DNA from: Duganella sp. OV510 | Lineage (GTDB): Bacteria; Pseudomonadota; Gammaproteobacteria; Burkholderiales; Burkholderiaceae_D | DNA: 64,000 bases | Direction: 5' to 3' | Assembly: GCF_900100205.1 (NCBI RefSeq) | Contig: NZ_FNEQ01000009.1 | Span: 1-64,000, forward strand | Shown: in pieces, positions 1 through 64,000 of the stretch | How positions within the stretch are numbered: the first letter of the stretch is position 1 | Layout: every line of letters begins with the position of its first letter | The notes under the pieces: model-generated | The model's database searches: none | Told to the model about the DNA's origin: nothing | What the model saw: the letters and a program-made list of their open reading frames with translations, nothing else | Translations under genes and position numbers: made by a program

Positions 1-89
1 TCAAGGTAATGAAACGGATGGCCTATGGCTACCGCGACTCCGACTTCTTTTTCCTGAAGATCAAAGCCGCGTTTCCCGGTAATCCGTGA
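1..89 (+). CDS. ISL3-family transposase, C-terminal fragment (5' end outside window)
   Basis: The frame beginning at base 3 reads KVMKRMAYGYRDSDFFFLKI and ends in AAFPGNP followed by TGA. A run resembling KRMAYGFRD..YFFLKI.AAFPG closes DDE transposases of the ISL3 (IS204/IS1001/IS1165) family, so I assign it on this motif. Only 28 codons are visible and none of the catalytic DDE residues are in the window. The gene points toward the 3' end of the chitinase gene, and the two stop codons are about 12 bp apart. Confidence 0.7.
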   Translation, partial: KVMKRMAYGYRDSDFFFLKIKAAFPGNP

Positions 90-95
90 AGAGCC
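1..95 (+). mobile_element. Right end of an ISL3-family insertion sequence (cut by window edge)
   Basis: The first 89 bases encode a transposase C-terminus. They are followed without a gap by GAAGAGCC (88-95), whose reverse complement GGCTCTTC is a typical ISL3-family outer end. The transposase stop therefore lies inside the terminal inverted repeat. Eight T residues follow (96-103); ISL3 elements duplicate 8 bp on insertion, so this run may be the target duplication. The left end is outside the window, so whether the element is intact cannot be judged. Confidence 0.7.
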
Positions 96-101
96 TTTTT
101 T

Positions 102-1328
102 TTACCTCATGGCCTCCGACAGCGTATTCAGAAGCTGTCCTTTACCGTCCGCGCTCAGCTCCCAGAACATCGCGCCGCGCAATCCCTGCTGCTTGATATA
201 CGCAGCCTTCTCCTTCAGCGATACCGGATCTTCATACGAAATCCACACCTGCTCCGCCGCGCTGTACATATACGGCACGCGCGCCGACGCATTGCGGTAA
301 CGCTGGTAGCTGTCACCACGTTGCAGCAGCATGCCGTAGCCATAGGAATTGCCGCCGTTGACGCCATCCGTCACGCCGCCCTGGCAAGCCTGATACTGGC
401 CATCGCCATCCGGCCCCGCTGCGCAGCCCTTCCAGCCGTAACCGTAGAACGGCACGCCCAGCACCAGCTTGTCCTTCGCCACGCCAGCTTCCAGGTAGCG
501 CTGCACCGAGCGCGCCGCATGGCCGCCACCCGCCGAGATCGGGTCCTTCGGATCGGCAAACAGCGGCGCATGATGGGCGGTGTTCTTGCCGGCCCACGGC
601 GAGTGATAGTCATACGCCATGATATTGATCCAGTCCAGGTGCATGGCCAGCTGCTTCAGCCACACGCCATCGCCAACGTAATTGCCATTGGCGCCGGCGG
701 CGATGGTGATGCGGTAATGCTTGCCATCCTGCTTGCCCGCCGCATCATAGGCCGCGCGCAGTTCGCGCGCCCAGGTGATGAAGTTCTGCCGGTCCTCCGG
801 CCGCGCACATACCTCGCCTTTCACGCAAGGCACACCGGCTTCACCCGGATATTCCCAGTCCAGGTCCACGCCATCCAGTCCATGCCGGCGCATCACCGCC
901 AGCGACGACGCGATGAAGTTGGCGCGCGCCTCCGGCGATGCCGCCACATTCGAGAAGCGGTTGGACCAGTCCCACCCGCCCACCGACAGCACCACCTTGA
1001 ATTGCGGGTTGTGCTGCTTCAGCGCCACCAGCGCGCGCAGGTTGGCGCTGTCTTCCGCCTCATTGCGCCACGCCAGCGCGCCGTTGCGCGCGTCCTGGCA
1101 TGGCGCCACATCGTTGACCGACGGATCGGCGTTGCCATGCCTGCCGTCCCAGCACAGGTCCGCAAACGCATACAGCGCCATGGTCAGCTTGCTGGCGTCG
1201 ACCTGCGACACCGGATAGGACTGGTGCTTCCAGCCAGGATAGTAGCCGATCACTTCAGCCGCCATCGCCGGCGCCATCGTGCTTGCCATGGCCACGGCCA
1301 CGGCCAGGGAAATTAATTTAGTTCGCAT
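102..1328 (-). CDS. Secreted GH18 chitinase
   Basis: A 408-residue family 18 glycosyl hydrolase that should cleave beta-1,4-GlcNAc links of chitin outside the cytoplasm. It has a signal peptide (about residues 1-23, ending AMA-AE), the SxGG motif (LSVGGW, 114-119) and the catalytic DGVDLDWE at 152-159, with Glu159 as the acid/base. No carbohydrate-binding module is present. The ATG at 1328 lies inside the last codons of the upstream gntR gene (11-bp overlap), so the two are probably translationally coupled. A longer frame extends to 1475 but would run deep into gntR and lack a signal peptide. The ISL3 end lies directly beyond the stop codon; the C-terminus (MFWELSADGKGQLLNTL) looks complete. 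Confidence 0.93.
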   Translation of the reverse strand: MRTKLISLAVAVAMASTMAPAMAAEVIGYYPGWKHQSYPVSQVDASKLTMALYAFADLCWDGRHGNADPSVNDVAPCQDARNGALAWRNEAEDSANLRALVALKQHNPQFKVVLSVGGWDWSNRFSNVAASPEARANFIASSLAVMRRHGLDGVDLDWEYPGEAGVPCVKGEVCARPEDRQNFITWARELRAAYDAAGKQDGKHYRITIAAGANGNYVGDGVWLKQLAMHLDWINIMAYDYHSPWAGKNTAHHAPLFADPKDPISAGGGHAARSVQRYLEAGVAKDKLVLGVPFYGYGWKGCAAGPDGDGQYQACQGGVTDGVNGGNSYGYGMLLQRGDSYQRYRNASARVPYMYSAAEQVWISYEDPVSLKEKAAYIKQQGLRGAMFWELSADGKGQLLNTLSEAMR

Positions 1329-2058
1329 TGAGCTCCGCCACAAAGTCATACATATCGCCACGGAAGTACGAGCGGCAAAACTCCACCGCGCGCCCGTCGC
1401 GCAAAAAACCAAGACGCTCCACAGCCAGGCCGGCATCGCCTTCCTTCGCCTGCAACAGCGTCGCCTGTTCCGCATTCAGCAACAGCGCCGACAGGCGCTG
1501 CAAGGCGCGCACCGGGCGGTTGCCGGTTTTTTCCAGCGCGTCGTACATCGACACATCCACCGCTTCCAGCGACGGCAGGCAGGAGGCGACGATGGTCGCG
1601 TACTCCAGGCACATCGGCACATCGTCGGCGTAACGCATGCGGTTGAAGCGGTACACTTTGGAGCCAGGACTGAGCCGCAGGCGCATCGCCTCGTCCGGCG
1701 TCACCGTGCCCTCCGAGCGCTTCAGCCAAACGCTGCGCGGCGTGCGGCCGCGCGCCCGCATGTCTTCGGAAAACGAGGTCAGCTTGGCGAAGTTCTTTTC
1801 GATGCGGGTGTTGATGAAATTGCCGGAGCCGGGACGGCGCACCAGCACGCCCTCGCTGACCAGGCCATCGATCGCCTTGCGCACCGTGATGCGCGACATC
1901 TCCAGGTCGGCCGCCAGCTGGCGCTCGGCCGGCAAGGCATCCTCCGGCTTCAGCAAATGCTGTTCGATCGCCAAGCGCAAGGCGCGCTGCAGGCGCTGGT
2001 AGAGCGGCAGGTTACTGGTCTCATTGAGGTGCTGTCGGATGTGTACCAGTAAGCTCAT
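1318..2058 (-). CDS. GntR-family transcriptional regulator with UTRA domain (HutC/NagR type)
   Basis: A 246-residue protein with an N-terminal winged helix (about residues 15-85; LPAERQLAADLEMSRITVRK is the recognition region) and a UTRA effector domain (about 100-235). This subfamily includes regulators of GlcNAc and chitin use (NagR/DasR/NagQ), usually sensing phosphorylated amino sugars. ATG 2058 has GGAG seven bases upstream; upstream candidates lack a ribosome site. It is the first gene of a gntR-chitinase unit and is divergent from a TonB receptor gene. Repeated TGGTATT sequences in the shared upstream region are candidate operators. The effector is inferred from neighbours only. Confidence 0.88.
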   Translation of the reverse strand: MSLLVHIRQHLNETSNLPLYQRLQRALRLAIEQHLLKPEDALPAERQLAADLEMSRITVRKAIDGLVSEGVLVRRPGSGNFINTRIEKNFAKLTSFSEDMRARGRTPRSVWLKRSEGTVTPDEAMRLRLSPGSKVYRFNRMRYADDVPMCLEYATIVASCLPSLEAVDVSMYDALEKTGNRPVRALQRLSALLLNAEQATLLQAKEGDAGLAVERLGFLRDGRAVEFCRSYFRGDMYDFVAELNAN

Positions 2059-2090
2059 CGGTTCGCTCCACGGTGACATTGTTCGACGAT

Positions 2091-2108
2091 AATACCAACA
2101 AAATACCA
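2091..2108 (-). promoter_or_regulatory. Candidate GntR operator: TGGTATT direct repeat, 11-bp period
   Basis: On the minus strand TGGTATT occurs at 2108-2102 and again at 2097-2091, exactly one helical turn apart. The site lies in the leader of gntR, downstream of its likely promoter, where a bound repressor could block transcription. The same arrangement recurs at 2301-2318 before the receptor gene. Confidence 0.45.
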
Positions 2109-2260
2109 GCGCTCCACCATCTTCCCCGCCGCGCATCCAAATAAATTCCTTTCATCGAAAGAAACCCTTATAGCCAAAGGCTTTCTTTCTGTTGCAAACG
2201 CGCACAGCGATTTTCCATACCACTGACGATCCGGTATTAGGACGTTGTCAGAACCTCACT

Positions 2261-2277
2261 TTGTATGCTGCATACAA
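2261..2277. promoter_or_regulatory. Perfect 17-bp dyad (TTGTATG-CTG-CATACAA)
   Basis: Seven-base arms TTGTATG and CATACAA flank CTG. The dyad differs from the TGGTATT elements around it, so it may bind a second regulator. It lies about 150 bp upstream of the receptor start codon. The protein that binds is unknown. Confidence 0.4.
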
Positions 2278-2300
2278 CATAACAAAAAAGAATTTTAAAG

Positions 2301-2318
2301 TGGTAGTGATCTGGTATT
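2301..2318 (+). promoter_or_regulatory. Candidate GntR operator: TGGTA/TGGTATT direct repeat, 11-bp period
   Basis: TGGTA at 2301-2305 and TGGTATT at 2312-2318 repeat with the same 11-bp spacing as the site in the gntR leader. The site lies just upstream of the candidate -10 TATATT (2329-2334), overlapping where the -35 region and spacer would be, which suits repression of the TonB receptor gene. Confidence 0.45.
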
Positions 2319-2427
2319 AAAACGCGAGTATATTGGCGTTGGATTGGTTTTGAACGTGATTTAAAAAAGAAAGACGATACATCAACAATCGGTGGGCTCG
2401 GCGGAGCCTTCAACAACGGGAGGGAAT

Positions 2428-5190
2428 ATGCAGCACAATTCAAATAAGATCACCATGTCCAAACTAACGCCTATCGCCACTGCGGCAGCCATCCTGACGC
2501 TGAGCGTCGCGATGACCGCGCAGGCGCAGCAGGTGGCGGCGGAGCCGGACACCGTGATCGTCAGCGGCATCCGTGGCTCGCTGCAGCAATCGCTGTCGGT
2601 GAAGCGCAATGCGTCGAGCAACGTCGACGTGATCACGGCCGAAGACGTCGGCAAGATGCCGGACAAAAACGTGGCCGACTCGCTGCAACGCGTGCCGGGC
2701 GTGAACATCTCCACCTCCGGCGCCGGTTCCGGCGGCTTCGATGAGAACGACCGCGTGTCGATGCGCGGCACCGCGCCATCGCTGACCCAGACCCTGATCA
2801 ACGGCCACGCCGTATCGACCGGCGACTGGTTCGTGCTGGACCAGGTGGGCGGTGCCGTCGGCCGTTCCGCCTCGTATTCGCTGCTGCCGTCGGAGATCGT
2901 CGGCCAGGTGGTGGTCTACAAGGCCCCGACCGCAGACCAGGTAGAAGGCGGTTCGAGCGGCTCGATCGACATCCGCACCCGTCACCCGCTGGACTTCAAG
3001 AACGCGATTTCGATGGAAGCCACCGTACAGGGTGTGTATTCCACGCTGGCGGAAAAAACCGATCCGCAATTCAGCGGCCTGTTCAACTGGAAGAACGAAG
3101 CCGGCACGCTGGGCCTGATGGTGCAAGGCTTCTCGGAAAAACGCTCGCTGCGCCGCGATGGCCAGGAGCTGCTGCAATGGACCCAGGTGGCACCGACCAA
3201 CGCCGCCGTCAAGACCAACCCGGACCTGGCCAACGTCTGGTTCCCGCGCCTGATCGGTTCCTCGCTGTTCCAGCAGGAGCGCAAGCGCAAAGGCGGCTTG
3301 ATCGACCTGCAATTCAAGCCTAGCCGCGACTTCTCGCTGGAAGCAACCTACTTCCGTTCGAAGATGGACGCGTCGAACTACAACACCAACTACATGACCG
3401 ACATGAATGGTTCGGGCATGCTGGGTTCCGGTGTCGCGCCTGATCCGGGCTATGTGATCCGCAACGGCACGCTGGTGTCGGCCGCCTTCACCAACAAGGG
3501 CACCACCGCCGCGCCACTGCGCTACGGCATCGTCGACAACATCGTGCGCGAAGGCGCTTACGCGCAGACCGAGTTCTTCGACATCGATGGCAAATGGCGC
3601 GCCACCGACCGCCTGGTGTTCACCGCCAAAGCCGGCTCCACCAAGGGCAAGGGCGTGACCCCGAGCCAGGGCGTGTTTGAAGGTGACGTCAACAACTCCG
3701 GCGCCAGCTACCAGCTGAACGGCCTGGGTTCGCCGGCCACCGTCAAGTTCCCGAACATTAATACCGCCGTCTTCACCGGCACGCCGCTGGACTGGATCTT
3801 CGGCGTCTCGCCGGCCACCACCGACGACAAGGAGACCTACGGCCAGATCGACGCTGCCTTCCAGCTGGATGCCGGCCCGCTGCGCGAGATCAAGTTCGGC
3901 GTGCGTGGCACCCACCACACCCGCTCCAACTTCGAAGTGGCGCAAGGTCCCAACTGGTCCAACACCGACGTTGGCGGCACCAGCACCAACCCGGCATGGA
4001 ACGGCACCACCTACCCTGGCAACTTCGGCAGCGACCTGGGTGGCGACTTCCCTAAAAATGTCTGGATGCTGGACCCGTCCATCCTCAACGCCTGGGGCGA
4101 CCTGCACTCCAACCGTGACGTCAGCCGCACCTACTACCAGGACATGTTCAACCTGAAGGAAAACACCAAGGCGATCTACGTCCAGGGTGAACTGGAAGGC
4201 GACGGCTGGAGCGGCAATGTCGGTCTGCGCCTGGTGCGCACCGAAGGGACCTCGAACGGCTACCAGATCCTGCCTAACCAGCCAGCGGGCCAGAACCTGC
4301 CATCGTATCCATGGGGCGGTTTCGTCCAGCAAACGGCGATCGACAACAACACCACCATCCCGCTGCCTAGCCTGAACCTGAAGTTCGACCTGCGTCCCGA
4401 CCTGGTCGGCCGCCTGGGCATCTCGCGCACCATGACCCGTCCTGACTACGGCGCACTGGGCGGCGCGGTGCTGCTGACCGATGAAACCCATACTGGCAAC
4501 GGCGGCAACGCGCACCTGAAGCCAGTCAAGTCGACCAATCTGGACGCCTCGCTGCAATGGTACTTCGCACCGCGTGCCCTCCTGTCGGCCGGCGTGTTCT
4601 ACATGGACCTGAAAGACTATGTGGGCTACGGCACCAGCACCGGTTCCTTCCTCGACACCCGTGCTTCGCAAGAGCAGAACAAGGCGGTGTTCGCCACCTA
4701 CACCATCACCTCGCCGATCAACGTCGGCGCCAAGGTGAAGGGCCTGGAACTGGCAGCGCAAATACCGGTGGGCATGGGCTTCGGCATCGACGGCAACGTC
4801 ACGCTGACCGATTCGCACCTGGACTTCGGCGCCTGCCCTGCCATGCAGACCGCCACCTCGGGCGATCCGTGCGACATGCTGGGCGCCTCGAAGACCACCG
4901 CCAACGGCGGCGTCTACTTCGAGAACGACAAGTTCAATGCACGCGTGAGCTACGCATGGCGCTCGTCGTTCCTGGCGGCGCAGGACCGCGGCACGCCGCT
5001 GTATCAGGATTCCACCGGCACACTGTCGGCATCGTTCAACTACAACATCAACAAGAACATCACGTTGACGATCAGTGGCCAGAACCTGAACAACCCGATC
5101 CTGAAGAACTACATCTACAACAAGGATCAACCGGCGCGCTTCTACGCCAACGGCGCGCAGTACTACGCCGGCCTGCACGTGAAATACTAA
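2428..5190 (+). CDS. TonB-dependent outer-membrane receptor (Xanthomonas/Caulobacter carbohydrate type)
   Basis: A 920-residue outer-membrane transporter. It has a signal peptide (to about residue 34, TAQAQQ), a plug domain beginning near VIVSGIRGSLQQSL with the conserved KMPDKNVADSLQRVPGVNI, and a long beta-barrel ending in an aromatic-rich strand with terminal Tyr. Plugs of this style belong to the TonB-Xanth-Caul family, often used for oligosaccharide uptake. ATG 2428 follows GGGAGGGA; an in-frame ATG at 2392 lacks a comparable site. Its position opposite a GntR regulator and chitinase suggests chitooligosaccharides as substrate (inference). A strong terminator follows at 5213. Confidence 0.9.
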   Translation: MQHNSNKITMSKLTPIATAAAILTLSVAMTAQAQQVAAEPDTVIVSGIRGSLQQSLSVKRNASSNVDVITAEDVGKMPDKNVADSLQRVPGVNISTSGAGSGGFDENDRVSMRGTAPSLTQTLINGHAVSTGDWFVLDQVGGAVGRSASYSLLPSEIVGQVVVYKAPTADQVEGGSSGSIDIRTRHPLDFKNAISMEATVQGVYSTLAEKTDPQFSGLFNWKNEAGTLGLMVQGFSEKRSLRRDGQELLQWTQVAPTNAAVKTNPDLANVWFPRLIGSSLFQQERKRKGGLIDLQFKPSRDFSLEATYFRSKMDASNYNTNYMTDMNGSGMLGSGVAPDPGYVIRNGTLVSAAFTNKGTTAAPLRYGIVDNIVREGAYAQTEFFDIDGKWRATDRLVFTAKAGSTKGKGVTPSQGVFEGDVNNSGASYQLNGLGSPATVKFPNINTAVFTGTPLDWIFGVSPATTDDKETYGQIDAAFQLDAGPLREIKFGVRGTHHTRSNFEVAQGPNWSNTDVGGTSTNPAWNGTTYPGNFGSDLGGDFPKNVWMLDPSILNAWGDLHSNRDVSRTYYQDMFNLKENTKAIYVQGELEGDGWSGNVGLRLVRTEGTSNGYQILPNQPAGQNLPSYPWGGFVQQTAIDNNTTIPLPSLNLKFDLRPDLVGRLGISRTMTRPDYGALGGAVLLTDETHTGNGGNAHLKPVKSTNLDASLQWYFAPRALLSAGVFYMDLKDYVGYGTSTGSFLDTRASQEQNKAVFATYTITSPINVGAKVKGLELAAQIPVGMGFGIDGNVTLTDSHLDFGACPAMQTATSGDPCDMLGASKTTANGGVYFENDKFNARVSYAWRSSFLAAQDRGTPLYQDSTGTLSASFNYNINKNITLTISGQNLNNPILKNYIYNKDQPARFYANGAQYYAGLHVKY

Positions 5191-5212
5191 TCGGCTTCAT
5201 TGTGTAGTCTGT

Positions 5213-5249
5213 GCCCGCCACGGCTCTCCCGGCCCTGGCGGGCTTTTTT
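5213..5249 (+). terminator. Rho-independent terminator after the TonB receptor gene
   Basis: GCCCGCC (5213-5219) pairs with GGCGGGC (5237-5243), followed directly by six T residues. It separates the receptor gene from the cupin-like gene starting at 5267. Confidence 0.85.
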
Positions 5250-5266
5250 ATGCCATCATACGCCGC

Positions 5267-6106
5267 ATGCATACGCCCATCGAATACCGCGACCTCGACC
5301 CGCAGCGCTTCTTTAGCGAGGTGGCGGGCAGCTACCGCCCGGCCATCCTGCGCGGTTTCGTGCGCCATTGGCCGGCGGTGCAGGCCGCGCTGCGCTCGCC
5401 GGAAGCACTGTGCCAGTATGTGCTGGGTCTGGCCAGCAATGCGGAAGTGGACGCGGTGATGACGCCGCCCGCCGAGCGTGGCCGTCTGTTCTACTCACCG
5501 GACATGAAGGGCTTCAACTTCGTCCGCAACAAGGTGACGCTGGCGCGCGTGATAGAACAACTGGCGCGCTACTCGCAGTTTGACGCGCCGCCCTCGGTGG
5601 CAATACAAAGCGCCTTGATCGACGACTGCATGCCACGCTTCAGCGACGCAAACGTGGCGCCGGCGCTGCCGCCGTCGGTGCGCCCACGCCTGTGGCTGGG
5701 GAACACCATCACCACACCTGCGCATTTCGACCAGTCCTGCAACCTGGCCTGCGTCGTCAGCGGCCAGCGGCGCTTCACGCTGTTCCCGCCCGAGCAGGTG
5801 GCCAATCTGTATATCGGCCCGGTGGATTTTGCACCAACGCCAACGCCCATCAGCATGGTGCATTTCAGCGCGCCGGATGACGCCCTGCACCCGCTGTTCC
5901 GCGAGGCGCTGCCACATGCGCAAGTGGCCGACCTTCTGCCCGGCGACGCGCTCTACCTGCCAACGCTGTGGTGGCACCATGTGCAATCCACCGGACCGCT
6001 GAACATGATGGTCAACTACTGGTGGAAAGGCGAGCAGACACCCGAGGTGGAAGCTGGCCGCGCAGCCATTTTCAGACATCTGAAAATCCTGCCCAAAGAC
6101 TTTTAA
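5267..6106 (+). CDS. Cupin-like (JmjC-fold, cupin_8) domain protein
   Basis: A 279-residue protein of the cupin_8/JmjC-like fold, related to Fe(II)/2-oxoglutarate hydroxylases. The metal-ligand pattern is visible: TPAHFDQSCNLACVVSG supplies HxD and WWHHVQST the distal His. RPAILRGFVRHWPA near the N-terminus is the usual opening of the family. Proteins of this group often lie beside TonB receptors in Xanthomonas/Caulobacter-type carbohydrate loci, matching the location here, but their substrate is unknown. No signal peptide, so cytoplasmic. It starts 18 bp after a terminator and may have its own promoter or depend on read-through. Confidence 0.8.
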   Translation: MHTPIEYRDLDPQRFFSEVAGSYRPAILRGFVRHWPAVQAALRSPEALCQYVLGLASNAEVDAVMTPPAERGRLFYSPDMKGFNFVRNKVTLARVIEQLARYSQFDAPPSVAIQSALIDDCMPRFSDANVAPALPPSVRPRLWLGNTITTPAHFDQSCNLACVVSGQRRFTLFPPEQVANLYIGPVDFAPTPTPISMVHFSAPDDALHPLFREALPHAQVADLLPGDALYLPTLWWHHVQSTGPLNMMVNYWWKGEQTPEVEAGRAAIFRHLKILPKDF

Positions 6107-6151
6107 GCCGTACTGCCCCACACTCCCGCTTTGTTCAAGCTGGAGAAGTAG

Positions 6152-7339
6152 TTGAATCACTCACAATCCATGGCGGGCATGCGGCCCATGCCCGCATCAA
6201 TCAGCTTCGGCATGACGCTGGTGATGGCGATGGCCTGCGGCGTCGCTGTCGCCAACATCTACTACAACCAGCCCTTGCTGGTGATTATGCAAGCGGCCTT
6301 TCCTGGCCAGGAATCCATCATCGGCTTCGTGCCGACCGTGACCCAGCTCGGCTACGCGCTGGGCCTGCTGTTTCTTGTGCCGCTCGGCGATCGCATTGAG
6401 CGCCGGCGTCTCATTCTTTCGCAGTACAGCGCATTGACCGTGGCACTGGCCGGCGTGGCGCTGGCGCCGAATGCATGGTCGGTGGTTGCTGCCTCAATTG
6501 TGCTGGGCGTGGTCACCAGTGTGACGCAACAGATCCTGCCCTTCGCCGCCGAGCTGTCAGCGCCCGAGCGCCGTGGCGCCACCATCGGCACCGTGATGAG
6601 CGGCCTGTTGTGCGGCATCCTGCTGGGCCGTGTACTGGCCGGTGCGATTGGCGAACGCTATGGCTGGCGCGCCATGTTCTGGCTCGGCATCGGCATGGCC
6701 GTGGTGATGACCGCCATCCTGGCGCAGATCCTGCCGCGCAACCAGCCGAAGACGCGGGACAGCTATGCGTCGTTGATCAAGTCCCTGTTCAGCATCTGGC
6801 GCGAAGAACCGGCGCTGCGCCGCGCAACCATCGTGCAGGCATGCGTGTTCGGCTCCTTCAGCGCGCTGTGGACCACGCTGACGCTGCACCTCGACACGCA
6901 ATATCACCTGAGCGCACAGACGGCCGGCCTGTTCGGCCTTGTCGGCGCCGCCGGTGTACTGTTTGCACCGATCGCCGGCAAGGTGTCGGACCGCCGTGGC
7001 CCGCATGTGGTGATCGGCTTCGCCTGCTTTGTGATGGTGATCTCGTGGCTGCTGCTGGGGATGTGGGGCATGGTGGCCGGCCTGGTGGTCGGCATCCTGA
7101 TACTGGACTTCGGCGCGCAAAGCGCACAGGTATCGAATCAGCACATCATCCAGGCGCTGCGTCCTGACATGCGCAGCCGCCTGAATGCGATCCTGATGGG
7201 TGGCATGTTCATCGGCGGCGCCGCCGGTTCCGGCTGCGCCATGCTGGCGTGGAAAGCCTTCGGCTGGACCTGCGTGTCCGCACTGGGCATCACGCTGGCG
7301 CTGATCGCGCTAGCTGTTCAATCCCGGCGGCGCACCTGA
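6152..7339 (+). CDS. MFS transporter
   Basis: A 395-residue major facilitator with about 12 membrane segments. The loop motif LFLVPLGDRIERRRLI between helices 2 and 3 is the MFS A motif. The start is probably TTG 6152: GGAG lies six bases upstream, while the first in-frame ATG (6170) has no ribosome site. It resembles the MFS protein at 57563-58738 through helices 1-3 (VANIYYNQPL versus VANLYYAQTL, then similar TQ.GY.LGLLF.VPLGD). The substrate is unknown; a role in sugar movement is suggested only by the chitin locus upstream. The 3' end overlaps the convergent regulator gene by 30 bp. Confidence 0.85.
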   Translation: MNHSQSMAGMRPMPASISFGMTLVMAMACGVAVANIYYNQPLLVIMQAAFPGQESIIGFVPTVTQLGYALGLLFLVPLGDRIERRRLILSQYSALTVALAGVALAPNAWSVVAASIVLGVVTSVTQQILPFAAELSAPERRGATIGTVMSGLLCGILLGRVLAGAIGERYGWRAMFWLGIGMAVVMTAILAQILPRNQPKTRDSYASLIKSLFSIWREEPALRRATIVQACVFGSFSALWTTLTLHLDTQYHLSAQTAGLFGLVGAAGVLFAPIAGKVSDRRGPHVVIGFACFVMVISWLLLGMWGMVAGLVVGILILDFGAQSAQVSNQHIIQALRPDMRSRLNAILMGGMFIGGAAGSGCAMLAWKAFGWTCVSALGITLALIALAVQSRRRT

Positions 7340-9655
7340 GTGGATCAGGCGCTGAAGGATAGCGGCAGCGCCTTTGTGGTCGCCGCTGCGGCGCGCTTCC
7401 ACCCAGCGTTCAAACGTATCGCCGTAGCTTTCCCATAGTCCCAGGCCATGCTTGGCTGCCGTGCGCACCAGCGTGGCGGCAGCCTGCTCCACCGCCTCTT
7501 CGTCGCCGTTCAAGGCATGCACCAGGCACCAGCCTTCCGCCAGCGCGCAGCATAGCGAGCATGCATGATCGATGGCGCGCGCCCGCTCCGCTGCTGCTGC
7601 GGCGGCATCCAGCGCTTCCGCCTCGCGTCCCTGGAACCACAGTACGCGGGCGAAATACGTTAGCGCTGCCGCATACTGGTCCATGCCGAAGCGCGACACC
7701 TGCGTCGACCGTCCTTGTTCATACCAGCGCAAGGACGCTTCAATCTGCCGCAGCGACTCATCCTGCTGCCCCATAAACAGTTGCGATACGCCTGCAAGGC
7801 GCTGGCCGACAACGAATGCCTCCTGGTCGGCAGCCCCCGCCGCCAGGTCGGCCAGCTGGTTCGCGTGCGCCAGCGATTCGGCGTAGCGCTCGCAGCGCAG
7901 CTTGTACAGCCACAGGCCATAATGCGCCTGCAACTGCGTTTCCAGGTCGGACAGCTGATGGGCGAGATCCAGCGCACGCGTCCAGGCCTTGACTGTCTCA
8001 TCGACCGGGCCGCGCGCCCAGGCCAGCGAAGTGCCATACGAGGCTTGCAGCGCCATCTCCTGGCCTGGCGCGATGGCCGGGCCTTCGCCGTTCAGCACCA
8101 GCGTCAGCCAGCGCTGGCACTCGCCGTGCAGCGACAACTGGTTCCAGAACGGCGCGGAGTGGGTCAGAATGTCGATGCCGGTCTGCTCGTCGCCATCACT
8201 GGAAAACGCCCAGTCCAGCGCGGCGCGGATATCATCGATATCGGCCTGGTAGCTGAGGCGCCAGTCGTCGGAAGCCTGGCGCGCCAGCTGCGCGAAGAAC
8301 GCGGCGTGACGCTGTGCCGTCGCCTCTACTTCACCGCTGTCGGCCAGCTTTTCCAGCGCGTAGACGCGGATCGTCTCAAGGAAGCGGTAACGCGGCACCG
8401 GGCCGCCCAGTTCCGGTTGCAGCAGCGATTTGGCGGCCAGGCTGCTCAGCACATCAATGGTGTCCCAGGCTTCCGCATGTTCAGGCGCGCCGACGTGGCG
8501 CGCGGCATCGGCGGTGAAGCCGCTGGCGAAGACCGACAGGCTGCGGAACAGGCGGCGCTCCTCGTCATCGAGCAGGTTATGGCTCCAGTCGACGGTCGCG
8601 CGCAGCGTGCGCTGGCGCGGCAAGGCGGTACGGCGGCCGGCGGTCAGCAGCTTGAACCTGTCGTTCAGGCCCGCCAGTACGCCGGCGATGCCCAGCACCG
8701 GCACGCGCGCGGCAGCCAGTTCCAGCGCCAGCGGCATGCCGTCAAGCTGGCGGCAGATCGCACTGACGTCGCGCGCCAATGCATCATCCAGCACGAATTG
8801 ATGGATGCTGGCCGACACGCGCTCGACGAACAGTCGCACCGCCGCATGTACCAGCGCCGCTTCCGCAGACTGCGTATCGGCCGGCGGCACCGACAGCGGC
8901 GCCAGACGGTAGACATGTTCTCCCGCCGCATCCAGCGGTTCCTGCGCTGTCACCAGAATATGCATGGCCGGCGCGTTGTTGAGCAGCGCCTCCACCTGCC
9001 CGGCGATCGGCCCGGCGAGATGCTCGCAATTATCGATGATCAGCAGCAGCCGCTTGTTGCGCAACTGAGCGCGCGACAGCTGCATGCAGTTCTCGATGGC
9101 GGCCGGCACCAGGTCGCTCTCGGCGATCTTCGCCATTTCCGCCATGTAGACGCCGTCCGCAAACCTGCCGCGCAGTTGATGGCCGGCTTCGATGGCCAGG
9201 CGCGTCTTGCCGATGCCGCCGGGGCCTGTCAGCGTCACGAAACGGCGTTCGGTGACCAGGCGCTGGATCTCATCAAGCTCGCCGGCGCGGCCGACCAGCG
9301 ACGTCACGGGATGCGGGAAATCAGGCGGCGCCACGGCATGCTCCTGCCGCACCAGCGACAAGGCATAGCCTTTGCCGAATTCCGTCGAAATCATGTCGCG
9401 GTCCGTGCCCAGCGCCTTGCGGATGGCCGACATCTGCGCCTGCAAATTGTTTTCTTCGACGATGGCGCCACCCCACACCGTCGCCATCAGCGCATCCTTG
9501 CTGACCACCGCGCCGTTGGCTTCGACCAGCATCCACAGCACATCAAACGCACGCTGGCCAAGGTCGACCTTCTCGCCATCCCGCAGCAGCACGCGCAGCT
9601 CCGGAAATATCTGATAGCGGCCGAACGAGGCGCTGCGGTCGTCGCGCTGGCTCAT
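7310..9655 (-). CDS. Large regulator: winged-helix DNA-binding domain fused to an NB-ARC-type NTPase
   Basis: A 781-residue protein. Residues 8-105 form an OmpR/CadC-like winged helix (LGQRAFDVLWMLVEANGAVV, then the wing GKGYAL). A STAND-type NTPase follows, with Walker A GPGGIGKT (144-151) and Walker B LLLIIDNCEH (203-212), then a long helical, repeat-like C-terminus that would hold the sensor. Such proteins combine COG3710 DNA-binding and COG3903 ATPase parts and are predicted to oligomerise on a signal. The ATG shares ATGA with the stop of the upstream flavoprotein gene, so it should be translated from the same message. The signal and target genes are unknown. Confidence 0.87.
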   Translation of the reverse strand: MSQRDDRSASFGRYQIFPELRVLLRDGEKVDLGQRAFDVLWMLVEANGAVVSKDALMATVWGGAIVEENNLQAQMSAIRKALGTDRDMISTEFGKGYALSLVRQEHAVAPPDFPHPVTSLVGRAGELDEIQRLVTERRFVTLTGPGGIGKTRLAIEAGHQLRGRFADGVYMAEMAKIAESDLVPAAIENCMQLSRAQLRNKRLLLIIDNCEHLAGPIAGQVEALLNNAPAMHILVTAQEPLDAAGEHVYRLAPLSVPPADTQSAEAALVHAAVRLFVERVSASIHQFVLDDALARDVSAICRQLDGMPLALELAAARVPVLGIAGVLAGLNDRFKLLTAGRRTALPRQRTLRATVDWSHNLLDDEERRLFRSLSVFASGFTADAARHVGAPEHAEAWDTIDVLSSLAAKSLLQPELGGPVPRYRFLETIRVYALEKLADSGEVEATAQRHAAFFAQLARQASDDWRLSYQADIDDIRAALDWAFSSDGDEQTGIDILTHSAPFWNQLSLHGECQRWLTLVLNGEGPAIAPGQEMALQASYGTSLAWARGPVDETVKAWTRALDLAHQLSDLETQLQAHYGLWLYKLRCERYAESLAHANQLADLAAGAADQEAFVVGQRLAGVSQLFMGQQDESLRQIEASLRWYEQGRSTQVSRFGMDQYAAALTYFARVLWFQGREAEALDAAAAAAERARAIDHACSLCCALAEGWCLVHALNGDEEAVEQAAATLVRTAAKHGLGLWESYGDTFERWVEARRSGDHKGAAAILQRLIHSGAPPGLNS

Positions 9656-10554
9656 GCAGGCAGTCCAAACACCAACGATTGATGGGATGCCGCACCCGCC
9701 ATGGCGCCATCCGCCACTGCAAACGCCACGCTGCCTGCCATGCGCGCGGCGTCGCCAGCCGCATAGACGCCGGGAACGCTGGTGGCCTTCATCATGTCCG
9801 TGCGCACGTAGCGGCCCATTGGCCCCTCCTCCATTTCACAGCCCAGCGCTTCGGCCAGCGGGCTGGCGCTGTGCAGGCGGCTCAGTACAAACAGGCCGTC
9901 CAGTGTCAGCGCGCGTCCGTCCTGCAATTCCACCGTCGCCGCTCCGCTGACCGCACGCACGCCCGTGCGCTCGATGGCGACGCCGCGCGCTTCCAGCTTG
10001 GCCAGTTGTTCCGCATCGGGCTCGAACACGCCGTTGAGGAAGAACGTCACCGTGCCCCAATCCGGCAGCATCATCGCGTGATGGAAGGAATGTGCGCTGG
10101 TCGCCAGCACGCCGATGCGGCCCTGATCCAGTTCGTAGCCGTGGCAGTACGGGCAATGAAACACATTGCTGCCCCAGCGCTCCGCGAGACCGGGAATCGG
10201 CGGCAATTCATCGGCCATGCCGGTTGCCAGCACCAGGCGCTGCGCCTGATGCGCACTGCCATCGGCCAGCGTGACGCGGAAGCCACCATCGTGCGGAATA
10301 GCCTGTGTTGCCGCCCCCTCCTGCCACTGCACCGTTGGATACTTCATCAACTGCGCGCGCCCTTCGGCGGCAATCGCCGCACCTTCGCGGCCATCCTGCC
10401 CAAGGAAACCATGCGAATGCTGGGCGTAGCGGTTGCGGCGCTGGCCGGCGTCGATCACCAGCACGCGCCGGCGGGCACGCGCCAATTGCGTCGCGGCCGA
10501 CAAGCCGGCATAACTGCCGCCGACAATAATCACGTCAAATTCAGCGGTGCTCAT
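9652..10554 (-). CDS. NAD(P)/FAD-dependent oxidoreductase, thioredoxin-reductase-like with CPYC
   Basis: A 300-residue flavoprotein of the low-molecular-weight thioredoxin reductase fold: FAD motif GGSYAG (12-17), redox pair CPYC (134-137) in HCPYCHGYE, and a C-terminal FAD motif GDAARMAGSV. True thioredoxin reductases carry CAxC; the CPYCHGYE context is closer to TrxR-like dithiol oxidases such as GliT/HlmI relatives, but the substrate cannot be read from sequence. ATG 10554 has GGGAG seven bases upstream and overlaps the Rrf2 gene end by 14 bp; the downstream regulator starts at its stop codon. The arrangement suggests a redox- or electrophile-responsive operon (inference). Confidence 0.87.
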   Translation of the reverse strand: MSTAEFDVIIVGGSYAGLSAATQLARARRRVLVIDAGQRRNRYAQHSHGFLGQDGREGAAIAAEGRAQLMKYPTVQWQEGAATQAIPHDGGFRVTLADGSAHQAQRLVLATGMADELPPIPGLAERWGSNVFHCPYCHGYELDQGRIGVLATSAHSFHHAMMLPDWGTVTFFLNGVFEPDAEQLAKLEARGVAIERTGVRAVSGAATVELQDGRALTLDGLFVLSRLHSASPLAEALGCEMEEGPMGRYVRTDMMKATSVPGVYAAGDAARMAGSVAFAVADGAMAGAASHQSLVFGLPA

Positions 10555-10984
10555 GGTGGACTCCCTTGTGATGTGCATTGAAGCTGGCCGACAGTTCCGC
10601 CAGTGTCACGTGTTTAAAACGGGAGATCAGCAAAGCTTCGGCCTCATCGAAGGCGCTGCCCAGCGCCTCGTTGACGGCGCGCTCCACCAGGCATTGCGGC
10701 TGCTCGACCCGGTTCCCCATCGCGAACACGGTAGGCGAGCCGACCGCCTCGTAGATGTCATGCAGCGTCACCTTGCGCAGGTCGCAGGTGATGCTCCAGC
10801 CGCCACCGTGGCCCTTGTCGGAGCCGACATAGCCACGCTCGCGCAGGCCAGCCAGCACGCGCCGCACCAATACCGGATTGGTATCGAGGAAGCCGGCCAG
10901 CTCGTCGGAAGTGAACGGCCTGTCGCCGTGCGCCATATGCAGCAGCACGTGCAGGATGGAAGAAAGTTTGCTGTCTCGTCTCAT
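10541..10984 (-). CDS. Rrf2-family transcriptional regulator (YwnA-like)
   Basis: A 147-residue Rrf2 winged-helix regulator (FTSDELAGFLDTNPVLVRRV as helix-turn-helix, then the GGGW wing). It lacks the three-cysteine cluster of IscR/NsrR; the only cysteines are in ITCDL and QPQCLVE, so an Fe-S cofactor is unlikely, while single-Cys redox or electrophile sensing remains possible. It leads the operon with the CPYC flavoprotein and the NTPase regulator. A/T-rich sequence at 10985-11010 includes a near-palindrome that could be an autoregulatory site. Confidence 0.87.
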   Translation of the reverse strand: MRRDSKLSSILHVLLHMAHGDRPFTSDELAGFLDTNPVLVRRVLAGLRERGYVGSDKGHGGGWSITCDLRKVTLHDIYEAVGSPTVFAMGNRVEQPQCLVERAVNEALGSAFDEAEALLISRFKHVTLAELSASFNAHHKGVHHEHR

Positions 10985-11001
10985 GTAACTAATGATAGTA
11001 C
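10985..11001. promoter_or_regulatory. Imperfect dyad upstream of the Rrf2 gene
   Basis: GTAACTA-ATGA-TAGTAC is an imperfect palindrome (one extra A in the left arm) immediately in front of the Rrf2 start codon in an otherwise GC-rich area. Rrf2 regulators commonly bind A/T-rich dyads in their own promoters. No biochemical support. Confidence 0.35.
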
Positions 11002-11082
11002 ATAATCACAAAACGTGCACGCAACACGCTAAACTGCGGTCCGGCCATTGATCGCCACGCTGCGCGGCGGTACATTGCAGCC

Positions 11083-12015
11083 ATGAGATACCTCGCCCTG
11101 CTCCTCGCATTCGCCTTCAGCTGCGCCCACGCCGCGCCCCGCAACGCCAGCACCCAGGCGGTGTACGACTACCTGCTCGGCATCTGGGGCAAGAACATCA
11201 TCGCCGGCCAGGCCGACCTGACCTGGCGCGACAGCACCGACATGGCCGCACGCGTACACGCCGACACCGGCAAATATCCGGCGCTGATGGGCTACGACTT
11301 CATGAACTACTATGACGCCAGCGAAGCCGACGGCCGCCAGCAAACCGAAGAAGCCATCGCATGGTCGCGCAAGGGAGGACTGGTGAGTTTTCACTGGCAC
11401 TGGCGGATGCAGAACGGAGCGTTCTACAGCAAGAAGACGCCCTTCAAACTGCCGGTGAACGACTACCGCGACATCGATCCCGCGATCGACCGCATCGCGC
11501 TGGAACTCAAGCGCCTGCAGGATGCCAACGTACCGGTACTCTGGCGCCCGCTGCACGAGGCGGCCGGCGGCTGGTTCTGGTGGGGCACCTCGCGCGAAGG
11601 CTACATCGCGCTATGGCGGCATATGCACGAGCGCCTGACGCAGCAGCACGGCCTGCGCAATCTGATCTGGGTATGGAATGGACAGGATCCGAGCTGGTAT
11701 CCAGGCGATGATGTGGTGGACATCACCGGCTACGACGTCTATGAAAACAACTACAGCGAGGCCTATCGCAAAACGCGGCAGCACGGCAAGCCTGTCGCAC
11801 TGACCGAAACCAGCCACATCCCCGATCCCGGACAAAGCGCTGCCAATGGCGAATGGTGGCTATGGTTCCTGGTCTGGAACGACGGCGCCGGCCCCGCCGG
11901 CGTCACGAGCCCGGACAACTTCTGGACCGGCGAATACCACAACACCAACGCCCACAAGCGCAAGGTCTACAACGATTCGCGCGTGATCACGCTGGATCGG
12001 CTGCCGAAGTTTTAA
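11083..12015 (+). CDS. Secreted GH26 glycoside hydrolase (beta-mannanase-like)
   Basis: A 310-residue enzyme with a signal peptide (to about residue 18, CAHA-AP) and one GH26 catalytic domain. The acid/base Glu159 is in LWRPLHEA, the nucleophile Glu242 in VALTETS, and FHWHWRMQNGAFY forms the subsite wall. GH26 enzymes mostly cut beta-1,4-mannans in retaining fashion; the mannan assignment is family inference. No binding module is attached. The gene diverges from the Rrf2 operon and converges on the M16 peptidase gene, with a shared hairpin between the stops. Confidence 0.87.
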   Translation: MRYLALLLAFAFSCAHAAPRNASTQAVYDYLLGIWGKNIIAGQADLTWRDSTDMAARVHADTGKYPALMGYDFMNYYDASEADGRQQTEEAIAWSRKGGLVSFHWHWRMQNGAFYSKKTPFKLPVNDYRDIDPAIDRIALELKRLQDANVPVLWRPLHEAAGGWFWWGTSREGYIALWRHMHERLTQQHGLRNLIWVWNGQDPSWYPGDDVVDITGYDVYENNYSEAYRKTRQHGKPVALTETSHIPDPGQSAANGEWWLWFLVWNDGAGPAGVTSPDNFWTGEYHNTNAHKRKVYNDSRVITLDRLPKF

Positions 12016-12029
12016 ACAGCATCGGCACA

Positions 12030-12055
12030 ATGACCGGCCATCGCTGGCCGGTCAT
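12030..12055. terminator. Hairpin between convergent GH26 and M16 genes
   Basis: ATGACCGGCCA (12030-12040) and TGGCCGGTCAT (12045-12055) form a perfect 11-bp stem with a TCGC loop. Neither side has a good T-run, so a bidirectional terminator role is likely but not certain. Confidence 0.55.
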
Positions 12056-12064
12056 GCTGTGACA

Positions 12065-14824
12065 TCAAGGCTTGGCCGCAGGGGCCGGGGCGTTGGCTTT
12101 GGCCTGGTCGCCAGCGACGGCGATCGACAGTTTGCCTGGGTCGATCGCCTTGCGGAAGGCGGCGTTGACCTGGGCCAGCGTCGCGGCTTTCAGCTTGGTC
12201 TCGTAGTCCTTGCTCCAGGCGTAGGTGCGGTTGTTGTACAGGTTGCGCGTCCAGCCCGAGGCGACCACGTTATCCTTGGAGCGGTTCTGCACACGCTGTT
12301 GCAGCAGGCCGGACTTGGCGCCGTCCAGCTCCGCTTGCGTGAAGCCGTCTTTCAGCGCGCGCTCCAGTTCTTCGCGGATCGCCGCCTCCAGCTTCTTCAG
12401 GTTCTGCGGCGCGGCGATGGCGCTCATGCCGAACTGCCCCGCGCGATCCTGCTCGCCGGCGTGGATGCCGCTGCCGCCGCCATAGGACAGGCCGTCCTTC
12501 TGGCGGATGCGGTCCATCATGCGCGACTTCATCGCGCCGCCGCCGAACATGTAGTTGGCCAGGTCCAGCAGCGGATAATCCGGATCGTTTTCGTTCAGAT
12601 CCAGGTTCATGCGCGCCATGTAGAAGCCGTTTTCCTTGTCCGGCGCATTCAACACCACGTTCAGCGGCTGCTTGTCCTCATTGGTATTGAGGATGCGCGC
12701 ATACGAGACCTTGCTGCTCCAGCCGCTGAAGCTTTCATCGATGGTCTTGCTGATCGCCGCCTTGTCAAAATCGCCGACGACGGAAAGCTCGCCGTGATTG
12801 GCGCCGTAGAATTCGCGGTGATAAGCAACCACGTCTTCCAGCTTCAGCGCCTTGACTTCAGCCAGGCGCTCTTCGGTGCTCAGCGCGTTGCGCACGTCGC
12901 CTTTTGGATAGTGGTTGAAGTGCTGCTCCATCGCCTCATTCGCCAGCACCTGCGGTTCGCTGCGCGAATATTCGAGGCCGACGATCCATTGCTGGCGCAG
13001 CTGCTCAAACTCGGCCTGCGGGAAGGTCGCGTCCTTCAGCACATGCGCCACCAGCCGCAGCGCCGCGTCCAGATTCGGACCGGTGGTGTCGAACTGATAC
13101 GGGCTGCCGCTGATCTTCAGCTTGGAGAAAGCATCGGCCAATTGCTCGCGCGTGTACTTGCTGGTGCCGCGCGTCAGCATCTCGTTGGCGAAGGCCGACA
13201 CCACCGATTTGTTCAGCAGGTTTTTCTCGTCGCCCCAGTGCAGCGACAGATTGACCGACACCGCCTCGCCACGATTCTTCTTCGGCAGCAGCGCCACTTT
13301 CAGACCACCGATGGTTTTGATGTCGGTGCGGGCGTTGATGTTGTCCTGGCTCGGATCGAACACCTCCGAAGTCAGCACGCTATCCTTGCCCTTGAAGTCC
13401 TTCATCACCTCGGCCACGCCTGGCGCGGCGGGAATCTCGGCGCGCTGCGGGTTATCCTCGGGGATGAATTCACCCACCACGCGGTTGTCGCGCTTCAGGT
13501 AGCGCGCGGCCGCATCGGCCACTTGCTTCGAAGTGATTTCAGGCAGCTGGTCGCGGCCCTTGAATAGCAGGCGCCAGTCGCCCAGCGAGATCTCTTCCGA
13601 CAGCGCCACGCCCACCTGCTGCGGATCGTTGAGCGACTTCTCGATGCTGTTGGCGAAGTTGCGGCGCGTGCGTTCCATCTCTTCTTCGGTCGGCGGCGTC
13701 TTGGCGAAGCTTTCCACCGCTTCGGTCAGCGCCACACGTACCGGCTCCAGCGGCTGGCCCGCCTTGACCACCGCGCCGATGATCTGCAAGCCCGGCGCAT
13801 AACCGGTCATGCCGAAGCTGAACACCTGCGCCGCCTTGCCGCTTTCCACCAGTTGCTTGTGCAGGCGGCCGGTCGGCTCGTCGCCGAGGATCTGCGACAT
13901 GAAGCTCAGCGCATCGCTGTCCGCTTGCAGCGCACCTGGAATCTTGTAGCCCAGTGCGACGATCTGCACATCGCCCTTGCGCCGCACGGTGAAGCTGCGC
14001 TCGCCATCCTGGGTCGGCTCGACCGTCCAAAATGGCGGCAAGGCGCGCTTCGGCTTTGGAATCACACCGAAGGACTTGGTGATCCACGACAGCGTTTGCG
14101 CCGGATCGAACTTACCGGCCACCAGCAGCACCGCGTTGTCCGGCTGGTAGTAGGTCTTGTAGAAGGCCTGCAGGTTGTCGATCTTGACGTTCTCGATGTC
14201 GCTGCGGTTGCCGATGGTCGAGCGGCCGTAGGAATGCCAGTCGTAGGCCACGCTCTGCATGCGCTTCAGCAGCACGCCAAACGGGCTGTTCTCGCCGCTC
14301 TCGTACTCGTTGCGCACCACGGTCATTTCCGAATCCAGGTCCTTGCGCGAGATGAAGGACCTGGTCATGCGGTCCGCCTCCATATCCAGCGCCCACTTCA
14401 GGTTGTCCGGGCTGGCCTGGAACACTTCGTAGTAGTTGGTGCGGTCGTTGGAGGTGGTGCCGTTGAAATCCATGCCACGGTTGGAGAATTCCTGTGGAAT
14501 GCTCTTGTTCTTCGGCGAGCCCTTGAACATCAGGTGTTCCAGCAAGTGGGCCATGCCCGTCTCACCATAGTTCTCGTGGCGCGAGCCGACCAGGTAGGTG
14601 ACGTTGACGGTGACAGTCGGCTTGGAGGCGTCCGGGAACAGCAGCACTTTCAGGCCGTTCGGCAGGCGGTATTCGGTGATGCCCTCAACCGACGGTCCCT
14701 TGACCACGCCGGCCGGCAGTGCTGCGGTGGCAGCGGCGGCCCAGGCAGAGCCAGTGGCGACAAAGGACAGGCCACACAGCATCAGGCTGGCGGCAGCGAC
14801 GTTTTTCAGGCGGCTGTGGTTCAT
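12065..14824 (-). CDS. M16-family zinc metallopeptidase (pitrilysin-like), exported
   Basis: A 919-residue two-lobed M16 peptidase with a signal peptide (about 1-31). The inverted zinc motif HxxEH is HLLEH at residues 93-97, and the third ligand Glu falls in VVRNEYESGEN. The second half (from about 480) is a catalytically silent M16 lobe, as usual for fused members. The C-terminus ends in an Ala/Pro/Lys tail. ATG 14824 follows GAGAG; the longer frame would need a TTG at 14839. It probably degrades peptides in the periplasm or at the outer membrane; substrate unknown. Confidence 0.88.
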   Translation of the reverse strand: MNHSRLKNVAAASLMLCGLSFVATGSAWAAAATAALPAGVVKGPSVEGITEYRLPNGLKVLLFPDASKPTVTVNVTYLVGSRHENYGETGMAHLLEHLMFKGSPKNKSIPQEFSNRGMDFNGTTSNDRTNYYEVFQASPDNLKWALDMEADRMTRSFISRKDLDSEMTVVRNEYESGENSPFGVLLKRMQSVAYDWHSYGRSTIGNRSDIENVKIDNLQAFYKTYYQPDNAVLLVAGKFDPAQTLSWITKSFGVIPKPKRALPPFWTVEPTQDGERSFTVRRKGDVQIVALGYKIPGALQADSDALSFMSQILGDEPTGRLHKQLVESGKAAQVFSFGMTGYAPGLQIIGAVVKAGQPLEPVRVALTEAVESFAKTPPTEEEMERTRRNFANSIEKSLNDPQQVGVALSEEISLGDWRLLFKGRDQLPEITSKQVADAAARYLKRDNRVVGEFIPEDNPQRAEIPAAPGVAEVMKDFKGKDSVLTSEVFDPSQDNINARTDIKTIGGLKVALLPKKNRGEAVSVNLSLHWGDEKNLLNKSVVSAFANEMLTRGTSKYTREQLADAFSKLKISGSPYQFDTTGPNLDAALRLVAHVLKDATFPQAEFEQLRQQWIVGLEYSRSEPQVLANEAMEQHFNHYPKGDVRNALSTEERLAEVKALKLEDVVAYHREFYGANHGELSVVGDFDKAAISKTIDESFSGWSSKVSYARILNTNEDKQPLNVVLNAPDKENGFYMARMNLDLNENDPDYPLLDLANYMFGGGAMKSRMMDRIRQKDGLSYGGGSGIHAGEQDRAGQFGMSAIAAPQNLKKLEAAIREELERALKDGFTQAELDGAKSGLLQQRVQNRSKDNVVASGWTRNLYNNRTYAWSKDYETKLKAATLAQVNAAFRKAIDPGKLSIAVAGDQAKANAPAPAAKP

Positions 14825-14898
14825 GGTCTCTCGTATCAAAAGATGGAACGCACAGCATACGCCCCCTGCGCCGCAGTGGGTAGAGACTTAAGTAAAAA

Positions 14899-15228
14899 TT
14901 AATTCTTTTCGGGAACCAGGCAGGCGTCAACCACTTGCAGATCGTTGTCCTTGGCGAAGGACAGCACGAAGTGATACGCCATCGGCTCCAGCGCGCGCAG
15001 CTTGCCGTTGACCACCACCGACTTGACGCCATTCACCACGGTCGGCGTCACATACGGCGAGAACTGCAGGTGCGAGTCACGGCCGCGCCCCGCGCCCTCC
15101 GGCTTGAAGCAGGCCATCACGCCGCACAGGCGCTCAGCCCAGTCGCTGGGACGGAACTGCCTGCCATTGCTGGTTTGGCCAAGGATGAAGAACGAATCTT
15201 GCTGTTCTGCCGGTTTTTGAACGGACAT
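14899..15228 (-). CDS. DUF3579 family protein
   Basis: A 109-residue protein matching betaproteobacterial DUF3579 proteins: FILGQTSNGRQFRPSDWAER near the start, then a conserved core ending in LSFAKDNDLQVVDACLVPE. The function of the family is unknown to me. ATG 15228 is preferred although its ribosome site is weak; an in-frame TTG at 15267 would add 13 residues. It is soluble, without signal or membrane segments. It follows the CobD-like gene on the same strand after a 190-bp gap. Confidence 0.75.
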   Translation of the reverse strand: MSVQKPAEQQDSFFILGQTSNGRQFRPSDWAERLCGVMACFKPEGAGRGRDSHLQFSPYVTPTVVNGVKSVVVNGKLRALEPMAYHFVLSFAKDNDLQVVDACLVPEKN

Positions 15229-15366
15229 AGGCGCGGCTGCTTCTGCGTTGGTACTTGTTGGTAACAAGAGTGCGTGGAGGATAGGATCTTACGTATTATA
15301 TCTTATAGAAGACTTGAATAAGTAAGCCATTGATCTGTAATGCATTTTCCCTACCAATTCCCACTT

Positions 15367-15395
15367 TGGTGCAGAAAAGTCCATATCCTGCACCA
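15367..15395. promoter_or_regulatory. Dyad TGGTGCAG-N13-CTGCACCA upstream of the DUF3579 gene
   Basis: Perfect 8-bp arms at 15367-15374 and 15388-15395 lie between the CobD-like gene and the DUF3579 gene. The halves resemble the TGCACC/GGTGCA halves of NtrC sites but in the opposite order, so an NtrC assignment is not supported. It could be a regulator site or an RNA hairpin. Confidence 0.35.
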
Positions 15396-15418
15396 GAGCA
15401 ATACCGCTATTGTACTCT

Positions 15419-16384
15419 TTAAGGCGATGCGCCGAGCCACCATGCGCTTGAGATCAGCAACAACAACAGCATCCACAACAACAGTGCGCGCCACACCAGG
15501 CCGACGGTGCTTTGCAGCGCGCGGATATTCGGTTCCTCGCCCGGCATGACGTCGTCTTCCAGTTCGATATCGACCGTGTTGGCGTCCACCACCTGCGCCT
15601 TGACGGCGGTTTCCGCCGGCGAGCCGAGGCGCACGCCCATGGCGCCGCCGCCGGCCGACAGGATGATGCCGAGCGCCTCGTTGGTCCAGCGGTGAGCGAA
15701 GTTGCGCCAGGCGTAGATAGCGTCCTCGAAGTTGCCGACCACGGCAAACGCCACAGCGGTCAGGCGCACCGGTATCCAGTCGATCCAGTAGAAGGCGCGC
15801 CCGGCGAACTGGCCGAACGGCTCGTTGCGCATGTGCTCGGGTTCGGTCCAGGCGCGCGCCAGGTATTCGGACACCCGGTACATCACCGCGCCGGCCGGGC
15901 CGAGCGGCATCAGGAACCAGAAAAACACGCCGAACACATTGCGGTGGGTGGTGATCAGCGACTTCTCGACCGCGATGCGGGTGACTTCCGAGACATCCAT
16001 GCCCACCGTGTCGAGCTTGGTCCACTCGGCCAGCAGCGCGCGCGCGCCGGTTTCGTCGCCGGCGTTCAAGGCCAGCTGAATCGAGGTGAAGTAGTGACTG
16101 TAGTGGCGGAAACCCAGCGTCAGGTAGATGATCAGCACGTTCCAGGCGAAGGCCGCCAGCGTCCAGTTGTAATACTTGAGCAACCAGTAGATCAGGCCGG
16201 TCGGGACCACCAGGATGGCCATCATCAGGAACCAGCCGAGACGGCCGTGGGTCGAATGGCCGGCGTTAAACCAGGTCTCCATACGCAATGCCAGGCTCTT
16301 GATCTCGGCATAAATCAGATTGTCTGCGCGCAGCGGTTTCATCTGCTCGATCAGCAGCGCGCACAAGATGGAAAGAAATGTCAT
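15419..16384 (-). CDS. CobD/CbiB-family membrane protein
   Basis: A 321-residue inner-membrane protein with several hydrophobic segments (for example near 50-70, 78-95, 170-190 and a C-terminal LLLWMLLLLLISSAWWL). It carries the CobD/CbiB-like core (FGQFAGRAFYWIDWIPVRLT). CobD proper makes adenosylcobinamide phosphate, but betaproteobacteria often carry this divergent, AmpE-like relative away from cobalamin genes, as here. I would not assign a cobalamin role. The upstream neighbour is a Nudix hydrolase gene on the same strand, 53 bp away. Confidence 0.75.
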   Translation of the reverse strand: MTFLSILCALLIEQMKPLRADNLIYAEIKSLALRMETWFNAGHSTHGRLGWFLMMAILVVPTGLIYWLLKYYNWTLAAFAWNVLIIYLTLGFRHYSHYFTSIQLALNAGDETGARALLAEWTKLDTVGMDVSEVTRIAVEKSLITTHRNVFGVFFWFLMPLGPAGAVMYRVSEYLARAWTEPEHMRNEPFGQFAGRAFYWIDWIPVRLTAVAFAVVGNFEDAIYAWRNFAHRWTNEALGIILSAGGGAMGVRLGSPAETAVKAQVVDANTVDIELEDDVMPGEEPNIRALQSTVGLVWRALLLWMLLLLLISSAWWLGASP

Positions 16385-16437
16385 TAAACGTCCTTTGCGT
16401 AGGCATAGCCTTAATGCCCGATACGATAGCCTAGTTC

Positions 16438-17106
16438 TTAGTCTGCACGCAAGAAATGGAACAGATTGCGCAGCATGCCGGCGGTGGCGCCCCAGATGTA
16501 ATAACCTTCATACGGCATCGCATAAAAGCTGCGGCGGCTGCCCGCCAGGTCCACCGACAGGCGCTGGTGGTGCATGCCATCCATCAGGAAAGCCAGCGGC
16601 ACCTCGAATATGGCAGCCACCTCGGATGGATCGGCGGTCACCGCAAACGGCGGCTGCACCAGCCCCACCACCGGCGTCACGCAATAACCGGTGCCGGTCA
16701 GGTAGTGCGGCAAAGTACCGATGATTTCCACATGGTGCCGGTCGAGGCCGATCTCTTCCTCGGATTCGCGCAGCGCGGTGTCGATCGCGTCTTTATCGTA
16801 GGATTCGGCGCGGCCGCCGGGAAAGCTGATCTGGCCCGGATGGTCGGTCAGGTCGGCGGTGCGCTGGGTCAGCAAAATGGTCAGGCCGTGCGCGCGCTGC
16901 ACCAGCGGGATCAATACCGAGGCCGGCGTCGGCGCACGGTCTTCGCGGCCGGGCAAGGCGCGCTCGCTGCCTTCCGGCGTCCACACGGGCGGGGTGGCGA
17001 AGCGGCTGCGCAGCCACGCGGGCGCCAGGCGCTCCGGCGCCACGGCGGCTTCACCGGCAATCGCTTCTATCGGCAGTTGCTGAGGATCGAAAGATGGCTG
17101 GGCCAT
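16438..17106 (-). CDS. Nudix hydrolase, CoA pyrophosphatase-like
   Basis: A 222-residue Nudix protein with the box GGRAESYDKDAIDTALRESE followed by EEIGL (residues 98-121), matching GX5EX7REUXEEXGU. The preceding LTDHPGQISFPGG and overall length fit NudL-type CoA/acyl-CoA pyrophosphatases, which yield phosphopantetheine and 3',5'-ADP. It lies just downstream of the rplS terminator, so it probably has its own promoter or depends on read-through from the ribosomal operon. Confidence 0.85.
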   Translation of the reverse strand: MAQPSFDPQQLPIEAIAGEAAVAPERLAPAWLRSRFATPPVWTPEGSERALPGREDRAPTPASVLIPLVQRAHGLTILLTQRTADLTDHPGQISFPGGRAESYDKDAIDTALRESEEEIGLDRHHVEIIGTLPHYLTGTGYCVTPVVGLVQPPFAVTADPSEVAAIFEVPLAFLMDGMHHQRLSVDLAGSRRSFYAMPYEGYYIWGATAGMLRNLFHFLRAD

Positions 17107-17125
17107 GCGCTACTCCTTGATAAAC

Positions 17126-17149
17126 AAAAGGGCGCCAGTGGCGCCCTTT
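17126..17149 (-). terminator. Terminator of the rpsP-rimM-trmD-rplS operon
   Basis: AAAGGGCGCC (17127-17136) and GGCGCCCTTT (17140-17149) form a perfect 10-bp stem with a 3-base loop. On the minus strand the stem runs into TTTTGTTT. It sits between rplS and the Nudix gene. Confidence 0.88.
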
Positions 17150-17189
17150 GCAGGCGCCTGCGGGGCGCCCTCTCCAAACACAACCGTAA

Positions 17190-17573
17190 TTAAACGGCTG
17201 CTTTCGCCGCTGGGCGACGGTTTGGCAGTTTTTCCTTGATACGTGCCGATTTACCGGAACGATCACGCAGGTAGTACAGCTTGGCGCGACGTACGTCACC
17301 ACGGCGTTTCACTTCGATCGAAGCGATCAGTGGCGAGTACAGCTGGAAGGTACGCTCAACGCCTTCGCCGGACGAGATCTTGCGAACGATGAAGTTCGAG
17401 TTCAGGCCACGGTTGCGACGGGAGATAACAACGCCTTCGTAAGCCTGGGCGCGCTTGCGGGTGCCTTCGACTACGTTCACGTTGACTACCACGGTATCGC
17501 CAGGTGCAAAATCAGGAATGTTTTTGCCCAGGCGAGCGATTTCTTCTTGCTCGAGTTGTTGAATCACGTTCAT
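17190..17573 (-). CDS. rplS: 50S ribosomal protein L19
   Basis: A 127-residue L19, slightly longer than the E. coli protein because of a basic, Ala-rich C-terminal tail ([10 protein letters not shown]). The start [20 protein letters not shown] and the core [20 protein letters not shown] are diagnostic. L19 sits at the 30S-50S interface. It is the last gene of the rpsP-rimM-trmD-rplS unit, 83 bp after trmD, and is closed by a strong terminator. Confidence 0.98.
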
Positions 17574-17656
17574 TTTGAGACTCCATAAACCATCTTGCTG
17601 GCGCGCTATGAGTAAAACTCGATGCCCAGTAGAGGATGGGGTTATAACAGACAGGC

Positions 17657-18403
17657 CTAAAGGCCCGCCAAAAATCGCTCATCGTGCTTGGTGAGCAGTC
17701 CTGCCTCACGCGCCTTGATAAGCAAATCCGGTCGCTTGCGCGCGGTCGCCTCCAGCATGCGCTGGCGACGCCATTTTTCGATCTCGGCGTGGTTGCCGCC
17801 CATTAAAACCGGCGGCACGCCCACACCTTCATACGTTTCCGGCCGCGTGTAGTGCGGCGAATCCAGCAAGCCGTTGAAGAAGCTGTCTTCAATCGCCGAG
17901 GCATCGGTGTTCAGCACGCCGGGAATCAGGCGGATCACCGCATCCATCAAGGCCATGGCCGGCAGCTCGCCGCCGGACAGCACGAAATCGCCAAGGCTGA
18001 TTTCCTCATCGACCATGCGGTCGAGCAAGCGCTGGTCCACTGCTTCGTAGCGGCCGCACAGGATCACCACACCGGGTTCCTGCTTCAGCTGCATCACGCG
18101 CTCATGCGTCAACTGCTTGCCCTGGGGCGACATGAACAGCACACGGGGCGTTGGCAGACCGGCATCGGCCTGGCGTTGCTTGGCGGCGTTGAGCGTCGCT
18201 TCCAAAGGCTTGGCCAGCATCACCATGCCGGGGCCGCCGCCATACGGGCGGTCATCCACGGTGCGGTGATTATCGGTGGTGAAATCACGCGGATTCCACA
18301 GCGACAGGCCACATTTATTCTGTTCAAACGCGCGCCGGGTGACACCCGACTGCGTAATCGCGGCAAACATTTCAGGGAACAGGGTTACGACATCAAATTG
18401 CAT
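17657..18403 (-). CDS. trmD: tRNA (guanine-N1-)-methyltransferase
   Basis: A 248-residue SPOUT methyltransferase making m1G37 in tRNAs that read CNN codons, preventing +1 frameshifts. The knotted SAM-binding region is visible as [20 protein letters not shown] followed by [23 protein letters not shown] near residue 52 is also typical. It lies 24 bp after rimM in the canonical ribosomal operon order. Confidence 0.98.
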
Positions 18404-18427
18404 GGCGAACCGCCCTCAATGTTGCAC

Positions 18428-18967
18428 TTAGTAATCAAGGCCCCAGTCGACGATGATCTTGCCTGCTTGCTTGTCCACCTTGTTGATGAACGCGTCCACA
18501 AACGGGATCAGGCGCTCTTGCGCCTCAACTTCGCCGGGTGTGATGCGCAAGATCGACTGCGGACCGTTGCTCATCATGTCAGACACCTTACCCAGGTGCT
18601 CACCTTGCAGATTCTCTACTTCCAGACCGATCAGATCAGTCCAGTAAAACTCATCGTCGGACAAGACCGGGAAGTGGCTTTGCGGAATGAAGACTGCGGC
18701 GCCTTTCAGCGACTCAGCAACGTTCCGGTCAGTCACACCCACCAAACGCGCTACGACATCGCCGCCATGCAGTTTGACCTGCTGGACGTCCACATCGTGC
18801 AACGCTGGCTTCTCCAACCACCAGGTTTTGACCTTCAGGAGTGCATCCGCATCTTCCGAGAAAGGACGTATCCTCACCCAGCCAGCAACGCCGTAGGCAC
18901 CGAAGACAAAGCCTACCTGTGCCAGATCGTCGGGGACTTTCACCCCGGATGCATGCTTATCGGTCAA
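18428..18967 (-). CDS. rimM: Ribosome maturation factor RimM
   Basis: A 179-residue RimM with an N-terminal RimM domain (VGFVFGAYGVAGWVRIRPFS) and a C-terminal PRC-barrel (FYWTDLIGLEVENLQGEHLG). It binds S19 and helps 3' maturation of the 30S head. It starts 18 bp after the rpsP stop. Nothing unusual. Confidence 0.97.
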   Translation of the reverse strand: MTDKHASGVKVPDDLAQVGFVFGAYGVAGWVRIRPFSEDADALLKVKTWWLEKPALHDVDVQQVKLHGGDVVARLVGVTDRNVAESLKGAAVFIPQSHFPVLSDDEFYWTDLIGLEVENLQGEHLGKVSDMMSNGPQSILRITPGEVEAQERLIPFVDAFINKVDKQAGKIIVDWGLDY

Positions 18968-18985
18968 ACCGGTAACCAGACTTGC

Positions 18986-19234
18986 TTAGGCTGCTTTTTT
19001 GTTTTGAGCAACCAGGCGAGCAACGGTAGGCGACAGTTGTGCGCCAACAGCTTGCCAGTGAGCCAGACGGTCTTCGGTGATGCGCAGAGCAACTTCCTGG
19101 CCCGAAGCCATTGGGTTGTAGAAACCAATGCGCTCGATGAAACGGCCATCGCGACGATTGCGCGAATCAGTTGCAACGATGTTGAAGAAAGGGCGCTTCT
19201 TGGCACCACCACGAGCTAAACGAATAACGACCAT
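18986..19234 (-). CDS. rpsP: 30S ribosomal protein S16
   Basis: An 82-residue S16 ([20 protein letters not shown], then ERIGFYNP), full length for the family. First gene of the rpsP-rimM-trmD-rplS operon, transcribed from the promoter at 19277-19306. Confidence 0.98.
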
Positions 19235-19276
19235 AATATTTCCAAAAAATTTGTGCTAGGACGGAAAAAGCCGCAA

Positions 19277-19306
19277 ATTATAGCGCGCTTTGCCACGGAG
19301 CAGCAA
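19277..19306 (-). promoter_or_regulatory. Sigma-70-type promoter of the rpsP operon
   Basis: On the minus strand TTGCTG (19306-19301) is followed after 18 bp by a perfect TATAAT (19282-19277). The start codon of rpsP is about 45 bp further. No other -10-like element in the 220-bp gap is as good. Confidence 0.7.
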
Positions 19307-19455
19307 GCGTTAATGAAATAATTGGGCATGTTGGGGTAATCAAAGATTATCCCTTGTTCCGGCGTCCGGGGCAATAGCCTTGCCCGCAAAAAAGGCGTGC
19401 CGGGGGCGGTATTATGCCTGATACTGCGGGTTTACCGGCTAATTCGTGAGCAACC

Positions 19456-19884
19456 ATGACTGTTTTGCACTCAACGCGTCACAAAAACAAGACAATCGCC
19501 GCCCTGCTGGCCTTTCTTTTAGGCGGGCTGGGCATGCAAAGGCTGTACCTGCGCGGCTGGCGCGATCCGTGGCTGTGGCTGCATTTATCCAGCCTGCCGG
19601 CCGCGTGGCTGGTGGCGCAGCTGGCGCCGCAGGCCGATGGTTTCTACAAGCTGCTGCCAGTGACGCTGTCCGGCCTGGCCGGCATGCTGCAAGCGCTGAT
19701 CCTCGGCTTGACGCCGGATGACAAATGGGACGCACGCTACAACGCCGCCAGCGCGCGGCAATCGGACACCCGCTGGCCGGTGGCCGTGGTGCTGGTCGCC
19801 AGCATGATGGTCGGCGCCGGCGGACTGATCGCCACCATCTCGCGCCTGTTTGACTTGCTGTACACTGGTGGCGCCTATGGTTAA
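19456..19884 (+). CDS. TM2-domain-like membrane protein
   Basis: A 142-residue inner-membrane protein. KNKTIAALLAFLLGGLGMQRLYLRGWRD is split by family convention into a basic start, a first helix and the polar turn of TM2-domain proteins (shown in part: LLAFLLGGLGMQRLYL). Further hydrophobic helices lie near residues 40-55, 65-83 and 107-130. Function is unknown for this group. It ends 15 bp before the glycine-zipper gene and may be co-transcribed with it. Confidence 0.65.
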   Translation: MTVLHSTRHKNKTIAALLAFLLGGLGMQRLYLRGWRDPWLWLHLSSLPAAWLVAQLAPQADGFYKLLPVTLSGLAGMLQALILGLTPDDKWDARYNAASARQSDTRWPVAVVLVASMMVGAGGLIATISRLFDLLYTGGAYG

Positions 19885-19899
19885 ACAAGGAGAACAAGC

Positions 19900-20490
19900 A
19901 TGAGCAACCGTTCCATCCTGGCCGCACTGATGCTGGCCGCCCTCGCCGCTTCCGCGCAGGCGCAAACACCCAAGGAACACTACAACGCCGAGACCAAGCG
20001 TCTCGCCACCCGCTACGCCGAAGACAAGAAACTGTGCGGCGACGAAAGCGATTCCGGCCGCCGCATGCAATGCATGCGCGACGCCAAGTCCGAGTACGAC
20101 AAATCCCTGGCCTACGCCAAGGCGCAGCTAAACACCAGCACCGCCAAGCCCGGCGCCTGCAAGGACTGCGGCAAGGTGACTTCCGTGGTGGCTGGTGAAA
20201 AAGCCGGCGAAGGCGGCGCTGTTGGCCTGATCGCCGGCGGTGTCGCTGGCGCCCTGCTCGGCAACCAGGTCGGCAGCGGCCACGGCCGCCAGCTGGCGAC
20301 AGTCGCCGGCGCCGCCGGTGGCGCCTATGCCGGCAAGAAGATCGAAGAAAAAGCCAAGTCCACCAAGCAGTGGACCGTGCACGTGCAATACGACGACGGC
20401 CGCAAGGCCAGCTTCAACTTCGATCACGATCCACAGATGATGAGCGGCGACCGTGTGCAGCACAGCAACGGCACCATCGTCCGGCGATAA
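19900..20490 (+). CDS. Exported glycine-zipper 2TM protein
   Basis: A 196-residue protein with a signal peptide (to about residue 21, ASAQAQ). A helical, Cys-containing central part (KLCGDESDSGRRMQC, then GACKDCGKV) precedes a glycine-zipper (LIAGGVAGALLGNQVGSGHG) typical of Rick_17kDa/SlyB-like surface proteins. The C-terminal part (QWTVHVQYDDGRKASF) looks like a small beta domain. It has no lipobox, so it is probably periplasmic or membrane-inserted. AAGGAGAA precedes the ATG. It is 7 bp upstream of the proline dehydrogenase gene. Confidence 0.8.
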   Translation: MSNRSILAALMLAALAASAQAQTPKEHYNAETKRLATRYAEDKKLCGDESDSGRRMQCMRDAKSEYDKSLAYAKAQLNTSTAKPGACKDCGKVTSVVAGEKAGEGGAVGLIAGGVAGALLGNQVGSGHGRQLATVAGAAGGAYAGKKIEEKAKSTKQWTVHVQYDDGRKASFNFDHDPQMMSGDRVQHSNGTIVRR

Positions 20491-20497
20491 GGCATTG

Positions 20498-21466
20498 ATG
20501 ACCACCTTCCCTACCGAATGGCAGCCACTGGTCGACCAGGCGGCCAGCACGCTGCGCGCGCTGGCGCTGGATGAAACCGCCAAGGAAAAATTCTGCAACG
20601 ACCCGCTGCTGCGGCCGTACATGCACAAAGTCTCGCAGCGCTATGTGGCCGGACAGACGGTCGATGAAGCACTGGCGCGGGTGGAACAGATCATCGCGCG
20701 CGGCCACGCCGCGTCGGCCGAATACATGGGCGAAAGCGTGCGTGACGAAGCGTTTGCGATGGCCGAGACGGAAGTCTTCATGCAACTGGTGCGCGGCATC
20801 GGCGCGCGCAACCTGAACTGCTCGATTTCGTTCGACCTGTCGCATATCGGCTCGCTGGTGGATGGCGAACTTGGCTACCGCAATGCCCGCCGCATCGCGC
20901 TGGCTGCGGCTGAAATCAACCGCGAAGTAATGATCTCGATGGAAGGCATCGAGCGTGCCGACGACATCTACGCCATCTACACCCGGCTGCATCAGGAAGA
21001 TGAACTGCGCAACGTCGGCATCACCGTGCCGGCCAAGCGTCTGCGCACCGCGCAGGACCTGCCGGCGCTGATGAAGCTGCCGGGCCGCATCCGCCTGGTC
21101 AAAGGCGCGTTCCTGGAACCAGAAGGCGTCGCCTACAGCCGCAACAGCGCAGAGCTGGCCGCAGCCTACCGCCGCTACGCGCAAGAGCTGCTGCTAAGCG
21201 GACACAAGTGCTCGATCGCCACGCACGACCGCGCCATCCAGGCCGACCTCAGCGCGCTGATTGTGCAAGAACGCATCGACCCGCGCTGGTTTGAATTCGA
21301 ATCACTGATCGGCCTTGGCGCCGAGCAGATCGACGGCCTGCAGGCGCGCGGCTTCCCGACGCGCGAGTATGCGGTGTTCGGCCAGGAGCATTTTCTCTAC
21401 GTGCTGAACCGCATCGCCGAAGAACCGGTACGGGTGTACCAGGCGATTATTGATGTGATGGCTTAG
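20498..21466 (+). CDS. Stand-alone proline dehydrogenase family protein
   Basis: A 322-residue FAD-dependent TIM-barrel enzyme of the proline dehydrogenase family, oxidising proline to pyrroline-5-carboxylate. Family signatures seen are RIRLVKGAFLEP, CSIATHD and FEFESLIGLG. Most betaproteobacteria carry the large bifunctional PutA; this protein lacks the aldehyde dehydrogenase part and none is nearby. ATG 20498 follows the glycine-zipper stop by 7 bp; a longer frame into that gene is not credible. The 3' end overlaps the convergent phosphoesterase gene by 20 bp. Substrate specificity beyond the family is unproven. Confidence 0.82.
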   Translation: MTTFPTEWQPLVDQAASTLRALALDETAKEKFCNDPLLRPYMHKVSQRYVAGQTVDEALARVEQIIARGHAASAEYMGESVRDEAFAMAETEVFMQLVRGIGARNLNCSISFDLSHIGSLVDGELGYRNARRIALAAAEINREVMISMEGIERADDIYAIYTRLHQEDELRNVGITVPAKRLRTAQDLPALMKLPGRIRLVKGAFLEPEGVAYSRNSAELAAAYRRYAQELLLSGHKCSIATHDRAIQADLSALIVQERIDPRWFEFESLIGLGAEQIDGLQARGFPTREYAVFGQEHFLYVLNRIAEEPVRVYQAIIDVMA

Positions 21467-22193
21467 CGTAGCCGGTGGCGATGGCATGCGCCCAGTCGGG
21501 CCGGCCATTGCGGGCGGCCAGCGCTGCCATCGGCTGCCAGTCGTAAGGCACGGCAATCAGCGCGGCGCCCCACCCTGCGGCGTGATGCTCGACGATGGCG
21601 TAGCGCGCATCCGGCGAGCCATTCTGCATGACATGATAGTGCAAATGATCGTCATCATAAGCCTGCAAGCCGACGCTGCCGGGATTGACGATCAGGCAGC
21701 CGGATGACGACCGCACAGCACGCTGCACATGGCTGTGACCGCACGCAATCAGCGCCGCCTCCGCACCGGCCAGGCGCGCATCGATTTCCGGCAGCGAGGC
21801 CATCCGCGCCCCGCCCGGCTCGACAGTTTCCAGAAAATACTCATGATCGCTGCGCGGCGTGCCGTGGCACAGCAGCACCTGCGGATTGAGCCACTGCTGC
21901 GGCTGCAAGCTCGCCAGCCAGGCCAGCTCAGCATCGCCCAACTGCGCATGCGCAAACACATCCGACGCCGTGCGCTGATGCGGATGCAGAATCTGCCGCT
22001 CATGATTGCCGGCCAACTGCACCCAATCCTGCAGCGCCATCAAAAAGCGCGCAGTCTCCAGCGGCAACAGCGGCCCGGACAAGCTATCCCCCAGATTGAC
22101 GACGACATCGACGCCACGCCGGGCAATATCCGCCACCACGGCCTCCAAGGCCGGCAAGTTACCGTGAATATCAGAAACAAGAGCAATGCGCAT
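21447..22193 (-). CDS. Calcineurin-like metallophosphoesterase (YfcE/MJ0936 type)
   Basis: A 248-residue phosphoesterase with the metal-binding blocks in order: SDIHGN, GDSLSGP, GNHE, CHGTP and CGHSHVQ, then NPGSVG. This is the MJ0936/YfcE group of phosphodiesterases, whose natural substrate is usually unknown. The ATG at 22193 (MRIALVSDIHG) is standard for the group. A hairpin repeat lies just upstream (22201-22262), within the expected promoter or leader. Confidence 0.87.
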   Translation of the reverse strand: MRIALVSDIHGNLPALEAVVADIARRGVDVVVNLGDSLSGPLLPLETARFLMALQDWVQLAGNHERQILHPHQRTASDVFAHAQLGDAELAWLASLQPQQWLNPQVLLCHGTPRSDHEYFLETVEPGGARMASLPEIDARLAGAEAALIACGHSHVQRAVRSSSGCLIVNPGSVGLQAYDDDHLHYHVMQNGSPDARYAIVEHHAAGWGAALIAVPYDWQPMAALAARNGRPDWAHAIATGYAKPSHQ

Positions 22194-22200
22194 AAACAAC

Positions 22201-22262
22201 TCCGGGGTCAGTTCTGCCAATCGTACACGAGCTCATGTACGTTTGGCAGAACTGACCCCGGA
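22201..22262. repeat. Palindromic intergenic repeat, copy 1 (62 bp)
   Basis: Perfect 20-bp arms (22201-22220 and 22243-22262) carry the core GGGGTCAGTTCTGCCAA. An inner 6-bp stem CGTACA/TGTACG (22222-22227, 22236-22241) encloses GAGCTC. The same outer core builds copies 2 (52043-52123) and 3 (58739-58823). This copy is shorter inside and lies between two genes of the same strand. Confidence 0.93.
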
Positions 22263-22268
22263 TTTGGT

Positions 22269-24059
22269 TTAGAACTGCTCGATGTCGAGGGCGAGGACGC
22301 CGGCGCTGCCTTCGGTGATCGAGGTGCGGATGCCGGATGCTTGCGACAGGATGTGCTCGGCAAAGAAGCGGGCGGTGGCGATCTTGGCTTTGTAGAAGCT
22401 GGCGTCGCCGTCGCCGGCAGTCAGTTTCTGCTGCGAGATCACGGCGGCGCGTGCCATCTGCCAGCCGCCCAGCACGATGCCGGCCAGCTTCAGGTACGGT
22501 ACGCTGCCGGCAAATACACCTTTGATGTCGGTCTTGAGATTGCTGACGACGTAGTCCACCACCGCCTCCAGCTCGCCCGCCCCCTGCGCCAGCTGCTTGC
22601 GGATGGCGGCGAAGTCGGCACCGTCCAGCTTGGCCAGCTCGGCTTCAGTGGCGCGCACCTGGGCGATCAGCTCTTTGGCGATCTTGCCGCCGTCGCGCAC
22701 GGTTTTGCGGCCGATCAGGTCGTTCGCCTGGATCGCGGTCGTGCCTTCGTAGATGGTCAGGATCTTGGCGTCGCGGTAATGCTGCGCAGCGCCGGTTTCT
22801 TCGATGAAGCCCATGCCGCCGTGGATCTGTACGCCATCACGCGCGACGTCCTGCGACAGTTCGGTCGACCAGCCTTTGATGATCGGCACCAGGTATTCGT
22901 ACACCGCCTGGTTGTGCGCGCGCTCGTCGGCGTCGGCACTGTGGTGCGCCTTGTCGTACAGCGAGGCGCCAACGTAGGCCAGCGCGCGTGCGGCTTCGGT
23001 CTGTGAGCGCATATTCATCAGCAAACGGCGCACGTCCGGGTGGTGGATGATGGCGACGCCGGCCGGCGAGCCGTTCAGGTCGCGCGATTGCACACGCTCC
23101 TTGGCGTAGGCCAGCGCGTGCTGGTAGGCGTGCTCGGACAGGCCGATGCCTTGCAGGCCAACGCCAAAGCGCGCCGCGTTCATCATGATGAACATGTATT
23201 CGAGGCCGCGATTCTCTTCGCCGACCAGTGTGCCGATGGCGCCGCCGTTGTCGCCGAATTGCAGCACGGCGGTCGGGCTGGCCTTGATGCCCAGCTTGTG
23301 CTCGATCGACACGCAGTGCGCGTCATTGCGCGCACCCAGCGTGCCGTCGGCATTGACCAGGAATTTCGGCACGATGAACAGCGAGATGCCCTTCACGCCC
23401 GCTGGCGCATCCGGCGTGCGCGCCAGCACCAGGTGGACGATGTTGTCGGTCATGTCGTGATCGCCATACGTGATGAAGATCTTGGTGCCGAAGATTTTGT
23501 AGGTGCCGTCGCCCTGCGGCTCGGCGCGGGTGCGCACGGCGGCCAGGTCGGAGCCGGCTTGCGGCTCGGTCAGGTTCATGGTGCCGGTCCATTTTCCGGT
23601 CACCAGGTTTTCCAGATAGGTGGCTTTCAGTTCGTCGCCGCCGGCGGTCAGCAGCGCTTCGATGGCGCCGTCGGACAGCAGCGGGCACAGGGCGAACGAG
23701 ATATTCGCGCCGTGCAGCATTTCCACGCAAGGCGTGCCGACCAGTTTTGGCAAGCCCTGGCCGCCGAACGCGGTCGGGTGCTGCAGGCCTTGCCAGCCGG
23801 CGTCGGCGAACTGCTTGAAGGCTTCCTTGAAGCCTTTCGATGTGATGACGCCGTCCTTGGTCCAGTAGCTCGGCTCCTTGTCGGCCGCATGGTTCAGCGG
23901 GGCGATTTCAGCGGCGACGAATTTCGCGCTCTCTTCCAGCACCGCTTCGGCGGTTTCCGGGGTCGCGTCTTCGCAGCCAGGCAGTTCGCTGACTGCTTGC
24001 AGGTTGGCCAGTTCGTTCATCACGAACAGCATGTCTTTGATTGGTGGTTGGTATGCCAT
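22269..24059 (-). CDS. Acyl-CoA dehydrogenase with extended C-terminal domain
   Basis: A 596-residue acyl-CoA dehydrogenase of the long form (close to DmdC and other ~600-residue members). It has the N-terminal, middle (TGTMNLTEPQAGSDLAAVRT) and C-terminal FAD-binding domains plus an extra C-terminal domain. The catalytic Glu of this group is in TIYEGTTAIQAN, and QIHGGMGFIEE contacts FAD. It should hand electrons to the ETF encoded just upstream. ATG 24059 follows GGAGAGAC. A hairpin terminator between etfA and this gene may reduce its expression relative to etfBA. Chain-length preference cannot be read here. Confidence 0.93.
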   Translation of the reverse strand: MAYQPPIKDMLFVMNELANLQAVSELPGCEDATPETAEAVLEESAKFVAAEIAPLNHAADKEPSYWTKDGVITSKGFKEAFKQFADAGWQGLQHPTAFGGQGLPKLVGTPCVEMLHGANISFALCPLLSDGAIEALLTAGGDELKATYLENLVTGKWTGTMNLTEPQAGSDLAAVRTRAEPQGDGTYKIFGTKIFITYGDHDMTDNIVHLVLARTPDAPAGVKGISLFIVPKFLVNADGTLGARNDAHCVSIEHKLGIKASPTAVLQFGDNGGAIGTLVGEENRGLEYMFIMMNAARFGVGLQGIGLSEHAYQHALAYAKERVQSRDLNGSPAGVAIIHHPDVRRLLMNMRSQTEAARALAYVGASLYDKAHHSADADERAHNQAVYEYLVPIIKGWSTELSQDVARDGVQIHGGMGFIEETGAAQHYRDAKILTIYEGTTAIQANDLIGRKTVRDGGKIAKELIAQVRATEAELAKLDGADFAAIRKQLAQGAGELEAVVDYVVSNLKTDIKGVFAGSVPYLKLAGIVLGGWQMARAAVISQQKLTAGDGDASFYKAKIATARFFAEHILSQASGIRTSITEGSAGVLALDIEQF

Positions 24060-24071
24060 CTCGTCTCTCCA

Positions 24072-24114
24072 AGAAAAAGGCCACGGCAATCCGGCGTCCG
24101 GATCAGCGTGGCCT
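24072..24114 (-). terminator. Terminator/attenuator between etfA and the acyl-CoA dehydrogenase gene
   Basis: AGGCCACG (24078-24085) pairs with CGTGGCCT (24107-24114), and an inner ATCCGG/CCGGAT stem stacks inside. On the minus strand the outer stem is followed by TTTTTCTT. This is a good intrinsic terminator inside an apparent operon, implying partial termination or a separate promoter downstream. Confidence 0.78.
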
Positions 24115-24133
24115 CAGATTTGCTTTACGCGTT

Positions 24134-25066
24134 TTAGCCCAGTTCAGCTACCAGTTGTGGCACGACTTCAAACAGGTCGCCGACGATGCCGTAGTCGGCA
24201 ACCGAGAAGATCGGTGCTTCCGGATCTTTGTTGATGGCGACGATGGTCTTCGAGTCTTTCATGCCGGCCAGGTGCTGGATCGCGCCCGAGATGCCAACCG
24301 CGATGTACAGGTTAGGCGCAACGATCTTGCCGGTCTGGCCAACCTGCCAGTCGTTCGGCACGAAGCCGGCGTCGACTGCGGCGCGCGATGCGCCCATGGC
24401 GGCGTTCAGCTTGTCGGCCAGCGGTTCCAGAATCTTGAACGCTTCGCCCGAACCCATGCCACGGCCACCCGAGACGATGATCTTGGCGGCGGTCAGTTCC
24501 GGACGGTCCGACTTGGCCACTTCACGGCCGACGAACGACGATTTGCCCGAGTCGGCCACGGCTGCCACGGTTTCCACCGCAGCCGAACCGCCGGTGGCGG
24601 CAGCGGCGTCGAAGCCGGTGGCGCGCACGGTGATGACTTTGACCTTGTCGCTCGACTGCACGGTGGCAATCGCGTTACCGGCGTAGATAGGACGCTCGAA
24701 GGTGTCCGGCGCATCGACTTTGGTGATTTCCGAAATCTGCGCAACGTCCAGCTTGGCAGCCACGCGCGGCAGGATGTTCTTGCCGTAGGCGGTGGCTGGC
24801 GCCAGGATGTGGCTGTACGACGCGGCGATGGCCAGCGCTTGCTCGGCCACGTTCTCGGCCAGGCCGTCGGCGAAGTAGGCAGCGTCGGCGTGGATGACTT
24901 TCGATACGCCGGCAACAGCGGCAGCGGCAGCGGCAGCGGCGCCGGCGTTGGAACCAGCGACCAGCACGTGCACATCACCGCCGGCTTGCGCCGCTGCGGT
25001 CACGGTGTGCAGGGTGCTTGCCTTCAGGCTGGCGTTGTCGTGTTCTGCGATAACTAATGCGACCAT
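24134..25066 (-). CDS. etfA: Electron transfer flavoprotein, alpha subunit
   Basis: A 310-residue ETF-alpha with the C-terminal FAD signature [20 protein letters not shown] followed by IQHLAG. Together with EtfB it carries electrons from acyl-CoA dehydrogenases to ETF:quinone oxidoreductase. The N-terminal domain has an Ala run ([13 protein letters not shown]), probably harmless GC-rich drift. It starts 12 bp after etfB. Confidence 0.96.
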
Positions 25067-25078
25067 GTTGGATTTCCT

Positions 25079-25828
25079 TTAGATGACTTTAGCTTCGGTG
25101 CGCAGCTTGGCGACCAGGGTGGCGGCGTCCGGTACGATGATGCCGGCCGAGCGTTTCGCTGGCTCGGCGACCTTCAGCGTTTTCAGGCGTGGGGTCACGT
25201 CGACGCCCAGGTCTTCCGGCTTGGTCACATCCAGCGTTTTCTTCTTCGCTTTCATGATGTTCGGCAGCGTCACATAGCGTGGCTCGTTCAGGCGCAGGTC
25301 GGTGGTGACGATGGCTGGCAGCGTCAGCGACAGGGTTTCCAGGCCGCCGTCGACTTCACGGGTGACGGTGACTTTGCCGTCTTCCAGCGTGACTTTCGAG
25401 GCGAAGGTGGCTTGCGGCCAGCCCAGCAGCGCAGCCAGCATCTGGCCGGTCTGGTTGGAATCGTCGTCGATCGCCTGCTTGCCCAGGATGATCAGTTGCG
25501 GCTGCTCTTTGTCGGCGATGGCCTTCAGCAGCTTGGCGACTGCCAGCGGCTCCAGCTCAACGGCGGTTTCCACCAGGATGCCACGGTCGGCGCCGATTGC
25601 CATCGCGGTGCGCAGGGTTTCCTGGCACTGGGTCACGCCAGCGGAGATGGCGACCACTTCGGTGACTTTGCCAGCTTCTTTCAGACGGGTGGCTTCTTCC
25701 ACCGCGATCTCGTCGAATGGGTTCATCGACATTTTGACGTTGGCGATATCGACGCCGGTGTTATCGGACTTCACACGCACCTTGACGTTGTAGTCCACCA
25801 CGCGTTTGACAGGTACCAAGACTTTCAT
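25079..25828 (-). CDS. etfB: Electron transfer flavoprotein, beta subunit
   Basis: A 249-residue ETF-beta ([20 protein letters not shown]; signature core [20 protein letters not shown]) binding AMP structurally. The ATG at 25828 gives the standard N-terminus; upstream in-frame codons would add an unrelated leader. First gene of the etfB-etfA-acyl-CoA dehydrogenase unit, with a clear promoter and a perfect dyad upstream. Confidence 0.96.
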
Positions 25829-25878
25829 AGCTGTGCCTTTGGAAAAAATAAGAATTCGGGACAAATAATGTGGGCTAG

Positions 25879-25905
25879 ATTATATGAGAAATCTGCCCCG
25901 CACAA
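25879..25905 (-). promoter_or_regulatory. Candidate promoter of etfBA
   Basis: A perfect TATAAT lies on the minus strand at 25884-25879. The -35 is poor: TTGTGC at 25905-25900 with 15-bp spacing, or TCTTGT at 17 bp. A weak -35 beside a dyad fits a regulated promoter. Confidence 0.55.
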
Positions 25906-25913
25906 GAAATCAA

Positions 25914-25927
25914 AGCACGATCGTGCT
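25914..25927. promoter_or_regulatory. Perfect 14-bp dyad upstream of etfB (candidate TetR-type operator)
   Basis: AGCACGATCGTGCT is fully self-complementary and lies just upstream of the etfB -35 region. Dyads of this form are typical TetR-family operators, and beta-oxidation genes of proteobacteria are often under TetR regulators. The regulator itself is not encoded in this window. Confidence 0.55.
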
Positions 25928-26001
25928 ATTTTTCGCTAGTAGAAATCGTCTAAAAAATAAATCTTGCAGACGAATTTCTCGAAGGAAAAATACAGCGGCT
26001 G

Positions 26002-26295
26002 TTATTTGCGCTGCATCAAAAAGACAAACTCACGGCCAGTCTGGACGTGTGACAACAGGGCGTTGCCGGTTTGTTTGCAGAAAGCCTGGAAGTCGCGTAC
26101 CGAGCCTGGGTCGGTTGCCATGATACGCAGCACTTCACCGCTTTGCAGTTCAGCAAGCGCTTTTTTGGCTTTCAGTATAGGCAATGGGCAATTCAAGCCA
26201 CGCGCATCCAATTCCTTGTGGAATTCGATGATATCGTTTTCTAGTATCGTTTCGGTCATCAAGTAACCCGCTCGTTTGTGGGGAGGTGTCGCCAT
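26002..26295 (-). CDS. TusA-family sulfurtransferase
   Basis: A 97-residue TusA/SirA-like protein with the CPxP motif (ARGLNCPLPILKAKKAL; Cys36), whose Cys carries persulfide sulfur for tRNA thiolation, molybdopterin or other pathways. ATG 26295 has AAGGAG five bases upstream, whereas the more obvious MTETILEND start (26259) has none, so I extend the protein by 12 residues. It has no Tus partners nearby. It follows alaS on the same strand after a hairpin. Confidence 0.88.
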   Translation of the reverse strand: MATPPHKRAGYLMTETILENDIIEFHKELDARGLNCPLPILKAKKALAELQSGEVLRIMATDPGSVRDFQAFCKQTGNALLSHVQTGREFVFLMQRK

Positions 26296-26403
26296 ACTAC
26301 TCCTTTTTGAGGGGGATGACGCGCTGCACCAAAATAGTTCGTTGTACGTTGCAAGTTCACAACGCAAGCTGGAAAGTATACAACAGGACTCCCCGAACGA
26401 CAA

Positions 26404-26438
26404 CGGCCTGCGTGTGATCAAAAATCCCACGCAGGCCG
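26404..26438 (-). terminator. Hairpin downstream of alaS
   Basis: CGGCCTGCGTG (26404-26414) and CACGCAGGCCG (26428-26438) form a perfect 11-bp stem with a 13-base loop. On the minus strand it is followed by TTGTCGTT, a poor T-run, so termination may be incomplete. Confidence 0.5.
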
Positions 26439-26471
26439 CATCTATCCAGCTTTACAGCGGTTTTACCGGCT

Positions 26472-29084
26472 TTACATGCGCGAGTTTATCCACTCGGAAA
26501 CACCCGCCAGCGCGCCCGGCAGACCAGACGGATCGGTGCCGCCGGCTTGCGCCATATCAGGGCGTCCGCCGCCTTTCCCGCCCACTTGTTGTGCGACGAA
26601 GTTGACCAGCTCACCTGCTTTGACCTTGCCGGTGCTGTCTGCCGTCACGCCGGCGATCAGGCTGACCTTGCCGTCGTTGACCGACGCCAGCACGATGGCG
26701 GCAGTCTTCAGCTTGTCCTTCAGCTTGTCCATGGTTTCGCGCAGCGCGGTGACATCGGCGCCTTCCAGCGTGGCTGCCAGCACCTTGATGCCCTTGATGT
26801 CGACCGCCTGCGAAGCCAGCTCGTCGCCCTGCCCTGCCGCCAGCTTGGACTTCAGTGCCGCCAGTTCTTTCTCCAGCGATTTCACCTGCTCCTGCACAGC
26901 GCCGATCTTGACGGTCAACTCGTCCGGATTCGATTTCAGCGCAGCAGCCGCTTCGTTCAGCTTGCGGGCCAGGCCTTGCACCAGCGCCAGCGCGCCTTCG
27001 CCGGTGACCGCTTCCACGCGGCGGATGCCGGCCGCAACGCCGCCTTCCGAGATGATCTTGAACAGGCCGATGTCGCCGGTGCGCTGCACGTGCACACCGC
27101 CGCACAGCTCTTTCGAGGTGCCGATGTCCAGCACGCGCACTTCGTCGCCGTACTTCTCGCCGAACAGCGCCATCGCGCCGTGCTTGACGGCGTCGTCAAA
27201 CGACATGTGCTGCGCCTTGGTGGCGTGGTTTTCCAGGATCTCTTTATTGACCTTGGCTTCCACTTCGGCGATCTGCTCGGCGGTCAGCGGTGCGTTGTGG
27301 CTGAAGTCGAAACGGGTTTTGTCCGGATCGACCAGCGAGCCTTTCTGCGCCACGTGCGAACCCAGCACTTCGCGCAGGGCTTTGTGCATCAGGTGGGTGG
27401 CCGAGTGGTTGCGGATGGTGCGCGCGCGCTTGGCCTGGTCGACATCGGCGCTGACCGCGTCACCCACCTTCAGCGAGCCGGAAGCCAGCACGCCGTGGTG
27501 GCCGAAGACGTCAGCCTGGATCTTCAGCGTGTCGCTGACATTGAACTGCGCGCCGGCATTGCCGATGACGCCCTGGTCGCCCACCTGGCCGCCCGATTCA
27601 GCGTAGAACGGCGTGGTGTCCAGCACCACGATGCCCGGCTGGCCCGCTGCCAGTTCCTGCACCGGCGAGCCGGCCGAGTACAGCGCGATCACTTTGGCGG
27701 TCGCGTGGCTCAGGTTGTCGTAGCCGACGAACTTGTTTTTCTCGCCCGAGTATTCGACCTTGGCATCCTTGACCGACTTGCCGCCCTTGCGCGACAGCTC
27801 CTGGCTTTCCTTCAGCGCGGCGTCATAGCCTTCCTGGTCGAACTTGATGTCGCGTTCGCGGCAGATGTCAGCGGTCAGGTCTGGCGGGAAGCCATAGGTT
27901 TCGTACAGCGTGAAAGCGGTGGCGCCGTCGATGCCGGTGGCGTCCTTGGCCAGCTGCGCTTCCAGCACTTTCATGCCGGTTTCCAGCGTCTCGCCGAAGC
28001 GTTCTTCTTCGGCCTTCAGCATCTTGGCGACGTTGTCCTTGGCTTCTTCCAGCTCAGGATAGGCAGCGCCCATCTCGATCGCCAGGTCGGCCACCAGCTT
28101 GTAGAAGAATGGCTTGGTCTGGCCCAGCTTGTGGCCATGACGCAGCGCGCGGCGGATGATACGGCGCAGCACGTAGGCGCGGCCTTCGCTGCCAGGAATC
28201 ACGCCGTCAACGATCATGAACGCGGCCGAGCGGATGTGGTCGGCGATCACGCGCAGCGATTTGTTTTCCAGGTCGGTGGCGCCGGTTTCGCGTGCGGCGG
28301 CCTTGATCAGTGCCTGGAACAGGTCGATCTCGTAGTTCGAATGCACGTGTTGCAGCACGGCGGCCAGGCGCTCCATGCCCATGCCGGTATCGACCGACTG
28401 CTTCGGCAGCTTGTGCAGCACGCCGGCTTCGTCGCGGTTGAACTGCATGAACACCAGGTTCCAGATTTCGATGAAGCGGTCGCCGTCTTCCTCAGGCGAG
28501 CCCGGAGGGCCGCCCCAGATATCGGCGCCGTGGTCGTAGAAGATCTCGGTGCAAGGACCGCATGGGCCGGTGTCGGCCATCTGCCAGAAGTTGTCCGACG
28601 CGTAGCGCGCGCCCTTGTTGTCGCCGATGCGGATGATGCGCTCTTTCGGCACGCCTACTTCATTGGCCCAGATATCGTAGGCTTCGTCGTCTTCCTGATA
28701 GACGGTCACGGTCAGCTTTTCAGCTGGCAGCTGGTACACCTTGGTCAGCAGTTCCCAGGCGAAGTTGATCGCATCACGCTTGAAATAGTCGCCGAAGCTG
28801 AAATTGCCCAGCATCTCGAAGAAAGTATGGTGACGCGCGGTATAGCCGACGTTTTCCAGGTCATTGTGCTTGCCGCCGGCGCGTACGCAGCGCTGCACCG
28901 AGGTGGCACGGCTGTACGGGCGGCTGTCGGTGCCGGTGAACACATCCTTGAACTGCACCATGCCGCTGTTGGTCAGCAGCAGGGTCGGGTCATTGCCAGG
29001 CACCAAAGAGCTGGAACGAACAATCGTGTGACCCTTGGACTCAAAGAATTTGAGGAACTTTTCGCGAATTTCAGATGATTTCAT
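26472..29084 (-). CDS. alaS: Alanyl-tRNA synthetase
   Basis: A 870-residue AlaRS, full length. It has the class II catalytic core at the N-terminus ([20 protein letters not shown]), the central editing domain with [11 protein letters not shown] and the later Cys/His ligands in [11 protein letters not shown], and the C-terminal oligomerisation domain ending in [12 protein letters not shown]. It charges tRNA-Ala and clears mischarged Ser/Gly. Single gene, with about 67 bp of upstream sequence before the GDPD gene. Confidence 0.98.
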
Positions 29085-29151
29085 GTCGTGAGCTAGTGGT
29101 AACTGGCAAATGCAAAGGGTTGATTATATATGACCACAGAGGCCACAGGGT

Positions 29152-29904
29152 CTAGGTGAAGGCCGGGCCGATCAAATCAATACGGTCGGTGCAAAAACCG
29201 TCGACGCCCCATGACAGGATTTCCCGGCCACGCTCGGGCGTGTTGACGGTATAGCAAAACAGGCCGTAGCCCGCCGCCTTGATCTCGGCCGCCAGCGCGG
29301 CGCTCAAGTGCTTGTGGTTGGTGTGGATGGCAACCGCGCCCAGTTGCTGCGCCTGTTGCTGCCAATCGGGCGGAATGGTGTCCAGCAGGTAGCCGCGCGG
29401 CAGTTCGGGCGCGGCGTCGCGGGCTGCAGCCAGTGCTTCGTAGCTGAACGAGGACAGCAGCGGATAGCTGGCCGGGTCACCGCTGGCCAGTTCGGCGGCA
29501 TAGCTGTCGCGGGTAACTTGGGCCACCCAGGTACCGGTTGCGGCCTCGAAGCCATCGGCCGGCTTGATTTCCACATTCATCCAGATGCGCTGCTGCTTGC
29601 AATAATCGATGAACCGGGTGTAGAACGGTATAAGCTCGTCGCGGAAAGCCTCGCCAAACCAGCTGCCGGCATCCATATTGGACAGGTCGATCGCATCGGT
29701 GCCGGCCACGCTGCCCTGACCGGGCACCGTGCGGCCGAATTCCGGGTCGTGCACCACCATGCCGATGCCGTCGCGTGACAGCATCACGTCGAACTCGACG
29801 GCGTGGAATCCATAGGCCAGCCCGGCACGCAGGCCGGCCAGCGTGTTTTCCGGCGCCAGCGTGCCGCCGCCGCGATGCGCAACAATTTTAGGATAGGGCC
29901 ACAT
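29152..29904 (-). CDS. Glycerophosphodiester phosphodiesterase
   Basis: A 250-residue GDPD enzyme (UgpQ/GlpQ family), releasing sn-glycerol-3-phosphate from phospholipid head-group diesters. HRGGGTLAPENTLAG holds the catalytic His and Glu, VEFDVMLSRDG the metal-binding acids and VHDPEFGRT the second His. There is no signal peptide, so it is cytoplasmic like UgpQ. The ATG at 29904 overlaps the start codon of the divergent M48 gene (CATG), so both start codons share bases. Confidence 0.9.
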   Translation of the reverse strand: MWPYPKIVAHRGGGTLAPENTLAGLRAGLAYGFHAVEFDVMLSRDGIGMVVHDPEFGRTVPGQGSVAGTDAIDLSNMDAGSWFGEAFRDELIPFYTRFIDYCKQQRIWMNVEIKPADGFEAATGTWVAQVTRDSYAAELASGDPASYPLLSSFSYEALAAARDAAPELPRGYLLDTIPPDWQQQAQQLGAVAIHTNHKHLSAALAAEIKAAGYGLFCYTVNTPERGREILSWGVDGFCTDRIDLIGPAFT

Positions 29905-30661
29905 GGCAGTGCCTTGGAAAGTTGTTATGGCAAGGATAGCAACGTTATCACGAATCGCCGCGCTGCTGCTAGCGGCAGCGCCCTGCCCGGCCGCCGAGCC
30001 GGCGCAGGCGGAAATCATGGCGCGCGCCGCCATCGTGTACGCCGAGCGCCTGGCTGGCGGCGCCGTCGACAGCGACCAGCAGTTCACCGTGCGCGCGCGC
30101 GCGATTGCCCAGGTGCTGATCCATCAGGCACGGCGCGACTATCCGGAAACCGCCGGCTGGGACTGGGAAGTGCATACCACCGGCGATGAGCGCGCCAATG
30201 CAGACTGCATGGCCGGCGGCAAGATCCTGGTCAGCCAGGCCTACGCCGAGCGGCTCGGGCTGAACGATGCCGAACTGGCCATGCTGCTGGCGCACGAAAT
30301 CCAGCACGCCGCGCTGCACCACAACCTGCTGGAATACCAGGCCGCGCTGCGGCTGGCGCCAGCGTGGGCAGCACGCTCGTTTGCGGAACTCGAAGATGCA
30401 GTCGACAACGACCGCGCGCTGATCTCGCTGCTGTCCGCCACCAACTATGCGCAGGAACAGGAGGCCGACCGCGAAGGCTTGCGCCTGGCCTGGCGCGCCG
30501 GCTGGCCGGCATCGCAGCTGCTTGGCTACTATCGCAAGATGCTGCGCGCCGCGGACTGGCCGAATCGCGGCAAGCCCGACTACCCGTCACCTTCGCAGCG
30601 CTGGCGCGCGGCGCAGACACTGGCTGACAGCTTGCAAAAAAACTACGTGCCGCTACACTAG
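29903..30661 (+). CDS. M48-family metallopeptidase, exported
   Basis: A 252-residue zinc peptidase with HEIQH (residues 131-135) as the HExxH motif and an EADREGL downstream ligand region. A signal peptide spans the N-terminus (SRIAALLLAAAPCPA-AEP). The start may be ATG 29903 (AGGATAGGG upstream) or ATG 29927, which would give a cleaner signal peptide. It lacks the membrane helices of HtpX, so a BepA/LoiP-like role in the envelope is possible. It overlaps the divergent GDPD start by two bases. Confidence 0.85.
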   Translation: MAVPWKVVMARIATLSRIAALLLAAAPCPAAEPAQAEIMARAAIVYAERLAGGAVDSDQQFTVRARAIAQVLIHQARRDYPETAGWDWEVHTTGDERANADCMAGGKILVSQAYAERLGLNDAELAMLLAHEIQHAALHHNLLEYQAALRLAPAWAARSFAELEDAVDNDRALISLLSATNYAQEQEADREGLRLAWRAGWPASQLLGYYRKMLRAADWPNRGKPDYPSPSQRWRAAQTLADSLQKNYVPLH

Positions 30662-30700
30662 CGGCCTGATTGTTCGTGCTCAAAAGGTTGGAAACACATC

Positions 30701-31930
30701 ATGACAGCTCAAAAAGCCTTAGGCCATATCCGCGTGCTCGATCTGAGCCGCGTGCTGGCGGGACCGTGGTGCTCGCAGAATCTGGCCGATCTCGGCGCGG
30801 ATGTCATCAAGATCGAACGTCCCGGCAACGGCGACGACACGCGCGCCTGGGGCCCGCCGTATGCGCGCGACGCCGACGGCAAGGATACGACCGAGGCCGC
30901 CTACTACCTGTCCGCCAATCGCGGCAAGCGCTCGGTGACTGTGGACATCGCCAGCACCGAAGGCCAGCAGTTGCTGCGCGAGCTGGTGCGCCAGTCCGAC
31001 GTGGTGCTGGAAAACTACAAGGTTGGCCAGCTGAAACGCTACGGCCTGGACTACGAATCGCTGAAGGCGATCAAGCCGGACCTGGTTTATTGCTCGGTGA
31101 CCGGCTTCGGCCAGGACGGCCCGTATGCACACCGCGCCGGCTATGATTTCCTGATCCAGGGCATGGGCGGCCTGATGTCGGTGACCGGCGAGCGCGACGA
31201 CCTGCCTGGCGGTGGCCCGCAGAAAGCCGGTGTCGCGCTGACCGACCTGATGACCGGCATGTACGCCACCATCGCCATCCTGGCCGCGCTGACGCACCGC
31301 GACCGCACCGGCGAAGGCCAGTACATCGATATGGCATTGCTGGACGTGCAGGTGGCGATGCTGGCCAACGCCGGCAGCAACTACCTGAATAGCGGCAAGG
31401 CGCCCAAACGGTGGGGCAATGCGCATCCGAACATCGTGCCGTATCAGACCTTCGAGTGTTCGGACGGTTACATCATCGTCGCCACCGGCAACGATGGTCA
31501 GTACCAGAAGTTTGTCGAAGCAGGCGGCCGCGCGGACCTGGCCTTCCATGAACGCTACGCCACCAATCCGCTGCGCGTGAAGAATCGCGATGAACTGGTG
31601 CCGCTGCTGGCCGAGATGGTGCTGCAACAATCGCGCGATTTCTGGATCGACAAGCTCGAAGCGGTGGGCGTGCCGTGCGGGCCGATCAACAATCTGGACG
31701 ATGTCTACCGCAACCCGCAGGTAGAGGCGCGCGGCATCGTCATGGAAGTGCCGCACCCGACGGCCGGCACGACCAAGCTGGTGCGCAGTCCGATGCGCAT
31801 GTCGGCCACACCAACCGACAACGCAGTCGCCCCGCCGCTGCTGGGCCAACACACTGATTCCGTGCTGCGCGAACTGCTCGGCCGCAATGATGAAGATATC
31901 GCCGCGCTACGCGCGAAAGGAGTTTTGTAA
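30701..31930 (+). CDS. CaiB/BaiF-family (class III) CoA-transferase
   Basis: A 409-residue class III CoA-transferase. Visible are the opening VLDLSRVLAGPWCSQNLADL and GADVIKIERPGNGDDTR, with the likely catalytic Asp in ALTDLMTGMYAT. These enzymes exchange CoA between carboxylic acids (formyl-, succinyl-, carnitinyl-CoA). The substrate is not determinable; no partner hydratase or dehydrogenase lies alongside. The next gene starts with TTG immediately after its stop, so the two are probably co-translated. Confidence 0.92.
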   Translation: MTAQKALGHIRVLDLSRVLAGPWCSQNLADLGADVIKIERPGNGDDTRAWGPPYARDADGKDTTEAAYYLSANRGKRSVTVDIASTEGQQLLRELVRQSDVVLENYKVGQLKRYGLDYESLKAIKPDLVYCSVTGFGQDGPYAHRAGYDFLIQGMGGLMSVTGERDDLPGGGPQKAGVALTDLMTGMYATIAILAALTHRDRTGEGQYIDMALLDVQVAMLANAGSNYLNSGKAPKRWGNAHPNIVPYQTFECSDGYIIVATGNDGQYQKFVEAGGRADLAFHERYATNPLRVKNRDELVPLLAEMVLQQSRDFWIDKLEAVGVPCGPINNLDDVYRNPQVEARGIVMEVPHPTAGTTKLVRSPMRMSATPTDNAVAPPLLGQHTDSVLRELLGRNDEDIAALRAKGVL

Positions 31931-32371
31931 TTGGTCACCCTGGAAGAAATCACTGCGCAAAATTTTGAAGACTATATGGAGATGGAACTGCCCGAGCAGC
32001 AGCGCGGCTATCTCGCCAGCAACGCCTACTCCATCGCGCAGGCAAGGTATTACGACGACTACATCCCGCGCGGCATCTGCTTTGAAGGCAAGCCGGCCGG
32101 TTTCCTGCTGTACGACAAGCAGTCGAACAACAACGTCGGCGAATACGGCATCTACCGCTTCATGGTGGACTATCCGCAACAAGGCAAGGGCATCGGCCGC
32201 CGCGCGATGGCGCTGCTGCTGGAAGAACTGAAAGCCAAGCCCGACGTCAAGCTGATCACCATCTGCTACAAGCCGGACAACGCCAACGCCCAAGCCTTCT
32301 ACCGCAGCTTCGGCTTTGAAGAAACCGGCCTCGACGACGTCGGCGAAATGATCGCCGTCATCCGCCCGTAG
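31931..32371 (+). CDS. GNAT-family N-acetyltransferase (PaiA/BltD-like)
   Basis: A 146-residue GNAT enzyme. YRFMVDYPQQGKGIGRRAM is the acetyl-CoA pyrophosphate loop (Q/RxxGxG/A), and NANAQAFYRSFGFEETG is the C-terminal signature. The architecture resembles spermidine/diamine acetyltransferases, but substrate is unproven. The start is TTG 31931, directly abutting the CaiB stop, with AAAGGAG eight bases upstream inside the CaiB gene. Confidence 0.85.
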   Translation: MVTLEEITAQNFEDYMEMELPEQQRGYLASNAYSIAQARYYDDYIPRGICFEGKPAGFLLYDKQSNNNVGEYGIYRFMVDYPQQGKGIGRRAMALLLEELKAKPDVKLITICYKPDNANAQAFYRSFGFEETGLDDVGEMIAVIRP

Positions 32372-32374
32372 CTG

Positions 32375-32536
32375 TCAACGCTTTCGCGCGCGCTCCAGAT
32401 CACGGTCATCACGCCGCATCTCGGCCCGGATGGCGCGGCGTGCGCCGCGTATCGCACCTGTCAGCGGCGCGAAATAGCGGCGCAGACTTTCCCGAAACAT
32501 ACGTTTTACGAAACCAGCTTCCTCATCCGTTTTCAT
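32375..32536 (-). CDS. Small basic hypothetical protein (53 aa)
   Basis: A 53-residue protein I do not recognise. It is strongly basic (RGARRAIRAEMRRDDRDLER) and without a membrane segment. ATG 32536 lies inside the last codons of the preceding 86-residue membrane protein gene (14-bp overlap) and follows a GGAGGGCGG stretch, which argues that it is translated. Possibly a nucleic-acid or membrane-surface-binding peptide, but that is a guess. Confidence 0.55.
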   Translation of the reverse strand: MKTDEEAGFVKRMFRESLRRYFAPLTGAIRGARRAIRAEMRRDDRDLERARKR

Positions 32537-32783
32537 TTGCCGCCCTCCGCAGTAATTTTCGAGTCGAGTAATACAATACCAAGACAAGCAGCACCACATC
32601 CATCACCAGCATCAGATGTGCGGCCCCGGATAAAAGATAGTATGTAAAGTCACTGACGCCGAGCCATCGCATGCCGCGCGCAGCGAGTTCCACCACGGCA
32701 GCACCCGCAGCCACTACCAGAATGTATAACACGCTAAATCCAAAGTGCATGATCAACTCCCAGTTGATACGTTTGTCGTCCAT
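32523..32783 (-). CDS. Small two-helix membrane protein (86 aa)
   Basis: An 86-residue protein not recognised, with two hydrophobic helices (FGFSVLYILVVAAGAAVVEL and LLSGAAHLMLVMDVVLLVLV). It ends with a short basic cytoplasmic tail (RKLLRRAANENG). It is the middle gene of three small genes on the minus strand (33148-32375) that appear to form a unit. Confidence 0.6.
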   Translation of the reverse strand: MDDKRINWELIMHFGFSVLYILVVAAGAAVVELAARGMRWLGVSDFTYYLLSGAAHLMLVMDVVLLVLVLYYSTRKLLRRAANENG

Positions 32784-32818
32784 GATGTATCAGGCCCCAT
32801 ATCGGCGGCCTGCTCCCT

Positions 32819-33148
32819 TTAGACACGCATGTCACGTTTGAGTTCCTCGACCTGGCTATGCATGTGGGTGACCGCGCCTTTGAGCTGGCCGGACAAGGTG
32901 GGGATGTAGTCGCAGATACGTTTGGCGCGTTCGGCCAGGATTTCCAGGTCGCGCACCAGCTTGCGGATGCGCGTGTCGTCAGCCGATTCGAGGATTTCGC
33001 GCGCACTATCGGCATGCTTGTCCATCAGTTCAATGCAGTTGCGTAGCTCGCGCGGCAGGCCAGGCTCCGCTGATGCCGCCTGCGCCGCCAGGCGCACCGA
33101 GCGCTCGACAAAATAGAAACGGTGCTGGATATCGTTGGGATGCAGCAT
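32819..33148 (-). CDS. Hypothetical helical protein (109 aa)
   Basis: A 109-residue all-helical soluble protein of unknown function (FYFVERSVRLAAQAASAEPG; ELMDKHADSAREILES; a C-terminal coiled-coil-like HMHSQVEELKRDMRV). ATG 33148 has GGAGGAG seven to eight bases upstream; longer frames lack this. First of three small genes in a row. An FNR-like site with intact TGAT....ATCA core lies at 33236-33249, about 95 bp upstream. Confidence 0.6.
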   Translation of the reverse strand: MLHPNDIQHRFYFVERSVRLAAQAASAEPGLPRELRNCIELMDKHADSAREILESADDTRIRKLVRDLEILAERAKRICDYIPTLSGQLKGAVTHMHSQVEELKRDMRV

Positions 33149-33245
33149 GATGGTCTCCTCCAAGAGCAGGCACCAATGTGCCCGTTCGGATGAGACAGCG
33201 AAGTGAACAGCCAGTTGCGGCAATCAGCCCCAACACTGATCTAGA

Positions 33246-34493
33246 TCATGCCAACGGCACGAGCTTGCGCAAACGCAGCGTGACCAGCAGCGCCAGCAAC
33301 AGGGCAAAAGCCAGCACGGCCACCACGCCCGGCCAGGCGGAATGTCCCCACATGAGGCCAGTCGCCGAACCGATGACGCTGGAGCCGAGATAGTAGAAGA
33401 ACAGGTACAAGGCCGACGCCAGCGCCTTGTTGCTGGTTGCGCGCCGCCCTACCCAGCTGCTGGCCACCGAATGCGTGGCGAAGAAGCCGTAAGTGAACAC
33501 CGCCACGCCCAGCAGGATCAGCGGCAGCCAGTTTGACAGCGTCAGCAGCAGGCCGGTCAGCATGATCAGCGCCATCACCCACAGCACGTGGCGGCGGCCA
33601 AAGCGGTCGGCCAGCCTTCCCGCCCACACCGAGCTGTAGATGCCCAGCAGATAGAAGAACGACACCGCACCCACCACACTCTGACTCAGGCTGAACGGCC
33701 CGCCCAGCAAGCGGTAAGCGATGTAATTGTACAGGCTGACAAACGCGCCCATCAGCAGGAAAGCCAACGCAAACAGCCACGGCAAGCCGGCATCCGACAA
33801 GTGCAGCCTGAAACCCGACGGCAGCGCGCGCCAGCCGCCACCGGCCGGCGTGAAGTGGCGCGATGCCGGCAGGCTGCGCCAGAATTCCAGCGCCGCAGCA
33901 ATCCCCGCCACGCCCACCATCGCCAGCGCCAGCCGCCACGAAAAGTGGTCGCTCAGCACCGAGGTGATCACGCGCCCGGCCATGCCGCCAAAAGCGCTGC
34001 CGCTGATGTACAAGCCCATCGACAAGCCCAGCGACTGCGGCTCGATTTCCTCGCCCAGATAGGCCATGGCGATTGCCGGCATGCCGCCCAGCACCACGCC
34101 CAGCAAGGCACGCATCGCCAGCAACTGCGGATAGTTGTGAGCAAAGGCGCACAGCAAGGTCATGATGGCGGCCACCGCCATCGCCGCCACCATCAGCGGC
34201 TTGCGCCCGAGGCGTTCGGAGATGGCGCTCGACGCCAGCAGCGACAGCGCCAGCGCGCCGGTGGAAACCGACAACACCATGCTGCTCTGCGCTGCTGTCA
34301 GCGCGAATTCATGCGACAGCAAGGGCATCAGCGGCTGCACACAGTACAGCAGCGCAAACGTGGTGAAGCCGCCGAAAAACATGGCGCGGTTGCTGCGCTT
34401 GAATTCGGGACTGCCGAGGGCGATGCGGGGGCCGCGCGGCGCCGGAATGGCGCTGGCGGTGGTGGCGCTGGCGGTGGTGGCGCTGAGTGACAT
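33246..34493 (-). CDS. MFS transporter (drug/metabolite efflux type)
   Basis: A 415-residue major facilitator with 12 predicted helices and the A-motif SSAISERLGRKPLMV, repeated in the second half as AGRLADRFGRRHVLWV. It is divergent from a LysR gene, the common arrangement for a transporter and its regulator. The N-terminus has an extra 22-residue leader containing a short tandem repeat (SATTASATTASA) coded by a 15-bp DNA repeat (34450-34479). Substrate unknown. Confidence 0.88.
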   Translation of the reverse strand: MSLSATTASATTASAIPAPRGPRIALGSPEFKRSNRAMFFGGFTTFALLYCVQPLMPLLSHEFALTAAQSSMVLSVSTGALALSLLASSAISERLGRKPLMVAAMAVAAIMTLLCAFAHNYPQLLAMRALLGVVLGGMPAIAMAYLGEEIEPQSLGLSMGLYISGSAFGGMAGRVITSVLSDHFSWRLALAMVGVAGIAAALEFWRSLPASRHFTPAGGGWRALPSGFRLHLSDAGLPWLFALAFLLMGAFVSLYNYIAYRLLGGPFSLSQSVVGAVSFFYLLGIYSSVWAGRLADRFGRRHVLWVMALIMLTGLLLTLSNWLPLILLGVAVFTYGFFATHSVASSWVGRRATSNKALASALYLFFYYLGSSVIGSATGLMWGHSAWPGVVAVLAFALLLALLVTLRLRKLVPLA

Positions 34494-34590
34494 GATGCGG
34501 TTCCTGCAAGCTACGATGGCTTCATCTTAGGATTGCCTCATTAATCCGTCCAATATATATTTAAACCTTCAGTCATACTTTAAACAGATA

Positions 34591-35490
34591 ATGGAATTAC
34601 GCCACCTGCGCTACTTCGTCGCCGTTGCCGAAGAATTAAGCTTCACCCGTGCCGCCGAACGGCTGCATATCGGCCAGCCGCCGTTAAGCCATCAGATCCA
34701 GATGCTGGAAGCTGAAGTAGGTGCGCAATTGCTGGAGCGCAGCAAGCGCTGGGTGCGCCTGACTGAAGCCGGCAAGCTGTTCCTCGATGACGCCCGCCGC
34801 GTGCTGGCCCTGTCTGAGCAGGCGATGCAGACCGCGCGCCGCGCCGAACGTGGCGAGGCCGGCGAACTGCGCGTCGGCTTCACCTTTTCCACGCCGCTGA
34901 CGCCGCTGTTTGCGGCGGTGATCAACCGTTACCGCCAGCGCTATCCGGGCGTACAGCTGACTTTGCGCGAGATGTCGACCATCGGCCAGATCGAGGCCAT
35001 CGCCAGCCGCGAGCTGGACCTGGGCCTGGTGCGGCCGCCAGAACTGAACCTGCCGGATGCGGTGGACCTGACGATATTGCGGCGCGATCCGCTGGTGATG
35101 GTGCTGCCGGTCGGCCATCGGCTGGCGAAGAAGAAAAGCATTGCTGTCAGCGACCTGCGGGGCGAGCCGCTGGTGATGTATCCGGAAAGCGCCGGCACCG
35201 GCATTCATCCGCAGATCAACCGGCTGTGCCGCGAGGCTGGTTTCAAGCCGACCATTGCGATGGAGGCCGGCGAGGCGTCCACCATCATTGGCCTGGTGGC
35301 GGCAGGCTGCGGCGTGTCGGTGCTGCCGAGTTCCTTCGACATCATCCGCATGCGCGAGGTGTGCTATCGCCCGATGGCGGATGCCGAGGCGACCACGGCG
35401 CTGTATCTGGCGAAGAGAAAAGATGCGATATCGCCGCTGGTCGCCGCCTTCGTCGCGGTGGCGACGCAGGCGGCTGCGGCAAAGGCTTAG
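34591..35490 (+). CDS. LysR-family transcriptional regulator
   Basis: A 299-residue LysR protein. The N-terminal helix-turn-helix (MELRHLRYFVAVAEELSFTR) is of the CatR/BenM/CbbR-like group, followed by a periplasmic-binding-like effector domain with GLVAAGCGVSVLPSS. It probably controls the divergent MFS gene 97 bp away. A/T-rich TTTAAAC repeats occur in the gap. The stop overlaps the convergent unknown gene by 4 bp. Confidence 0.92.
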   Translation: MELRHLRYFVAVAEELSFTRAAERLHIGQPPLSHQIQMLEAEVGAQLLERSKRWVRLTEAGKLFLDDARRVLALSEQAMQTARRAERGEAGELRVGFTFSTPLTPLFAAVINRYRQRYPGVQLTLREMSTIGQIEAIASRELDLGLVRPPELNLPDAVDLTILRRDPLVMVLPVGHRLAKKKSIAVSDLRGEPLVMYPESAGTGIHPQINRLCREAGFKPTIAMEAGEASTIIGLVAAGCGVSVLPSSFDIIRMREVCYRPMADAEATTALYLAKRKDAISPLVAAFVAVATQAAAAKA

Positions 35491-36374
35491 GAGTAGTCTG
35501 CGTCCAGCTCGGAGCCGGCGTAGTTTTCCAGTTCGGCAAACAGCGTTTTCATCGCCGTGCGTCCCTTGATGTTTTGCAGCACGGTGCAGGTCTGACGATA
35601 GCTGTCGATGCGTTCCAGCAGCACCGGATGATGCTGCACCGGCACCTTGGCCACCAGCTCGGCCCAGCCGGCCTCATAGTCCGGCTTGTTCTTGCGCACC
35701 GCTTTGACAAAGCGCTCGAACGCCTTCTGGCCGGTGCGCGCGACGATCATGCCGCCGCCCTCCACCGCGAAGATGATCGCCAGTGCGATCACGCCCTCGG
35801 CATTCAGGTCGGCATCGCTGACCGGGCCTTCGGTGTTGTGGCGGCGCAGCCAGTTGGCCAGCCGCACCACCGCCTGCACTTCCTTGCGCTGCCTGAACTG
35901 CACCGCGTAACGCGCGGCGCCGTCCCAGTTCTGGTTCGGATCGGTCTGGCAGATATCGATGAACTTGTCGCGCAAGCGCCGTGCGGCGTACACCGGATCG
36001 GTATCGTACTCGCCCACCAGCGCATCCTCCGGCAAGGTCACCAGCTCCTTGATCATGCGGAAGCCGATCTGGAACGCATGCTCGGCGCCCTGGTCGATCA
36101 GCAGGTCCAGCGCAGCCAGGTCGTCCTCGGCGCCCACCGCCTGCTCCAGCCCCAGCGACACGCAGCCGGTGGTCAGCTGCAAGGCCTTCTGGATACCATC
36201 GGCGGTGCGGTCGTTGGTGAACTTCTCGGCCACCATGGCGGTGATGCCGGTCAGCTCGTCGGCCAGCGTGTAGGCCGCGTCGTCATCCGGGTGCTTCGCC
36301 AGTTGCTGGATCGCACGGGTCAGGCGCGGCAGGGTTGCTACGACGATTGCAGGCAGCATCTGATCGCCATCCAT
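35487..36374 (-). CDS. Unrecognised protein, last gene of the J-domain operon (295 aa)
   Basis: A 295-residue soluble, mostly helical protein that I do not recognise. It has no signal peptide, membrane segment or obvious catalytic motif. Landmarks include YDTDPVYAARRLRDKFIDIC, TDPNQNWDGAARYAVQFRQR and a glycine stretch AVEGGGMIVARTG. The ATG overlaps the preceding stop codon as TGATG (a GTG at 36377 is an alternative start). With the three upstream genes it forms a tight unit headed by a J-domain protein, so a role as chaperone client, adaptor or complex partner is plausible. Function unknown. Confidence 0.75.
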   Translation of the reverse strand: MDGDQMLPAIVVATLPRLTRAIQQLAKHPDDDAAYTLADELTGITAMVAEKFTNDRTADGIQKALQLTTGCVSLGLEQAVGAEDDLAALDLLIDQGAEHAFQIGFRMIKELVTLPEDALVGEYDTDPVYAARRLRDKFIDICQTDPNQNWDGAARYAVQFRQRKEVQAVVRLANWLRRHNTEGPVSDADLNAEGVIALAIIFAVEGGGMIVARTGQKAFERFVKAVRKNKPDYEAGWAELVAKVPVQHHPVLLERIDSYRQTCTVLQNIKGRTAMKTLFAELENYAGSELDADYS

Positions 36375-37144
36375 CACGAGAAGATATTGGTGCCGACCGA
36401 GCGGCGCGAGGTTTTCGCGGCACGCGTGGACGGTACTTGCTTGCGCAGGCGGTACAGCAATTCCTTGGTCGAACGCTGCAAGATGCTGGGCTCGGCGTCC
36501 GGGTCATCGTCGTACTCGGCGTCGGCCAGGTCGGCGCTGTGGCGGAATTCCGGGAACAGCTCGAACAGCGCGCGGTCCCAGCCGTCTTCCGACGCTTGCG
36601 CCAGGGCGATCGCCACCGGCACGATATCGCTGTCGGACGAGGTCTGGCCGGTCAGGTACGGGCCTTTCGAAATCACTTCGCCGGCCACTTCCAGGATTTC
36701 CTTCGGCGCCAGCGAGAACAGGATGGCGAAGATGGTCGCGCCATGGTCGGTGGCCGAAGCGGCCGCCAGCAGTTCGTTGCGGCGTTCTTCGTCATCGGTG
36801 GCAAACACCACGCCATGGATGTGCGAGAACAGCGATTCGGCGATGCGCTCCGGATCATCCTCGATCTGGTCGTCCGGCCAGGTGGCGGCGATGAAGGCCA
36901 GGCTGTCAGCCCAGGCTTTCGGCGGCACCAGCAGCGTCGCCAGCGACATCTTGCCGCCGTCGAAGCCGGCCATGTGCAGCGCGGTCACTTGCGGCGGGAT
37001 GTTGTTCAGCACTTCCACCACCGCCAGGTCGCCGAACTGGTCGGCGGCTTCGGCGAAGGCTTCCTCAGCATGGCTCAGCGAGCCGGCCAGCACCAGCTCG
37101 GTCACCTGCTTGCTCAATGCGGGCAGATTGGATTTTTCGGACAT
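36374..37144 (-). CDS. Unrecognised acidic protein of the J-domain operon (256 aa)
   Basis: A 256-residue acidic soluble protein of unknown function, mainly helical, with acidic stretches (ATWPDDQIEDDPERIAESLF; DAEYDDDPDAEP) and a basic C-terminal tail (RAAKTSRRSVGTNIFS). No known motif seen. It starts 2 bp after the 166-residue gene and ends overlapping the next start. The tight packing argues for coordinated stoichiometric synthesis. Confidence 0.75.
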   Translation of the reverse strand: MSEKSNLPALSKQVTELVLAGSLSHAEEAFAEAADQFGDLAVVEVLNNIPPQVTALHMAGFDGGKMSLATLLVPPKAWADSLAFIAATWPDDQIEDDPERIAESLFSHIHGVVFATDDEERRNELLAAASATDHGATIFAILFSLAPKEILEVAGEVISKGPYLTGQTSSDSDIVPVAIALAQASEDGWDRALFELFPEFRHSADLADAEYDDDPDAEPSILQRSTKELLYRLRKQVPSTRAAKTSRRSVGTNIFS

Positions 37145-37146
37145 GC

Positions 37147-37647
37147 TTAATCTCCATCCTTGTCGAACATCTGGGCAAAGTCGTCGCTTGCCACATCTTC
37201 GTCGTCGACATCGTCGCCATCGTCGTTGCGCGACAGCTGGTCGAGCGACTGGTCGTCATCGTCCCAGCGGCGCGGATTCTTGTGCAGGAAGGCGGTGATG
37301 ATGGCCTGGCGCGCCAGGTCCGGCATCGATTCGGCGATCGCCGCATACATCTTGGCCGCCTCGTCGCCCTTGCACGAAGCCATGGCGAACACGCGCGCGG
37401 CGTCGCCGAACTCGTAGTCCTCGGCTTCGGCCAGCAGGCCTTTCGGGTCGTTGAACTCGATCTGGTCAACCAGCGCGAAAGCCAGCATGTTGACGTCTTC
37501 GATGCCGCCGCCCTGGGCGTACTCGCCCACCAGTGCGTCGACCATGCGCTGATAGTTCTTGTGATCCGGCGGATCGCCCAGGATGCCTTCGATCTGGCCT
37601 TCCAGCTCACGCGATTGATAGGCGAACTCAGGGTGTACTTTTCTCAT
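37147..37647 (-). CDS. Unrecognised protein with Asp-rich tail, J-domain operon (166 aa)
   Basis: A 166-residue soluble protein. The N-terminal two thirds look helical; the last 40 residues are extremely acidic (DDDDQSLDQLSRNDDGDDVD and onward), likely disordered. Such tails occur in chaperone clients, histone-like mimics and DNA mimics, but no family can be named. It starts 21 bp after the J-domain gene. Confidence 0.75.
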   Translation of the reverse strand: MRKVHPEFAYQSRELEGQIEGILGDPPDHKNYQRMVDALVGEYAQGGGIEDVNMLAFALVDQIEFNDPKGLLAEAEDYEFGDAARVFAMASCKGDEAAKMYAAIAESMPDLARQAIITAFLHKNPRRWDDDDQSLDQLSRNDDGDDVDDEDVASDDFAQMFDKDGD

Positions 37648-37668
37648 TTCTTACTTTCTAAACAGGTA

Positions 37669-37962
37669 TCAGGCGGCCGGCAGCGTGGTGCCGTGCAACG
37701 CAAACAGCGAACGCCACAGCTGGTAAGCCTCGGCCTCGGCGTCGATGATGATGCGGTGATTCAGGCTCTGGTTGTACTCTTCGCGCTTGGCCGGGTCCGA
37801 CAGGATCTCGTAAGCCTTGGTGACCGCCTTGAAGCGCGCATCCGCGCCGGGTTCGGGATTGCGGTCCGGGTGGAACCGCATGGCCAGCGAGCGATAGACC
37901 TTTTTGATCTCGTCTTCGCTGGCGTTCGGCGCAATACCCAGTGTGTTGTAATAATTTTCCAT
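37669..37962 (-). CDS. Short J-domain (DnaJ-like) protein
   Basis: A 97-residue protein consisting of a J domain ([23 protein letters not shown] at residues 31-33; [20 protein letters not shown]) and a 30-residue tail. It lacks the G/F, zinc-finger and substrate-binding parts of DnaJ, so it is a class C co-chaperone that should stimulate an Hsp70 on a specific partner. It heads a four-gene operon with three unknown proteins, its likely partners (inference). A TATAAT lies upstream at 38011-38006 on the minus strand. Confidence 0.9.
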
Positions 37963-38005
37963 TTTGGAAACTCCGGGCCGTGGTGCTGAACAAAATTAAT
38001 CGATC

Positions 38006-38011
38006 ATTATA
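38006..38011 (-). promoter_or_regulatory. -10 element (TATAAT) of the J-domain operon
   Basis: A perfect TATAAT reads on the minus strand about 45 bp before the J-domain start codon. The -35 at proper spacing is weak (CCGATA). No heat-shock (sigma-32) pattern is evident. Confidence 0.45.
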
Positions 38012-38086
38012 CCGCGCTGCCATATCCCTATCGGCAATACGGTAAAATGCCTTGATATAGAACTTTCGAGCATAGCCACCTTTCAG

Positions 38087-39853
38087 ATGAGCAACGACAA
38101 AAACAACCCAGCGCCAGCCCTACCTTCCAATTTCCTGCGCGCCATCGTCGAACACGACCTGGCGGCCGGCACCCACGTCCGCGACGGCATGCCGAGCGTC
38201 ATCACCCGCTTTCCGCCGGAGCCGAACGGCTACCTGCACGTCGGCCACGCCAAGTCGATCTGCCTGAACTTCGGCCTGGCGCGCGACTACCAGGGCCGCT
38301 GCAACCTGCGCTTCGACGACACCAACCCGGCCAAGGAAGAGCAGGAATACGTCGACACCATCATCGACAGCGTCAAATGGCTGGGCTTCGACTACGACTA
38401 TCCGCAAACCGGCGGCGGCGTCGAGCATCATCTGCACTATGCGTCGGACTATTTCGACCAGCTGTACACGATGGCCGAATGGCTGATTGAACAAGGTTAC
38501 GCCTACGTCGACAGCCAGTCGGCCGAAGATATGGCGGCCAATCGCGGCAATTTCAACACGCCGGGCACCAACTCGCCGTTCCGCAACCGCCCTGCGGCTG
38601 AATCGCTGCAACTGTTCCGCGACATGAAGGCCGGCAAATACGCCGATGGCGAACACATCCTGCGCGCCAGGATCAGCGAAGACGCGATGGCGTCGCCGAA
38701 CATGAATATGCGCGACCCGGCCATCTACCGCATCCGCCACGCGCACCACGTGCGCACCGGCGACGCCTGGTGCATCTACCCGATGTACGACTACACGCAC
38801 CCGATTTCGGACGCGCTGGAAAACATCACCCATTCGATCTGCACGCTGGAATTCCAGGACCACCGCCCGTTTTACGACTGGCTGCTGGCCACCCTGTCGA
38901 AAGGCGGCTTCTTCAAGCTGCCGGTGCCGCGCCAGTATGAATTCTCGCGCCTCAACCTGACCTATGTGGTGACGTCGAAGCGCAAGCTGCGCCAGCTGGT
39001 CGAAGAGAACATCGTCGACGGCTGGGACGACCCGCGCATGCCCACCATCGTCGGCCTGCGCCGCCGCGGCTACACGCCGGAAGCCATCCACCTGTTCTGC
39101 GAACGCATCGGCGTCACCAAGGCCGACGGCTGGATCGACATGAGCACGCTGGAAGGCTGCGTACGTGAAGACCTGGACCCGAAAGCGCCACGCGCCACCG
39201 CCGTGCTGCGCCCGCTGAAACTGATCATCGACAACTACCCTGAAGGCCAGACCGAAGCGTGCACCTCGCCGGTCCACCCGCACCACCCGGAAATGGGCGT
39301 GCGCACCTTCCCGATCTCGCGCGAGCTGTGGATCGAAGAGGACGACTTCATGGAAGTGCCGAGCAAAGGCTATTTCCGCTACTACCCGCCGATCGGCGAG
39401 AATCCTGGCAGCCGCGTGCGCCTGCGTCACGGCTACGTCACCGAGTGCACCGGCTACGACAAGGATGAAAACGGCAAGGTCATCGCTGTCCACGTGAAGT
39501 ACTTCGAGGACTCCAAATCCGGCACGCCGGGTTCGGACAACTACAAGGTCAAGGGCAATATCCACTGGGTCTCGGCTGCCACCGCGCTGGAAGCTGAAGT
39601 GCGCCTGTACGACCGCCTGTTCACCGACGCCCAGCCGGATGCCGGCGGCAAGGACTTCATTTCGCTGCTGAACCCGAACGCCAAGGAAGTGGTGAAAGCC
39701 TACCTGGAACCCGGCATGAGCGCGGCCCAGGCCGACCAGCGCTACCAGTTCGAGCGCCACGGCTACTTCGTTGCCGACCGCGTCGACTCGCAGCCAGGCA
39801 AGCCGGTGTTCAACCGCATCGTCACGCTGAAGGACAGCTGGGTCGCAAAGTAA
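38087..39853 (+). CDS. glnS: Glutaminyl-tRNA synthetase
   Basis: A 588-residue class I GlnRS. The HIGH-like motif is in PPEPNGYLHVGHAKSICLNF and the KMSKS-like loop is VTSKRKLRQLVEE. The C-terminal anticodon-binding beta-barrels are complete (VRLRHGYVTECTGYD). It charges tRNA-Gln directly. It is divergent from the J-domain operon and followed by a strong terminator. Confidence 0.98.
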   Translation: MSNDKNNPAPALPSNFLRAIVEHDLAAGTHVRDGMPSVITRFPPEPNGYLHVGHAKSICLNFGLARDYQGRCNLRFDDTNPAKEEQEYVDTIIDSVKWLGFDYDYPQTGGGVEHHLHYASDYFDQLYTMAEWLIEQGYAYVDSQSAEDMAANRGNFNTPGTNSPFRNRPAAESLQLFRDMKAGKYADGEHILRARISEDAMASPNMNMRDPAIYRIRHAHHVRTGDAWCIYPMYDYTHPISDALENITHSICTLEFQDHRPFYDWLLATLSKGGFFKLPVPRQYEFSRLNLTYVVTSKRKLRQLVEENIVDGWDDPRMPTIVGLRRRGYTPEAIHLFCERIGVTKADGWIDMSTLEGCVREDLDPKAPRATAVLRPLKLIIDNYPEGQTEACTSPVHPHHPEMGVRTFPISRELWIEEDDFMEVPSKGYFRYYPPIGENPGSRVRLRHGYVTECTGYDKDENGKVIAVHVKYFEDSKSGTPGSDNYKVKGNIHWVSAATALEAEVRLYDRLFTDAQPDAGGKDFISLLNPNAKEVVKAYLEPGMSAAQADQRYQFERHGYFVADRVDSQPGKPVFNRIVTLKDSWVAK

Positions 39854-39876
39854 CACCCTGTCCTGAACAAGCAGCC

Positions 39877-39904
39877 AAACGGCGCCTGCGGGCGCCGTTT
39901 TTTA
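39877..39904 (+). terminator. Rho-independent terminator of glnS
   Basis: AAACGGCGCC (39877-39886) and GGCGCCGTTT (39891-39900) form a perfect 10-bp stem with a TGCG loop, and the T-run continues to 39903. Confidence 0.9.
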
Positions 39905-39924
39905 TTGTAGTTTCATAAAACTTC

Positions 39925-39954
39925 TTGACTTGCCGAACTATTATTTCCTATAGT
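39925..39954 (+). promoter_or_regulatory. Sigma-70-type promoter of the histidine kinase gene
   Basis: TTGACT (39925-39930) and TATAGT (39949-39954) are separated by 18 bp. Transcription would start near 39961, which favours the GTG start at 39986 over a TTG at 39965. Confidence 0.65.
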
Positions 39955-39985
39955 CAAAAAACTATTGTTTAGCAAGGGGCAAGCA

Positions 39986-41794
39986 GTGGCCGCACTCCAG
40001 GCGAGCAAGCAGCTGTTCTCTTCGTCCCGCCCGGTGTGGTGGGCCGGCGTGCTGCTGTCGCTGGGCATAGGCGGTTTGTTTTATCTGGCAGCGCACCGCA
40101 CCATCGAATACGACGCAGGCGAGCGCTTCCTGCATCAGGCGCAGAACGCCCAGTACAACATCAATTCGCGCATCAACGCCTACACCGACGTGCTGCGCGG
40201 CGCCGCCAGCTTTTTCCACGCTTCCGACAACGTCGACCGCATCAGCTTTCACCGCTATGTCGCCGGCCTCGACATTCCCACCCACTTTCCGGCGCTGGAC
40301 AACATCAACTACACGCACTACGTGACCGATGCCGAGCGCCCGGCCTTCGTGCTCGGGATGCGGTCCAGCAGCGACTCCGCGCTCGGCTATCCGGCACAGC
40401 TGGAGATCACGCCAGCGGAACGGCGCGACGAATACTGGGTGCTGACGATGATCGAGCCGCTGGCGCCGTTCCGCGAAAAAATCGGCCGCGACATCGCTGT
40501 TCGCACGCCGGTGGCGCGGGCGCTGGTGCGTGGCCGCGACAGCGGCGAACTCAGCGCATCCGGCACACGGATCGACAGCATCCATCAGCCGCAAGGCGCC
40601 GGCCTGGCGCTGCGCTTGCCGGTGTATCGCAACAACCTGCCGCTGGGCACGGTGGAACAGCGGCGCGCCGCCTACATCGGTTCGGTTGGCATCGGCTTCA
40701 GCGTGCCGCGTCTGGTGCAGGCGGCGCTGGAACAAATGCAGGTGCGCGACGCCCGCCTGGAGCTGTACGACAGCGGCGACAACCACAGCGCACAGGCGCC
40801 GGTGCGGCTGTTCGACAGCATGCCGCACTGCCCGGCGCTACGGCCCAGCGAACAGTTCAGTGTGACGCTGCCGATCGACTTCCACCACCGCCACTGGAAC
40901 GCCCATTTCAGCGCGCCCAAGGCCAGCTGGTACAGCCGCTTCGATACCTGGCTGCCATGGGCAGCGCTGGCTTGCGGCTTTACCGGCTCGCTGCTGTTCT
41001 ACCTGCTGTTCCATACGCTGTCGTCGTCGCGCATGCGGGCGGTGAAGATGGCCAAGGAGATGACGCGCGAACTGCGCACCAGCCAGGCGCGGCTGCAACA
41101 GTCGCACCACAAGCTGCGGCGGCTGGCGGCGCACTCGGACCAGATCAAGGAACAGGAGCGCAAGCGCATCGCGCGCGAGATCCATGACGATCTCGGCCAG
41201 AACCTGCTGGTGCTGCGCATCGATGTCGACCAGCTGAGCAACCGCACCCGCCACCGCCATCCGCGCCTGCACGCGCGCGCCATGCACATGCTGGGCCAGA
41301 TCGACAGCACCATCAAAAGTGTACGCCACATCATCAACGACCTGCGCCCGACCGTGCTGGACCTGGGCCTGAACGCGGCGGTGGAATGGCAGATCGCCCA
41401 GTTCCGCGCACGCTCCGGGCTGGTCTGCGAACTGATCGACAACGACACCGACATCCGCATCGACGACCATGGCGCCACCGCCATTTTCCGCGTGCTGCAG
41501 GAATCGCTGAGCAACATCCTGCAGCACGCTCACGCCAGCCTGGTGCGGGTGGAACTGCGCCAGACGCATGGCATGCTGAGCATGACCATCAGCGACAACG
41601 GTGTCGGCCTGCGCGACGCCAACCGCAATAAGGTCGGCTCCTTTGGCCTGGTCGGCATTGAAGAACGCATCCACCTGCTGGGCGGCAGCTGCGCCATCAC
41701 CAGCACACCACACGGCGGCACCATGGTGGCGATCGCCGTGCCGGTCAGCGACAGCCAGCCGCCTGGGCTGTTAATTTTTCCACGCAAACATTGA
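39986..41794 (+). CDS. CHASE-domain sensor histidine kinase (HisKA_3/NarL-partner type)
   Basis: A 602-residue membrane sensor. One helix near residues 16-36 and another before the kinase (WLPWAALACGFTGSLLFYLL) bracket a periplasmic CHASE domain (about 60-235) that binds small ligands. A short coiled coil leads to HisKA_3 with the phospho-acceptor His400 in REIHDDLGQNLL. The HATPase_c part follows (ISDNGVGL; GSFGLVGIEERIHLLGG). The partner should be a LuxR/NarL-type response regulator, but none is adjacent. GTG 39986 has AAGGGG upstream; a TTG at 39965 would lie almost at the transcription start. Confidence 0.88.
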   Translation: MAALQASKQLFSSSRPVWWAGVLLSLGIGGLFYLAAHRTIEYDAGERFLHQAQNAQYNINSRINAYTDVLRGAASFFHASDNVDRISFHRYVAGLDIPTHFPALDNINYTHYVTDAERPAFVLGMRSSSDSALGYPAQLEITPAERRDEYWVLTMIEPLAPFREKIGRDIAVRTPVARALVRGRDSGELSASGTRIDSIHQPQGAGLALRLPVYRNNLPLGTVEQRRAAYIGSVGIGFSVPRLVQAALEQMQVRDARLELYDSGDNHSAQAPVRLFDSMPHCPALRPSEQFSVTLPIDFHHRHWNAHFSAPKASWYSRFDTWLPWAALACGFTGSLLFYLLFHTLSSSRMRAVKMAKEMTRELRTSQARLQQSHHKLRRLAAHSDQIKEQERKRIAREIHDDLGQNLLVLRIDVDQLSNRTRHRHPRLHARAMHMLGQIDSTIKSVRHIINDLRPTVLDLGLNAAVEWQIAQFRARSGLVCELIDNDTDIRIDDHGATAIFRVLQESLSNILQHAHASLVRVELRQTHGMLSMTISDNGVGLRDANRNKVGSFGLVGIEERIHLLGGSCAITSTPHGGTMVAIAVPVSDSQPPGLLIFPRKH

Positions 41795-41885
41795 TTAACC
41801 TCAAGTAATAGATGTCTCCTTTGGGCAAAATCAAAGGCGTTCGCAGCCTTTTTCAACCCGCCTCAACACCGCAAAGGAAAATCTG

Positions 41886-42464
41886 ATGAATGCCCAAGAC
41901 ATGCTCGCCATCGCCGCCCTCGACCTCGAACCGATCAAAGTCAAGCTGATGCACAAGGAGTCCGGCGAAGGCTGGACGCTGGAACGCGCCAACGCGATCG
42001 AGTTCGAATACCGCCGCTTCCTCTACCTGATGAAACAATACCCGGACGAGCAAACCGCGCCGCTGGTCGATGTCGACACCTTCTGGCACTACCACATCCT
42101 CGACACCATGAAGTACGCCGTCGATTGCGACGCCGTGTTCGGCCATTTCCTGCACCACTTCCCCTACATCGGCCTGCGCGGCGAAGACGACGAGGCGGCG
42201 CACATCCGCGTCGGCCTGCGCATGAAAGAATTGTATGAAGATACGTTTGCCGAAGACTATGTGCGCAACGCTGCGCCGGCGGATATCGCCCATTCCGGCG
42301 TGGCGGCCAAGCTGGCGCATTCCGGCGTGGCGGCGCAATTCGCGCACTCGGGCGTGGCCGCGCAATTCGCCCATTCCGGCGTGGCGGGCACGCAAACCGA
42401 CGCGCTCATCGCCGCAGCGCAGCAGTCCAGCTTCTACAGCCTGCGCCCTCGCCTGCCAGCCTGA
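41886..42464 (+). CDS. Glycine-rich-domain-like (DUF1399) protein with C-terminal tandem repeats
   Basis: A 192-residue protein. Residues 20-110 resemble the glycine-rich-domain-containing/DUF1399 family (VDVDTFWHYHILDTMKYAVD, then FLHHFPYIG). Residues 134-169 are four tandem 9-residue units of the form AHSGVAAxx, coded by 27-bp DNA repeats. Function unknown; soluble. AAGGAAAA precedes the ATG. Similar repeated tails on this family could be binding or polymerisation elements, but that is only a suggestion. Confidence 0.75.
   Translation: MNAQDMLAIAALDLEPIKVKLMHKESGEGWTLERANAIEFEYRRFLYLMKQYPDEQTAPLVDVDTFWHYHILDTMKYAVDCDAVFGHFLHHFPYIGLRGEDDEAAHIRVGLRMKELYEDTFAEDYVRNAAPADIAHSGVAAKLAHSGVAAQFAHSGVAAQFAHSGVAGTQTDALIAAAQQSSFYSLRPRLPA
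42285..42392 (+). repeat. Four tandem 27-bp coding repeats (AHSGVAAxx)
   Basis: The units code IAHSGVAAK, LAHSGVAAQ, FAHSGVAAQ and FAHSGVAGT. Third-base differences between units (GCCCATTCC, GCGCATTCC, GCGCACTCG, GCCCATTCC) show the protein sequence is kept while the DNA drifts, which points to selection on the peptide. Confidence 0.9.
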
Positions 42465-42535
42465 TACATAAAAATCGGGCAGCCTGATTAAAAAAGTGGC
42501 ATACTCGGGACTCTGAGAGATGATGGGAGTTCATC

Positions 42536-42742
42536 ATGGCCGTCAATACCGTCGCCCCGAGCAGCAGCACCGCCATTCAACAAGCCGTCCCGACCCGCCA
42601 GCCTGAGCAGGTAAAGCCGGTGGATCGTCCTGCCGAACGCGTCGAGCAGCCGCCACCGCCGCCGCCGCCACAGGCAGCCACCGCGCCCACCGTCAACACC
42701 AGCGGCCAGCGCATCGGCACCACCATCAGCACCTCGGCCTGA
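42536..42742 (+). CDS. Small Pro-rich hypothetical protein (68 aa)
   Basis: A 68-residue unstructured-looking protein: a Ser/Ala-rich start, a charged VKPVDRPAERVEQ segment, a run of seven prolines and the tail APTVNTSGQRIGTTISTSA. No signal peptide. GGGAG lies six bases before the ATG, in the loop of a small ATGATG/CATCAT hairpin (42520-42537). A good terminator follows. Function unknown. Confidence 0.6.
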   Translation: MAVNTVAPSSSTAIQQAVPTRQPEQVKPVDRPAERVEQPPPPPPPQAATAPTVNTSGQRIGTTISTSA

Positions 42743-42759
42743 TACCGGCCCGGGCTAAA

Positions 42760-42796
42760 AAAAACGGCGCGTTACCGCAAGGTACGCGCCGTTTTT
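42760..42796. terminator. Bidirectional terminator between the 68-aa gene and the XRE gene
   Basis: AAAAACGGCGCGT (42760-42772) pairs with ACGCGCCGTTTTT (42784-42796), extended by ACC/GGT across one bulged T, with a GCAA tetraloop. Both directions end in a T-run. Confidence 0.88.
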
Positions 42797-42813
42797 CATG
42801 GACCTGTCCGATA

Positions 42814-43056
42814 TCAGGACGCCATCAGTTCGCGCAGTTCGCGAATGCTGAGATCGCTGATCTCGTGCATGCGGATCAGGATGGTGGCGCCGATCGGCAG
42901 CGTGTTGTGGCGGATCTTGGAGATGACCGGTGGCGCCACTTCCAGCGCGCGCGACAGGGCTGCATCGTTTTTCAGTTGCAGTTTCTCGATGATGGCATCC
43001 AGCACACGATTCGGGTTGTAAGTGGGCGATGCAGTGATTTCTTTCAGAGCGGACAT
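42814..43056 (-). CDS. Small XRE/Cro-like DNA-binding protein (80 aa)
   Basis: An 80-residue protein consisting mostly of a Cro/C1-type helix-turn-helix (LQLKNDAALSRALEVAPPVI, then SKIRHNTLPIGATILIRMHE). It has no effector domain. Homologues occur as lone small regulators in Oxalobacteraceae and Burkholderiales, but no target is known. The ATG at 43056 (MSALKEITASP) is the best start; an in-frame codon at 43098 would add 14 residues. A GTTAGA/TCTAAC dyad at 43178-43200 lies upstream. Confidence 0.75.
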   Translation of the reverse strand: MSALKEITASPTYNPNRVLDAIIEKLQLKNDAALSRALEVAPPVISKIRHNTLPIGATILIRMHEISDLSIRELRELMAS

Positions 43057-43260
43057 AATGTTTAAGTGGTTTCGTTGTCGCACATACAATATTTGCAAAA
43101 ATACGACACATGGGTAAGAGAATTTTTGGCGCGATTACCTTAAAAGCACTACGAAACACGAAGATTTTTCGCGCTCCGTTAGATTTAGTGAGATTCTAAC
43201 CCTAAATTGTGTGGTAGAGGCGATCTTTGTTGTAAAAAAAAGTATCAAAGTATGTAAAGA

Positions 43261-43512
43261 TCAGCTGGAACGGCCTGCGCCGGCGGCAAGGAAACACCAT
43301 TCAACCGCCATTAACGCGGCCAGTTGGGCGATCGTACCTGGGAGAAATAACGTGGATGTGGGGAAATATTCAGCCTGGCTGGCACTGCAATGCCAGCCCA
43401 GCTGGCGGCGGATTTCTTCAGGGACCGGCGGCGGGCGACGGCAGAATTCGCGCTGCCGCTGCTGCATATAGGCGCGGACTTGCTCCTTGGTCGGCTGCAA
43501 ACTGGCTGGCAT
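43261..43512 (-). CDS. Small hypothetical protein under a predicted FNR/Anr box (83 aa)
   Basis: An 83-residue protein of unknown function. The charged N-terminal half reads QPTKEQVRAYMQQRQREF and PPPVPEEIRRQLGWH; the C-terminal half contains one hydrophobic stretch (TIAQLAALMAVEWCFLAAG). ATG 43512 has AAGGAG five bases upstream. A perfect TTGAT-N4-ATCAA box lies at 43565-43578, so expression is predicted to rise at low oxygen. Confidence 0.6.
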   Translation of the reverse strand: MPASLQPTKEQVRAYMQQRQREFCRRPPPVPEEIRRQLGWHCSASQAEYFPTSTLFLPGTIAQLAALMAVEWCFLAAGAGRSS

Positions 43513-43564
43513 GCGCGCTCCTTCGCGAAGATGGCTAACAATATCGTAACATGTGATGGCTTGT

Positions 43565-43578
43565 TTGATATGCATCAA
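43565..43578 (-). promoter_or_regulatory. FNR/Anr-type box upstream of the 83-aa gene
   Basis: TTGATATGCATCAA matches the TTGAT-N4-ATCAA consensus exactly. On the minus strand TATTGT (43543-43538) lies close to where the -10 of a class II promoter would be (one base off ideal). Confidence 0.65.
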
Positions 43579-43649
43579 ACTCACCATCTTGTGATTTTGT
43601 CATATAAGGCCGACAGGTAACTTGCATTGAGTCAAATTACCTTGCCTCT

Positions 43650-44549
43650 TTACATAACTTTACACACCGGCTTGCTGGCAAGCGTTGCCGCCACCGTCGG
43701 GTAGCGCAGACGCACGCCCAGTTCGCGCTTGATGCGGCCGTTGTGCAGGCGCCGCGATTCCGACATGAAGGACAGCAGCGCTGGCGTCACCACCTGTTGC
43801 AATTCCGCACGCGGCAGGCGCGGCGGACGCGGCAGCTGGAAAGCATCGGCAACCGCATCGAAATATTGCGCCATCTTCATATCGCTGTCATCCACGGCGT
43901 GGTAGACACGGTTAGGCAGCGCACGATACAGCGCCTGGGCGATGATGGCGGCCAGGTCGTCGGCATGGATGTGGTTGGTGTACACATCATCAGCCTCGAT
44001 CAGCGCCGGCGTGCCCTGCTGCAGGCGCTTCAGCGGCAGCCGGTCGGCGGCGTAGATGCCCGGCACCCGCAGGATGGCCAGCGCGGCGCCCGCACGCCGC
44101 GCCCAGCGCCGCAGCGTGCGCTCGGCGTCGACCCGGCGCAATGCGCGCGGATTGCGCGGCGCCACCGTGCGGCTCTCATCGAATAGCGCCCCGCCGCAAT
44201 CGCCGTAGACGCCGGTGGTGCTGACATAAACCAAGCGCCCTTGCTCGGGTAAAATGGCGGTCAAATTGCGTGTGCGGCTGTCCAGCATGCCCTCGGCGGG
44301 CGGCGGCGCCAGGTGGACCACCCACGGCGCCAGCCCGGCCAGTCGGCGCAGGCTGGCCGGCTGGTCCAGGTTGGCGACCAGCGGCACGGCGCCGGCGGCA
44401 CGCAATTCGGCACAGCGCTCCTGCTGGCTGGTGGTGGCAAACACGCGGAAATGCGGCGTCAGCAGCGGCAACAGCCGCATGCCGACATCGCCGCAGCCCA
44501 CGATCAGCAGACGCGGCCGCTTGAATTTATGGATATGTAGGTTTTTCAT
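43650..44549 (-). CDS. NAD(P)-dependent SDR-type epimerase/oxidoreductase
   Basis: A 299-residue extended SDR. The Rossmann motif is IVGCGDVG (residues 16-23), and the catalytic region is VYVSTTGVYGDCGG with the Tyr of the YxxxK position. The VDAERTLRRWARRAG segment replaces the usual YxxxK helix, so activity is not certain. Such proteins are often annotated as NAD-dependent epimerase or YeeZ-like. The start codon lies only 12 bp from that of the divergent reductase gene. Confidence 0.78.
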   Translation of the reverse strand: MKNLHIHKFKRPRLLIVGCGDVGMRLLPLLTPHFRVFATTSQQERCAELRAAGAVPLVANLDQPASLRRLAGLAPWVVHLAPPPAEGMLDSRTRNLTAILPEQGRLVYVSTTGVYGDCGGALFDESRTVAPRNPRALRRVDAERTLRRWARRAGAALAILRVPGIYAADRLPLKRLQQGTPALIEADDVYTNHIHADDLAAIIAQALYRALPNRVYHAVDDSDMKMAQYFDAVADAFQLPRPPRLPRAELQQVVTPALLSFMSESRRLHNGRIKRELGVRLRYPTVAATLASKPVCKVM

Positions 44550-44561
44550 CTGAAAGATTGT

Positions 44562-45587
44562 ATGACGTTTCAAATAACTGTACAGCCCAGCGGCCACCAA
44601 TTCGCCTGCGAGGACGACGAAACCATTCTGGCGGCCGCGATGCGTGCCGGCATCGGCCTGCCATATGGCTGCAAGAACGGCGCCTGCAGCTCGTGCAAGG
44701 GCAAGGTACTGGAAGGCGAAGTGAAGCACAAGCCACACCAGGAACGCGCGCTGCCGGCCGATGAGGCCGCACGTGGCGTGTCGCTGTTCTGCTGCGCCGT
44801 GCCGCAGGGCGACCTGGTGATCGAGGCGCGCGAAGTGGCTGGCAGCGACGACTATCCGATCCGCAAGATGCCGTCGCGCGTGGCCACCATGGAAAAGCTG
44901 GCCTCGGACGTGATCGTCATGACGCTGCAACTGCCAGCCAATGAAACGCTGAAGTTCCGCGCCGGCCAGTACATCGAATTCATGCTGAAGGACGGCAAGC
45001 GCCGCAGCTACTCGCTGGCCTCGCCGCCGGACCAGGACCAGCCGCTGACGCTGCACATCCGTCACATGCCGGGCGGCCTGTTCACCGATCAGGTTTTCAG
45101 CACCATGAAGGAACGCGACATCCTGCGCTTTGAAGGCCCGATGGGCACCTTCTTCGTGCGCGAAGACACTGACAAGCCGATGGTGCTGCTGGCTTCCGGC
45201 ACCGGCTTCGCGCCGATCAAGGCCATCGTCGACCACCTGCGCGCGCAGGGCTCGTCGCGCCAGATGACCTTGTACTGGGGCGGCCGCCGCCCGCAGGACA
45301 TCTATATGGACGCGCTGTGCCGCGCGTGGGAAAAGCAGATGCCCAACTTCAAGTACGTGCCGGTGCTGTCCAACCTGCAGCCGGAAGACCACTGGGCCGG
45401 CCGCACCGGCTATGTACACCAGACGGTGATGGCTGACCTGCCGGACCTGTCCGGCCACCAGGTGTATGCCTGCGGCGCGCCGATCATGGTGGAATCCGCC
45501 AAGGCCGACTTTGTCGGCCAGTGCGGGCTGCCGGAGGAAGAGTTCTACGCCGACGCCTTCACCACCGAAGCCGACCTCAACAAATAA
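44562..45587 (+). CDS. Ferredoxin-type reductase (2Fe-2S + FNR module; CDP-6-deoxy-glucoseen reductase-like)
   Basis: A 341-residue electron-transfer reductase. The N-terminal plant-type 2Fe-2S domain has Cys37, Cys42, Cys45 (YGCKNGACSSCKG) and a fourth Cys at 77/78. An FAD-binding domain (RSYSLASPPD) and an NAD(P) domain (VLLASGTGFAPIKAIV) follow. This is the AscD/RfbI/toluene-monooxygenase-reductase architecture. In beta-proteobacteria it is usually annotated as CDP-6-deoxy-delta-3,4-glucoseen reductase even without sugar genes, as here, so the partner oxygenase or dehydratase is unknown. Confidence 0.88.
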   Translation: MTFQITVQPSGHQFACEDDETILAAAMRAGIGLPYGCKNGACSSCKGKVLEGEVKHKPHQERALPADEAARGVSLFCCAVPQGDLVIEAREVAGSDDYPIRKMPSRVATMEKLASDVIVMTLQLPANETLKFRAGQYIEFMLKDGKRRSYSLASPPDQDQPLTLHIRHMPGGLFTDQVFSTMKERDILRFEGPMGTFFVREDTDKPMVLLASGTGFAPIKAIVDHLRAQGSSRQMTLYWGGRRPQDIYMDALCRAWEKQMPNFKYVPVLSNLQPEDHWAGRTGYVHQTVMADLPDLSGHQVYACGAPIMVESAKADFVGQCGLPEEEFYADAFTTEADLNK

Positions 45588-45610
45588 ACCGCATCCACCC
45601 GACCAGGGCC

Positions 45611-45646
45611 TTCGGGATGCAGAGTCCCAGGGCTCTGCATCCCGAA
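45611..45646 (+). promoter_or_regulatory. Strong hairpin just before the MFS start codon
   Basis: TTCGGGATGCAGAG (45611-45624) and CTCTGCATCCCGAA (45633-45646) form a perfect 14-bp stem with an 8-base loop. The MFS ATG is 7 bp beyond. It lacks a T-run, so it may control translation or mRNA stability rather than terminate. Confidence 0.6.
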
Positions 45647-45653
45647 AGCCGCA

Positions 45654-46892
45654 ATGTCAGACAGTCACTCACGCAACGGTTTCAGCGTCCTGCGCCACCG
45701 CAACTTCGCGCTCTACCTCTCCGCCCGCACCATGGCCACGCTGGCCGTGCAAATGCAAAACGTCGCCATCGGCTGGCAAGTCTATTCGATGACGCACAAT
45801 CTGTTCGACCTGGGCCTGATCGGCCTGGCGCAGTTCCTGCCGTTCCTCGCGCTGATCCTGATCGCCGGCCACGCCGCCGACCGCTACGACCGCCGCAACC
45901 TGGTTGCGCTGGCGCTGTTCGCGCAGATGCTGTGCGGCCTGATGCTGCTGCTGTTTGCCTACACCGGCCTGCCGGCCGTGTGGCCGATCTTCGCCGTGCT
46001 GGTGGTGTACGGCAGCGCGCGCGCCTTCATGGGACCGGCGACGCAAGCCATCCTGGTCAACCTGGTGCCGCAGCAGGACTTCAGCAAGGCGGTGGCGCTG
46101 AGTTCCTCGTCGTTCCACGTGGCGGTGATCGTCGGCCCGTCGCTGGGCGGCCTGTTCTACCTGGCCGGGCCGAAAACGGTGTATATGATTTCCTCGGTGC
46201 TGCTGGTGCTGGCGGTTGCCATGATGTGCATGGTGAAGTCGGTCAAGCAGGCCAGCGCCAGCGGTCCGGCGTCGTGGCACACGGTGCTGGAAGGCCTGCG
46301 CTTCGTGTGGAATAAAAAAGTGGTGCTGGGCGCCATCTCGCTCGACCTGTTTGCCGTGCTGTTCGGCGGCGCCACCGCGCTGCTGCCGGCGCTGGCGCAC
46401 GACGTGCTGCACATCGGTCCGAGCGGCCTGGGCGCGCTGCGCACCATGCCGGGCGTGGGTGCGGCGCTGTGCTCGATCGTGCTGGCCTTCTTCCCGATCA
46501 CCCGCCGCGTCGGCCTGTGGATGCTGGGCGGCGTGGCGCTGTTCGGCGTCGGCACCATCGTGCTCGGTTCGACCACCAGCTTTATCGTGGCGCTGGTGGT
46601 GCTGTTCCTGATGGGCGCCGGCGACATGATCAGCGTCTACGTGCGCCACCTGCTGGTGCAGTATGAAACGCCGGACGAAATCCGCGGCCGCGTCAGCGCC
46701 GTCAACTCGGTGTTCATCGGCGCTTCGAACGAGCTGGGCGAATTTGAGTCCGGCATCACCGCCGGCTGGCTGGGCCTGACGCGCGCCATCCTGTTTGGCG
46801 GTGCCGCCACGCTGGCCGTGGTCGGTGCGTGGACCGTGCTGTTCCCGGTACTATCGCGCATGGACCGTTTCCCTCACGACGATAAAAAATGA
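45654..46892 (+). CDS. MFS transporter (EntS/YbdA-like)
   Basis: A 412-residue major facilitator with 12 helices, beginning FSVLRHRNFALYLSARTMAT and carrying the A-motif GHAADRYDRRNLVALAL. The family includes the enterobactin exporter EntS, but no siderophore genes lie nearby, so substrate is unknown. The start follows a large hairpin and no good ribosome site is visible. Its last codon overlaps the next gene (ATGA). Confidence 0.87.
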   Translation: MSDSHSRNGFSVLRHRNFALYLSARTMATLAVQMQNVAIGWQVYSMTHNLFDLGLIGLAQFLPFLALILIAGHAADRYDRRNLVALALFAQMLCGLMLLLFAYTGLPAVWPIFAVLVVYGSARAFMGPATQAILVNLVPQQDFSKAVALSSSSFHVAVIVGPSLGGLFYLAGPKTVYMISSVLLVLAVAMMCMVKSVKQASASGPASWHTVLEGLRFVWNKKVVLGAISLDLFAVLFGGATALLPALAHDVLHIGPSGLGALRTMPGVGAALCSIVLAFFPITRRVGLWMLGGVALFGVGTIVLGSTTSFIVALVVLFLMGAGDMISVYVRHLLVQYETPDEIRGRVSAVNSVFIGASNELGEFESGITAGWLGLTRAILFGGAATLAVVGAWTVLFPVLSRMDRFPHDDKK

Positions 46893-47548
46893 GCCTCCGC
46901 CTGCCGCTGCCCGCGATCATCCACAGCCGCCCTCATCTGAGCCTGGCCATCGTGCTGGCGGCGGCAGCCTATCCCTTGGTGCCCGGCGACTGGCCGTGGA
47001 CCGCGCGCCTGCTGGCCTGCTGGGACGTGCTGGCCTGGACCTACCTGCTGATGATGGGCTGGATGATGACCCAGGCCGACCATCACGACATCAAGCGCGC
47101 CGCCTGCCGCCAGGATGAGAAAGGCCCGGTAATCCTGGCCGTGCTGTCGCTGGCGGTGCTGGTCAGCCTGGCCGCCATCGTCTCGCAGCTGACGGCCGCC
47201 AAGGCGCCGGACAGCCTGGTGCAGCGCTACGCGCTGAGCGTGCTGACGCTGATCGGTTCGTGGTTCATGGTCGGCGTCATGTTCTGCTCACACTACGCCC
47301 ACCTGTACTACATGGAAGACAGCGACAACAAGCCGCTGGGCTTCCCGGACAGCGATGTGCAGCCAAACTACTGGGACTTCCTGTACTTCTCCTTCACCAT
47401 CTGCGTCGCGGTGCAGACCTCCGACGTCAGCGTGCGCAACCGCCGCCTGCGCCAGGTGGTACTGGGCCAGTCGGTGCTGTGCTTCTTCTACAACCTGGCC
47501 ATCCTCGGCCTGTCGATCAACATCGCCGCCTCACTGATTAACGGCTAA
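46889..47548 (+). CDS. DUF1345 inner-membrane protein
   Basis: A 219-residue membrane protein with about five helices. The signature WDFLYFSFTICVAVQTSDVS near the C-terminus marks DUF1345, a family of unknown function with an ion-channel-like pore region. It overlaps the upstream MFS gene by 4 bp, implying co-expression. Nothing else suggests a substrate. Confidence 0.85.
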   Translation: MSLRLPLPAIIHSRPHLSLAIVLAAAAYPLVPGDWPWTARLLACWDVLAWTYLLMMGWMMTQADHHDIKRAACRQDEKGPVILAVLSLAVLVSLAAIVSQLTAAKAPDSLVQRYALSVLTLIGSWFMVGVMFCSHYAHLYYMEDSDNKPLGFPDSDVQPNYWDFLYFSFTICVAVQTSDVSVRNRRLRQVVLGQSVLCFFYNLAILGLSINIAASLING

Positions 47549-47618
47549 AACTCCTGCATATCAAGTTTCCTCGCATCAGTGGGACAATTAACACCCGCTT
47601 AAGCTTGCAAGGAGTAAG

Positions 47619-47666
47619 ATGGTTACGCGTCACAACAACAGGAGCAAGCTATGCAAATCCAAGTGA
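47619..47666 (+). CDS. Possible 15-codon leader ORF overlapping the HPF start
   Basis: GGAG lies four bases before ATG 47619. The ORF codes MVTRHNNRSKLCKSK and ends 14 bp inside the HPF gene. It could couple translation or simply be chance. No conservation data. Confidence 0.3.
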   Translation: MVTRHNNRSKLCKSK

Positions 47667-48025
47667 ATACCGACAAAACCATCACTAATCACGCTGGCCT
47701 TGACGACCACGTTCAATCAGTCGTGAGCAATGCCCTCCAACGCTTCGGCGAACAAATCACCCGCGTCGAAGTCCATTTGAGCGATAACCTGGGCCAGAAA
47801 TCGGCCGATGGCGATAATCGCTGCCTGATGGAAGCACGTCTTACCGGCCTGCAACCGATTGCGGTCAGCGACCATGCAGCCACGCTGCACCAGGCGATCA
47901 GCGGCGCCACCGACAAGCTGAAACGCGCGGTCGACAGCGCTGTTGGCAAGCTGCATGACAGCAAGCGCCACGCAGAAGGCGTCGCCTCTGCTTCAGCCGC
48001 CGTGGTGGCCGACACCGAAGAGTAA
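47651..48025 (+). CDS. HPF/RaiA-family ribosome-associated protein
   Basis: A 124-residue protein of the HPF/RaiA (S30AE) type: MQIQVNTDKTITNHAGLDDH, then ITRVEVHLSDNLGQKSADGD and a basic helix HQAISGATDKLKRAVDSAVG. Such proteins bind the 30S decoding region during stress or stationary phase. It is the short form without a C-terminal dimerisation domain. AGGAGC precedes the ATG. It is not next to rpoN, so it is probably a paralogue of the main HPF. Confidence 0.85.
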   Translation: MQIQVNTDKTITNHAGLDDHVQSVVSNALQRFGEQITRVEVHLSDNLGQKSADGDNRCLMEARLTGLQPIAVSDHAATLHQAISGATDKLKRAVDSAVGKLHDSKRHAEGVASASAAVVADTEE

Positions 48026-48047
48026 GCCCCGCAGCGGGAGCGCGCGG

Positions 48048-48827
48048 CTAGCGCCGCGCCAGCTCCCGCAAGTATGTCAGTCCCTGCAGCGACCGGCTGC
48101 CATACCAGGACATCATTTCTCCATCCACCAGCAGCACCGGCTTGCCGATTTGCCGCTCCAGCACATCCGCATGCGCTTCGGTAAACCGATACGGCTCGCT
48201 CGACAGCAGCACACCGTCGATGCTGTCGATCAGTTCGCGCGACCAGCGGAATGCCGGGTAGCGCTCCGCGCCCAGCGCCGGCGCGCTCCAGCCAATTTCC
48301 GCCAGCATGCGGGCGATATAGGTATCGTTCGAAATCGTCATCCACGGGTCTTGCCACACGCAATACAGCATGGTTTGCGGCGGTCCTTTCGGCGTGGCCT
48401 GCAACAGTGCGTATTCCGCCTCGAACGCCGCGCACCAGTCAGCGGCCTGCTGCTCGCGGCAGAACACGCCGCCCATCAGCTGCGCCAGGCCGACATTATC
48501 GTGCGGCCGCAACGGGTGGGTGACGATGATATGCGGCACGAACCCGGCCAGTGCATCGGCGGTCGGCTTCTCGTTCTCATCGATATTGAGCACCACATGC
48601 GTCGGCGCCAGCTGGCGGATTTTCTCCAGGTTGACATCCTTGGTGCCGCCGACCTTGGGAATGTCCTGCACCACGTCCCACGGGTGGATGCAGAAACCGG
48701 TGCGTCCCACCACCTGCTGCGCCAGACCCAGGTCGCACAGCAACTCGGTAATCGACGGCACCAGCGAGACGATGCGCGCATCCGGATCGGGTTGATGCAC
48801 GCTGCCCAGCGCGTCGGTGTAAGCCAT
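48048..48827 (-). CDS. BtuF-like helical-backbone metal/cobalamin-binding protein without signal peptide
   Basis: A 259-residue protein of the BtuF/FhuD-type (class III) periplasmic binding fold: RIVSLVPSITELLCDLGL at residues 18-35, then GRTGFCIHPWDVV and KVGGTKDVNLEKIRQLAP. Usual members deliver vitamin B12 to BtuCD in the periplasm. This one starts with MAYTDALGSVHQPDPDA and has no signal peptide, and no ABC permease is nearby. It may be cytoplasmic, or binding to something else. The strand is opposite the GGDEF gene. Confidence 0.83.
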   Translation of the reverse strand: MAYTDALGSVHQPDPDARIVSLVPSITELLCDLGLAQQVVGRTGFCIHPWDVVQDIPKVGGTKDVNLEKIRQLAPTHVVLNIDENEKPTADALAGFVPHIIVTHPLRPHDNVGLAQLMGGVFCREQQAADWCAAFEAEYALLQATPKGPPQTMLYCVWQDPWMTISNDTYIARMLAEIGWSAPALGAERYPAFRWSRELIDSIDGVLLSSEPYRFTEAHADVLERQIGKPVLLVDGEMMSWYGSRSLQGLTYLRELARR

Positions 48828-48935
48828 GTTGTATCCAGTTCAGTTGCGATGCCGTTATTGAAACACGCCTCCAGTGTTTTCGGCTATGATAATTCAAGAA
48901 CGATTGATTGCCTTTTGGCATCCTGCGAGACACCC

Positions 48936-49919
48936 TTGAAACAGATCAGTACATTCGGCTCATCGAGCTACCGGATCAGCGATTTACAGCTGCTGCGCAA
49001 CGCCGACGACGATGCCGCCATCGCCAGATTGCTGGCCAATTGCCCCATCATGTCACTGCAAGCCGGCGGCGCTGTCACCGAATCAAGCCGCGCGCGGCTG
49101 TACATCCTGCTGCGCGGCGCACTGTCGGTGGCCACCGATACCCGCACCGGCATGGCCGACGGCACGGTCAGCAAAATCCTGCCGGGCGAAAGCGTCGGCG
49201 AGCAATCGGTGCTGGATGAGGAGGCCAACCTGTCCAGCATAACCGCGCTGGAAGACAGCGAAGTGCTGGTGGTCGAGGCCGACGTGGTGTGGCAGCTGAT
49301 CGACGAGTCCAATGTGCTGGCGCGCAACCTGCTGCGCCTGCTGTCGTTCCGTATCCGCGCCGCCAACGCGCAGCTGCGTCGGCGCCAGAAGCTGGGCGAG
49401 TTCTACCGTCAGCTGTCGATGATTGATGGCCTGACCGGCCTGTACAACCGCGCCTGGCTGAACGACCTGCTGCCGACGATGGTGGCGACCGCGCACGGCT
49501 CGGCCGCGCCGCTGGCGCTGATCATGATCGACCTCGACCACTTCAAGCAATTCAACGATACCCATGGCCACCTGGCCGGCGACGAGGCCTTGCGCTCGGC
49601 CGCGCAAGTGCTGAGCGGCGCGCTGCGACCGACCGACTTTGCGGTGCGCTACGGCGGTGAGGAAATGATGGTGCTGTTGCCGGATACCAGCGACAAGGTG
49701 GCGTTCTCGGTGGCCGAGCGGCTGTGCGAGCGCATGCGCCAGGCCAAGGTGTTTGGCGGCGAGCGCGCAGGCGATATGCGCAAGGAGCTGCCGCATATCA
49801 CGGCGTCGTTTGGCGTGTCGGTGCTGCGGCCGCAGCAAACCGAACATGACCTGATCGAGGCGGCCGACGCCGCGCTGTATCGCGCCAAGGAAGCCGGCCG
49901 CAACCAGGTTGCGGCCTGA
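48936..49919 (+). CDS. Cyclic-nucleotide-binding-like / GGDEF diguanylate cyclase
   Basis: A 327-residue protein with an N-terminal cNMP-binding-like (CAP_ED) domain (LLRGALSVATD, LPGESVGEQSVLDE) and a C-terminal GGDEF domain (LTGLYNRAWLNDLLP; the active-site motif reads GGEEM in RYGGEEMMVLLP). The motif's final Phe is Met; the catalytic acids are intact, so cyclase activity is likely. The start is uncertain: TTG 48936 (MKQISTFGSSSYR) is preferred, and ATG 48849 is in frame. c-di-GMP production in response to a ligand bound by the N-terminal domain is inference. Confidence 0.85.
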   Translation: MKQISTFGSSSYRISDLQLLRNADDDAAIARLLANCPIMSLQAGGAVTESSRARLYILLRGALSVATDTRTGMADGTVSKILPGESVGEQSVLDEEANLSSITALEDSEVLVVEADVVWQLIDESNVLARNLLRLLSFRIRAANAQLRRRQKLGEFYRQLSMIDGLTGLYNRAWLNDLLPTMVATAHGSAAPLALIMIDLDHFKQFNDTHGHLAGDEALRSAAQVLSGALRPTDFAVRYGGEEMMVLLPDTSDKVAFSVAERLCERMRQAKVFGGERAGDMRKELPHITASFGVSVLRPQQTEHDLIEAADAALYRAKEAGRNQVAA

Positions 49920-49934
49920 GACGCCGGTGTGTCC

Positions 49935-50534
49935 TCAGGCGGCAGCTTTGTCCGCCGTCTTGCCGGCCGCTGGCGTGGTGTTCTTGGCGTCATTGATGCG
50001 GGCCTGCTGGGCGGCGACGAAATCATCAAAGCCCTTTTGCACCAGTTCATAGGTTTTATCGACATTGCTGGCGATATCGCCGTTCAGCACGCGCAGGCCG
50101 TCAAGCACGTCGCGCGCCTCCTTGAAGCCTTTCTCGACGCCGCCCTGGATGGTATCCATGAACTTGTTCAGCAGTTCGCCCTCATCTTCGCCAGGGTGTT
50201 GCTGCTTGTAGGCGTCGAAAAATGCGGTCGACAACGATACAATGCGGCCGGCGGTGCCTTCCGGGGTATTATCCTGCGACGTGGCGTTTTGAATGGCGTT
50301 GTCGCCGAAATCGTCCTTGAGTGCCTCGTTGATGCCGGTCAGCGCCGTTTTCAGCACCACCGACATCGGTTCATTCGAAGAACTGATCGATACCGACAAG
50401 GAAGCCTGTACGATAGAGGCATTCAGCTCAGCTTTCGCCTTGGCAGTCACCGACATTTGCTTCTCGTCCCTGGACTGAACCTGCGACGCGGCGCCAGTAC
50501 TATTGCTTGAAGTAAGCGATACAGGAGTAGCCAT
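49935..50534 (-). CDS. DUF5610-like protein
   Basis: A 199-residue protein with a Ser/Thr-rich N-terminus (ATPVSLTSSNSTGAASQVQS) and a helical core (LKTALTGINEALKDDFGDNA; GELLNKFMDTIQGGVEKGFK) like DUF5610. Function unknown. There is no signal peptide. The ATG at 50534 is chosen; a longer frame would begin 20 residues earlier, close to the sbcB start on the other strand. Confidence 0.7.
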   Translation of the reverse strand: MATPVSLTSSNSTGAASQVQSRDEKQMSVTAKAKAELNASIVQASLSVSISSSNEPMSVVLKTALTGINEALKDDFGDNAIQNATSQDNTPEGTAGRIVSLSTAFFDAYKQQHPGEDEGELLNKFMDTIQGGVEKGFKEARDVLDGLRVLNGDIASNVDKTYELVQKGFDDFVAAQQARINDAKNTTPAAGKTADKAAA

Positions 50535-50596
50535 GATGTTGCTCCTCAATGAACACGCTAGAATTATCGGCAGTTTTTTAAATTTCTGTAGCACCT

Positions 50597-52039
50597 ATGA
50601 CCAATCAAACCTTTCTCTGGCACGACTACGAAACCTTTGGCGCCGTTCCCCGTCGCGACCGCCCGGCGCAATTCGCTGCGATCCGCACCGACGCCGAGCT
50701 GAACGAAATCGGCGATCCGATCATGCTGTATTGCAAGCCAGCCAATGATTTCTTGCCTGATCCACAATCTTGCCTGATTACCGGCATCACGCCGCAGCAA
50801 TGCCTGGAATGGGGCGTGCCGGAGCACCAGTTTGCCGCCACCATCGAGCAGGCATTCTCGCAGCCGGGCACCATCGGCGTCGGCTACAACACCATCCGCT
50901 TCGACGATGAAATCACCCGCTTCATGTTCTGGCGCAACCTGATCGACCCGTATGCGCGCGAATGGCAAAACGGCTGCGGCCGCTGGGACCTGCTGGACGT
51001 GGTGCGCATGACTTACGCGCTGCGCCCGGAAGGCATGCAGTGGCCGCTGAAGGAAGATGGCAAGCCGAGCTTCAGGCTGGAAGACCTGGCCAAGGCCAAC
51101 GGTCTGCTGCACGAGGCCGCGCACGATGCGCTATCCGATGTGCGCGCGACGATTGCGCTGGCGCGGCTGATCCGCCAGCAGCAGCCCAAGCTGTTTGACT
51201 TCTGCTTCGCGCTGCACAAGAAAGACCGTGTGGCCGACGAGGTCGGCATGCACCTGGCGGTGAATCTGCGCCAGCCTTTCCTGCACGTGTCGGGCATGTT
51301 CCCGGCCGAGCGCGGCTGCATCGCGCTGGTCTACCCGATCGGCATGCACCCGACCAACAAGAACGAAGTGATTGTCTGGGACTGCACCTACGACCCAAGC
51401 GAGTTGTACACTTTGGACGCGGCAACCATCCGCACCCGCATCTTCAGCCGCTCGGACGCGCTGCCGGAAGGCATGACGCGGCTGCCGGTGAAGAGTATCC
51501 ACCTGAACAAGTCGCCGATGCTGGTGTCCAACCTGAAGACGCTGTCGCCGGCGATGGCCGCCAGGTGGGGCATCGATATTGAGCAGGGCAAAGCCTACGC
51601 CGCGATTGCCGCCGCCGGCCGCGACCTGAGCGCGGTGTGGGAAGAAGTGTTTTACCGTCCGCGCGGCGAAGCGCTGGATGTGGATGAGGACTTGTACAAC
51701 GGCTTCATCAGCAAAGACGACCGACGCTTGCTGGATACGCTGCGGCGCGAATCGCCGGCCCGTCTGGCGGTGGCCTCACCGGCGTTTGGCGACAGCCGCC
51801 TGGCCGAGCTGCTGTTCCGTTACCGCGCCCGCAACTTCCCGGAGACGCTGTCCGAGACCGAAATGGAGCACTGGGAACAGCACCGCGCCGCGCGCTTCTA
51901 CGAAGGCGCCGCTGGCGCCCGCACCATCGACGACTACTTCGCCCAGATCGACGAACTGCAGCAGCACGCCGACGAACGCAGCGAACAAATCCTCGGCGAC
52001 CTCTACGAATACGCCGAACTGGTCGCCCCCGCCAACTAA
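50597..52039 (+). CDS. sbcB: Exodeoxyribonuclease I
   Basis: A 480-residue ExoI, a 3'-5' single-strand DNA exonuclease. DEDDh residues appear in FLWHDYETFG (motif I), GVGYNTIRFDDE (motif II) and HEAAHDALSDVRATIALARL (motif III). The SH3-like and C-terminal domains follow (VLHPFL-type region replaced here by KKDRVADEVGMHL). It acts in mismatch repair and recombination and binds SSB. It is followed immediately by repeat copy 2. Confidence 0.95.
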   Translation: MTNQTFLWHDYETFGAVPRRDRPAQFAAIRTDAELNEIGDPIMLYCKPANDFLPDPQSCLITGITPQQCLEWGVPEHQFAATIEQAFSQPGTIGVGYNTIRFDDEITRFMFWRNLIDPYAREWQNGCGRWDLLDVVRMTYALRPEGMQWPLKEDGKPSFRLEDLAKANGLLHEAAHDALSDVRATIALARLIRQQQPKLFDFCFALHKKDRVADEVGMHLAVNLRQPFLHVSGMFPAERGCIALVYPIGMHPTNKNEVIVWDCTYDPSELYTLDAATIRTRIFSRSDALPEGMTRLPVKSIHLNKSPMLVSNLKTLSPAMAARWGIDIEQGKAYAAIAAAGRDLSAVWEEVFYRPRGEALDVDEDLYNGFISKDDRRLLDTLRRESPARLAVASPAFGDSRLAELLFRYRARNFPETLSETEMEHWEQHRAARFYEGAAGARTIDDYFAQIDELQQHADERSEQILGDLYEYAELVAPAN

Positions 52040-52042
52040 AAA

Positions 52043-52123
52043 CCGGGGTCAGTTCTGCCAAACGTACACGGGCTCAACTGCGCAGCAGTTGAGCCCGTGT
52101 ACGTTTGGCAGAACTGACCCCGG
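52043..52123. repeat. Palindromic intergenic repeat, copy 2 (81 bp)
   Basis: Perfect 39-bp arms (52043-52081 and 52085-52123) with a GCA loop. Between convergent sbcB and pyrF, 3 bp after the sbcB stop and 4 bp from the pyrF stop. Confidence 0.95.
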
Positions 52124-52127
52124 AGTA

Positions 52128-52946
52128 TTAGCGGTGCTGGTTGATGGCGTCGCGGGTTTCTTCGGCGACGCGGCGGGCGGCGGAGGCGAAGTCTTCGCCT
52201 GGCTGTGGTGCTGCGTACAGGATGGCGCGCGATGAGTTGATCATCATGCCGGCACCGTTGGCCGTGCGGCCGGACTTGACCGTCGCGGCGATATCGCCGC
52301 CCTGCGCGCCGATGCCCGGCACCAGCAGCGGCATGTCGCCGACAATCGCACGCACCTGCGCCAGTTCTTCCGGGAAGGTGGCGCCTACCACCAGCGCGCA
52401 CTGACCGTTGGCGTTCCATTTTTCGGCGACCAGACGGGCCACGTGCTGGTACAGCGGCTTGCCGCCCACGTCCAGGAATTGCAGGTCCGAGCCGCCCGCA
52501 TTCGAGGTGCGGCACAGGATGATGACGCCGCGCTCGCTCCATTCCATGTACGGCTCGACCGAATCGAAGCCCATGTACGGGTTGACGGTCACCGCATCCG
52601 CGCCATAGCGGTCATATGCTTCGCGCGCGTACTGGCGCGCGGTGGCGCCGATGTCGCCGCGCTTGGCGTCCAGGATTAGCGGGATGTGCGGGTAGTTCGC
52701 GCGCACGTAATCGCAGATCTGTTGCAGCTGGTCTTCGGCGCTCAAGGCGGCAAAGTAGGCGATTTGCGGCTTGAACGAGCACGCCAGGTCGGCGGTCGCG
52801 TCGATAATCTCGCGGCAGAAGTGGTAGATGCCTTGCGGATCGTTCTGGAACTGCATCGGCAGCTTGGCCAGGTCTGGGTCGAGGCCGACGCACAGCAGGG
52901 AGTCGTTGGCCGTCCATGCGGCGGATAATTTGTTGATAAAAGTCAC
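52128..52946 (-). CDS. pyrF: Orotidine-5'-phosphate decarboxylase (type 2)
   Basis: A 272-residue OMP decarboxylase of the longer type 2 group, making UMP. The catalytic [17 protein letters not shown] holds the Lys/Asp network. [11 protein letters not shown] and the phosphate-binding [11 protein letters not shown] are present. Monocistronic, divergent from the SDR gene. Confidence 0.96.
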
Positions 52947-53042
52947 GACGGCTCCCGAATGAATATTGCAAACCCTCTATTGTAACCCGCCCCGGGGTGG
53001 CTGTTAAAATTTGCCATCTCACCACCACAAGGGCATATTCCC

Positions 53043-53804
53043 ATGAAATTAACCAATAAAGTCGCCATCGTCACCGGCGCCACCCAGGGCATCGGCCTGG
53101 CCTGCGCCCAGCGCATGATTGCCGAAGGCGCCAAGGTCATGCTGGTGGACATCAAGCCGGAAGGCGCGGAAGCTGCTGCCGCGCTGGGCGACCACGCCCG
53201 CTTCTTCGCCGCCGACGTCAGCCAGAAGGCCGATGTGGATGCGATGGTGGCTGCCACCCTTGCTGCGTTCGGCCGCATCGACATCCTGATCAATAACGCC
53301 GGCGTCACCCACGCCGCCAACTTCCTCGACGTGTGCGAGGAAGATTTCGACCGCGTCATGCGCATCAACCTGAAGTCGATGTTCCTGTGCGGCCAGGCGG
53401 TGGCGCGCGTGATGGTCAGGCAGCAAAGCGGCTCGATCATCAATATGTCCAGCGTCAACGCCGAGCTGGCGATTCCGAACCAGGTGCCGTACGTCGTATC
53501 GAAAGGCGCGATCAACCAGCTGACCAAGGTAATGTCGCTCAACCTGGTCGAACATGGCATCCGCGTCAACGGCATCGGCCCCGGCACCATCCTGACCGAA
53601 CTGGCGAAGAAAGCGGTGATGTCCAGCCCGGAATCGCGCAACACCATCTTGTCGCGCACGCCGATGGGCCGCTGCGGCGAACCGGAAGAAGTGGCCTCGA
53701 TCGCCGCCTTCCTGGCCAGCGACGACGCCAGCTACATGACCGGCCAGACGCTGTATGTCGACGGCGGCCGGTTGGCGCTGAACTACACCGTCCCCGTCAA
53801 ATGA
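53043..53804 (+). CDS. SDR-family oxidoreductase
   Basis: A 253-residue classical SDR: cofactor motif TGATQGIG, NNAG, catalytic Ser in NMSSVNAE and YVVSKGAINQ (YxxxK). A D in VMLVDIKPEG after strand 2 suggests NAD(H). Many members are glucose or sugar-alcohol dehydrogenases; the substrate is unknown here. A terminator is about 110 bp downstream. Confidence 0.88.
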   Translation: MKLTNKVAIVTGATQGIGLACAQRMIAEGAKVMLVDIKPEGAEAAAALGDHARFFAADVSQKADVDAMVAATLAAFGRIDILINNAGVTHAANFLDVCEEDFDRVMRINLKSMFLCGQAVARVMVRQQSGSIINMSSVNAELAIPNQVPYVVSKGAINQLTKVMSLNLVEHGIRVNGIGPGTILTELAKKAVMSSPESRNTILSRTPMGRCGEPEEVASIAAFLASDDASYMTGQTLYVDGGRLALNYTVPVK

Positions 53805-53811
53805 TAGAGAT

Positions 53812-53913
53812 ATGCGCCTGCCTGATGTCTGGTATCTGAAAGAACAATTAGACACATATCTGGCAACGCAGCATAATTACACCTGTCTCCACTATTCTCC
53901 TCCAAGAAAATAG
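53812..53913 (+). CDS. Possible small ORF (33 aa) before a terminator
   Basis: ATG 53812 begins a 33-codon ORF (MRLPDVWYLKEQLDTYLATQ and 13 more residues) ending at 53913, five bases before a strong terminator stem. The start has only a weak AGAGAT site 7 bp after the SDR stop. It may simply be the 3' untranslated region of the SDR gene. No recognisable domain. Confidence 0.3.
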   Translation: MRLPDVWYLKEQLDTYLATQHNYTCLHYSPPRK

Positions 53914-53917
53914 TTTT

Positions 53918-53949
53918 AAGCCCGCTAACGTAAGCGGGCTTTTTTTTTG
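53918..53949 (+). terminator. Rho-independent terminator after the SDR gene
   Basis: AAGCCCGCT (53918-53926) and AGCGGGCTT (53933-53941) form a 9-bp stem with a 6-base loop and a long T-run to 53948. Confidence 0.9.
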
Positions 53950-54032
53950 TCCGGTGTCATGACGGCGTAACAAACGCTGCCTATACTGGTCACATCTTAA
54001 GTACATGCAACCGATAGGCATGACTAAAGAAA

Positions 54033-54056
54033 GGTGCACCGGTCCGCCGGTGCACC
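54033..54056 (+). promoter_or_regulatory. Hairpin upstream of the VanZ-like gene
   Basis: GGTGCACCGG (54033-54042) and CCGGTGCACC (54047-54056) form a perfect 10-bp stem with a TCCG loop, followed nine bases later by TTTTT. It lies 38 bp before the VanZ start and could be a leader terminator or stability element. Confidence 0.5.
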
Positions 54057-54094
54057 ACTCCCCAATTTTTGCAGTGCATGGTATTGTCTGCCTC

Positions 54095-54487
54095 ATGCTC
54101 AAGCAAATCCTCCTCACCGCTTCCCACGCCCGTCTCCGCTACTGGACCGCCATCGCCCTGTACCTGCTGATCCTGATCATCGGCTCGATACCCGGTGCGC
54201 GCCAGGATATCGGCGAAGTCGCCTCCGGCGTCATCCTGCACTCGCTGGCCTATGCCGGCCTGACCTTCCTGATCTTTACCGGCGGCAGCGGCACGCCATC
54301 GCAGCGCGCCGGCAAGGCGGTGCTGACCATCGCCGTCATGGGTGCGATTGACGAATGTGTACAAAGCCTGTTCCCGTATCGTCACGGCGCGGTGTCGGAC
54401 TGGATGGTCGACTGCTATGCGGCGATGGCCACCGCCGGCCTCATGTGGGCGCTCTGGAATCGCTATCGCAGCCAGCCGGCCGACTGA
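54095..54487 (+). CDS. VanZ-family membrane protein
   Basis: A 130-residue protein with four hydrophobic helices. The core AVMGAIDECVQSLFPYRHGA followed by VSDWMVDCYAA fits the VanZ family signature (DE..Q.F.P.R..S..D...D). Function of bacterial VanZ homologues outside glycopeptide resistance is unknown. ATG 54095 is preferred; in-frame codons at 54005 would run through the upstream hairpin. It overlaps the convergent small gene by 47 bp. Confidence 0.78.
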   Translation: MLKQILLTASHARLRYWTAIALYLLILIIGSIPGARQDIGEVASGVILHSLAYAGLTFLIFTGGSGTPSQRAGKAVLTIAVMGAIDECVQSLFPYRHGAVSDWMVDCYAAMATAGLMWALWNRYRSQPAD

Positions 54488-54656
54488 TTTCGCCGGCTGC
54501 CAGTTCAACATCCAGTCGCATTTCCTGCAGCTGCTCGGCCTTGGCCACGCGTACCAGGCCGTGCAGTGCGTGGAGGAAGAAATGCCGGCTGCGACTGTCG
54601 CCGCAGGTGGCATCGATTAGCTCTTCGATAATGGCATCTGTCACGCGTGTCAACAT
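54441..54656 (-). CDS. Small hypothetical protein with a predicted FNR/Anr-dependent promoter (71 aa)
   Basis: A 71-residue soluble helical protein of unknown function (VTDAIIEELIDATCGDSRSR; HALHGLVRVAKAEQLQEMRL). The ATG at 54656 has AAGGA seven bases upstream. A longer frame starting at TTG 54686 would begin upstream of the predicted transcript start and is rejected. The promoter has a perfect FNR box and an AATAAT -10 at exactly class II spacing, so low-oxygen induction is predicted. Confidence 0.65.
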   Translation of the reverse strand: MLTRVTDAIIEELIDATCGDSRSRHFFLHALHGLVRVAKAEQLQEMRLDVELAAGEISRPAGCDSDSRAPT

Positions 54657-54685
54657 TTCGATATCCTTTAAAGTGATACCTGACA

Positions 54686-54727
54686 ATTATTGCGTGCAGC
54701 TTGCATGTTTCAATTGATGTACATCAA
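54686..54727 (-). promoter_or_regulatory. Class II FNR/Anr promoter of the 71-aa gene
   Basis: TTGATGTACATCAA (54727-54714) is a perfect FNR/Anr consensus and a full palindrome. AATAAT (54691-54686) lies exactly where the -10 would fall if the box is centred at -41.5, giving a transcript start near 54679 and a 22-base leader containing AAGGA. Confidence 0.75.
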
Positions 54728-54733
54728 CAGCAC

Positions 54734-55606
54734 TCAGTACAGTTGCTCGACCTGGTAGCCGCGCCGCTTCAGCAATTGCGGCAAGCCGTCATCACCGACC
54801 AGGTGCAGCAGTCCGACGCCGACAAACGCCACCTGGTCCTGCTGCATGATGCGCTCGATATTGGCGGCCATTTCCGGATTGCGCTTGCCCAGCAGCACGC
54901 GGTTCATGAAACCGGCTGAGATGCTGTCGCCGCTGGTGGCCGTCTGCCACGCGGCCTGGATGCCGGTCTTGTCGGCGGCGCCCCAGGCTTCGATCAGCGC
55001 CTGCGATCTTTTCAGCGAATCGCCGTCATCGAGGTCGGCCAGGTTTTCCAGCAGATATTGCTCCTGCTGCTGTGCAGTCAGGCTGTCGAACAGGCCCAGC
55101 TGATAATCCGCGCTTTCCAGTTCACGCACTGTTTTGTCCTGCTTTTGTGCGGCGGCCAGCAGCGCGTACTCCACCGCCTGGCTGCGCTGGTAGCCATGCT
55201 TGTCCAGCTCCGCGCCGACCAGCAGGTTGGCGATCAGCCACGGCTTGTAGTGCTGCACCGAGGCCAGCGGAATACCGGCGCGCGCCAGCGCCTGCACGGT
55301 TTTCTGCAAGGTTGCGGGCGTCAGGTGGTTTTGCACCGTGTCGCCGTCGGGATAGCGGGCATGGCGGGCCAGCGCCAGCTGGAAGGCCTTGTCCTCGCGG
55401 ATGTCGAGCTCGATGACCAGCGCATTTGAATCCAGCAGCGCGCGCGACGCCACCGCATCCAGTGGATACACGCCGTCGCGGCCAACGTGGATGGTGCCGT
55501 ACAGATAACTGGTCTTGCCTTCGTGCGTAACACGGTACAGCTGACCGGCGGCGAATACAGTCTGGTAGCAAGCCAGCAGCAATGCGAATAATATAGCGCG
55601 TGCCAT
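54734..55606 (-). CDS. TraB/GumN-family exported protein
   Basis: A 290-residue protein with a signal peptide (to about residue 19, TVFA-AG). Residues TSYLYGTIHVGRDGVYPLD and the final VGVGLLHLVGDDGLPQLLKR are hallmark ends of the TraB/GumN (PrgY-like) family, possibly metal-dependent hydrolases of the Tiki fold. Both conserved GTxH and GxxH motifs are present (GTIH; GLLH). The real substrate is unknown. Confidence 0.87.
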   Translation of the reverse strand: MARAILFALLLACYQTVFAAGQLYRVTHEGKTSYLYGTIHVGRDGVYPLDAVASRALLDSNALVIELDIREDKAFQLALARHARYPDGDTVQNHLTPATLQKTVQALARAGIPLASVQHYKPWLIANLLVGAELDKHGYQRSQAVEYALLAAAQKQDKTVRELESADYQLGLFDSLTAQQQEQYLLENLADLDDGDSLKRSQALIEAWGAADKTGIQAAWQTATSGDSISAGFMNRVLLGKRNPEMAANIERIMQQDQVAFVGVGLLHLVGDDGLPQLLKRRGYQVEQLY

Positions 55607-55727
55607 CGAATTAATATTTACATTGGAATAAAAGGGAGAATAAGGCTAGCGCCTTACTGTTTCCAATGGTAAATCAAGTGCACGCGACAGAAAAACTATA
55701 TTTAAAAATCGTCGGAAAAATAAAACA

Positions 55728-56489
55728 TTATCTAAGGCGACTTTGATAATTACTGATTATTTTGCTCACACTTCTGTCCCTAACGATCTGGTCTATTGCC
55801 TTATTGACCTCGAAAATGCTGACATGCCCCTTGGGAGAGACCGCGCACTGGGCTTTGTAATGTTTTACCACCAAAGGCGGGTATAACGATAGTTTCTCGC
55901 CAACTTTAATATAATAATCAAGCGTGTTTTGCTGGGTAATAACATGATGCAAACGGCCAGCCGCCAATTTACGCAGATTACCGGACGACGAATAGCCGTC
56001 ATCCCGCTTAAAACCCTGGCCGAGCGCCGCGTCAAACTCCGGATAGTAATATCCCAATACCGTGGCAATCTGCTGGCCGCTTAAATCGCGGAGTGTGTGC
56101 GGCTGCGGCACCGAGGTATCGGTCACCACCACTTCGGCCACCGGGAAAAAGCCCTGCGTCCACTGGAAATTGCCGGGCAACCACGGTGGCAGGTACAGGC
56201 AGATCAGGTCGGCCTGGCCGGCGTCCAGCGCCATGGCGATGCGCTTGCGCGGCAGCAGCAGGAAGCTGGCTTCACGCCCCAGCTTGCTTGCCAGCGCCTC
56301 GCCCAGCTCCTTGTGGAAACCCTCCGACAACTGGCCGTCGACAAAACCGGCCATCGGCATCTCGGTGCCGGTATCGACCGCCACCACCAGCGGCGCCGGG
56401 GCGGCCACCGCGCAGGTCAGCGTGATGAGGATGGGAATCAGGGCCTGGCCTGCACGCTTGGCCCAATCTGTGTATGCTTGTCTATCCAT
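55728..56489 (-). CDS. Extracellular solute-binding (SBP_bac_3-like) protein
   Basis: A 253-residue periplasmic protein with an N-terminal signal (AGQALIPILITLTCAVAAPA). The fold is that of family 3 amino-acid-type binding proteins (LSEGFHKELGEALASKLG; VEIN-like VFEVNKAIDQIVRD). No ABC transporter genes adjoin, which is common for Oxalobacteraceae versions that may act as sensors or lone binding proteins. The ATG at 56489 is chosen because further frame extension is GC-rich noise. A weak TAAGGC/GCCTTA hairpin (55641-55656) follows. Confidence 0.8.
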   Translation of the reverse strand: MDRQAYTDWAKRAGQALIPILITLTCAVAAPAPLVVAVDTGTEMPMAGFVDGQLSEGFHKELGEALASKLGREASFLLLPRKRIAMALDAGQADLICLYLPPWLPGNFQWTQGFFPVAEVVVTDTSVPQPHTLRDLSGQQIATVLGYYYPEFDAALGQGFKRDDGYSSSGNLRKLAAGRLHHVITQQNTLDYYIKVGEKLSLYPPLVVKHYKAQCAVSPKGHVSIFEVNKAIDQIVRDRSVSKIISNYQSRLR

Positions 56490-56551
56490 TTTGAAAGAAT
56501 TATACCCATACGCTTTCAATGGGCTTGTGATGAACAGAGAGATTACCACCC

Positions 56552-57559
56552 ATGATTCCATTCTCGATACTCGACCTTTCCCCGATTGCAGAAGGCAGCA
56601 ATCCCACGGCTTCGTTCCGCAACACGCTGGACCTGGCGCAGCACGGCGAACGCTGGGGCTACCACCGCTACTGGCTGGCTGAACACCACGGCATGCCCGG
56701 CATCGCCAGCGCCGCCACATCGGTGGTGATGGCCCATGTGGCTGGCGGCACCAGCACCATCCGCGTGGGCGCCGGCGGCATCATGCTGCCGAACCACTCG
56801 CCGCTGGTGATCGCCGAACAGTTCGGCACACTGGAAGCGCTGTTCCCCGGCCGTATCGACCTCGGCCTGGGCCGCGCGCCCGGCTCCGATCAGACCACGG
56901 CCCGCGCGCTGCGCCGCACGCTGGAAACCGACGCCGACGCCTTCCCGCAGGACGTGCTGGAATTGCAGGACTATATGTCCGACAATCCGCGTCAGCGTGT
57001 GCTGGCCGTGCCCGGCATAGGCGCCAAGGTGCCGCTGTGGATTTTGGGTTCCAGCACCTTCGGCGCGCAGCTGGCCGCGCACCTCGGCCTGCCGTTCGCC
57101 TTCGCCTCGCACTTTGCACCGCAGATGATGCAGCAGGCCTTGTCGCTGTACCGCGCCAACTTCCAGCCATCCGCGCAACTGGCCAAGCCTTACGTCATGC
57201 TCGGCTTCAATGTGTTTGCCGCCGACACCGATGAAGAGGCGCACTTCCGCGCCACCTCGATGCAGCAGGCTTTCGTCAACCTGCGCACCGGCCGGCCATC
57301 GCAGCTGCCGCCGCCGAAGGCCGGCTATCTGGACACGCTGGGCCTGCCGGAACGCGCGATGCTGGATTCGGTGCTGTCCTGCACCGCGATCGGCTCGCCG
57401 GCCACGGTCAGCCAGCAACTGCAGGACTTCATCGCCCGCACCGGCGCCGATGAACTGATGATTACCTCGCAGATCTTCGAGCACGCACAGCGTTTGCGCT
57501 CGTATGAAATCACCGCTGAAGTGCGGCAGTCACTGGCGCGCGCGCAAGCTGGGCTGTAA
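56552..57559 (+). CDS. LLM-class flavin-dependent oxidoreductase (luciferase-like)
   Basis: A 335-residue luciferase-like monooxygenase of the YhbW/MsnO8 group ([55 protein letters not shown]). It would use FMNH2 and O2, needing a separate reductase; substrate unknown. It is followed 3 bp later by an MFS gene, suggesting a detoxification or efflux pair (inference). Confidence 0.9.
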
Positions 57560-57562
57560 TCA

Positions 57563-58738
57563 GTGCGGCACGATCATCAAGACCTCTCGCCAGGCATGGT
57601 CTGGCTGTTCGCGATTGCGACCGGCCTGATTGTCGCCAACCTGTATTACGCGCAAACCCTGATCGGGCCGATCAGTCTGGCCACCGGGCTCGATCCCGGT
57701 GCGGCCGGCTTGATCGTCACACTGACGCAGATCGGCTACTGTCTCGGCCTGCTGTTCATCGTGCCGCTGGGCGACTTGCTGGAGAATCGCCGGCTGATCG
57801 TCATCGCGCTGCTGGTGACGGCGCTGGCCTTGCTGGCCGCCTCGGTGACCAGCAGCGCCAAGCTGTTCCTGTTTGCCTCGCTGTGCATCGGCCTCGGCTC
57901 GGTGGCGGCGCAGATCGTGGTGCCGTTTGCGGCGCACCTGTCGCATCCAGAAACGCGCGGCAAGACGGTCGGCAAAGTGATGAGCGGGCTGCTGATGGGC
58001 ATCATGCTGGCGCGCCCGGTATCCAGCCTGGTGGCGGACACGCTGGGCTGGCATGCGATCTTTGTGTTGTCGGCGCTGACCACGGCGGCGCTGGCGCTGC
58101 TGCTGCGCGCCAAGCTGCCGCAGCGCCAGCCGCATGGCGGCATGCATTATTTCGCGCTGCTGGGATCGATGTGGCATCTGCTGAAGACCACGCCGGTGCT
58201 GCGTCGCCGGGCGGCTTACCAGGCCTGCATGTTTGGCGCGTTCAGCCTGTTCTGGACCTGTGTATCGCTGGAGTTGACCGGGCCGTATTTCCAGATCAGC
58301 CAGACCGGCGTGGCGATCTTCGCGCTGGTGGGCGTAGCGGGTGCGATTGCCTCGCCGATCGCCGGCCATCGCGCCGACCAGGGCAAGAGCCGCTCGACCA
58401 CCTTGATCGCGTTGACGCTGGGCGGGCTGGCGTTTGCCATGCCGCTGTTTATACACAGCACGCGGCTGGTGGATCTCGGCGTGCTGGTGCTGACCTCGAT
58501 TATTCTCGACATGGGCGTTTCCGCCAACCTGGTGACGGGGCAGCGCGCGATCTTCGCCCTGCCGCCGGAAATCCGCAGCCGCCTGAATGGCCTGTACATG
58601 GCGCTATTCTTCATGGGCGGCGCCATCGGTTCATCGCTGGGTGGCTGGATGTTTGCCGCCCACGGCTGGACCGGGGTGCTGTGGACAGGACTCGCCTTCC
58701 CCCTGATCGCCCTGTGCGTCTTCGCCACCGAACCCTAA
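57563..58738 (+). CDS. MFS transporter
   Basis: A 391-residue major facilitator, 12 helices, with the A-motif LLFIVPLGDLLENRRLIV. The start is GTG 57563, 3 bp after the previous stop (ATG 57596 is an alternative). It resembles the MFS protein at 6152-7339. Its stop codon directly abuts repeat copy 3. Confidence 0.85.
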   Translation: MRHDHQDLSPGMVWLFAIATGLIVANLYYAQTLIGPISLATGLDPGAAGLIVTLTQIGYCLGLLFIVPLGDLLENRRLIVIALLVTALALLAASVTSSAKLFLFASLCIGLGSVAAQIVVPFAAHLSHPETRGKTVGKVMSGLLMGIMLARPVSSLVADTLGWHAIFVLSALTTAALALLLRAKLPQRQPHGGMHYFALLGSMWHLLKTTPVLRRRAAYQACMFGAFSLFWTCVSLELTGPYFQISQTGVAIFALVGVAGAIASPIAGHRADQGKSRSTTLIALTLGGLAFAMPLFIHSTRLVDLGVLVLTSIILDMGVSANLVTGQRAIFALPPEIRSRLNGLYMALFFMGGAIGSSLGGWMFAAHGWTGVLWTGLAFPLIALCVFATEP

Positions 58739-58823
58739 ATCCGGGGTCAGTTCTGCCAAACGTACACGGGCTCAACAGCTACGCTGTTGAGCCCGTGTAC
58801 GTTTGGCAGAACTGACCCCGGAT
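58739..58823. repeat. Palindromic intergenic repeat, copy 3 (85 bp)
   Basis: Perfect 41-bp arms (58739-58779 and 58783-58823) with a TAC loop. The arm matches copy 2 for the first 35 bases after the outer AT. It lies between convergent MFS and M28 genes. Confidence 0.95.
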
Positions 58824-58825
58824 GT

Positions 58826-60439
58826 TTAGTTGCGGGGGACGGCGAAGGCGTCGCCGGCTTTCCATTCGGGCAGCCTGGCGCCGTTGGCGATCAGGCGGCC
58901 GAGGTTGAGCGTGTATTGCGCCGTCTGCACCATGCCCGACAGGTCCCAGCCCGGATCATATTCGTCGCTGGCCTGGTGGTAACGCTTGCCGTAGGCTTCA
59001 GACTTGGCCTTGGCGCCCGCCAGGTCCTTGATGTAGTCGCGGCCCGAACTGATCGAGAACGCCGGTACGCCGTTCTTGGCGAAGTTGAAGTGGTCGCTGC
59101 GGAAGTAGCCGCCCGCCAGGTCCGGCTTGGCCGGCGCGATCTGCATGCCCATCCCTTTCGCCGCCGTTTCGGCCAGCTTGCCCAACTCGGTACGCTCGCT
59201 GCCTTGCGTGCCAATGTCGCGCGTGGCGCCGATGAAGTTCAGGCTGTCCAGGTTGAGGTTGGCGGCGGTCTTGGCCATCGGCCACAGCGGCGACGAGGCA
59301 TAGGCGCCGCTGCCCAGCAGCCCCTGCTCTTCTGCCGCGACCCACAGGAACATCTGACTGCGCTTGGCCGGCACGCGCTTGGCTTCGGCCGCCATCGCCA
59401 GCAATGCGGCGCTGCCAGAGGCATTGTCGACTGCGCCGTTGAAAATAGTATCGCCGCTGTCGCCCTGCTTGCCCAGGTGGTCCCAGTGCGCGCTGTAGAT
59501 GACCACTTCGTCTTTCAGCTTCGGATCGGTGCCCGGCACCACGGCTGCCACGTTGAATTGCTCTACCTTGCGCACCGCTGCTTTCATCTCGCCGTTCAGC
59601 TTGGCGGACAATACGACTGGCTTGAAGTCTTTCTTTTCGGCCGCTGCGCGCAATGCGTCGAGGTCCTGGCCACCGGCCGTGAACAGCGCGCGTGCCGTGT
59701 CTTCGGTCACCCAGCCTTGCAGCGGCGTGCCCAGCGTGCCGGCCGCCAGCTGGAAGCGTTCGACGCCCGACCAGCTGTTCTGGATCACGCTCCAGCCATA
59801 TGAGGCCGATGGCGTGGTGTGGATCAGCAGCACGCCAGCCGCACCCTGGCGCTGCGCTTCTTCAAATTTATAGGTCCAGCGGCCGTAGTAGGTCAGGCCC
59901 TTGCCGTTGAAGCGGGTCGGCTGCTCGGCCGTTGGCTGCGGGTCGTTGACCATCATCACCAGGATCTTGCCTTTCAGGTCGACACCCTTGAAGTCGTTCC
60001 ATTGCTCGTCCGGCGCGGTAATGCCGTAGCCGACAAACACCAGCTCGGCGTTGAAGCTGTGCGCTGCCGTGGCGTCGCCCGGCGCAAATACCCAGTCCTT
60101 GCCGAAGGCGATGTCGAGCGGCTTGCCGCCCGCTTCCAGCTTCAGCGTGCTGTCGGCCGGCAGCGTTTTCACGCCGGCGATCTGCACCGATTGGCGGAAG
60201 CTGTCGCCATTGCCCGGCTTCAGGCCCAGCGCCATCGCTTGCGATTCGAGATAGGCAACCGTCAGGTCGCCGCCGCGCTGGCCGGTGCCGCGGCCTTCCA
60301 GCAGGTCGCTGGAGAGGAACTGGAGATGAGCACGCAACGGCGCTTCTTGTACTGCGGCGGTCTTGCCGGCGTCTGCATGGGCCGAAAATGCCAGCGCCAG
60401 GCTCATGGCCAGCGCCGATGCTGCGAAGGATGTCTTCAT
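58826..60439 (-). CDS. M28-family zinc aminopeptidase, exported
   Basis: A 537-residue M28 peptidase with a signal peptide (to about residue 23, AFSAHA-DA), a PA insert domain (KGILVMMVNDPQ-like KGKILVMMVND) and the metal ligands in order: SAHWDHLG, NGAVDNASGSAAL, AAEEQGLLGS and YFRSDHFNFAKNGVPAFS. It releases N-terminal residues in the periplasm or outside. ATG 60439 is chosen; longer frames lack a signal. Divergent from gluQ. Confidence 0.92.
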   Translation of the reverse strand: MKTSFAASALAMSLALAFSAHADAGKTAAVQEAPLRAHLQFLSSDLLEGRGTGQRGGDLTVAYLESQAMALGLKPGNGDSFRQSVQIAGVKTLPADSTLKLEAGGKPLDIAFGKDWVFAPGDATAAHSFNAELVFVGYGITAPDEQWNDFKGVDLKGKILVMMVNDPQPTAEQPTRFNGKGLTYYGRWTYKFEEAQRQGAAGVLLIHTTPSASYGWSVIQNSWSGVERFQLAAGTLGTPLQGWVTEDTARALFTAGGQDLDALRAAAEKKDFKPVVLSAKLNGEMKAAVRKVEQFNVAAVVPGTDPKLKDEVVIYSAHWDHLGKQGDSGDTIFNGAVDNASGSAALLAMAAEAKRVPAKRSQMFLWVAAEEQGLLGSGAYASSPLWPMAKTAANLNLDSLNFIGATRDIGTQGSERTELGKLAETAAKGMGMQIAPAKPDLAGGYFRSDHFNFAKNGVPAFSISSGRDYIKDLAGAKAKSEAYGKRYHQASDEYDPGWDLSGMVQTAQYTLNLGRLIANGARLPEWKAGDAFAVPRN

Positions 60440-60548
60440 TGTTGTGATGTCCCTGTGGCGTTCGTAAGTGGTCGGTGCGGATTTGCCGCGCGCACATTGT
60501 ATGCGATTTGCTGCCGCCCTCCGCCAGCCGGCGGCCCGCCGCGTTAAA

Positions 60549-61469
60549 ATGACGGGCATGACTGCACGCACTCCCTACATCGGCCGCTTCGCCCCGTCGC
60601 CCACCGGCCCTCTGCACTTCGGCTCGCTGGTTGCCGCCATGGCCAGTTATCTCGACGCCCGGGCCCACCAAGGTCAGTGGCTGCTGCGCATCGAGGATGT
60701 CGACGGTGCCCGCAATGTCGATGGCGCCGACCAGCACATCATTGCCTCCCTACAGCGCTGCGGCATGCAGTGGGACGGCGAAATCACCTGGCAAACCCGG
60801 CGCTACGATCTGTACCAGCAGGCGCTGGCGCAGTTGGGCGAGCTGGTCTATCCCTGCGGCTGCACGCGCCGCGAGATCGCCGATTCGCAAGTCAAGCTGA
60901 GCGGCCGCCAGTTGCTGAACCTGGTCTATCCCGGCACCTGCCGCCACGGCCTGGCGCCGGGCAAGGTCGAGCGCGCCTTGCGCGTCAAAGTGCCGCAGCA
61001 GCCGCATTGCGTGCTGTCCTTCGACGACCGCTGGGCCGGCCGATACAGCCAGGACCTGACCGATGATGTTGGTGACTTCATCATCCGCCGCGCCGACGGT
61101 TACTGGGCCTATCAGCTGGCCGTGGTGGTGGACGATGGCGCGCAGCACATCACCGACATCGTGCGCGGCGCCGATCTGCTTGATTCGACACCACGCCAGT
61201 TGTACTTGCAACAGGTGCTGGGCCTGCCGCAGCCCAGCTATCTGCACGTGCCGGTGGTGGTCAACGAGGCAGGCGACAAGATGTCCAAGCAAACCGGCGC
61301 GCAAGCCTTCGACACCGGTGCCGATCCGCAACTGCTGTTACGCGAGGCGATGCTGCCGGCCGCCCGCTTCCTCGGCCTGGATATCCAGGCGGAATCCATC
61401 GATGCCTTCTGGCGTGCCGCCATACCTGCCTGGGCGCAACTCCTGCAAACCTTGCCGCGCAGCGCCTGA
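60549..61469 (+). CDS. gluQ: Glutamyl-queuosine tRNA(Asp) synthetase
   Basis: A 306-residue truncated GluRS paralogue that attaches Glu to queuosine 34 of tRNA-Asp. Catalytic GRFAPSPTGPLHFGSLVAAM (HIGH-like) and DKMSKQ (KMSKS-like) are present, and the zinc site CxCx11Yx3C is recognisable in YPCGCTRREI ... LVYPGTC. It lacks the anticodon-binding domain. The start may be ATG 60549 or 60558; both lack a strong ribosome site. Confidence 0.93.
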   Translation: MTGMTARTPYIGRFAPSPTGPLHFGSLVAAMASYLDARAHQGQWLLRIEDVDGARNVDGADQHIIASLQRCGMQWDGEITWQTRRYDLYQQALAQLGELVYPCGCTRREIADSQVKLSGRQLLNLVYPGTCRHGLAPGKVERALRVKVPQQPHCVLSFDDRWAGRYSQDLTDDVGDFIIRRADGYWAYQLAVVVDDGAQHITDIVRGADLLDSTPRQLYLQQVLGLPQPSYLHVPVVVNEAGDKMSKQTGAQAFDTGADPQLLLREAMLPAARFLGLDIQAESIDAFWRAAIPAWAQLLQTLPRSA

Positions 61470-61511
61470 AAACGTGCGCCTTGCCCAGGCGCTTTTCCTT
61501 ACACTGACGAG

Positions 61512-63005
61512 ATGGAAGTCGAACTCAAACTCTTACTGGCGCCGGAACACAACGAGCAGGTGCTGCAACATCCGCTGCTCGGCAAGCCCGCGCAGGTACA
61601 GCATCTGCCCGCGCGCTATTTCGACACACCGGACCTGCACCTGTTGCATCACGGCGCCGGCCTGCGCGTGCGCAAGGTCGATGGCGCGTGGATACAGACG
61701 CTGAAGGCCGGCGGCAGCGTGCAAAGCGGCCTGCATAGCCGCAACGAATGGGAAGGCCCGGTCGACCAATCCTGGCCGCAACTCGGCAAGCTGCGCAAGC
61801 TGATCGGTGATGATGAGCAATGGCTGTCCATGCTGGATGTCCACGATCTGAAACAGCGGCTGGAACCACTATTTCTGGTCGATGTGCAGCGCCATCTATG
61901 GCAAGTGGAAAGCGCCGGCAATCTGATCGAAGTGGCGCTCGACGTCGGCCATATCGAACGCAAAGGCCGCCAGGTGCCGGTCAACGAGATCGAACTGGAG
62001 CTGAAGGAAGGCGATCCGGCCGGCCTGTATGCGTTTGCGCTACAGCTGCTGGACGATATTCCGCTGCGCATCAGCAACCTCAACAAGGCGCAGCGCGGCT
62101 ACATGCTGGTGCGTGAAACCGGCCATGCCCCCTATCGCGCGCACGCACTTGAACTGGACAGCGACGCCGGCCTGGCCGACGCTCTGCCTGCCGTGCTGGG
62201 CAACTGCCTGGAGCACATCCAGCGCAATGAAGTGGCGGTGGTGGAAGGCCACGATCCGGAAACGCTGCACCAGATGCGCGTCGGCGTGCGCCGTTTGCGC
62301 TCGGCGCTCAAGCTGTTCGCGCCGGTGGCGCCCTGCCCGCCCGCCTTGCTGGAGGATGTCAGCTGGTTGGGTGAACAGCTGGGCGCGGCGCGCGACTGGG
62401 ATGTGCTGCTGTCGTCCACGCTGTCGCACGTGGAGGCGCAGCCCGGTGGCGGCAACGGCATGATGGAAGTACAGGCGCTTGCGCTGGATACCGCGCACGC
62501 CAAACGGCGCGAGGCGGCGCAAGCCGTGCTGTCGCAGCGCTACACCAGGCTGATGCTGACGCTGGGATCGTGGACGCTGCAAACGGCGGCGCTGCTGGAT
62601 GGCTCCGCCGCGCAGTTCTCGCGCGAGACCTTGCAGCGGCTGCATAAAGCGCTGCTGAAGCGCGCCAACCGCATGAGCGAAGATGATACGGCCAGCGCGC
62701 ACCGCACGCGCATCGCCGCCAAGCGTGGCCGTTATGCACTGGAGTTTTTCCACGCACTGTATCGCAGCAAGGGAACGCGCGCATACCTGAAGACGCTGGC
62801 GGCGGTGCAGGAAGAACTCGGCCAGCATAATGATCTGGTGGTGGCCGGCCAGTTGCTGCAGGAACTGGCGCAGCAGCATCCGCAATCAGCCGGCGCCATC
62901 CAGTTTGTGCGCGGCTATCTGGTGGCGCAGCAATCCACGCAGTCGGCCGACCTGGATGATATCCGCACGCGGCTGCACGCCTTGCGGCTGCCGCGCGTCA
63001 AATAA
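61512..63005 (+). CDS. CYTH and CHAD domain protein
   Basis: A 497-residue protein. It begins MEVELKLLL, with the ExExK signature of CYTH phosphohydrolases (residues 2-6). The CYTH part extends to about 200; the CHAD helical domain from about 215 carries conserved His/Arg/Lys rows (HQMRVGVRRLRSALKLF; RIAAKRGRYALEFFHAL). The pair resembles triphosphatase/polyphosphate-granule proteins. Activity is inferred. Confidence 0.9.
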   Translation: MEVELKLLLAPEHNEQVLQHPLLGKPAQVQHLPARYFDTPDLHLLHHGAGLRVRKVDGAWIQTLKAGGSVQSGLHSRNEWEGPVDQSWPQLGKLRKLIGDDEQWLSMLDVHDLKQRLEPLFLVDVQRHLWQVESAGNLIEVALDVGHIERKGRQVPVNEIELELKEGDPAGLYAFALQLLDDIPLRISNLNKAQRGYMLVRETGHAPYRAHALELDSDAGLADALPAVLGNCLEHIQRNEVAVVEGHDPETLHQMRVGVRRLRSALKLFAPVAPCPPALLEDVSWLGEQLGAARDWDVLLSSTLSHVEAQPGGGNGMMEVQALALDTAHAKRREAAQAVLSQRYTRLMLTLGSWTLQTAALLDGSAAQFSRETLQRLHKALLKRANRMSEDDTASAHRTRIAAKRGRYALEFFHALYRSKGTRAYLKTLAAVQEELGQHNDLVVAGQLLQELAQQHPQSAGAIQFVRGYLVAQQSTQSADLDDIRTRLHALRLPRVK

Positions 63006-63392
63006 TCAAGGGCGCGCCACCTTGCCGGACACGTTCCAGCTCAGCGTGCCGGAACACTTGGCCTGCTGTAGCGCGGCCAGCGTGTCGTCCGCTTCGGTAC
63101 TGGCTTGCGCATACGCCTTGTGGCCGGCAATGCGGAAGTGCAGCGCCGGCGAGGATGAGTTGGCGGTCTTCGACAGCGTCGGCGCAAACCCACGCTCGGC
63201 CAGGATCTTGCGGCAGGGTTCCATGCCGTTCAGTTCATCCCCGGTCAGCTCGATATTGAATACCCAGCTCTCCACATAGCCACGCGCGGCGCGCTCCGGT
63301 TCCGGCAGCATCAGGTGGGACGGCAAGGTGGCGGCACTGGCTGCCAGCGCCAGCAGCGAGGCGCTCAGCGCCAGCGCGATACGACGATACAT
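63006..63392 (-). CDS. Hypothetical secreted protein (128 aa)
   Basis: A 128-residue protein with a signal peptide (RIALALSASLLALAASAA) and no recognised domain. ATG 63392 has GAAGGA six bases upstream, better than the ATG at 63398. Its stop abuts the CYTH-CHAD stop. Two Cys (MEPCRK and AKCSGT) could form a disulfide in the periplasm. Confidence 0.7.
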   Translation of the reverse strand: MYRRIALALSASLLALAASAATLPSHLMLPEPERAARGYVESWVFNIELTGDELNGMEPCRKILAERGFAPTLSKTANSSSPALHFRIAGHKAYAQASTEADDTLAALQQAKCSGTLSWNVSGKVARP

Positions 63393-63427
63393 GGGCATTC
63401 CTTCAAATCCGGTAAAACGCTATGGTA

Positions 63428-64000
63428 TCAGGCCAGCAGCGGATACAGGGTAGCCACCAGCGCCAGCGCCATCACCAGATTGAAAATACGCACCGAGCGC
63501 GGGTCCTGCAACACGCGGCGCATCGCTACACCGAACACCACCCACGAGCCGACGCAGAAAATGCCGATCACCCAGAACACGGTGGCCGGCACCAGCACGT
63601 CGGCCACCTCGAAGCCTTGCGGCAGGTAGGTGGTCAGCGCGCTCAGAATCATTACCCATGCCTTGGGATTAATCCACTGGAAGGCTGCCGCGCCCCAGAA
63701 GCCCATCGGCTTCGACAGCGCGGCCTGCTCGCCGCTCATCGGCGCCGCGTGCGCCAGCTTCCACGCCAGCCATAGCAGGTAGAGCGCGCCGCCGTATTTG
63801 AGGATGGTTTGCAGCATCGGCACCCGCTCGAACACCGCGTGCAGTCCCAGCCCGGTCGCAAACATCATGAAGGCGAAACCGCAGCAGATGCCCAGCAAAT
63901 GCGGCACCGAGCGTTTGAAGCCGTAATTCAGGCCTGAGGCCAGCATCATGGTGTTGTTCGGGCCGGGTGTGATGGAGCTGACGGTGGCAAAGCCGCACAG
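63428..64000 (-). CDS. LysE/RhtB-family exporter (5' end outside window)
   Basis: 191 residues of the C-terminal side of a LysE-type amino acid exporter are visible. TPGPNNTMMLASG, read from the sequence before 63950, is the family's signature loop. Membrane helices and the SKPMGFWGAAAFQWINPKAW motif follow. The start codon is beyond the window, so the N-terminus is missing. Confidence 0.85.
   Translation of the reverse strand: MCGFATVSSITPGPNNTMMLASGLNYGFKRSVPHLLGICCGFAFMMFATGLGLHAVFERVPMLQTILKYGGALYLLWLAWKLAHAAPMSGEQAALSKPMGFWGAAAFQWINPKAWVMILSALTTYLPQGFEVADVLVPATVFWVIGIFCVGSWVVFGVAMRRVLQDPRSVRIFNLVMALALVATLYPLLA

Follow-up and report, generated by a model that had tools for sequence, protein, structure and literature searches.

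The four-gene operon in the window (the whole 64,000-nucleotide stretch of Duganella sp. OV510 DNA that was analysed) is an ordinary, distant member of the atcJABC system, which was already described in 2019. Judging from its sequence, and by analogy, it is very probably a divergent atcJABC operon that works by the mechanism known from Shewanella. The initial annotation had put the operon forward as a candidate undescribed chaperone system. That claim of novelty fails, because the operon is homologous to atcJABC, with direct profile links for the J and C proteins and a link for the B protein through a bridging group from the organism's own family; the annotation itself had named such a match, to a family whose role is established, as counting against it.

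The atcJABC operon of Shewanella

In Shewanella oneidensis, atcJABC (SO_1850, SO_1849, SO_1848, and SO_1846) is a DnaK co-chaperone operon on which the bacterium depends to grow at 7 °C (Maillot et al. 2019, PMC6715715). AtcJ consists of 94 residues, with an HPD motif at residues 31-33 and a 21-residue C-terminal extension, and stimulates DnaK. The extension is needed for the binding of AtcC (Kd = 7 nM for the protein and 80 nM for the peptide), and AtcC binds AtcB. Growth at 7 °C was severely reduced in strains deleted for J, B, or C, whereas the A gene was dispensable for it, and AtcA showed no binding to the other Atc proteins by a two-hybrid test. The operon was expressed at every temperature tested, and the gap between the J and A genes was 8-24 bp in 74 of 80 Shewanella, Moritella, and Aeromonas genomes. 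The discussion of that study treats the complex as a possible client, client adaptor, or localiser (PMC6715715). According to a meeting report, AtcB contacts RNA polymerase, and a later workshop report describes the mechanism as still to be elucidated, and cites a study of conservation in environmental proteobacteria (Weber et al. 2023, doi 10.1111/1462-2920.16478).

Organization of the operon

The four genes lie on the minus strand, in the same J-A-B-C order as in S. oneidensis, and encode proteins of similar sizes. The first (37962-37669) encodes an AtcJ-like short J protein of 97 residues, and was assigned from its matches to Pfam DnaJ and NF050028 and by profile comparison. It is followed by an AtcA-like protein of 166 residues (37647-37147; computed pI 4.1), the least secure assignment of the four, whose C-terminal tail is Asp-rich and, like that of the Shewanella protein, acidic. 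The third gene (37144-36374) encodes an acidic AtcB-like protein of 256 residues (computed pI 4.5), ending in GTNIFS and assigned by profile match, and the fourth (36374-35487) an AtcC-like protein of 295 residues, assigned by NF047890 and profile match. The J and A genes are separated by 21 bp, inside the published range of 8-24 bp, the A and B genes by 2 bp, and the B and C genes overlap by one base in TGATG. The coordinates, gaps, TGATG overlap, and HPD motif of the tight operon, headed by a 97-residue J protein with partners of 166, 256, and 295 residues, were thus all confirmed as initially described.

The four open reading frames are genuine genes rather than chance frames, because they share a GC3 of 0.81-0.86, their grouping is conserved, and their dN/dS-like medians are low. 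In every one of the 30 same-genus loci examined, the window's own and those of 29 relatives, all four lie side by side; in this set the J gene was taken as its 3′ part only. Against the 29 relatives, with only ungapped alignments kept, the medians were 0.059 for the C-terminal part of J (all 29 alignments), 0.094 for B (15), 0.185 for A (28), and 0.194 for C (27). A promoter scan was uninformative: it found no promoter-like sites, and the three sites resembling terminators, against a shuffle mean of 2.6, were all on the plus strand.

The organism's genome gave nine Hsp70 matches, three of them near full length, and every one lies on another contig, which bears out the initial statement that no Hsp70 is encoded locally. 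The operon's J protein is the sole one of seven J-domain matches in the genome to lie on the window's contig.

Comparison groups

Three groups of proteins were compared: the window clade, a distant group from the organism's own family (the in-family group), and a group from the Shewanella order. A DNA pattern derived from the published peptide gave a single match, in Shewanella sp. PS-2, and the operon fetched from this genome has the order J, A, B, C and passes the four NCBIfam cut-offs (185.7, 287.7, 510.2, and 520.5 bits for J, A, B, and C). Among 295 genomes drawn from the Shewanella order, the AtcC model (NF047890) matched in 39, and exceeded its cut-off in 35.

Within the organism's own family, the 256-residue B protein gave matches in 163 of 294 genomes and in 16 of 44 genera. 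The matches listed included a close set with 70-100% identity, and a distant set with 29-38% identity, mostly over the first 80 residues. In each of the 15 distant loci that were fetched, three or more further genes follow a J gene. Searches with the four proteins of one such locus gave 15 J, 15 A, 15 B, and 14 C distinct strings; matches with a stop, matches with coverage below 60%, and identical strings were dropped from the collections. A gene-chain script run on 32 sequences revealed a longer C protein in this group (400-443 residues); it found no J gene in L122, at a contig end, or in L130, and an incomplete chain in L131. Among the in-family proteins, one A protein matched the AtcA model of NCBIfam with 26.3 bits, and a C protein the AtcC model with 20.9 bits, in both cases below cut-off; the B protein gave no match to the Atc models.

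The J protein and its C-terminal extension

The J protein matches Pfam DnaJ over residues 3-64 (89.2 bits), carries HPD at residues 31-33 as AtcJ does, and resembles the 94-residue Shewanella protein in having only a short extension beyond the J-domain, of about 30 residues and including Trp83. It matches the NCBIfam model for the cold-adaptation J protein (NF050028) over residues 1-86 with 62.9 bits, against a cut-off of 150. General DnaJ models outscore NF050028 on this protein, as is expected because it contains a J-domain. In profile comparisons, each pair among the window-clade, in-family, and Shewanella groups scored above 99%.

Similarity between the groups continues beyond the J-domain. 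The 21-residue peptide published as binding AtcC (Shewanella sequence, NNVIVTDPNSAMRELWDQFYP) aligns with the window extension, whose Trp is shared by all 79 distinct strings from the window clade, the in-family group, and the Shewanella order; this count and those that follow are of distinct strings, seeds included, and not of genomes. A Pro eight residues before the Trp is found in all 21 Shewanella-order and all 15 in-family strings, and in 11 of the 43 window-clade strings; of the other 32, 28 have Ala, as does the window, which is one of them, and 4 have Ser. With the Trp held fixed and 16, 14, and 11 distinct blocks kept, none of 2000 column shuffles reached the score of the extension block, either for the window clade against the Shewanella order (z 3.8) or for the in-family group against the Shewanella order (z 3.7). 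The comparison of the window clade with the in-family group reached z 2.3 only, with 34 of 2000 shuffles attaining the score. On this sequence evidence, the extension is homologous to the AtcC-binding peptide. The J protein had initially been described as lacking a substrate-binding domain, a description that has to be revised, as homology to Shewanella AtcJ marks the extension as a probable binding element outside the J-domain.

From beta- and gammaproteobacteria, Weber et al. in 2023 reportedly described short J proteins whose extension has the motif P-x7-W, encoded next to homologues of atcA, atcB, and atcC. Unlike those operons of environmental proteobacteria, the window operon encodes A-x7-W, and thus lies outside that definition; the substitution of Ala for Pro also sets it apart from the S. 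oneidensis system.

The A, B, and C proteins

The C protein matched the AtcC model NF047890 with 24.3 bits, against a cut-off of 370, and was the sole match to that model in its genome. The A and B proteins gave no match to any Atc model of NCBIfam, nor to any known family. No protein of the window reaches the curated cut-off of the NCBIfam equivalogs NF050028, NF047888, NF047889, and NF047890, and the four are not filed under them because their scores are below cut-off or they are unmatched. This is a difference from the S. oneidensis system, as is the low sequence identity (18% for C and 16% for B, to the fetched Shewanella proteins).

In the profile comparisons, the highest value for unrelated pairs was 10.9%. 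For the C protein, the window clade scored 95.7-96.6% against the Shewanella group and 97.3% against the in-family group, and the latter two scored 94.5-95.3% against each other. For the B protein, the window clade could not be matched directly to the Shewanella group (0.5-0.7%), and scored 96% against the in-family group, which in turn scored 22-49% against the Shewanella group. Against a merged in-family and Shewanella profile, the window clade reached 98.4% for C and 96-97% for B. On these percentages, J and C are directly homologous to their Shewanella counterparts, as B is through the bridging group, a likeness that joins the window operon to that of S. oneidensis.

The A protein is different. 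The in-family and Shewanella groups scored 94-96% against each other, while the window clade scored 14-19% (colinear) against the in-family group, 0.3-0.6% against the Shewanella group, and, against the merged profile, 7% in one direction and 26%, over 20 columns, in the other. The profile searches of the partners, suggested by the initial annotation as a check, therefore placed C without an intermediary and B by way of the bridging group, and left A at 7-26% compared with up to 10.9% for unrelated pairs. Because this link is weak, the assignment of A is based mainly on place, size, and acidic tail. Asp and Glu make up 42-45% of the last 40 residues across the 30 loci, and 51% and 44% of the last 45 residues in the Shewanella and in-family seeds. 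The 166-residue protein is likely, though not proven, to be an AtcA homologue, and its being unrecognisable alone distinguishes it from that of S. oneidensis.

The tails of the AtcB proteins vary by clade, being GTNIFS-like in the window clade and EESAL-like or DDMFSFLD-like in others, and the stretch before the tail is poorly conserved. Pfam gave nothing for the window AtcB, and its relatives gave scattered weak matches, each in at most 2 of 19 members. DUF6178 matched the window C protein with 23.8 bits (cut-off 25.5), and matched 6 of 20 AtcC members with E up to 0.01; for AtcC, this domain is a lead only. A sequence search of solved structures returned none for the window B or C proteins, one match for the A protein (E 0.85), and one for Shewanella AtcC (E 0.33).

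Co-occurrence and distribution

Forty in-family genomes, 20 chosen from the 163 B-positive and 20 listed from the 131 B-negative, were searched for the J and C proteins. All 20 B-positive genomes gave a J match that continues into the extension, reaching at least position 88 of 90 with 115-135 bits. Among the matches listed for the 20 B-negative genomes there was no such match, and the best J matches ended near position 65. AtcC was likewise found in 20 of 20 B-positive genomes, with 232-424 bits and always on the contig of the J gene. Co-occurrence with the J protein, which the initial annotation had made a test of its proposal, is therefore observed for J and C in every B-positive genome sampled; 9 of these genomes had fed the J profile and 11 the C profile, so that 11 and 9, respectively, are independent. 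The B-negative genomes gave one AtcC match in 20, of 24.5 bits, in a genome that is 73% complete (G473). This match was judged to be due to chance, as by eye it falls in a ferritin-like frame. A J match in the same genome extends to profile position 83, and by eye belongs to another, 174-residue J protein, in which a Trp likewise follows the J-domain; no A, B, or C protein was seen on its short contig.

Within the genus, AtcC was present in 59 of 60 genomes, the missing one being 60% complete. A single-sequence search for AtcC found none in 40 genomes from other families of the order, and in a class-wide draw of 369 genomes, the organism's own genome was the only match for NF047890, for the AtcC profile, and for the AtcB profile. 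The class-wide draw is no measure of spread in the Shewanella-type group because few or no members were drawn, as NF047890 matches 39 of 295 Shewanella-order genomes and yet none of that group in the draw. The operon looks retained within lineages and patchy between them.

Mechanism and alternative explanations

By homology to the S. oneidensis system, the J-domain of the 97-residue protein would stimulate the housekeeping DnaK, the extension with its invariant Trp would dock on the AtcC-like protein, and the AtcC-like protein would hold the AtcB-like protein. DnaK would thereby be brought to the AtcB-AtcC complex, or to the cargo of AtcB, possibly RNA polymerase, and growth in the cold would be supported. 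The demonstrations are confined to Shewanella, and we infer by analogy that the same interactions and cold phenotype would apply in Duganella. The proposal of the initial annotation, that the J protein brings an Hsp70 to a complex of its three partners, survives in part: J and DnaK would be directed to C and B, as in Shewanella, but AtcA is outside the complex shown there. A parallel drawn by Maillot et al. (PMC6715715) is HscB/IscU, in which a dedicated J protein is likewise encoded in an operon with its partner; HscB, however, has its own Hsp70, HscA, whereas the window operon encodes none and its J extension is short. Given the reported contact of AtcB with RNA polymerase, the likeliest task appears to be bringing DnaK to the transcription machinery in the cold, although we regard this step as about evenly balanced between right and wrong.

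A system unrelated to atcJABC, in which the J-domain similarity would be trivial and the gene order coincidental, would fit the lack of any known family for A and B, but is highly improbable given that C scores 96% by profile against Shewanella AtcC (unrelated pairs reach at most 10.9%), B is joined through the in-family group, and the J extension aligns beyond the J-domain. A phage-defence or mobile system, to which the patchy distribution beyond the organism's own family might point, is less credible still, with no PADLOC match for the four proteins, AtcB not found by tblastn in 72,556 plasmid or 50,697 phage records, and AtcC present in 59 of 60 same-genus genomes.

Repurposing of a true atcJABC homologue, with the DnaK-J-C-B chain serving another client or stress and AtcA a working part, is a more serious contender, though an unlikely one. 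It would account for purifying selection (median 0.185 over 28 alignments) on an AtcA that is barely recognisable against the other groups, for the loss of the extension Pro from 32 of 43 window-clade strings, for the clade-dependent AtcB tails, and for the longer C protein of the in-family group; against it, the core of J, B, and C is retained and co-occurring. Expression can not separate repurposing from a role in the cold, because the Shewanella operon is expressed at all temperatures tested. A more specific and somewhat more doubtful proposal is that the atc network of this clade has been rewired, with the AtcB tail as a swappable docking peptide that chooses the partner of DnaK, and with a task that may differ from cold growth. 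It is suggested by the lost Pro, by the divergence of a selected AtcA past recognition, and by the clade-specific AtcB tail. The preferred reading remains a divergent atcJABC operating as in Shewanella.

Implications

With the system known since 2019, the operon is a minor discovery. Its assignment turns three anonymous proteins, near-universal in the searched genomes of the genus, into members of a testable chaperone network, and its distant homologues reveal what is constant in that network: in J the Trp of the extension, in AtcB the N-terminal half, and in AtcC the core. The features that remain of interest are specific to clades, namely the loss of the Pro, the selection on an AtcA that is nevertheless unrecognisable, and AtcB tails that differ from one clade to another. 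If the network has been rewired, the AtcB tail would set the destination of DnaK, whether RNA polymerase or another partner.

Ends and flanks of the operon

The gene for the AtcC-like protein (35487-36374, minus strand) shares its last four bases (35487-35490) with the end of a convergent gene, 34591-35490, which was named by eye as a LysR-like regulator. The AtcC-like protein matched the Pfam family DUF6178 with 23.8 bits, below the cut-off of 25.5, and, judged by sequence, is perhaps a distant relative of that family. Compared with the proteins of the window and of Shewanella, the AtcC-like proteins of the in-family group, distant loci from the window's own family (L078-L087 and L134-L138), are longer by about 100 residues on the C-terminal side.

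At the other end of the operon, inspection by eye revealed a gene resembling a SlyD-type FKBP prolyl isomerase, like the J protein a chaperone-type protein, upstream of the J gene in four in-family loci (L078, L079, L080, and L087). The NCBIfam model for AtcJ itself, NF050028, is labeled "ActJ" and repeats its description text, which looks like an error in the model library.

The C-terminal tail of the AtcB-like protein

The 256-residue AtcB-like protein ends in a short tail (36377-36400, minus strand), preceded by a poorly conserved stretch. An alignment of AtcB-like proteins (A2) revealed that the tail is conserved inside each group and differs from group to group, being ESAL or DSAL in all nine in-family rows and DMF[ST]FL followed by Asp or Glu in the four Shewanella-order rows. 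A GTNIFS-like tail was found in 30 of 30 same-genus loci, the window's own included, ending in IFS in 29 and in IFA in one. The AtcB-like tail is a possible docking peptide.
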